22,225 bases of DNA, taken from a virus. The stretch is from positions 1 through 22,225 of IMG/VR virus record IMGVR_UViG_3300048999_000031; one strand, given 5' to 3'. The notes under the pieces are model-generated. The model was not told where the DNA came from and did not search any database. It saw only the letters and a list, made by a program, of their open reading frames with translations. Each line of letters begins with the position of its first letter. Positions within the stretch are counted from its first letter, which is position 1. A program made the position numbers and the translations under genes. Positions 1 through 22,225 of this stretch are shown here, in pieces.

Positions 1-2779
1 TGGTCTGAACGACGGTAGACGGGAAGAAACTTCCATAGCCGTCGAGCTGGTCACTGTCACCGTCTGAGAAAGCGCCGGTGAGGTGAAGGTTCGGAGTGAT
101 AGTCAGCGTGCCCGTGAGAACATCGCTGTCGCCGTCTGTGAGCGCGACCCTGTACGGGTTGCCGTTCACGATCGTGAGCGTCGGCAGCACGCCGTCGCTG
201 TCGTCAGTGAATGCCCCGGTGAGACCGAGACCGACCTCTGACAGATCCTGCAAGTGGAACATGATCTGATAGACGCCGCTGCTGGCACCAAACTTCGCGA
301 GCGGTGCAGCCGCGTCGAGCACCATTCGCCAGTGCGTGACGCCGTCCACCGGCACGCCGGTAGAGTCGTTGCGTGGGAAGGCGAACGCGCCGGCTCCTTG
401 GTCTGTGCCCGGTGGCAGCGCCACGTGAGGCGCGAGCATGTAGTATCCGCCCTCCTGGAACCACCAGACAGGACCGACAGGGAACCATGTCGTGCCGCTG
501 TTCCTCGAGATTTCCCAGTGCCACTTTCCGTACTTCGTCGGATTGCCCGCGCTGAAGACCTCCTTGTCCCCAAGGCTCATCTGGAAAACCATGCGCAGAA
601 TGCAGACCTTGCGCGGGAACACGAACTGCAGATACGCGCCCGGCGTGGTCATGTCGCTGGTGCCGCTGCCTCCCGCACCGAATCGGCTGCTGTTCCACGT
701 GTGGCCAGAGCCGTCGTTGCCGAAGTAGTTGTCGCCGTCGAAGCAGGCATCCTGGAACGGATGAGAGCCGCTCGCCACGGTCCAATCCGAAGACAGGGTC
801 GCCACGACACTCTTCGCAGGTGGTGCGATACCGGGCCTGCGATCGCCGCCGTCGAGCGACGAGTGCGCGACCTGGAACTCAACCTCCTGCGCGTAGGTCT
901 GCGTCGTGGTGTTCGCAGTGCGCATGAAGAATTCGTAGTGCGGCCACGGTATCGAGTACTTCGGCGTGAAGTGGTACTCGGTGACGTGCTGCCCGTAGAC
1001 ATCCGTCGTCGACGACTGGCCCGGGTTGTAGAAGTCGAACTCGTTGGCGTACGACTCCGGGATCGTCAGGCCAACGTCGACGCCTCCCTGAATCTGGAAG
1101 AAGTCGGTGTTGGTCACGGCGTCGTGACCGCGCAGCCGCATGCCGCGGATGTCCACTCCCCACGCCGTGTATCCGTCGGCATAGGAGAACGTGATCCAGT
1201 GTGCCCAATTCGGCAGTGGACTGCCGCCGTTGTACGTCAGACCGTCGCCGGTCGGAAACGAGAAGTTTCCGTCGTAGAGCTGGTCGACGCTGCCGAAGAT
1301 CGGCCCCGGGTGCCCGTAGATACCCGCGTGCGCGATGCCGTTCTCGGTGCGGTCACCGATCGAGTAGATGCTGTCGAAGTCGGCGTTGATGTACGAGCCG
1401 GCGTCGGTGATGGCCGCCGCGAACTCGAAGATTCTGCTGCCGTCTACCGCGACCGACTCCCCCGCCTCACCGGCGATGAGCGAGACGGTCCTCGACATGA
1501 TCAGGCCAGAGGCATTGCCCGCGATGCCGCTCCACGTGACACTCGCCGTCACGGTGATGGTGCGAGCGGGGGTCGTGCCGGGCCGCGACAAGGATGCCGT
1601 GACCGTCATGGTCGCGCCGGGCGCGGTGGCCCCGGTGGAGCCCGCGTCCCACGCCGAGTAGCCCGTCGGCGGTGCCTCCTCGAACGCGCGATCACCGAGA
1701 TTGATGGTGGTCGCACCGAGCTGCCCGCTGTTCGAGAACGTGACGAACGCCGGATAGATCGTGGTCGAGGCCGCGATGATGGACGTGTAGTCGCAACCAG
1801 ACGTGCCGACAGCGACCGGCGAACCCGACGAGCCGATCCAGTTTGCGTCGCCGACCTTCTTGAACCAGTATCTTCCGGCGTCGATGTCGATGGCGACCTG
1901 AATGGTCACGCCAGCAACGGCCGACAGAGTGCCGCCAGCGCCGTCGCCGCCGCCTCCCTCGGTGACACCGAACATGTGAGCGGTGGAGTAGTCGGTCAGG
2001 TCCTGCGCGGCGGTCGCGAAGCCGCGACGCTGGTGGAAACCAGACAAGACGTTGTTCGAGAACTCCAGATACCACTTGCCGGAGGCGTGCGACGTGCCAG
2101 CGCGAACGCCAGAGTTGCTGCCCGTGACCGTGTTGGTCGCGCTGTGATTGGAGTCGGCGAGAACCAAGTTCGTCGACTTGTCTGACGGGTTCCACGCGTG
2201 AGTGTTCGTCGGGTCGTCGTCCCACGCAGACCATCCCGAGGGAACGGCGCTCGCGAACGGACGATCGCCGCAGTTCAGCGTCGTCGCGCCGAGCTGCCCG
2301 CTGTTCGAGAACGAGACGAACGCCGGAAAGATAGCGGTGCCAGCCGCGACGTTGCCGGTGTAGTCCGCACCTCCGGTTCCCAGCGCCACGGCGCTGCCGC
2401 CACCGCCCTGCCACAGCGAGTCGCCGGCCTTGCGATACCAGTATCGGCCAGCGTCGATGTCGACAGCGATCTGAACGGTCACGCCTGCCACGGCCGAGAT
2501 GCCGCCGCCGGACGCATCGCCGCCGCCGCCCTCGGTCACGCCGAACATGTGAGTGGGGGTGTAGTCGGTCAGATCCTGCGAAGCCGTCGCGAATCCGCGC
2601 CGCGAGTGGAAGCCCGACAGAACGTTGTCCGAGTATTCCAGATACCACTTGCCGCTGTCGTGCGAGGTCGTGCCGCGAGCACCGCTGTTGGACCCAGTCG
2701 TGCCATTCTGCGCGTGATGGTTCGAGTCCGTCAGTATCGTGTTAGTGCTCTTGTCTGACGGGTTCCAGGTTGTTGTCAT
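1..2779 (-). CDS. Large tail fibre/adhesin with two tandem SPRY-like domains (partial, runs off left edge)
   Basis: I translated this by hand. From ATG at 2779 the minus strand stays open for 926 codons to base 1 with no stop, so the C-terminus lies outside the window. Residues 5-190 and 196-380 are two copies of a SPRY-like module. Each begins WNPSDKS and contains SGKWYLE, a DIDAGRYW strand, a Gly-rich loop, PAFV.FSNSGQLGAT and a GDR.F..A.P.G.SAWD end, the layout of SPRY domains in phage tail proteins. Residues 381-660 are beta-rich and unassigned. Residues 660-845 look discoidin-like (FDGDNYFGND). Near 855-910 acidic D-x-D-S-D patches recur in LTGAF-type repeats. It is the last gene visible downstream of the tail hub and fibre genes, where receptor-binding proteins usually sit. 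The ribosome site is weak and the start lies 5 nt after the preceding stop. The SPRY and fibre assignment is from recognition, not a search. Confidence 0.83.
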   Translation of the reverse strand, partial: MTTTWNPSDKSTNTILTDSNHHAQNGTTGSNSGARGTTSHDSGKWYLEYSDNVLSGFHSRRGFATASQDLTDYTPTHMFGVTEGGGGDASGGGISAVAGVTVQIAVDIDAGRYWYRKAGDSLWQGGGGSAVALGTGGADYTGNVAAGTAIFPAFVSFSNSGQLGATTLNCGDRPFASAVPSGWSAWDDDPTNTHAWNPSDKSTNLVLADSNHSATNTVTGSNSGVRAGTSHASGKWYLEFSNNVLSGFHQRRGFATAAQDLTDYSTAHMFGVTEGGGGDGAGGTLSAVAGVTIQVAIDIDAGRYWFKKVGDANWIGSSGSPVAVGTSGCDYTSIIAASTTIYPAFVTFSNSGQLGATTINLGDRAFEEAPPTGYSAWDAGSTGATAPGATMTVTASLSRPGTTPARTITVTASVTWSGIAGNASGLIMSRTVSLIAGEAGESVAVDGSRIFEFAAAITDAGSYINADFDSIYSIGDRTENGIAHAGIYGHPGPIFGSVDQLYDGNFSFPTGDGLTYNGGSPLPNWAHWITFSYADGYTAWGVDIRGMRLRGHDAVTNTDFFQIQGGVDVGLTIPESYANEFDFYNPGQSSTTDVYGQHVTEYHFTPKYSIPWPHYEFFMRTANTTTQTYAQEVEFQVAHSSLDGGDRRPGIAPPAKSVVATLSSDWTVASGSHPFQDACFDGDNYFGNDGSGHTWNSSRFGAGGSGTSDMTTPGAYLQFVFPRKVCILRMVFQMSLGDKEVFSAGNPTKYGKWHWEISRNSGTTWFPVGPVWWFQEGGYYMLAPHVALPPGTDQGAGAFAFPRNDSTGVPVDGVTHWRMVLDAAAPLAKFGASSGVYQIMFHLQDLSEVGLGLTGAFTDDSDGVLPTLTIVNGNPYRVALTDGDSDVLTGTLTITPNLHLTGAFSDGDSDQLDGYGSFFPSTVVQT
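1640..2767 (-). repeat. Tandem duplication of a SPRY-like module, 573-bp unit
   Basis: The codon for the first WNPSDKS tryptophan is at 2767 and for the second at 2194, a period of 573 bp (191 aa). The two units share long identical peptide stretches, for example HMFGVTEGGGGD and FSNSGQLGATT. They also share DNA stretches such as the segment ending ctgacgggttcca. This indicates an internal gene duplication within the fibre. Confidence 0.85.
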
Positions 2780-2784
2780 TTACG

Positions 2785-3912
2785 TTATGTCCAGCTGAAC
2801 TTCACGCGACCATTCGCGCCATTGCCGTTCTTCTTCGAATTGCTGAGTCCGCCCACGCCGACTGCCCACGCGATAGTGTCGCCCGGGTTGGGGCCGCCCG
2901 CGCCGAACGTCAGAACGTGCTTGACATAGCCGCCGCCCGCGCCGCCCGGATACTTGTAGAAGTTGCCGTCGCCGCTCGGAACCAGCGTGTTGAGGCCAGA
3001 GCCGCCGCCGCCCGGTGCGGTGCCGTCGATGCCGAGCCGCTGCCCGTTGTAGTCGTTGTAGACCTCGGGTCCACCGAGACCGCCGTGCGGTGAGTCGCCG
3101 CCCTTGCCGGAGTGACCGACCGTGGTGGTGCCGTCAGACGGGAACGGCGAGCCACCGTTCTGTCCAGCCGTGTTCTCGGTGTTGCCGCCCGTCGCCGCGC
3201 CGCCCGTCGCAGTGGACGGCAGGTTGGGGCTGGTCGCGCTCGACTTGCCGCCACCGTGCGCTGTCAGGCTGTACGTGGTGCAGGTGGTGTCGCCGCCCGG
3301 GTTCGCGTCTGCCGAGAGACCGCCGCTCGCCGCCGCACCCCAGAGTTCGATCGTGAGCACCGAGTATGTCGGCGTCGTGAAGTTGCCGCTGAACTGATCG
3401 TAGATGGCGAAGTTCGAGCCGAGCGTCGGAGTAGGATCTGACGGTAGACCACCCGGGCTGGCGGGATTTGACGTGCGCTGCAAGAAGCGATAGTAGCGGT
3501 GCGCGTACACGCGCGCATCGTGCGAGTCGTCGACACGCGCGGGCGTGACGATGTTCACGTGCCCGCTGGTCATCTGCTCGGCGCTGAACGTGCCGAGAAG
3601 CTGGTCGCCGCTCTGCACCGTGTCTGACGTGCTGGTGGCCGGATTCTCGGAGCCGACGAGCACCGACGCACCGAGCGTCTGCCGAGTCTCCACCTGAAAC
3701 AGGAACGCGCTCATGCGCACCGGCACGCCGTAGTCGAACTCGATCGCGGCGAACCGACCAGCGGTATTCAGCAGTCCCCCGACCAAGAACGGATCGGTGT
3801 AGGTCGGCAGCCCGTCGGCCAGCGGTGCCCAACCCGTGGACACATCGCCGTCCACGATGTTCGCCAGCGAACCGCTTCTCGTGCTGAACCCGAACTGCTT
3901 GACTGTCGGCAT
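2785..3912 (-). CDS. Glycine-rich tail fibre/tip adhesin with discoidin-like N-terminus
   Basis: A 375-aa protein. Residues 1-150 resemble a discoidin/F5-8C-like carbohydrate-binding fold (VDGDVSTGW near 20-28, a strand YGVPVRMSAFLF near 61-72, and HRYYRFL near 138). From about residue 185 (YSVLTIELWGA) to the end is a glycine-rich domain. It has many GG, GGG and GGGG runs and ends in a GNGANGRVKFSW motif, as in phage receptor-binding proteins with polyglycine-helix tips. The ATG overlaps the previous stop as TAATG. It sits between a conserved tail-tip protein and the SPRY fibre, so a host-recognition role is inferred. The sugar ligand is unknown. Confidence 0.75.
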   Translation of the reverse strand: MPTVKQFGFSTRSGSLANIVDGDVSTGWAPLADGLPTYTDPFLVGGLLNTAGRFAAIEFDYGVPVRMSAFLFQVETRQTLGASVLVGSENPATSTSDTVQSGDQLLGTFSAEQMTSGHVNIVTPARVDDSHDARVYAHRYYRFLQRTSNPASPGGLPSDPTPTLGSNFAIYDQFSGNFTTPTYSVLTIELWGAAASGGLSADANPGGDTTCTTYSLTAHGGGKSSATSPNLPSTATGGAATGGNTENTAGQNGGSPFPSDGTTTVGHSGKGGDSPHGGLGGPEVYNDYNGQRLGIDGTAPGGGGSGLNTLVPSGDGNFYKYPGGAGGGYVKHVLTFGAGGPNPGDTIAWAVGVGGLSNSKKNGNGANGRVKFSWT

Positions 3913-4730
3913 TAGATATCCTGTCGCGTGGCCGGAATGGTTACGTTGAGGCCCTTCGCGGTCGCGTCGGGCGCAGGCGGGGGAAGCCAGATGAGGTCGT
4001 CGATGGCGAGCGTGACGTCGGAGGCGAAGGTGAACACGCCCTCGACATCGCCGATGGCAAAGTCCAGCGAGCCGACGACCGTGGTGTTGTGCATGATGTC
4101 CATCTGCAGAGCCGTGGCAGCTTGGACCATGAGCTTCGCCTTTGCGCCCGGCAGGCCAGCGGGCAGCAGAACAGGGCGCGACAGCACGTGAGCGAACATC
4201 GCCTCGTCGCTGGCAATGCCCCGCCCCGGCGTGCCCGGGTAGAACCAGCCGATGTCGTATATCGCGCTCTCGCTGCCGAACACCAGCTGATACAGCGGAT
4301 TGCCGAACGTCGGTGACGCGCTGTCCTCGTCGATGGCGGTGGGGTCAAACTCGGCGGGCGAGGCCGGCGAAGTGTGCGTGATCTTCACGTAGTACAGGCC
4401 GAAGCCCGGTGCGGTGAAGAAGTTCAGCTCTTCGTATGGGTATGAGTTGACCCACTCACCGAGAAGCCTGAACGTGGCGATCGGCAGGTTGTACGGCCCG
4501 AGATGCGAGCCGTCGGACATGTTGACCTGCATCTGCGAGCCGATGACCGTGAAGCCGATGATCGACACGGCTGTCGGCGGGTCGACCTCGATCGCGTGGA
4601 CACGCTCGTCCAGCATCCAGATGTTGAGGTCGGCCTGAAGCGACGCGAGCCGGCCTGCGGTGCCTGACCCGTCGCCGGTTCCCCACTTCGTGTTGTCGGT
4701 GTTCTTGTAGTGTAGTCCTCGAAGAGCCAT
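3912..4730 (-). CDS. Conserved tail-tip/fibre-connecting protein
   Basis: A 272-aa protein. The N-terminus (HYKNTDNTKWGTGDGSGT, then a helix LASLQADLNIWMLDERV) and the block SIIGFTVIGSQMQVNMSDG followed by GPYNLPIATF are a pattern I recognise from proteins downstream of the tail hub in proteobacterial siphophages. There they probably link the tail tip to fibres. The C-terminal 100 residues are hydrophobic beta-sandwich-like (ARPVLLPAGLPGAKAKL type pattern, then VVGSLDFAIGDVEGVFTFAS). No catalytic motif is visible. It starts 14 nt after the previous stop and its own stop overlaps the next start. Exact function unknown. Placement in the tail tip is from context. Confidence 0.65.
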   Translation of the reverse strand: MALRGLHYKNTDNTKWGTGDGSGTAGRLASLQADLNIWMLDERVHAIEVDPPTAVSIIGFTVIGSQMQVNMSDGSHLGPYNLPIATFRLLGEWVNSYPYEELNFFTAPGFGLYYVKITHTSPASPAEFDPTAIDEDSASPTFGNPLYQLVFGSESAIYDIGWFYPGTPGRGIASDEAMFAHVLSRPVLLPAGLPGAKAKLMVQAATALQMDIMHNTTVVGSLDFAIGDVEGVFTFASDVTLAIDDLIWLPPPAPDATAKGLNVTIPATRQDI

Positions 4731-4743
4731 CTGGTCCTACTCT

Positions 4744-5160
4744 CTATTGATTGATGTAGAAGTTCGTGTTGCGCTTCTTGCCCTTCTCGATGACCTCGGT
4801 GTTCTCCGTGTTGGTGTTCGTAGCGAACTTCAACTGGATGCGGTCGTCGGCAATCTTTGACTGCTGAGAGGGCTTGTTGCGCGCCTGATACTCTGTCATC
4901 TGCTCGGTGTCCACGAACTGCGTCTTGTCGTCCGGGTTGTACACGCGGACCACGTCGTAGGTGCGCGACTCCTCGAACTTGGCCTGCGGCAACGTGACCG
5001 ACTCGCTTGCGTTCAGGTCGAAGATGCTGTCGCCGCCACCGCCGAACACGATCGGCTGATTGTCGATGACCTTCGGTGTCGCAAGAATCTGCGTCGGCGT
5101 GCCCGGGCGGATGTTCGTGAGCTGCGATGGTCGAACAACGTACTCGAGATGGTTAGGCAT
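4744..5160 (-). CDS. Hypothetical tail-tip protein
   Basis: A 138-aa protein I do not recognise as a named family. The N-terminal half is beta-rich (LEYVVRPSQLTNIRPGTP, then VFGGGGDSIFDLNASESV). The C-terminal third is polar and likely flexible, rich in N, T, Q and K (NTNTENTEVIEKGKKRN). Its ATG lies inside the end of the hub gene with an 8-nt overlap (AATGCCTAA), which suggests translational coupling to the hub. A small structural or accessory tail-tip component is the most economical reading, but nothing in the sequence shows a specific activity. Confidence 0.6.
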   Translation of the reverse strand: MPNHLEYVVRPSQLTNIRPGTPTQILATPKVIDNQPIVFGGGGDSIFDLNASESVTLPQAKFEESRTYDVVRVYNPDDKTQFVDTEQMTEYQARNKPSQQSKIADDRIQLKFATNTNTENTEVIEKGKKRNTNFYINQ

Positions 5161-7024
5161 TGCTCGGTGCCTCTAGGTTGATCTGTTGCGGTACGATTAG
5201 ATCGGACAAGCTGATGACGACCTCCTGCTGGAACGGCCCTCCCTCCATCGGAACCATGAGCACGCTGATCTGAGTGGGATGAGCCTGTAGAATGGTGTCG
5301 ATGGCCGCCTGATCGACGTTTGGATTGTGCAAGAAGCCGGCGACGGCTCCACGCTGACTATCTGCGCTGTTGAGCAGCGACATGGTGATGACCGCGCTGC
5401 GGTCGGTGAGACCGGCCTCGAAGTCGAGATTGTCGTCGAAGAACGCGCTCTCGGGCATGGTGTACGCCACGTCCGCGGTATCTGTGAGACGCACCACGTT
5501 GATGCGGTCCTGCCAGTCGTCCTCGACATAGTCGTCGTCGACGTACACCGGGTCGCCGGCCGTGGCGCTGTACGAGCCACCGTAGCCGACCGATGATGCG
5601 ATCTTGATAACGGCCTTGGCGTCGCCGCTCTCGCCGTCCAGCGAGAACTGATAGTCGATCACCTTGCCGCTGGCCTGCCCACCGGGCAGGCGATGGTCGT
5701 GCAGTAGACCGCCCTTGCGAAGACTGCGCAGCCGCAGACCCTCAAGGAAGTCCATCTCAAACTTGCTCTCGACCGCGCGCGAGCGTGCGCACAGGTGCGC
5801 GCGTGCGACGAGCAGCAGATGCTGAACCGACTGCATGCCGCGATTCGAGTGGACATACGTCCGCCTGCGGATATCGCCGATTGGCACGCTGGCGTCCTCT
5901 GTCGGGTCGCTGACCTTGTTCGCGTTGAGCGTGATGACCATCGACTCATCGTCTCCTGGCAGCGTCACGATGGCCTGCTGAGCAGTTCGCATCGTGAACG
6001 TGACCAGCTGAGCGAACTCGCGATTGGCCTCGTACGACACCGACAGCGTCGGCGCGGCGTATCCCACGGCGGCGATGACCAAGTCGTACGTGAAGTTGAA
6101 GCCCGCCTTCTCGACGCCTGACGACCACTCGCCCGTCACCTTCAGCGGGAAGATGATGCTGCCGTCCGGAATGATCGGTATCGTGCCGTTGTATCCGAAG
6201 ATGTCCGGGATCTTCTTGACAGGAAAGGTGGCAGAGACGTCGGCCAGCACGCCTGTCGACACCTTCCATCCGCTGCCAAACTCGGACCCAGTCTTGGGCC
6301 AGTCGCTGATGAGGCCCTTCATCGTGAACGACTGCGCAATGCCGCCGAGCAGGCCGCTCGTGTCTGCCGCCGAGAACAACTGCTTGATGCGCCCGGTGAG
6401 ATCGACCGCACCGAGATCCGACTGCGTCCACGGAATGGTCGCCACCATGCTCACGCTTCGCAGCGGCGTGCTGTTCAGCGTCACCTCCATGCTGTCATAG
6501 AAGTGCTGGTCCTCAGTGACCTCCTCGACACCGTCCTCGGGCACGAGAATGTCCGACGTCGTGACCACGTGAGTGACGGGGTCGATGTGCCACAGACGCG
6601 AGTACGCCTCCAGCACCACGTCAGGGTCGGCCCACGAGTCCGGGCTGACGAAGATAGAGTCGTAGTACGGCAGCACCTTCATCGTGTTCGCGAGCGCGGT
6701 CTTCTGGTCCACGAAGTCCGAGGGCCGCGCGGTGAACTCCAGTTGCACCAGCGTGTCGAACACGTTCGTGGGCACGCCGATGAGGCGGCCCTTGAACAGC
6801 GGCACGATATCGGTGCCGTCGTTGATGGCGATATAGCACCAGACCTTGCGACCGACGTTCAGCAGACCGATGCGCGGGTTCTTAATCTCCAGTGTCAGCG
6901 ACGCGAAGTCGCCCTCCGACTGAGACAGCGACAGGCTGAACACGTCCTCGTCGAAGCGATTGTGGACAGTGTCGTCGAAGTCCTCGTCTTCGTCGATCCA
7001 CGCGAAATAGATCTGGCCTTTCAA
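5153..7024 (-). CDS. Tail hub / baseplate hub-like protein
   Basis: A 623-aa protein. The first 110 residues hold a hub-like beta domain: YFAWIDEDEDFDD, FSLSLSQSEGDFASLTLEI, KNPRIGLLN, RKVWCYIAI and PLFKGRLIGVPTNVFDTL. The middle carries FVDQKTALANTMKVLPYYD and the motif WHIDPVTHVVTTSDILVPED. Later segments include LLLVARAHLCARSRAVE, KGGLLHDHRLPGGQASG and KVIDYQFSLDGESGDA. I recognise this pattern from large proteins directly downstream of the tape measure in alphaproteobacterial siphophages, where the protein closes the tail tube and carries fibres. The start is 2 nt from the previous stop. It is clearly structural; hub rather than another tail-tip protein is inference from size and position. 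Confidence 0.7.
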   Translation of the reverse strand: MKGQIYFAWIDEDEDFDDTVHNRFDEDVFSLSLSQSEGDFASLTLEIKNPRIGLLNVGRKVWCYIAINDGTDIVPLFKGRLIGVPTNVFDTLVQLEFTARPSDFVDQKTALANTMKVLPYYDSIFVSPDSWADPDVVLEAYSRLWHIDPVTHVVTTSDILVPEDGVEEVTEDQHFYDSMEVTLNSTPLRSVSMVATIPWTQSDLGAVDLTGRIKQLFSAADTSGLLGGIAQSFTMKGLISDWPKTGSEFGSGWKVSTGVLADVSATFPVKKIPDIFGYNGTIPIIPDGSIIFPLKVTGEWSSGVEKAGFNFTYDLVIAAVGYAAPTLSVSYEANREFAQLVTFTMRTAQQAIVTLPGDDESMVITLNANKVSDPTEDASVPIGDIRRRTYVHSNRGMQSVQHLLLVARAHLCARSRAVESKFEMDFLEGLRLRSLRKGGLLHDHRLPGGQASGKVIDYQFSLDGESGDAKAVIKIASSVGYGGSYSATAGDPVYVDDDYVEDDWQDRINVVRLTDTADVAYTMPESAFFDDNLDFEAGLTDRSAVITMSLLNSADSQRGAVAGFLHNPNVDQAAIDTILQAHPTQISVLMVPMEGGPFQQEVVISLSDLIVPQQINLEAPSNA

Positions 7025-7025
7025 C

Positions 7026-7490
7026 TCACGCCTCCTCTAGGTCCAGCGACCAGCTGATTGCCGCGCCGTACTCGTCCTCGTCCAAGTTCCACGAGATGAC
7101 TTTCATCTCCAGCCTCGGGCGATAGTACGTGTGAGCGCCCTCGACCACCACGCTGCCGGGCACCACCGGGCGGACTGGTGATCCGCCCGTGGTGTTGTAC
7201 GACAGCTGCGATATGCAGTCTACGGTGACCGGCATGCCCGGCCAGATACCGTCGAAGTTCGGCGGCGTCTGATCGTCGCCGGTGATGCTCGACTTGAACT
7301 TGCGGAAGGCCTCGAACGAGATGTCCTTCAGCCCGCCGTTCACCGTGCGCTTGAGGTTCGACGCCTGATCCAGATGGGTCAGGCTCTGCTTGAGGCCTCG
7401 CGCGCTGTACGGCTGCACGCCAATTCCAACCAGTCGCAAGACCGTGAAGGCATTCGGCGCGAGCGGATCGTCGTGTGATGGGTCAGACAA
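7026..7490 (-). CDS. Distal tail / tail-tip component (TTG start)
   Basis: A 154-aa protein between the tape measure and the hub, the usual place for a distal tail protein. The start is TTG at 7490, because AGGAG lies 8 nt upstream (CAGGAGAAACTGAG then TTG) and the tape measure stop is only 1 nt away. The N-terminus is polar. The middle has LKQSLTHLDQASNLKRTVNG. The C-terminal half is beta-rich: GIWPGMPVTVDCISQLSY, a GSVVVEGAHTYYRPRLEMKV strand pair and an acidic end, DLEEA. No enzymatic motif is visible. Distal-tail function is inferred from position and fold flavour only. Confidence 0.6.
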   Translation of the reverse strand: MSDPSHDDPLAPNAFTVLRLVGIGVQPYSARGLKQSLTHLDQASNLKRTVNGGLKDISFEAFRKFKSSITGDDQTPPNFDGIWPGMPVTVDCISQLSYNTTGGSPVRPVVPGSVVVEGAHTYYRPRLEMKVISWNLDEDEYGAAISWSLDLEEA

Positions 7491-7491
7491 C

Positions 7492-10296
7492 TCAGTTTCT
7501 CCTGTTCCCGATCCACGCGGGCTTGCGGCCCGCGCTGCGGTTCTGGCGCGACACGGCGTACTTGGTCAGCTTGTTCCCAACCTCCTCAGGCATGAGAATG
7601 CCCTCGAAGGTGTCCTGTCCGATGGTCAGGTTCAGCGGCTGCAAGCCTCCCCCGGTTTTCACCTGCCCGCCATCGGCGAACGCGACGCGACGAACGGGGG
7701 ACGGCGCGATGAAGCCGCCGAAGGCGAAGTTGTTCGGGAGCTGGAACTGCCCCGAGTTGATCGCGTTCATGAAGCCGACACCGTACTTCGCGACCGCCTT
7801 GGCCCGCATCACGAACTCGTTGTTCGAGAGACGCGCCAGAATGCTGTCGCTTGTGGTGGTGCCCGGGCCGCGGATGTGCCCGTTGGGTGAGCCGCCCGTC
7901 GCGAAGCCCGGTGGTCCACCGCCGTCACCGCCAAGTGCCGACGAGATGCCGTCCTTGATGGTGTTGATCAGATCGATGAGCGGCTGCAGATAGCTCTTGA
8001 CCGTATCGACGAACGACTTCGCGGCGTTCTTGACGGTGTCCCACGCCGACTGGAACGCCGTCGTGATGGCCGTCTTGATACCGTCCCACGTTGCCTGGAG
8101 CGTGCCGGGAATGCCCTGAAAGAACGTGACAATGGCGTTCCAGCCGTCCTGAACGAACTGCGCAGCCGCCGACGCAGCGTCCTGAATTGCCTGCCACGCC
8201 GTGTCCACGCCGCTGCTGATCAGCCCGCCGACAGTGCCGAAGAACGATAGCAGGTTGTTCCACTGGTCAGTAATGAACTGAACAGTGCCAGACGCGCCGT
8301 CCTTGATGAGCTGCCAGCCCGCCTCGAACAGACCGCCGATGGCGTCGGCGATTGCGCCCAGATTCGTCGAGAACGTGTTGAACTGATCGACGACGAACTG
8401 GACGGCGATACCGGCCCCGCTCTTGATCGACTCCCACGCCGAGCTGAACAGCCCGCCGATGGCATTGGCTATGTTCGCCAGATTGCCCGGGAAGGCCGTG
8501 AACTGCCCGATGATGAAGTCGAGCGCAGTGCCGGCTCCACTCTTGATGCTGTCCCACGCCGAGCTGAACAGGCCGCCGACCGCGCTCGCGATGTTGGCGA
8601 GGTTGCCCGGGAACGACGTGAACTGATTGATTATGAAGTCCAGCGCGTCGCTGGCCTTCTGCTTGACAAAGTCCCACGCGTCGCTGAGACCGCCGCGAAT
8701 ACTGTCGCCGATCTTGCCCAGACCGCCTGCCAGCCGCGCGAGAATGCCGAACAAGCCCGCCAGCGCGTCTTTCGCGGCCGCGCCGAACGCCTTCCAGTCG
8801 ACGTTCTTGATGATGAAGTAGAGCGCGGCTCCCAGCGCAACCACGATGGGCAGTGCAACACCGAACGACACGCCGAGCGCGCCTGCGACGACCTCGACCA
8901 GCGTGATGACGAGCGGCACGCCAGCCTTGATGATATTGAAGAACGTCTTGAAGAAGCCGCCGCTGGTGACAGCTGCGGTGCCGAACTTGATCAGACCCTC
9001 CGACAGCTTGCCGCCGCCGATCAGTTTCGACAGCGTCAGCGCACTCTCGCCGATGATCTTGAACACCCCGTTGCCGATGCTGCCGGTCAGCTTGAGAATC
9101 GTGAACAGCAACTTGAACGAGCCGGTCAGCTGACCGATGATCGCAACTGCGACGAGGCCGCCTGCCGTGAACTGAGTGCCGAACACGGCGTTGACCACCG
9201 ACGCGACGGTGTCGAGTATCGACCCGACCTTGCTGAACGCCGGGACCAGCTTGTTGTTCACGAAGTCGATCACGCCGGGGGCCGCCGCGATGATACCGTT
9301 GAACACCGACGCACCCGCGCTGCCCAGATTCTCGAAGAACTTCTGGAGCTGTGGACCGTTGGTCTGGATCAGCGTCTGAATCTTGCTGGACGCATCTTGG
9401 AAGAACGCGTTGATAGCGGGCGCGTTCTTCGTGAACGCCTGTCCGATCTGGTCGACGAGTGCCGCACCTGCCGGGCTGAACGCCGTGATGAAGTCCTGGT
9501 GGACCTGATTGATCTGATTGCCGAACTGCGTCAGCGACGAGGTCAGCGGGCCGCCGAACGTGTCGATCAGCGCGGCATACGCCTTGCGATCCTCGAACGA
9601 CTTCTTGAGACGCTCGTTCTCGAGCCGAGTACGCTCCTGCGCGTTCTCGAGCTGAGCATTCAGCCGCATCTGGTCGTCGTATTCGCTGCTCAGCTGCTGA
9701 AGCGCCTGCCCGTACTGCGAGTACGAGATCTTGCCCTGCTGGAGCTGCTTGAGCAGAGCATCCTGCGAGTGCGCGTACTGAATGGAGGAGGCCTCGGCCT
9801 GCCCCATGCTGTTGTTCGCGGCGATAAGCTGGTTCGTGTTCTCCTCGAAAGCGTCCGAAGAGCCGTTGACCTTGCCCGCCACCTGCGACGCGGTGTTTCC
9901 GATCTTGATGCCAGCCGCGACGACACCCGCGCCCGCAATCGCCATGCGCTGCGAGAAGCGACCGATGGCCTGCGTCAGCTGCGGAATCTTCGACGTCAGG
10001 TTTCCGAGCGCGTCTTCGACGTTCTTCAGGCCGGTCTTGAAGATATCCATCTTGGACGCCGCCGCTGGCGCAGAGTTGCCAGCCGCGCCGATAGCAGTCG
10101 CCGCACGCGCGGTAGACGCGGCGATTCTGTCGCTGCTCGCCGCGACATCGTTCGCGCTCTTGCTTACAGACGCGTCAAGCTTGTCGAAGGCCGCCGAGCC
10201 CTTGTCGGCGAACGACTGGATCTCTGCCGCCGCCTCATTACCGCCAGTGACAGTAATTTGGGAGACGAGATTCTCGCCGCTGGTGTTATCAGCCAT
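7492..10296 (-). CDS. Tail tape measure protein
   Basis: A 934-aa protein, the longest complete gene here. It sits between the tail chaperone/gp10-like genes and the tail-tip genes, as expected for the protein that sets tail length. Residues 20-110 are Ala/Ser-rich helical, and 190-240 is a coiled coil (YDDQMRLNAQLENAQERTR). Hydrophobic stretches lie near 374-402 and 458-497 (VPLVITLVEVVAGALGV onward), typical of tape measures that insert into the host membrane. Residues 538-697 contain four 40-residue tandem repeats (SSAWDSIKSGAG...FPGNLANIA..GGLF). The start overlaps the previous stop by 8 nt. No lysozyme or peptidase motif is evident. If one amino acid corresponds to about 1.5 Å, the tail would be roughly 140 nm; this is an estimate. 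Confidence 0.92.
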   Translation of the reverse strand: MADNTSGENLVSQITVTGGNEAAAEIQSFADKGSAAFDKLDASVSKSANDVAASSDRIAASTARAATAIGAAGNSAPAAASKMDIFKTGLKNVEDALGNLTSKIPQLTQAIGRFSQRMAIAGAGVVAAGIKIGNTASQVAGKVNGSSDAFEENTNQLIAANNSMGQAEASSIQYAHSQDALLKQLQQGKISYSQYGQALQQLSSEYDDQMRLNAQLENAQERTRLENERLKKSFEDRKAYAALIDTFGGPLTSSLTQFGNQINQVHQDFITAFSPAGAALVDQIGQAFTKNAPAINAFFQDASSKIQTLIQTNGPQLQKFFENLGSAGASVFNGIIAAAPGVIDFVNNKLVPAFSKVGSILDTVASVVNAVFGTQFTAGGLVAVAIIGQLTGSFKLLFTILKLTGSIGNGVFKIIGESALTLSKLIGGGKLSEGLIKFGTAAVTSGGFFKTFFNIIKAGVPLVITLVEVVAGALGVSFGVALPIVVALGAALYFIIKNVDWKAFGAAAKDALAGLFGILARLAGGLGKIGDSIRGGLSDAWDFVKQKASDALDFIINQFTSFPGNLANIASAVGGLFSSAWDSIKSGAGTALDFIIGQFTAFPGNLANIANAIGGLFSSAWESIKSGAGIAVQFVVDQFNTFSTNLGAIADAIGGLFEAGWQLIKDGASGTVQFITDQWNNLLSFFGTVGGLISSGVDTAWQAIQDAASAAAQFVQDGWNAIVTFFQGIPGTLQATWDGIKTAITTAFQSAWDTVKNAAKSFVDTVKSYLQPLIDLINTIKDGISSALGGDGGGPPGFATGGSPNGHIRGPGTTTSDSILARLSNNEFVMRAKAVAKYGVGFMNAINSGQFQLPNNFAFGGFIAPSPVRRVAFADGGQVKTGGGLQPLNLTIGQDTFEGILMPEEVGNKLTKYAVSRQNRSAGRKPAWIGNRRN
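8206..8685 (-). repeat. Four 120-bp (40-aa) tandem repeats in the tape measure gene
   Basis: Units start at 8685, 8565, 8445 and 8325, an exact 120-bp period. Each encodes a Trp-containing helix (SSAW..IKSGAG), a Phe/Gln-rich helix (DFIIGQF) and a GNLANIA..GGLF turn. Units 1-3 are closest and unit 4 has diverged (EAGWQLIKDGAS). Further degenerate copies may continue toward 8090. Confidence 0.88.
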
Positions 10297-10849
10297 TGCT
10301 CATTGCTTTCTTGTAGAACTCGTTCATCTGTCTGGCGACGTCGCGGATGATCTGCCGAAGGTGCCACTTCTTCGGGATGCGAACGGACTCCTTGCCGAAA
10401 TACTGCGCCTTGCCTCCCTCGGACATGAGCAGCGGTGCGCCGCCCTTCTTGCGGTTGACACGAAACAGCGGCTGTCCAAAGTCTCTCGCGCGCACGCCGC
10501 GCTCGGCCGCCTGACTACCAGAGATGGGAATCCACAACAGCGGATTGCCCTTGATGGTGGCGCCGAACTCGAATACTTTCCAGTACGGCACGTCGTGCGT
10601 GACCGTGATCTTCAGGTCCTCCGACTGGCCTGCAACGGTGGCCTGGAATCCCTGCTGCCAGCGCGGCGAGCCGAAGTTGCCGCCCGCCTTGATATCCTCG
10701 CGACCGAGCGTCTCGATCTCGATCTTGGCCTGCTCGGCGGCAGAGCGTACAGCCGCCGAGCGCTTGTCGTTGAACAGCGTGGCGCGGTTGCGCAGCTGAG
10801 GGCCGAGCTTACCAACGCCATCTAACGTGACCCTGATTCTACCCGCCAT
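10289..10849 (-). CDS. HK97 gp10-like / virion morphogenesis-type tail protein
   Basis: A 186-aa basic protein. The N-terminus (MAGRIRVTLDGVGKLGPQLR) followed by an Ala-rich helix (RSAAVRSAAEQAKIEIET) and the central motif YWKVFEFGATIKGNPLLWIPI resemble gp10-like or virion-morphogenesis proteins (Y-x-x-x-x-E-F-G-x-x-I then a hydrophobic strand). Those are usually encoded nearer the neck genes. Here the gene lies between the chaperone T frame and the tape measure. A good ribosome site (GAGGG just upstream of ATG 10849) starts it 10 nt before the T-frame stop. It ends inside the tape measure start. The fold assignment is by resemblance and is moderate. A tail assembly or completion role is inferred. 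Confidence 0.6.
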   Translation of the reverse strand: MAGRIRVTLDGVGKLGPQLRNRATLFNDKRSAAVRSAAEQAKIEIETLGREDIKAGGNFGSPRWQQGFQATVAGQSEDLKITVTHDVPYWKVFEFGATIKGNPLLWIPISGSQAAERGVRARDFGQPLFRVNRKKGGAPLLMSEGGKAQYFGKESVRIPKKWHLRQIIRDVARQMNEFYKKAMSNG

Positions 10850-11123
10850 GTTCCCTCATCTTGCCCGTAGCCTCCTTGAAACCCTTCGCGTCGGCGTGCT
10901 GCGCCAATCGGAAGAGCCGAGCGAGGTCTGCGTCCCTCGCCAAGCCCTGCCGATCGATCAGCTCGACCCACGCGCTCAGCTGCCTTGGGGTTGATTTCCA
11001 GCAGTCTCGCTCGGTGCGTCCTGCTTCGACGCATCGCTGGATTGCCCGAGCGATGTCGTACCCGGACCCCATCCAGGCACGGCGAGACCTGCTGACTTGA
11101 GCAGAGCTTGCACGTCTTCGAGA
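10839..11123 (-). CDS. Tail assembly chaperone T-like extension, reached by -1 frameshift
   Basis: This is the -1 frame reading from the codon after AAATTTT to the stop at 10839, adding 94 residues to the first 120 of the G-like protein (fusion about 214 aa). An ATG at 11072 exists in this frame but has no ribosome site. The C-terminal part looks like a T domain (CWKSTPRQLSAWVELIDRQ, then ADLARLFRLAQHADAKGF and a KMREHGG end). The first 17 residues after the shift are Arg/Ser-rich and less convincing. The frame is open throughout and overlaps the G frame until 10976. Frameshift expression is predicted from the site, phase and gene position; it is not shown. Confidence 0.68.
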   Translation of the reverse strand, partial: SRRRASSAQVSRSRRAWMGSGYDIARAIQRCVEAGRTERDCWKSTPRQLSAWVELIDRQGLARDADLARLFRLAQHADAKGFKEATGKMREHGG

Positions 11124-11482
11124 AAATTTGCGGGGCCTCGCGGAAACGTGAGCTCCATGATCTTGGCGAACACGTCGTACTGCTCGCCGATCACGAGGTT
11201 CTTGCGCGCCGCCATGGCTTGTTTCTGCGCTTCTTCCTTGTTCGACAACTCGACGCCCGTCCCGGCTGCGAGGACCAGCCCTGCTGCCTCCGGGAAGCGC
11301 GTGAGTAGCGAAGTGATGACAGACCTCTCCACGCCGCCCGGCTGGGACAGGATCATCCTGACCTCGGGAAACATGAGAAAGATCTCCACGATGTCCTCGG
11401 CAGTGATGCCGTTGACGTCGAGTTGCTGCCCGCGAATGGTGACAGCACCTTTCGCGGGCCCGATGTCGACTAGGCTAACCAT
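10976..11482 (-). CDS. Tail assembly chaperone, short (G-like) product
   Basis: A 168-aa protein between the tail tube and tape measure genes, the conserved position of the G/GT chaperones that coat the tape measure during tail assembly. The N-terminus is MVSLVDIGPAKGAVTIRGQQ. The body is helical (EDIVEIFLMFPEVRMILSQ, then SVITSLLTRFPEAAGLVLAAGTG). The tail after residue 140 is low-complexity (SSDASKQDAPSETAGNQPQGS region). ATG 11482 has GAGGA 8 nt upstream. At codons 119-120 (AAT TTT) it contains a -1 slippery heptamer, after which the -1 frame is open into a T-like domain. Function is from synteny plus this frameshift architecture. Confidence 0.78.
   Translation of the reverse strand: MVSLVDIGPAKGAVTIRGQQLDVNGITAEDIVEIFLMFPEVRMILSQPGGVERSVITSLLTRFPEAAGLVLAAGTGVELSNKEEAQKQAMAARKNLVIGEQYDVFAKIMELTFPRGPANFLEDVQALLKSAGLAVPGWGPGTTSLGQSSDASKQDAPSETAGNQPQGS
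11123..11129 (-). promoter_or_regulatory. Programmed -1 frameshift slippery heptamer A AAT TTT
   Basis: On the minus strand the sequence is AAATTTT, phased GC[A AAT TTT] C in the G-like frame. It therefore matches X XXY YYZ exactly. The T-like frame is open from this point to 10839. No other heptamer of this class was seen in the overlap. Confidence 0.7.
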
Positions 11483-11516
11483 AGTTTGTATCCTCGTTCT
11501 ACCCGATGAAGTTTAA

Positions 11517-11536
11517 CCCGCCCTGATTAGGACGGG
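11517..11536 (-). terminator. Hairpin spanning the tail tube stop codon
   Basis: On the minus strand CCCGTCC pairs with GGGCGGG (one G-U pair) around a 6-nt loop, overlapping the tail tube stop at 11527-11529. It is followed by TTAAAC rather than a full T-run. It may be a weak terminator or an mRNA-stabilising stem. Confidence 0.4.
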
Positions 11537-12078
11537 GACGCTGCGACGTTGGTGAACTTGGCGAGGCCGAACTTGCCGTCGTTCGCGCCGCCCTCGGCGA
11601 CGAGCATGTCGCCGGTGACCTCCATGTTGTTCCACTCGTCGGAGATCATCTGCAGATCGCCCGACGGAGTGAACGACACGTTGTACAGGTCGACCGTGAT
11701 CTTCGGACCAACGTCGTTGGTGCCGACGAACTTCAGCTCGCCCGTAACCTGCGTCGTGTCGAACACGTTGACTTCCGGGCCGCCGACAGCGTCCTCGTCA
11801 ACGGTGCCGAGCACCATCATGGAGAGGTTGTGAGCCGTGAACTCCTCCATGACCATCTTGACCGTGCCCTTTTTCTCGAGCACGATCGTGAGGTCCTTCT
11901 TCTTGACGCCGGCTCGCGACGAGAAGTGCTCGAGGGTGGTCAGGTCCGGCGTGATGATCAGGCTGGTTACGTTGCCGAGATCGCGGAACGTGCTGTCGCC
12001 GGTCTTCTTGAAAGACACGATGCCCTTGCCGACCTGAAGGTTGCCGACGTTGGGCGAAGTGAGGGTAGGTGTAGTCAT
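11527..12078 (-). CDS. Major tail tube protein
   Basis: A 183-aa, beta-rich protein. The N-terminus (SPNVGNLQVGKGIVSFKK) and the following pattern (STFRDLGNVTSLIITPDL, LEHFSSRAGVKKKDLTIVLE, VKMVMEEFTAHNLSMMVLG) match the tail tube family of proteobacterial siphophages. The C-terminal half contains FVGTNDVGPKITVDLYNVSF. It lies directly upstream of the tail chaperones and downstream of a tail-terminator candidate. ATG 12078 has AAGGAG 10 nt upstream. A hairpin overlaps its stop codon. Strong expression is expected for this high-copy component. Confidence 0.88.
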   Translation of the reverse strand: MTTPTLTSPNVGNLQVGKGIVSFKKTGDSTFRDLGNVTSLIITPDLTTLEHFSSRAGVKKKDLTIVLEKKGTVKMVMEEFTAHNLSMMVLGTVDEDAVGGPEVNVFDTTQVTGELKFVGTNDVGPKITVDLYNVSFTPSGDLQMISDEWNNMEVTGDMLVAEGGANDGKFGLAKFTNVAASPS

Positions 12079-12080
12079 TG

Positions 12081-12569
12081 TCAGCTAGCTCCTTGCTGAT
12101 TGGTGGTTGGGAAGAAAGTATAGGAGAACATGAAGTCCAGCCGCATCTGGCCGGACAGGGGCATGCCCGACTTGAGATCGGTCACGCAACCATTGTACAA
12201 GATGCCCCCGTTCGAGCCGAGCAGCGCAAGAAGCTGATCGTCCTCAGCGATGGCCTTCACGAATTGGACCCGCTTCGCGTTGAGTGCGGGACCAAGGTCT
12301 TCGTTCTGCGGACGAGCCTCGTCCATCAGCACGTACAACTCGGGCTTCATCGCCATGACCTGCGGTGTCATGGACATGGTTCGCCCGGCATGGGCGCGGT
12401 TCTGTCGACCGCCGTGCGTGAGAACGGGGGCCTCGTCGCCGTCGAGAATGATGACGGCCGGACGCTTCTCGTTGTCGCGGAGGCCACGGTTGCGAACCGC
12501 GCTCTTGAACCCCGAGAGGTCCACCGCGATGGCCGCCAGCCTGCTGAGTATCTGCTCACGCGTGTCCAT
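12081..12569 (-). CDS. Tail terminator / tail completion protein
   Basis: A 162-aa protein immediately before the tail tube gene. The N-terminal helix (MDTREQILSRLAAIAVDL), the strand RPAVIILDGDEAP, the YVLMDEARPQN segment and the C-terminal strands (MRLDFMFSYTFFPT) resemble tail terminator proteins, which cap the tube and fix its length. A TGGAG ribosome site lies 5 nt upstream of ATG 12569. The start overlaps the previous gene by 14 nt, and the stop is 2 nt before the tube ATG. Family assignment rests on position and fold pattern. Confidence 0.65.
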   Translation of the reverse strand: MDTREQILSRLAAIAVDLSGFKSAVRNRGLRDNEKRPAVIILDGDEAPVLTHGGRQNRAHAGRTMSMTPQVMAMKPELYVLMDEARPQNEDLGPALNAKRVQFVKAIAEDDQLLALLGSNGGILYNGCVTDLKSGMPLSGQMRLDFMFSYTFFPTTNQQGAS

Positions 12570-12879
12570 CGATGCTCCACTTGGTTTGCAGGCGCTTGCG
12601 CGCCGTCGGTTTCTTGTGCGTACCTACGCGCGCACGCGCGGGCGCTGGTGCGGGCTCGCCTACGCGGGCGGGCGCGGGCGCGCTCTCGCGTGCGGGTGAC
12701 ACCTGTACGGGCGCGGGCGCAACGTTGACCACCGGGGCGGCCTGAGCCGGCACGTTGACCACCGGGGCAGGGCACGACAGTGTCGGCACGACTACCTCTT
12801 CGTGCCGCCACGCAATGCCACCGCCCGCCGCTGCCACCGCGAAGAGCCCGACCCCTATGAACCAGTTCGCTGCGCTCAT
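12556..12879 (-). CDS. Membrane-anchored Pro/Ala-rich protein
   Basis: A 107-aa protein. Residues 4-24 form one membrane segment (WFIGVGLFAVAAAGGGIAW), followed by HEEVVVPTLSCP with a single Cys. Residues 38-90 are Pro/Ala/Val-rich with repeated APVVNV and PAPAR units, and the end is basic (HKKPTARKRLQTK). The layout suggests an inner-membrane anchor with an extended periplasmic or cytoplasmic stalk. It resembles an i-spanin or TonB-like stalk in composition only. It has no enzymatic motif. It lies unusually between neck genes and the tail terminator. The ribosome site is weak. The coding DNA is extremely GC-rich (12600-12720), yet the start, the stop and the tight spacing to both neighbours support a real gene. 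Function unknown. Confidence 0.6.
   Translation of the reverse strand: MSAANWFIGVGLFAVAAAGGGIAWRHEEVVVPTLSCPAPVVNVPAQAAPVVNVAPAPVQVSPARESAPAPARVGEPAPAPARARVGTHKKPTARKRLQTKWSIDGHA
12722..12767. repeat. Direct repeat acgttgaccaccggggc
   Basis: The 17-bp sequence occurs at 12722-12738 and 12751-12767. It encodes the repeated APVVNV unit of the Pro/Ala-rich protein. Neighbouring DNA at 12650-12720 is a GC-only run of gggcgcgggcgc type, prone to slippage. Confidence 0.6.
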
Positions 12880-12882
12880 CGG

Positions 12883-13938
12883 CTATCCAATCGTTGGCGT
12901 AATGTCACCGTTCATCTCCATCTCAACCTTCGGCGGTGTGTCCTTGCCCTTGTCTCGAGAGGCGAACGTGATCGTGACCTTGATCGTGTGCGAATCCGTG
13001 CTGGCGTTCGCGTTGACCGCCACCTTCTCGCCCGCCCACTCGGGCCACTGCGGCACGTTGGTCGCGTCCACCGGAAAGTCGTAGGTCTGCTTTTTCTTGT
13101 CGAAGCGCGGGCCGTCCTTGAGCGAGAACGCCTGCGCCTCCATCTTGAAACTGCCGATCTGCTTGTCGGCCGGTATCACGATGTTGAAGGTGACCTTCTT
13201 GTCCTTCTGGTTCGCCTTCTTCATCATGACGCGCAACTGCGCGAGGTTCAGTATCAGATTCGCGGTGCCGTCAACCTTGACCTGTGTCTTCGTGGTTCCC
13301 GGCTCGGTGTGCCACTGCCAGCCCGACGACGCGAAGACCGAGATGGTCAGCGGATCAGGGAACGGTGGCAGATCCTGAAACGCTCCGTTGTAGAACACCT
13401 GCTCCAGCGACACGCCCATCTTCGTCGGGTCGAGGTCCTCGTATCCTGTCGTGCCGATCAGACCCTGATAGATCGCCAGAGCCTGAGCAGCTGAGTACGG
13501 CCCGATCAGCTTGCTCGTGATATGAGCGGCGTAGACCAAGTTCCAGTTGGCCTTGTCGATGATGTAGATATCACCGGCCGGGCTGCTGATGGTCGTCGCG
13601 ATGCGGTACTTCGGCGCATTCTCCGGCGTCCACATGGAGTAGTGTGGCAGCATGCTAACCGTCACCGGGTTGCGCACCGGCACGCTACGCTTCGCCTCGT
13701 CCTTGCTCATGGGCACCGCCAGCCGTGCGACAGGGCTGTCAGTCCACATGTGAAGGTTCGGCGTCTGAATCACCGAGTTCGCGAAGTCAAACAGCGGGTT
13801 CGGATCGGCGGGCGGCGAGGACGAGTCACTCACGCTCTTCCAGTCCCAGTGAAAGTACACCAGTCCGCCAGCCGCCGCGAAGGCGATGCGGATGATGTTG
13901 GACGGGAACCGTTGCTGCGGACCCGGGCCTTTCGCCAT
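12883..13938 (-). CDS. Hypothetical neck/tail-region protein, 351 aa
   Basis: I do not recognise a family. ATG 13938 has GGAGA 9 nt upstream and follows the previous stop by 1 nt. The N-terminus is basic then hydrophobic (FPSNIIRIAFAAAGGLVYF at 11-29), which could be a strand or a weak membrane segment. The middle contains YIIDKANWNLVYAAHITS and a region around GYEDLDPTKMGVSLEQVFY. The C-terminal 150 residues look like paired beta domains with Lys-rich turns (RVMMKKANQKDKKVTFNIV, then VPQWPEWAGEKVAVNANAS and TIKVTITFASRDKG). It may be a large neck or decoration component. No catalytic motif is visible. Position between head closure and tail terminator genes implies a virion role. Confidence 0.65.
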   Translation of the reverse strand: MAKGPGPQQRFPSNIIRIAFAAAGGLVYFHWDWKSVSDSSSPPADPNPLFDFANSVIQTPNLHMWTDSPVARLAVPMSKDEAKRSVPVRNPVTVSMLPHYSMWTPENAPKYRIATTISSPAGDIYIIDKANWNLVYAAHITSKLIGPYSAAQALAIYQGLIGTTGYEDLDPTKMGVSLEQVFYNGAFQDLPPFPDPLTISVFASSGWQWHTEPGTTKTQVKVDGTANLILNLAQLRVMMKKANQKDKKVTFNIVIPADKQIGSFKMEAQAFSLKDGPRFDKKKQTYDFPVDATNVPQWPEWAGEKVAVNANASTDSHTIKVTITFASRDKGKDTPPKVEMEMNGDITPTIG

Positions 13939-13939
13939 G

Positions 13940-14290
13940 TCAGATCGTCTCCACGTACAGGCACGGCACGTCGAACGCTATCCAGGTGCCGTCGGGTTGC
14001 GGGTTCTGCGGTTTCATGCTGATCTTGTAACGCTTGCCCGCGAACTCGATGATGTCGAGATCTGGATCAGGCGTGACCTGCATCGAGACGCCATCTTCCG
14101 CGAACGCGCTGATCATCATGCGGATGGTGCCGTCAACGTACAGGCCGCGCTCGCTTGGCTTGTACTCGCCGATACCCATGGTGGCGACACGCGGCGTGCC
14201 AGCGCGGACGATCACGCCGTTGTTTACGCCGCCGCCCCACCGAGCGATCTGATGGTGCCAGACGCGACGCGACCTGTTGAAATCCGGCAT
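13940..14290 (-). CDS. Head-tail connector / head closure candidate
   Basis: A 116-aa protein starting at ATG 14290, which overlaps the DUF4054 stop as TGATG. An upstream in-frame extension to 14365 exists but would overlap that gene by 76 nt. Visible features are a basic N-terminus (MPDFNRSRRVWHHQIARWGG), a small beta-barrel-like core (RMMISAFAEDGVSMQV, then DLDIIEFAGKRYKISM) and a hydrophobic end (IAFDVPCLYVETI). Its small size, the DxxxF-x-G-x-R-Y pattern and its location just after the DUF4054 adaptor fit a head closure or stopper protein. Assignment is from synteny and is moderate. Confidence 0.6.
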   Translation of the reverse strand: MPDFNRSRRVWHHQIARWGGGVNNGVIVRAGTPRVATMGIGEYKPSERGLYVDGTIRMMISAFAEDGVSMQVTPDPDLDIIEFAGKRYKISMKPQNPQPDGTWIAFDVPCLYVETI

Positions 14291-14676
14291 CAGATCACCA
14301 CGATGGCGGGCTTGTTCCGCTTCAGCAGGAGATAGAACTGCTGACCGTAGAACGTGGCACCCCACTCCGAGTTTGCAGCCGCGTCACTGCCGCCCTTACT
14401 GTTGTCATAGCTGATGGACATGCCGCCGAAGCTCTCGCTCGCGACGACACCGCTGGCAACAGCGCCTCCCCCGCCCGAGGCCGCGTTATCTTCGAGCGTC
14501 ATGTTGTGCGCGGCGAGATACATGATGGCGATCTTGTAGTCTGCCTCGCGCCACGTCGTGTCGATGGTGTTCGTGGCCTCATCGAGAAAGGCCTGAATGG
14601 TCGGGTCTGACTTGGAGCCCGCCACCGTCGGGAACCGAGCCTTGAATTCCGCTACTGTAGGGGCGTCGTATGCCAT
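14290..14676 (-). CDS. DUF4054 head-tail connector (adaptor) protein
   Basis: A 128-aa protein. The start VAEFKARFPTVAG, the helix IQAFLDEATNTIDTTW and KIAIMYLAAHNMTLED, the central Gly/Ala linker with SESFGGMSISY, and the end SEWGATFYGQQFYLLLKRN match DUF4054 closely in order and length. These proteins are head-tail connectors that sit below the portal. ATG 14676 overlaps the previous stop as TGATG. Confidence 0.85.
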   Translation of the reverse strand: MAYDAPTVAEFKARFPTVAGSKSDPTIQAFLDEATNTIDTTWREADYKIAIMYLAAHNMTLEDNAASGGGGAVASGVVASESFGGMSISYDNSKGGSDAAANSEWGATFYGQQFYLLLKRNKPAIVVI

Positions 14677-15269
14677 CAGCCTGCCTTCCGAGTTCGCTTG
14701 TTGGGACGCGGGCGAGCGGGGGGCTCGGCCGTGGGTTGCTCGATGAGATGCGCGGACTGGACGCCGTTCAGCGCGGCCCGGACGTCCTCTTCCTTCTTGA
14801 GCGGATGAGTCGGCTCCTTCGGATTGCGGTCCGCGTCGCGCTCTTCCTGCTCCAGCTGCTCGGGATCAACGTCGTCGTGCACGACCTTGCTCTCGTCGCG
14901 CTGAGCCTCGATCCAGTCTTCGACCATTGTTCGCAGCGCAACGCGCATCTGCATGCGCGACGGGCGAATCTGCGTGAGATTGTTTGGCGGGGCCAGCATC
15001 AGGAACTTGCTGACGAGGACCTCGTACGAGTCGAACTCCAGAGTGTGCAGGAGATCGAGAACACCGCGCATGTCCTCGGGAATCTGCTCGCCCTCTTCAC
15101 CGATGAGCACCGTCTCCGGCCGCGATGGGTGCTTGAGACCCTGCACGACTGAGCCCGGCAGATCGATGTCGACAACCTTGCCGACTGGAACCAGCACGGC
15201 CCGGCCTAGACGGTTGTGAAACACGCGCGGGCTCTCGCCCAGATTCATAACGGCAACATTCATCGTCAT
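14676..15269 (-). CDS. Hypothetical head-region protein with charged tail
   Basis: A 197-aa protein of unknown family between capsid and connector genes. Residues 1-45 form a small beta domain (VFHNRLGRAVLVPVGKVVDI). Residues 60-130 are helical (MRGVLDLLHTLEFDSYEVLV, later MRVALRTMVEDWIEAQRDE). Residues 130-197 are highly charged and probably disordered, ending in a basic stretch (RPRPNKRTRKAG). GAGGA lies 4 nt upstream of ATG 15269; a second ATG at 15263 has the more usual spacing, so either could start it. A hairpin separates it from the capsid gene. It may be a head-assembly accessory. Confidence 0.6.
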   Translation of the reverse strand: MTMNVAVMNLGESPRVFHNRLGRAVLVPVGKVVDIDLPGSVVQGLKHPSRPETVLIGEEGEQIPEDMRGVLDLLHTLEFDSYEVLVSKFLMLAPPNNLTQIRPSRMQMRVALRTMVEDWIEAQRDESKVVHDDVDPEQLEQEERDADRNPKEPTHPLKKEEDVRAALNGVQSAHLIEQPTAEPPARPRPNKRTRKAG

Positions 15270-15306
15270 CGCTTCCTCATTTCTACCCGATACTCCCTAT
15301 GCCGAA

Positions 15307-15341
15307 AGGGCCGCAGCGAAGGGAGACAACGCTGCGGCCCT
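15307..15341 (-). terminator. Strong hairpin after the major capsid gene
   Basis: A perfect 12-bp stem (agggccgcagcg / cgctgcggccct) with an 11-nt loop lies 15 nt past the capsid stop. In the minus-strand RNA it is followed by UUUCGGC, so only a short U-run. It could be a partial terminator or mRNA 3' protection for the capsid transcript. Confidence 0.65.
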
Positions 15342-15356
15342 CTTAGGCGACTACTG

Positions 15357-16319
15357 TTACGACAACTGATCCGAGGTCAGGATGCCGTCAACGTAGCGCA
15401 CCGCACCCGGGCGGCGGACTTCAAGGCCGGCGAGCCTGAAGATCCCGGGCACGTCGAACACCAGCGGAGCCGTCTGGAAGACAGGCAGGAACCGATGGGT
15501 CATGGGGATGTGCATCTTCAGGACCTGCGGGTCCCGACGATACGCGATCATGCGACCGCTGGCATTCTGACCAGCGGACTCGAGACCGCGCAGTGCACGG
15601 ATGGTCAACTGTGCCCCGGTGGTCTGGGTGTACACGTTGTTCGCGCGCATGTAGTCCATCACCGACTTGTCGGTATTGGGAATGCGCTTGGTGCCCAAGA
15701 TGGTGAGGGCGCCGACCGGCAGCAACAGCGTGTCGGCCATTTCGACCGTCAAGCTGTTGACGTAGATACCGGTCAGGGCGTTGTTGATGTCGTCCATGAT
15801 GTGGTCGGCATCCTTCTGGTCCCACGTGGTGTGAGAGGACTGCTGACCGGCGAGGACGGTGGTGATGCCCGGGTAGTTCATGATCCCGTACATCGACTTC
15901 TCGCCCTTGCCGCGAAGAGCCACGTCATCGACGAACTCTTCGTATGCACGGACCGCAGCCGCAGCGCGATCGGCGCTGAGGTTGGTGCCGGGCACCATCA
16001 TGGCCTGACCGAGCTCTTCGAGGTCGTAGCGATAGCCGATGTCGGCCATCTCGATTCCGACCTCGTGCTTTGCACGGTCAACGTCAGCAACGTGGATGTC
16101 CTTGGCGCGAGCCGCGAACCATCCGGCCTTACCGGTCTTGTCGACCGAGTAGTACGTCACAGACTTCGCCCACTCATTGGCGGACGTATCCACCGGGATG
16201 AGCTGCGCATACTGGATGTCGGGATACTTGATCTCGACAACCTGCGCCTCGATGGACGAGGTCTGGCTGACCAGGAAGCCGATGGCCTGCTGGTCGGTAA
16301 CACGAAAACGAGGATGCAT
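15357..16319 (-). CDS. Major capsid protein (DUF2184 family)
   Basis: A 320-aa protein of HK97-fold flavour. It starts directly after a strong initiation region (AAGGAATAGG 4 nt before ATG 16319). Typical DUF2184 features are the N-terminal helix (QQAIGFLVSQTSSIEAQVVE), PDIQYAQLIPVDTS, YGYRYDLEEL-like DIGYRYDLEELGQAMM, the long helix ADRAAAAVRAYEEFVDDVAL, GIMNYPGIT, and the C-terminal block RMIAYRRDPQVLKMHIPM with VFDVPGIFRLAGLEVRRP. It follows the protease/scaffold and cement genes, and hairpins lie on both sides. This is the expected most abundant virion protein. No separate prohead propeptide is evident. Confidence 0.92.
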   Translation of the reverse strand: MHPRFRVTDQQAIGFLVSQTSSIEAQVVEIKYPDIQYAQLIPVDTSANEWAKSVTYYSVDKTGKAGWFAARAKDIHVADVDRAKHEVGIEMADIGYRYDLEELGQAMMVPGTNLSADRAAAAVRAYEEFVDDVALRGKGEKSMYGIMNYPGITTVLAGQQSSHTTWDQKDADHIMDDINNALTGIYVNSLTVEMADTLLLPVGALTILGTKRIPNTDKSVMDYMRANNVYTQTTGAQLTIRALRGLESAGQNASGRMIAYRRDPQVLKMHIPMTHRFLPVFQTAPLVFDVPGIFRLAGLEVRRPGAVRYVDGILTSDQLS

Positions 16320-16323
16320 TGAT

Positions 16324-16336
16324 CCTATTCCTTAGG
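16324..16336 (-). promoter_or_regulatory. Capsid translation-initiation motif CCTAAGGAATAGG
   Basis: This 13-bp sequence contains a Shine-Dalgarno core (AAGGA) and lies 4 nt upstream of the capsid ATG. An identical copy precedes the cement gene at 16860-16872. Confidence 0.7.
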
Positions 16337-16363
16337 AAAGGGGTTGAGGTGGTGCCGAGCTAG

Positions 16364-16383
16364 GACGGCGTCGAAACGCCGTC
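16364..16383 (-). terminator. TTCG-loop hairpin between cement and capsid genes
   Basis: An 8-bp perfect stem (gacggcgt / acgccgtc) closes a TTCG tetraloop on the minus strand, 7 nt after the cement stop. There is no U-run, so mRNA processing or stability is more likely than full termination. Confidence 0.55.
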
Positions 16384-16389
16384 TGTCGC

Positions 16390-16854
16390 TTAGGCGTTCT
16401 TGTTGTAGCCGGCGAGCTGCAGAAGCGCCCGTCCGCCGGTGCCGCAGGAGGTCTTCCAGCGGGCACCCTTGACGGGGCCGAGATTGCCCGACGACTGGTT
16501 CGTCCACGCGCCAGTCGCGGCGGTGAAGTAGACGTCGTCATTGACGGCGACCGCGTGCGTGGGTTCCACCCAGATGGTTCCCTTGTGCAGCACGTTGACG
16601 TTGTCAGGCGGCAGATACGCATCGTGCTCGGCGCCGAGCGTGATGGTCTTCGCGGAGCAGCCGCGCAGAGCGGCGAGGGTGCCGCCGAGCACGACTCCCT
16701 GATCGCTCAGGGAGCCCTGCGAGACAGCGCGTCCGAAGGGGATGCCCGGCGATGCAGTCTCGCAGATGCCGGTCTCGACTTCGTGGTCGCTGCCCTGGAT
16801 AGTTCCGGGAGAGTTCGGAGCAATCCGCTCCGAGTAGGTCGACTGAACAGCCAT
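16390..16854 (-). CDS. Head decoration / structural cement protein (Gp24-like)
   Basis: A 154-aa protein. The N-terminus (MAVQSTYSERIAPNSPGTIQ), the conserved region VETGICETASPGIPFGRAV and the later block HAVAVNDDVYFTAATGAW match the structural cement (Gp24-type) family, small beta proteins that stabilise capsid junctions. It lies between the scaffold/protease and the capsid gene, the usual position. It shares its 13-bp initiation motif with the capsid gene, which fits matched high expression. The C-terminus ends in ALLQLAGYNKNA. Confident on family type; the exact capsid position is not visible. Confidence 0.82.
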   Translation of the reverse strand: MAVQSTYSERIAPNSPGTIQGSDHEVETGICETASPGIPFGRAVSQGSLSDQGVVLGGTLAALRGCSAKTITLGAEHDAYLPPDNVNVLHKGTIWVEPTHAVAVNDDVYFTAATGAWTNQSSGNLGPVKGARWKTSCGTGGRALLQLAGYNKNA

Positions 16855-16859
16855 GTTGG

Positions 16860-16872
16860 CCTATTCCTTAGG
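16860..16872 (-). promoter_or_regulatory. Cement-gene translation-initiation motif CCTAAGGAATAGG
   Basis: Identical to the 13-bp motif upstream of the capsid gene and placed 5 nt before ATG 16854. It provides the ribosome site for the cement gene. Confidence 0.7.
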
Positions 16873-16948
16873 TTGGAGTTGAACGATGGGTAGTCTAGCG
16901 TCCCCCGATCGAACGTGAGCGGGGGACACCGTGTTGGAGTTGGACGAT
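16872..16948. repeat. 16-bp direct repeats flanking a hairpin
   Basis: gttggagttgaacgat (16872-16887) and gttggagttggacgat (16933-16948) differ at one base. They bracket the hairpin at 16900-16927 in the scaffold-cement intergenic gap. The right copy touches the protease/scaffold stop codon. Confidence 0.65.
16900..16927 (-). terminator. Hairpin after the protease/scaffold gene
   Basis: A perfect 8-bp stem (gtcccccg / cgggggac) with a 12-nt loop lies about 20 nt past the scaffold stop. There is no U-run downstream. It may act as a partial terminator or an mRNA-end stabiliser. Confidence 0.5.
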
Positions 16949-17556
16949 CAGGCCTGACCGGACGCGCCCTTCCAGGCGTTCTCGAGGCTCTTGTCGCGCT
17001 TGTCGTACATGGCCTCCTTGGCCGCACCGTCACCGACGGAGTACGACTGGGGCTGGCCCGAGAAAGCGTGAACAGTGCGCGAGATGCCGTCGTTGACAGC
17101 CTGGACACCGACGGTCAGGGTGTCGAACGACACCTTGATCATGTCTTCCTTCCAGTCCTTGGCGGCATCGCCGATCTTGGCGTCGACCACCTGCTTCATG
17201 ATCTCGCCGACGGACTTGCCGTCAACCACGACCGTGGGCAGGAGAGCCTTCGCCTTGTCGGCAACGATCGAGCGATCCTTGACGAGCGCGTCGAGCTTGG
17301 CGGGCGTCAGCTCGGAGTCCTTGAGCTGCGACTTGAGCGTGACGATCTCGGCGTCCTTGGTTGCGCCCTCGGTGGTCAACTTGGCAACTGCCTCGTCGGC
17401 CGCCTTGATGCGCTTCTGGTAGTCAGCCTCGGACTCACCGAACTTCTTCGCCACCGCCGCTGCGTCGGTGACAGCCTTGTCGAGTGCACGACGAACGACC
17501 TCAACGGCCGTATCGGACATTTCGCAAGTGATGCCGTCCACAATAAGAGTCTTCAT
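16948..17556 (-). CDS. Possible separately initiated scaffold protein (nested, same frame)
   Basis: In frame with the protease/scaffold gene, ATG 17556 (Met210, MKTLIVDGITCEMSD) is preceded by AGAAGGA with a 10-nt gap, a recognisable ribosome site inside the gene. Initiation here would give a 202-aa protein consisting of only the coiled-coil scaffold, the arrangement known for lambda C/Nu3. The site lies exactly at the boundary between the protease domain and the helical domain. This is a prediction; the 10-nt spacing is slightly long. Confidence 0.5.
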   Translation of the reverse strand: MKTLIVDGITCEMSDTAVEVVRRALDKAVTDAAAVAKKFGESEADYQKRIKAADEAVAKLTTEGATKDAEIVTLKSQLKDSELTPAKLDALVKDRSIVADKAKALLPTVVVDGKSVGEIMKQVVDAKIGDAAKDWKEDMIKVSFDTLTVGVQAVNDGISRTVHAFSGQPQSYSVGDGAAKEAMYDKRDKSLENAWKGASGQA

Positions 17557-18183
17557 GTCTCTCGTATCCTTCTGGGGTTGAACGTCGTCTACGAATGCTG
17601 AACCATCGTCCTTGTACAGGGGATGGTTGACTTCTACTTCCTGCCCATCACCGATGGACAGCTTGTCTCCGCCGCGAGCGGCATCAACTACGGCGATGTG
17701 ATTGACACGAATGCCAGTCTGCCGCCCGTCGTAGGCCTCGCCGGTTGGCGTAGTGCCCGGGGTCCAGTCGATCTCGCAGCCGTAGCCGACCGAGAGTTGA
17801 ACCTTCCCCTTCTTGACCTTCGAGATGGTGGCCGCGTCCCGCAGCATCATGGGCACGCGGACATATTCACCGTCTCGAAGAATTTCGTCGCCCGCGTCAC
17901 CGGCGCTGTACTTGCGCCAGTTCTTCGCGTTCACCATCACGGGCGGGTGATTGTCGGTGTACGGTTTGCCCGCGAAAGATGCGAGCGAGTCCTTGTTGAA
18001 CACCTCAGCCTCGTCGCGGAAGATGCGGACGATGGCCTTGTCCTTGACACCGAGTTCGCTGCCGCGATACAGCTGAATGCCGGTGCGCGCGACGCGCGGA
18101 ACAGCGGTCAAGTATCCGTCGGTGGTCTCCTTGACCTGAGCTCCGTCGTCGAGCTCCAGGGTCATGTCATTGAGATAGTGCAT
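16948..18183 (-). CDS. DUF2213 prohead protease fused to scaffold
   Basis: A 411-aa protein. Residues 1-175 match the DUF2213 domain: the Tyr/Arg block GIQLYRGSELG, an AGKPYTDNHPP segment with His79, VQLSVGYGCEIDW with Ser131, and NHIAVVDAARGG with His162. This Ser-His-His set fits an assemblin-like serine protease that matures the prohead. Residues 205-411 are helical scaffold, with a coiled coil at about 240-290 (EADYQKRIKAADEAVAKL region). ATG 18183 has GGAG 8 nt upstream and overlaps the previous gene by 17 nt. The cement and capsid genes follow, as expected. The catalytic triad is inferred from family conservation, not demonstrated. Confidence 0.8.
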   Translation of the reverse strand: MHYLNDMTLELDDGAQVKETTDGYLTAVPRVARTGIQLYRGSELGVKDKAIVRIFRDEAEVFNKDSLASFAGKPYTDNHPPVMVNAKNWRKYSAGDAGDEILRDGEYVRVPMMLRDAATISKVKKGKVQLSVGYGCEIDWTPGTTPTGEAYDGRQTGIRVNHIAVVDAARGGDKLSIGDGQEVEVNHPLYKDDGSAFVDDVQPQKDTRDMKTLIVDGITCEMSDTAVEVVRRALDKAVTDAAAVAKKFGESEADYQKRIKAADEAVAKLTTEGATKDAEIVTLKSQLKDSELTPAKLDALVKDRSIVADKAKALLPTVVVDGKSVGEIMKQVVDAKIGDAAKDWKEDMIKVSFDTLTVGVQAVNDGISRTVHAFSGQPQSYSVGDGAAKEAMYDKRDKSLENAWKGASGQA

Positions 18184-18919
18184 GCTCAGGTCTCCAGTAG
18201 CGCGTGATCCAGCTGGACTCGTTGATCGCCAGCGGGTCCCACGGTTTGCGCTTGCCGTGGAAGAATACCAATCTGTGTGACGCGCTGAACCTGCCCAACC
18301 GCTGACAGTGCAGTGGATAGGACGCCAGCACGGGATAGTCTATGTTCGTGCAGCCCTCGCGATTGACCAGCTTCCAGCTGAGCCACGCCTGATCAGAGCC
18401 GAGATACATGGCGTGCAGCGCGGCCCGGGGCGACGTGATCGGATCGAAGTCGTACCAGACGTCGTCGAGCGTGCCCGCCGTGAACATCTGAAACGAGCCG
18501 TTGTATACCTCGGTGTGATGCGTGCCAGCGAGCTTCCACCCGACGAACAGGCCCGGCGTTGCTAACACGCCGCGCAAATCACCAGTCACCAGAACGTCGA
18601 GATCGAGACCGAGGATGCGGTCGCCGGCCTTGATGCCCATCGCGCGCTGCGTTGCCCTGTCATAGAGCTTCAGCCTGCGATAGCACGAGGGCAGGTTGTC
18701 CTTCGTGGCGTTTACCAAGTCCGAGCAGTCGCTCCACAGCGGATGCGTCTCGCACTCGGTGATGCCCGCTGGATCGTCGGTCACGCAGACAATGCGAACG
18801 TCCATGCCCGGCGTGTGCTTGATCAGCGCGCGGGCCAGCGTGTTGACGTGCACTGCGCTGTAGGTGCGGTCGACACGCTTGGACCCCTGCCACTTCCACA
18901 GAACGATATGGTATCTCAC
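18167..18919 (-). CDS. GT8-like glycosyltransferase
   Basis: A 250-aa protein starting at GTG 18919, which overlaps the previous stop as GTGA and has GAGGG 5 nt upstream. An open extension upstream to 19135 overlaps the GT2 gene and is not used. Visible motifs: YSAVHVNTLARALIKHTPG at 20-38, VRIVCVTDDP at 41-50, GDRILGLDLDVLVTGDL at 99-115 containing the DxD metal site, YNGSFQMFTAG at 139-149, GSDQAWLSW at 174-182, and HGKRKPW at 221-227, the GT8-type C-terminal signature. Donor and acceptor are unknown. As the last gene of the sugar cassette, it overlaps the DUF2213 gene by 17 nt. Confidence 0.75.
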   Translation of the reverse strand: MRYHIVLWKWQGSKRVDRTYSAVHVNTLARALIKHTPGMDVRIVCVTDDPAGITECETHPLWSDCSDLVNATKDNLPSCYRRLKLYDRATQRAMGIKAGDRILGLDLDVLVTGDLRGVLATPGLFVGWKLAGTHHTEVYNGSFQMFTAGTLDDVWYDFDPITSPRAALHAMYLGSDQAWLSWKLVNREGCTNIDYPVLASYPLHCQRLGRFSASHRLVFFHGKRKPWDPLAINESSWITRYWRPEHALSQ

Positions 18920-19656
18920 AGGACCCTCTGATACGGCATTCGGAACGGGTTGACAGCGCGATAGCCCTGCCCCATTCGCTTTGCGTTGAGCGTTGAGTTG
19001 TGAACGGACCAGAGCGGGCCGTCCTTGCGCGTCAGACCCATCGTGCGCGCGTCGATACAGTCGTTGAGCCCGTACAGGATCAACTTGAACGTGTCGCTTA
19101 TCAGCACCTCCTGCAGTCCGCTCCACTTCGCGCACTTGCGGAAGTTCCCGTCGCTGCCGTACCAGCCGACGAAGTCCTCGTCATAGCCGCCCATGTCCCA
19201 GTAGTCACCCTTGTGAAACAGGAAGCTGTTCGGGTGCGAGTGATACGGGGCACCGCTTGTCATGCAGCGCCCCGGCATGTAGTACGACCCGCGATGGGCA
19301 ATCTCGTCGACGAACTTCATCATGCGGGTCACGCCCGCGCGCGAGAGCATGTGGTCCATGTCCGTTATCAGAGACCACAGAGCCTCGACATGCTTCATGC
19401 CGATATTGCGCGCACCGTCTTGTCCCCACGGCACGTCGCGCGCCGTGCGATACACCTGCACGTCGAGCGGTAGCGAGCTGCCCCAGAGACTGCGCAGCAC
19501 GACAGACGCTGGCGCGTGAGGGCTGCAATCGTCGACGATGACGAACTGCATGCGACTCTTGGCCTCTGGACTGTACAGCATCCACTCGCTGACATGCCGC
19601 TTGAGCATCTCAGGGTTGTCGTAGTATGCCATGACGAGGCCGATCTTCTGCCTCAT
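18916..19656 (-). CDS. GT2-like (GT-A fold) glycosyltransferase
   Basis: A 246-aa protein. Residues 4-45 give the nucleotide-binding fold (IGLVMAYYDNPEMLKRHV, then FVIVDDCSP), residues 98-103 carry the metal-binding TDMDHM motif, and residues 156-170 the acceptor-side GGYDEDFVGWYGSDG pattern shared with GT2/galactosyltransferase C-terminal domains. The N-terminal lid region ARDVPWGQDGARNIGM at 72-87 is also typical. It starts by ATGA overlap with the 37-aa peptide and ends by GTGA overlap with the GT8-like gene. No signal peptide or membrane segment is visible, so it is probably cytoplasmic. Donor sugar unknown. Confidence 0.78.
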   Translation of the reverse strand: MRQKIGLVMAYYDNPEMLKRHVSEWMLYSPEAKSRMQFVIVDDCSPHAPASVVLRSLWGSSLPLDVQVYRTARDVPWGQDGARNIGMKHVEALWSLITDMDHMLSRAGVTRMMKFVDEIAHRGSYYMPGRCMTSGAPYHSHPNSFLFHKGDYWDMGGYDEDFVGWYGSDGNFRKCAKWSGLQEVLISDTFKLILYGLNDCIDARTMGLTRKDGPLWSVHNSTLNAKRMGQGYRAVNPFRMPYQRVL

Positions 19657-19766
19657 GCGAAGTGCACCGCAGCGTAGACGAGAGCGGCTACGACGCCGGC
19701 TCCGCCAGCGAAGAACAGCAGAGCGCAGCCGGTGGCGTCACCGTAGTTCGTGCGATTGTGTCTCAT
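19653..19766 (-). CDS. 37-aa single-span membrane peptide
   Basis: A very short gene, ATG 19766 to TGA 19653. It joins both neighbours through ATGA overlaps and has AGGGGA 9 nt upstream, which argues that it is real. The protein is a polar N-terminus (MRHNRTNYGDAT) followed by one hydrophobic segment (CALLFFAGGAGVVAALVYAA, residues 14-33) and a short HFA end. It could anchor or organise the cassette enzymes at the membrane. A longer reading from 19862 would overlap the upstream gene by 100 nt and has no such start signal. No homologue is recognised. Confidence 0.6.
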   Translation of the reverse strand: MRHNRTNYGDATGCALLFFAGGAGVVAALVYAAVHFA

Positions 19767-20461
19767 GCTCGTGGTCCCCTGAAGTAGTCTGTTAGCAGGT
19801 TGGGCCTGTCGGCCGAATAGCCGAGCGACGAATTGCCCGCCCCGATGTGATCGACGAGGCACGGTATGCGATACAGGATATTTCGCCCCGCATTGTTCAG
19901 CACCGTGCCGATGATAAGGTCAATGTTCTTGTCCATGGCTGCGTTCACCATGAACGAGCGATAGCCCTCGTGATTCTGCAGAGCCAGAGCCTGAGCGTAC
20001 CGGAAGAGCAGACACTGCGCTCCCCACGTCTTCCGACCGTGCTGCATCTTGTCCCAGTGCCATCCGTCGCCGAGCGGCCCCGCGTCTTTCGTGTGCTTGC
20101 GCGGCGCGTAGAGTGAGAGTGCGCCGACGTTGACCAGCTTGCGCGCGGCCACGAGGCTGCTCAGATCTCGATCGAGAATCTCGGCGGCCCCCGCCTGCCA
20201 CACGATGTCGTCCTCGCAGACCATGAGCCAGTCATCCGGGTCTCCCTGAGCGACGAGCAGCGACAGCGCCCTGTCCCAGTTGAGCTTGTTCCCGAGCTTG
20301 ACCTCGTTCTTGACGTTGAACACGCCGTCCATGACGACGGTCTCAGGCCCGTCGTTGCATACTATCACGTCGCCCTTGAAGCCCGCCCTGCGATAGCTCA
20401 CCAGAGACTCGGCGAGCGTAGAGCGGGGGCGCGGCGCGGTGATTATCGCGGTGCGAATCAC
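19763..20461 (-). CDS. Glycosyltransferase-like protein (EDD motif)
   Basis: A 232-aa protein starting at GTG 20461, which overlaps the methyltransferase stop as GTGA; GGTGGG upstream is a usable ribosome site. A TTG 15 nt earlier is a less likely start. Motifs: IRTAIITAPRP at 2-11, VIVCNDGPE at 32-40, NKLNWDRAL at 58-66, WLMVCEDDIVWQ at 78-89 with an acidic metal-site triad, WGAQCLLF at 146-153, and CLVDHIGAGNSS at 201-212 with a conserved-looking His. This is the layout of small GT-A-type transferases found in phages. No membrane segment is visible. Sugar specificity cannot be told. Confidence 0.68.
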   Translation of the reverse strand: MIRTAIITAPRPRSTLAESLVSYRRAGFKGDVIVCNDGPETVVMDGVFNVKNEVKLGNKLNWDRALSLLVAQGDPDDWLMVCEDDIVWQAGAAEILDRDLSSLVAARKLVNVGALSLYAPRKHTKDAGPLGDGWHWDKMQHGRKTWGAQCLLFRYAQALALQNHEGYRSFMVNAAMDKNIDLIIGTVLNNAGRNILYRIPCLVDHIGAGNSSLGYSADRPNLLTDYFRGPRA

Positions 20462-21057
20462 AGCTGGACCCACCAATACGACGAGTCGAGCTTGTAGTTG
20501 GCGTTCCGCCGACCATCGCGGCTGTTGATCTTGACGTTGATCCTGTTCTTGCCGAACCGCTCAAGCACGGCCTGCTCGACGCCCGGCCAAGTGTAGTCGT
20601 CGCCGCTTATGATGCCACCTGTCTTCATCTTGGGCAACCACGCGGCGAGGTCCGCTTTCACGGCCTCGTAGCTGTGGTCGCCGTCGAGCATGATGAAGTC
20701 GACGCTGTTGCCCTGCATGTAGCGAGACGCCTCGACACTGGTCATGCGCATGGCCTTGATGCGATGGATGACCGGATGCACGTTCATCATGAACATGTCG
20801 TACACCTGACGGACACCGAGCTGCTTGAAGTGCTCAGTCTCGCGCAGGTCCGGACCGCCGTCCAGCCATGGGTCGACGCACACGAACTCGATTGCGCGAC
20901 CGCTGTTCTCGATCTCGACGGCCATCAGCGCCGCGCTGCGACCGAGCCACGAGCCTACCTCGACGAAACGACTGCCAGACGGGAACCGCTTGACCACGTC
21001 TTTGTAGAGCTGCTCGAACGCCGCCCATCCCGCTATGTTCTTGTAGAAGTGTTCCAT
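20458..21057 (-). CDS. SAM-dependent methyltransferase (class I, sugar O-methyltransferase-like)
   Basis: A 199-aa protein using ATG 21057 (MEHFYKNIAGWAAF). Longer readings to 21069 or 21150 add unsupported residues across the membrane-protein gene. Motif I is FVEVGSWLGRSA at 31-42 (SAM loop), VCVDPWLDGG at 59-68 is the acidic post-I region, and DFIMLDGDHSYEAVKADL at 120-137 with GGIISGDDY at 147-155 is the signature of Methyltransf_24/TylF-like enzymes, many of which O-methylate sugars. No DNA-methyltransferase motif (DPPY/NPPY) is present. It heads a string of stop-start overlaps with three glycosyltransferases, which suggests it methylates the transferred sugar. The acceptor is inferred. 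Confidence 0.78.
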   Translation of the reverse strand: MEHFYKNIAGWAAFEQLYKDVVKRFPSGSRFVEVGSWLGRSAALMAVEIENSGRAIEFVCVDPWLDGGPDLRETEHFKQLGVRQVYDMFMMNVHPVIHRIKAMRMTSVEASRYMQGNSVDFIMLDGDHSYEAVKADLAAWLPKMKTGGIISGDDYTWPGVEQAVLERFGKNRINVKINSRDGRRNANYKLDSSYWWVQL

Positions 21058-21224
21058 TCCAGTACCCATGCCACGCAAATCAGGAACAGCATGATCGGCA
21101 AGAAAACGAGGGACGTATACCCGAAGTCGTTCTTCACGCTCGCCAACCACACTACGAAAGCGATCCAGAGAGCGAAGCCGCCGTGCGTCAGCACGAACAG
21201 CTGAGTGCCCGACAGCTTCGCCAT
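21033..21224 (-). CDS. Small two-helix membrane protein
   Basis: A 63-aa protein. Two hydrophobic segments are visible (LFVLTHGGFALWIAFVVWL and LVFLPIMLFLICVAWVLEW) separated by a short polar loop (ASVKNDFGYTS), with a short polar C-terminus (NTSTRT). AGGAG lies upstream and overlaps the previous stop; it could serve GTG 21227 (6-nt gap) or ATG 21224 (9-nt gap). It overlaps the methyltransferase start by 25 nt. Size and topology are compatible with a holin, but no lysin or spanin is adjacent, so an unknown envelope function is the safer call. Confidence 0.65.
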   Translation of the reverse strand: MAKLSGTQLFVLTHGGFALWIAFVVWLASVKNDFGYTSLVFLPIMLFLICVAWVLEWNTSTRT

Positions 21225-21236
21225 CACTGGTTACTC

Positions 21237-21647
21237 CTACTTCGCCGCGCCAGCAACGCCCGGCGGATGCCAGGACTTGTTGCCGTGCTTGTCGATGCGC
21301 GGAGTGTTGCCGTTGTCTTCGCGACCGAGACCGTGCGCGGCCCCGCCGAGGCGGTTCTCGCCGTCGGCCATGCCGCCGCTGGAGAGATCGACGTCGGCGT
21401 TCTTCTCGTGCGCCCTCTCCATCTTCTCCATGTTCACGGCGTGGCCCTCTTCGTTGTCCGCAGACAACTTCTCGAGACGCTCGCCGACGACGTCGCGAGT
21501 AGCTTCGAGGTCGACGTGGTTGACGCCGATCTCGCGAGGTTCAACCGTCTTGCCTTCCTTGCGCTCGCGCTGATCGCGTTCGAAGTCAGACTCGGCGTTT
21601 GCAGGTGCAGCCGCGCGAGCGGTCTGCGTGGTGTTGTCCTTGGCCAT
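21237..21647 (-). CDS. Hypothetical polar protein
   Basis: A 136-aa hydrophilic protein. Residues 20-75 are strongly charged (SDFERDQRERKEGKTVEPRE, then VVGERLEKLSADNEEGHAVN), and the rest is Gly/Asn/His-rich (LGGAAHGLGREDNGNTP). Most of it is probably disordered. No motif is recognised. ATG 21647 has a good AAGGAG site 9 nt upstream, and the stop lies inside the next gene's ribosome site. It lies upstream of the membrane protein and the sugar cassette. It may be an accessory or minor virion protein, but nothing shows this directly. Confidence 0.6.
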   Translation of the reverse strand: MAKDNTTQTARAAAPANAESDFERDQRERKEGKTVEPREIGVNHVDLEATRDVVGERLEKLSADNEEGHAVNMEKMERAHEKNADVDLSSGGMADGENRLGGAAHGLGREDNGNTPRIDKHGNKSWHPPGVAGAAK

Positions 21648-21685
21648 CTAGCCAGTCTCCTTGATATTCACGCCTCAAGTAGACC

Positions 21686-21715
21686 CGCGCGCCGGAGAGG
21701 CACAACCGGCGCGCG
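21686..21715 (-). terminator. GC-rich hairpin between the two right-hand genes
   Basis: A perfect 10-bp stem (cgcgcgccgg / ccggcgcgcg) with a 10-nt loop lies 27 nt past the stop of the upstream gene. There is no U-run after it. Terminator-like or mRNA-stability element in an otherwise tightly packed operon. Confidence 0.5.
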
Positions 21716-21741
21716 AGGGTGATGACTTGTTTCGTTGCCGA

Positions 21742-22167
21742 TTACTCGGCGGCCGGAGTGCCAGCCGTGACGGCGTCCGCGACCTTCTGCGCGTTCGAGG
21801 TCTCGGCGGCCTGGATGGCGTCGATGGTGTCGGACAGTGCCTGGACGGCGGCCGGATCGACACCGGCAGCAATCGCATCCGCAAGCTGCTGCTTGAGGGT
21901 GGCGATCTGGTCGTTGCTGTGATCGACGACGGCCTTGACCGCGTCGACGACCGAGCTCTCCGCCTGGACCGAGACCAGGAGGGCGTCTGCCTTTGCCTTG
22001 ACGTCTGCAACTGAAGTCATGATGGTGCTTTCTTTCGCTTCGATACGCCCCAGTCTACGAAGAGTCTCCACCTGCATCATGAGGACATGATGAATGTCCC
22101 TTTGCAGGTGATGCGCCCAAGCCGGAGCTTCACTTGGGAGCGAACCAATCTCGATCTCGATTTTCAT
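21742..22167 (-). CDS. Hypothetical helical/coiled-coil phage protein
   Basis: A 141-aa protein. The N-terminal 48 residues (MKIEIEIGSLPSEAPAWAHH, then IHHVLMMQVETLRRL) lead into a long helical, Ala/Val-rich body (VADVKAKADALLVSVQAESS, later IATLKQQLADAIAAG) and an Ala-rich end (VADAVTAGTPAAE). The type is common in phage structural operons, with unknown function. ATG 22167 overlaps the preceding stop as ATGA and has AAAGGTG 5 nt upstream. An internal ATG at 22020 could give a 92-aa form but has a poor ribosome site. A role in head or scaffold assembly is possible but unshown. Confidence 0.65.
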   Translation of the reverse strand: MKIEIEIGSLPSEAPAWAHHLQRDIHHVLMMQVETLRRLGRIEAKESTIMTSVADVKAKADALLVSVQAESSVVDAVKAVVDHSNDQIATLKQQLADAIAAGVDPAAVQALSDTIDAIQAAETSNAQKVADAVTAGTPAAE

Positions 22168-22225
22168 GCTGGCACCTTTCTGTGCGGTTTCGACGTGACC
22201 TTGTACAGAGTGTGCTCACCGTGCT
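22164..22225 (-). CDS. C-terminal end of an unidentified CDS (partial at right edge)
   Basis: The minus strand is open from the right edge to TGA 22164 and would encode HGEHTLYKVTSKPHRKVPA (19 residues visible). Its stop overlaps the next ATG as ATGA, the same coupling used repeatedly in this operon. The fragment is too short to identify. A strong terminator or promoter is not visible before it. Confidence 0.45.
   Translation of the reverse strand, partial: HGEHTLYKVTSKPHRKVPA

Follow-up and report, generated by a model that had tools for sequence, protein, structure and literature searches.

A methyltransferase–glycosyltransferase cassette in a phage head operon as a probable virion glycosylation module

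Among tailed phages, glycosylation of the virion has been demonstrated by experiment in a handful of mycobacteriophages. The gene layout that most resembles the one described here, an O-methyltransferase with three glycosyltransferases, is already known from the Corndog group (cluster O). In Corndog, four genes stand between portal and capsid protease, one for an O-methyltransferase, two for glycosyltransferases and one for a putative GlcNAc transferase, and a modification of the capsid was suggested (PMC4351075). PMC11600133, citing Freeman et al. 2023, attributes to these enzymes the modification of both capsid and tail-tube proteins, and PMC12619734 places the glycans at the C-termini of capsid and tail tube. 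In Che8-type phages (cluster F1) the capsid is reported to be glycosylated as well.

The stretch of DNA analyzed here (the window) is an IMG/VR virus record of 22,225 bp with its genes on the minus strand. An earlier note on this DNA had described a sugar-modification cassette of five genes co-directional with the head genes, and the five ORFs indeed lie on the minus strand at 21057-18167, with the head genes running in the same direction. From upstream, two small proteins of 92 and 136 aa and a 63/64-aa membrane peptide precede the methyltransferase (MT), an EDD-motif enzyme (EDD), a 37-aa membrane peptide (TM37) and the GT2 and GT8 enzymes. GT8 is followed by the head protease, cement and major capsid genes and then by neck, tube, tape measure and tail genes. 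The main features are:

21033..21227, minus strand: small membrane protein, 63/64 aa, upstream of MT; its link to the cassette is uncertain
20458..21057, minus strand: O-methyltransferase MT, 199 aa (Methyltransf_24 PF13578, 8.3e-19)
19763..20461, minus strand: EDD-motif GT-A glycosyltransferase (predicted), 232 aa, start GTG at 20461 (phrog_854, 6e-5)
19653..19766, minus strand: TM37, 37-aa single-TM peptide (max KD19 2.22)
18916..19656, minus strand: GT2-family glycosyltransferase, 246 aa (PF00535, 9.1e-6)
18167..18919, minus strand: GT8-like glycosyltransferase, 250 aa (phrog_1962, 5.7e-7)
16948..18183, minus strand: head maturation protease (DUF2213), 411 aa (PF09979, 2.7e-52; phrog_530, 5e-87)
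16390..16854, minus strand: capsid cement protein, 154 aa (phrog_563, 2e-19; Pam3 cement protein 8hdt, 1e-7)
15357..16319, minus strand: major capsid protein, 320 aa (phrog_264, 6e-86; PDB 8hdt, 1e-76)
11527..12078, minus strand: major tail (tube) protein, 183 aa, C-terminus ...NVAASPS (phrog_807, 1e-30)

Four consecutive ATGA or GTGA stop-start overlaps had been claimed for the cassette, and they are real at the sequence level: MT/EDD share GTGA, EDD/TM37 and TM37/GT2 each ATGA, and GT2/GT8 again GTGA. Such 4-nt overlaps occur at all four cassette junctions and at none of the 21 remaining junctions of the window (Fisher p = 8e-5). In related islands the preference is less pronounced, at 33% versus 21% of junctions, so that 4-nt overlaps alone are no signature. 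The stoichiometric pathway that had been read from this tight coupling does not follow from the overlaps. At the flanks of the cassette the overlaps are longer: GT8 shares 17 nt with the protease, and MT shares 25 nt with the 63/64-aa membrane peptide that precedes it; similar small TM ORFs stand at the same position upstream of the islands in L002 and L023. TM37, which had been counted as part of the cassette, is present and fits exactly between EDD and GT2, but it is not conserved in relatives. We rejected it as an essential part of the pathway, since it is absent from L002, L007, L008 and L013, where EDD and GT2 abut directly.

The three putative glycosyltransferases differ in how readily they are recognized. 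GT2 matches PF00535 above the Pfam gathering score, and profile comparison related it to chondroitin synthase (8e-8) and also to TarS/TarP; its motifs VDDxS, TDxDH and GGYDE are conserved in relatives. By sequence, GT8 and EDD fall below all Pfam thresholds, EDD being without any Pfam match and having the glucosyltransferase family phrog_854 as its hit. Structure prediction gave GT-A folds for both. The EDD AlphaFold model (pLDDT 87) found POMGNT1 (TMq 0.65), GnT-I (0.58), SpsA and KfiA in Foldseek, and CEDD is invariant in 10 EDD relatives. The GT8 model (pLDDT 91) found LgtC (3e-9, top match), GTA/GTB and glycogenin. GT8 has the GT-A fold and the DxD motif of the GT8 family, and its best structural matches are there (LgtC, glycogenin), although by sequence it stays below every Pfam threshold. 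GT8 is the most conserved member of the cassette, with motifs DLD and GSDQ.W conserved in the aligned relatives, and the DxD/EDD motifs of GT8, GT2 and EDD are invariant among their aligned relatives. The earlier reading of these genes as glycosyltransferases is thus borne out, and we take all three as GT-A glycosyltransferases, GT8 and EDD by predicted fold and GT2 by sequence family.

MT carries SAM motif I, acidic metal-site residues and the Methyltransf_24 domain, and the VEVGSWLGRSAA region together with DGDH...GDDY is conserved in 5 relatives. Weaker matches were to RMNT_CmcI (PF04989, 5.5e-4) and TylF (PF05711, 8.7e-4). The TylF and CmcI families include sugar O-methyltransferases, and a sugar would be the presumed substrate of MT. 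A DNA methyltransferase, as the label of phrog_2675 has it, was considered and dismissed: the matched part is the Methyltransf_24 domain, and no DNA-methyltransferase Pfam family was matched. None of 270 cassette enzymes across related loci has a TM helix, from which it follows that they should act in the cytosol.

Like the window, the Corndog group (Firecracker gp33-gp36, Corndog gp35-gp38) has an O-methyltransferase and then three glycosyltransferases in an overlapping run in the head operon, and in both this run stands upstream of the head protease. Firecracker gp36 and gp35 appear from profile comparison to be distant homologues of EDD (hhalign probability 93.6, E 2e-7) and GT2 (probability 90, E 1.5e-6). 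GT8 gave no hhalign match to Firecracker gp34, and no enzyme of the Corndog group corresponds to it; MT gave no match to gp33, though PF13578 is common to both. The order of the glycosyltransferases differs, and the capsid and protease families are unrelated, with DUF2213/phrog_264 in the window and S78/Phage_capsid_4 in the Corndog group. The window's portal gene is off the contig; L003 and L013, two relatives, have theirs upstream of the islands, and GT8-positive relatives, unlike the Corndog group, have a head-morphogenesis gene between portal and cassette. A further parallel is Tetraselmis viridis virus S20, in which homologues of GT8 (39%) and GT2 (32%) lie beside structural genes together with a methyltransferase gene and sialyltransferase-like genes. 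Its capsid, however, is a different one, and its island sits between capsid and head-closure genes.

Related phages keep the cassette at this locus, as the earlier note had wondered. In IMG/VR contigs with a related capsid, the order MT-EDD-GT2-GT8-protease-cement-capsid is retained with tight junctions at 43-59% protein identity. Other relatives keep subsets: L009 has GT2 and GT8, and L003 has GT8 as the sole member, accompanied by another methyltransferase and a protein of 293 aa. The cassette is absent from the isolates Erebus and RHph_N17, which have related capsids and other genes between head-morphogenesis gene and protease. A nucleotide search of INPHARED gave no match, tblastn of EDD found no phage match, and single-sequence IMG/VR scans with EDD and GT2 confirmed nothing; relatives were found by alignment queries.

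The GT8 alignment query found 424 IMG/VR contigs versus 5 contigs from 84,980 prokaryote genomes. All five of the latter have late genes of a phage or prophage around GT8. L101 clearly belongs to a prophage of the Alcaligenaceae bacterium strain CAII-56; its GT8 lies between capsid and neck genes, preceded by terminase, portal, protease and capsid and followed by connectors. In L099 and L102 the genes next to GT8 are of head/neck type, L098 equals the viral contig of L028 in length, and L100 is a phage-like late region with less clear neighbors. The GT8 family is hence essentially phage-only. We inspected loci from 80 of the 424 IMG/VR relatives. Among 77 non-redundant GT8 loci, GT2 was near in 52, the DUF2213 protease in 27, MT in 24 and EDD in 9. 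Where no DUF2213 protease was nearby, head-closure, neck, tail-terminator, adaptor, portal or capsid proteins followed just downstream. Partner genes encode further glycosyltransferases, sialyltransferase-like proteins, FkbM methyltransferases and GT-D enzymes, but also NDP-sugar epimerases/dehydratases, UDP-sugar dehydrogenase and hexapeptide transferases. GT8 loci thus are glycan-building islands in the head operons of several unrelated capsid types.

Which structural proteins might carry the glycan? Capsid, cement and tail tube had all been named. The closest solved relative of the window capsid is that of Pam3 (8hdt), and the alignment stops at VDG; an 8-residue tail, ILTSDQLS, extends past the end of the solved Pam3 chain. 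Both capsid (...DQLS) and tail tube (...SPS) of the window end in Ser. A C-terminal capsid tail of 6-9 residues was found in all 20 distinct GT8-positive capsids, the last residue being Ser in 14 and Glu (YE/SE) in 6. Among 33 relatives lacking GT8, 18 had almost no tail and 15 had one, and 2 of the 33 end in Ser, so that a capsid C-terminal Ser occurs in 14/20 GT8-positive versus 2/33 GT8-negative relatives. For glycan-type genes, the slot in the tail-bearing GT8-negative relatives held one GT9 and two FkbM matches. The tube ends in Ser or Thr in all 14 distinct GT8-positive relatives versus 3 of 7 without GT8. We did not accept the co-occurrence of capsid tail and GT8 as independent proof: its Fisher p of 2e-5 comes from phylogenetically clustered data, and a sign test with independent pairs was not significant. 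In the capsid tree, the association rests on few independent transitions and is clade-confounded. Within the capsid family it is suggestive, a pointer rather than a proof.

The agreement with unrelated glycosylated phages is the stronger argument. Capsid and tube are Ser-ended in the Corndog group and in the Che8 type as in the window; in Che8, Fruitloop, Firecracker and Catdawg both proteins end in this way (NKTGS/YSDGS, PLVGS/IKGDS), whereas in the controls TM4 and Bxb1 capsid and tube are not Ser-ended. We hence predict from the sequences that the C-terminal Ser of the capsid and, as a second site, that of the tube are the glycan acceptors. Cement is a less likely acceptor than either, because its C-terminus is not conserved. 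Of the three candidates named earlier, capsid and tube thus stand, and cement recedes.

Glycosyltransferases and methyltransferases of phages might serve other ends. The cassette could remodel LPS or capsule during infection, excluding other phages or masking receptors on debris. Lipooligosaccharide is a substrate of LgtC and of other GT8 enzymes, and LgtC is the top structural match of the window GT8; the FkbM methyltransferases and NDP-sugar enzymes of related islands also occur in envelope glycan clusters. Features of gtrABC-type serotype conversion were, however, not found: the cassette enzymes are without TM helices, as described above, and no flippase or bactoprenol transferase families are among the common partner genes. 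Moreover, the GT8 family is nearly absent from bacterial genomes and is tied to late head/neck genes of unrelated phages, not to lysogenic-conversion sites. Host-surface modification, named before as an alternative, is therefore disfavored, and we regard it as unlikely.

Alternatively, the enzymes could add sugars to a modified base of the phage DNA, a frequent role of phage glycosyltransferases (PMC12619734). Among the large related contigs, seven in all, a thymidylate-synthase-like gene does occur in three and a C5 methylase in one. Four of the seven nevertheless have no thymidylate-synthase homologue, and two of these (G007 and G012) carry the full MT-EDD-GT2-GT8 set; TET/JBP homologues were detectable in none, in a search whose control was also silent. 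With that reservation for TET, co-occurrence of thymidylate synthase, TET or C5 methylase with the cassette is not consistent. DNA hypermodification also leaves the C-terminal pattern of capsid and tube unexplained, and the cassette lies in the head operon, not among replication genes. We consider it very improbable. The earlier note had disfavored it too, and the related contigs agree, but its argument that no hypermodification enzyme is visible was weak, as 22 kb are too short for this. Finally, the locus might be an accessory slot for unrelated late counter-defense enzymes, the glycosyltransferases modifying a host defense protein or a small molecule. Relatives lacking GT8 do have ADP-ribosyltransferase, NUDIX and papain-like domains as well as Acb1 in the slot region. 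Against this reading speak the late expression together with the head genes, the modules of several glycan and methyl enzymes and the direct precedent of the Corndog group, and we give it hardly any credence.

We thus favor, with a probability of roughly 0.8, the reading of the cassette as a phage-encoded module for virion glycosylation, which puts a methylated glycan on structural proteins. Virion glycosylation is best supported because cassette and capsid module keep their synteny in relatives, because GT8 is phage-specific and sits in unrelated head/neck operons, because the layout is shared with the Corndog group and because capsid and tube are Ser-ended like those of glycosylated phages. 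The simplest hypothesis put forward before, an O-methylated glycan on virion proteins, gains from the same observations. From gene content and the parallels above, we infer the enzyme activities, sugar order, methyl position on a sugar, acceptor residues and benefit to the phage, and with them the virion chemistry, along the following lines. Late in infection, the enzymes would be co-translated from the head operon. The three soluble GT-A-fold glycosyltransferases may then assemble a short glycan on freshly synthesized structural proteins, with host sugar nucleotides as probable donors, and the O-methyltransferase would put a methyl group on a sugar hydroxyl. Acceptors would most likely be the C-terminal Ser of the capsid (...ILTSDQLS) and of the tail tube (...AASPS). 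The glycan might thus stud capsid and tail surface and so could alter adsorption, protection or recognition.

New in this work are the unrelated capsid lineage, the finding that GT8 is the island gene met most often, the wide spread of its family and an acceptor motif open to testing. The locus and its relatives point to virion glycosylation in phages of unrelated capsid types, represented by hundreds of contigs, and the predicted C-terminal Ser acceptors of capsid and tube make this concrete and testable. Such a C-terminal tag, being short and portable, would also be useful for placing glycans on capsids. In many uncultured phages, a GT8-led, phage-specific island swapped among unrelated head modules may decorate capsids and tubes by recognizing nothing more than a short Ser-ended C-terminal tail; we see the chances of this wider proposal as about even. 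If true, many tailed phages in the environment would share virion glycosylation as a common trait, and the C-terminal tail would serve as a portable acceptor tag.

Beside the glycosylation islands of relatives, a protein of about 300 amino acids recurs (alignment A12):
L013, 4315-5196, ~300-aa protein
L003, 8270-9151, ~300-aa protein
L026, L034, L038, L040, L041, L052 and L056, ~300-aa protein

Judged by eye, it looks like a RimK-type ATP-grasp ligase; the L013 protein had no Pfam matches, and the ~300-aa protein had no PDB profile matches. RimK-type enzymes attach residues that extend protein C-termini. The RimK-like candidate, absent from the window, is hence suggestive, as such enzymes act on protein C-termini and capsids encoded nearby have short C-terminal tails. 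A minority of capsids from GT8-bearing relatives (L003, L042, L045, L050, L053, L038) end in -YE or -SE in place of Ser, which might be a sign of an alternative acceptor (Tyr, the one glycogenin uses) or of further C-terminal modification.

Ahead of the methyltransferase region, several relatives encode a coiled-coil-like small protein, and in them a small membrane protein comes next; the window coordinates are listed with those of two relatives:
window, 21742-22020, coiled-coil-like protein
L002, 7422-7694, coiled-coil-like protein
L023, 7476-7775, coiled-coil-like protein

In the GT8-lacking relatives L114-L172, the region upstream of the head maturation protease encodes very large proteins of 1000-1700 aa as well as domains of the ADP-ribosyltransferase, NUDIX, papain-like and FkbM types. 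This region is a hypervariable accessory slot of the head operon. Portal proteins of related phages carry an Acb1 (anti-CBASS) domain at their C-terminal end:
L013, 3-2033, portal; Acb1 at residues 478-622 (E 5e-37)
L003, 4487-6448, portal; Acb1 at residues 495-642 (E 8e-33)
L004, 1-678, entered with these portals

Fusion to the portal would make this counter-defence domain a virion component, which the head protease might release.

L101 is a prophage in a contig of the named strain Alcaligenaceae bacterium CAII-56. It carries GT8 alone, between the capsid, ending in ...LTASS, and the head-tail connector. This prophage is a possible laboratory model.
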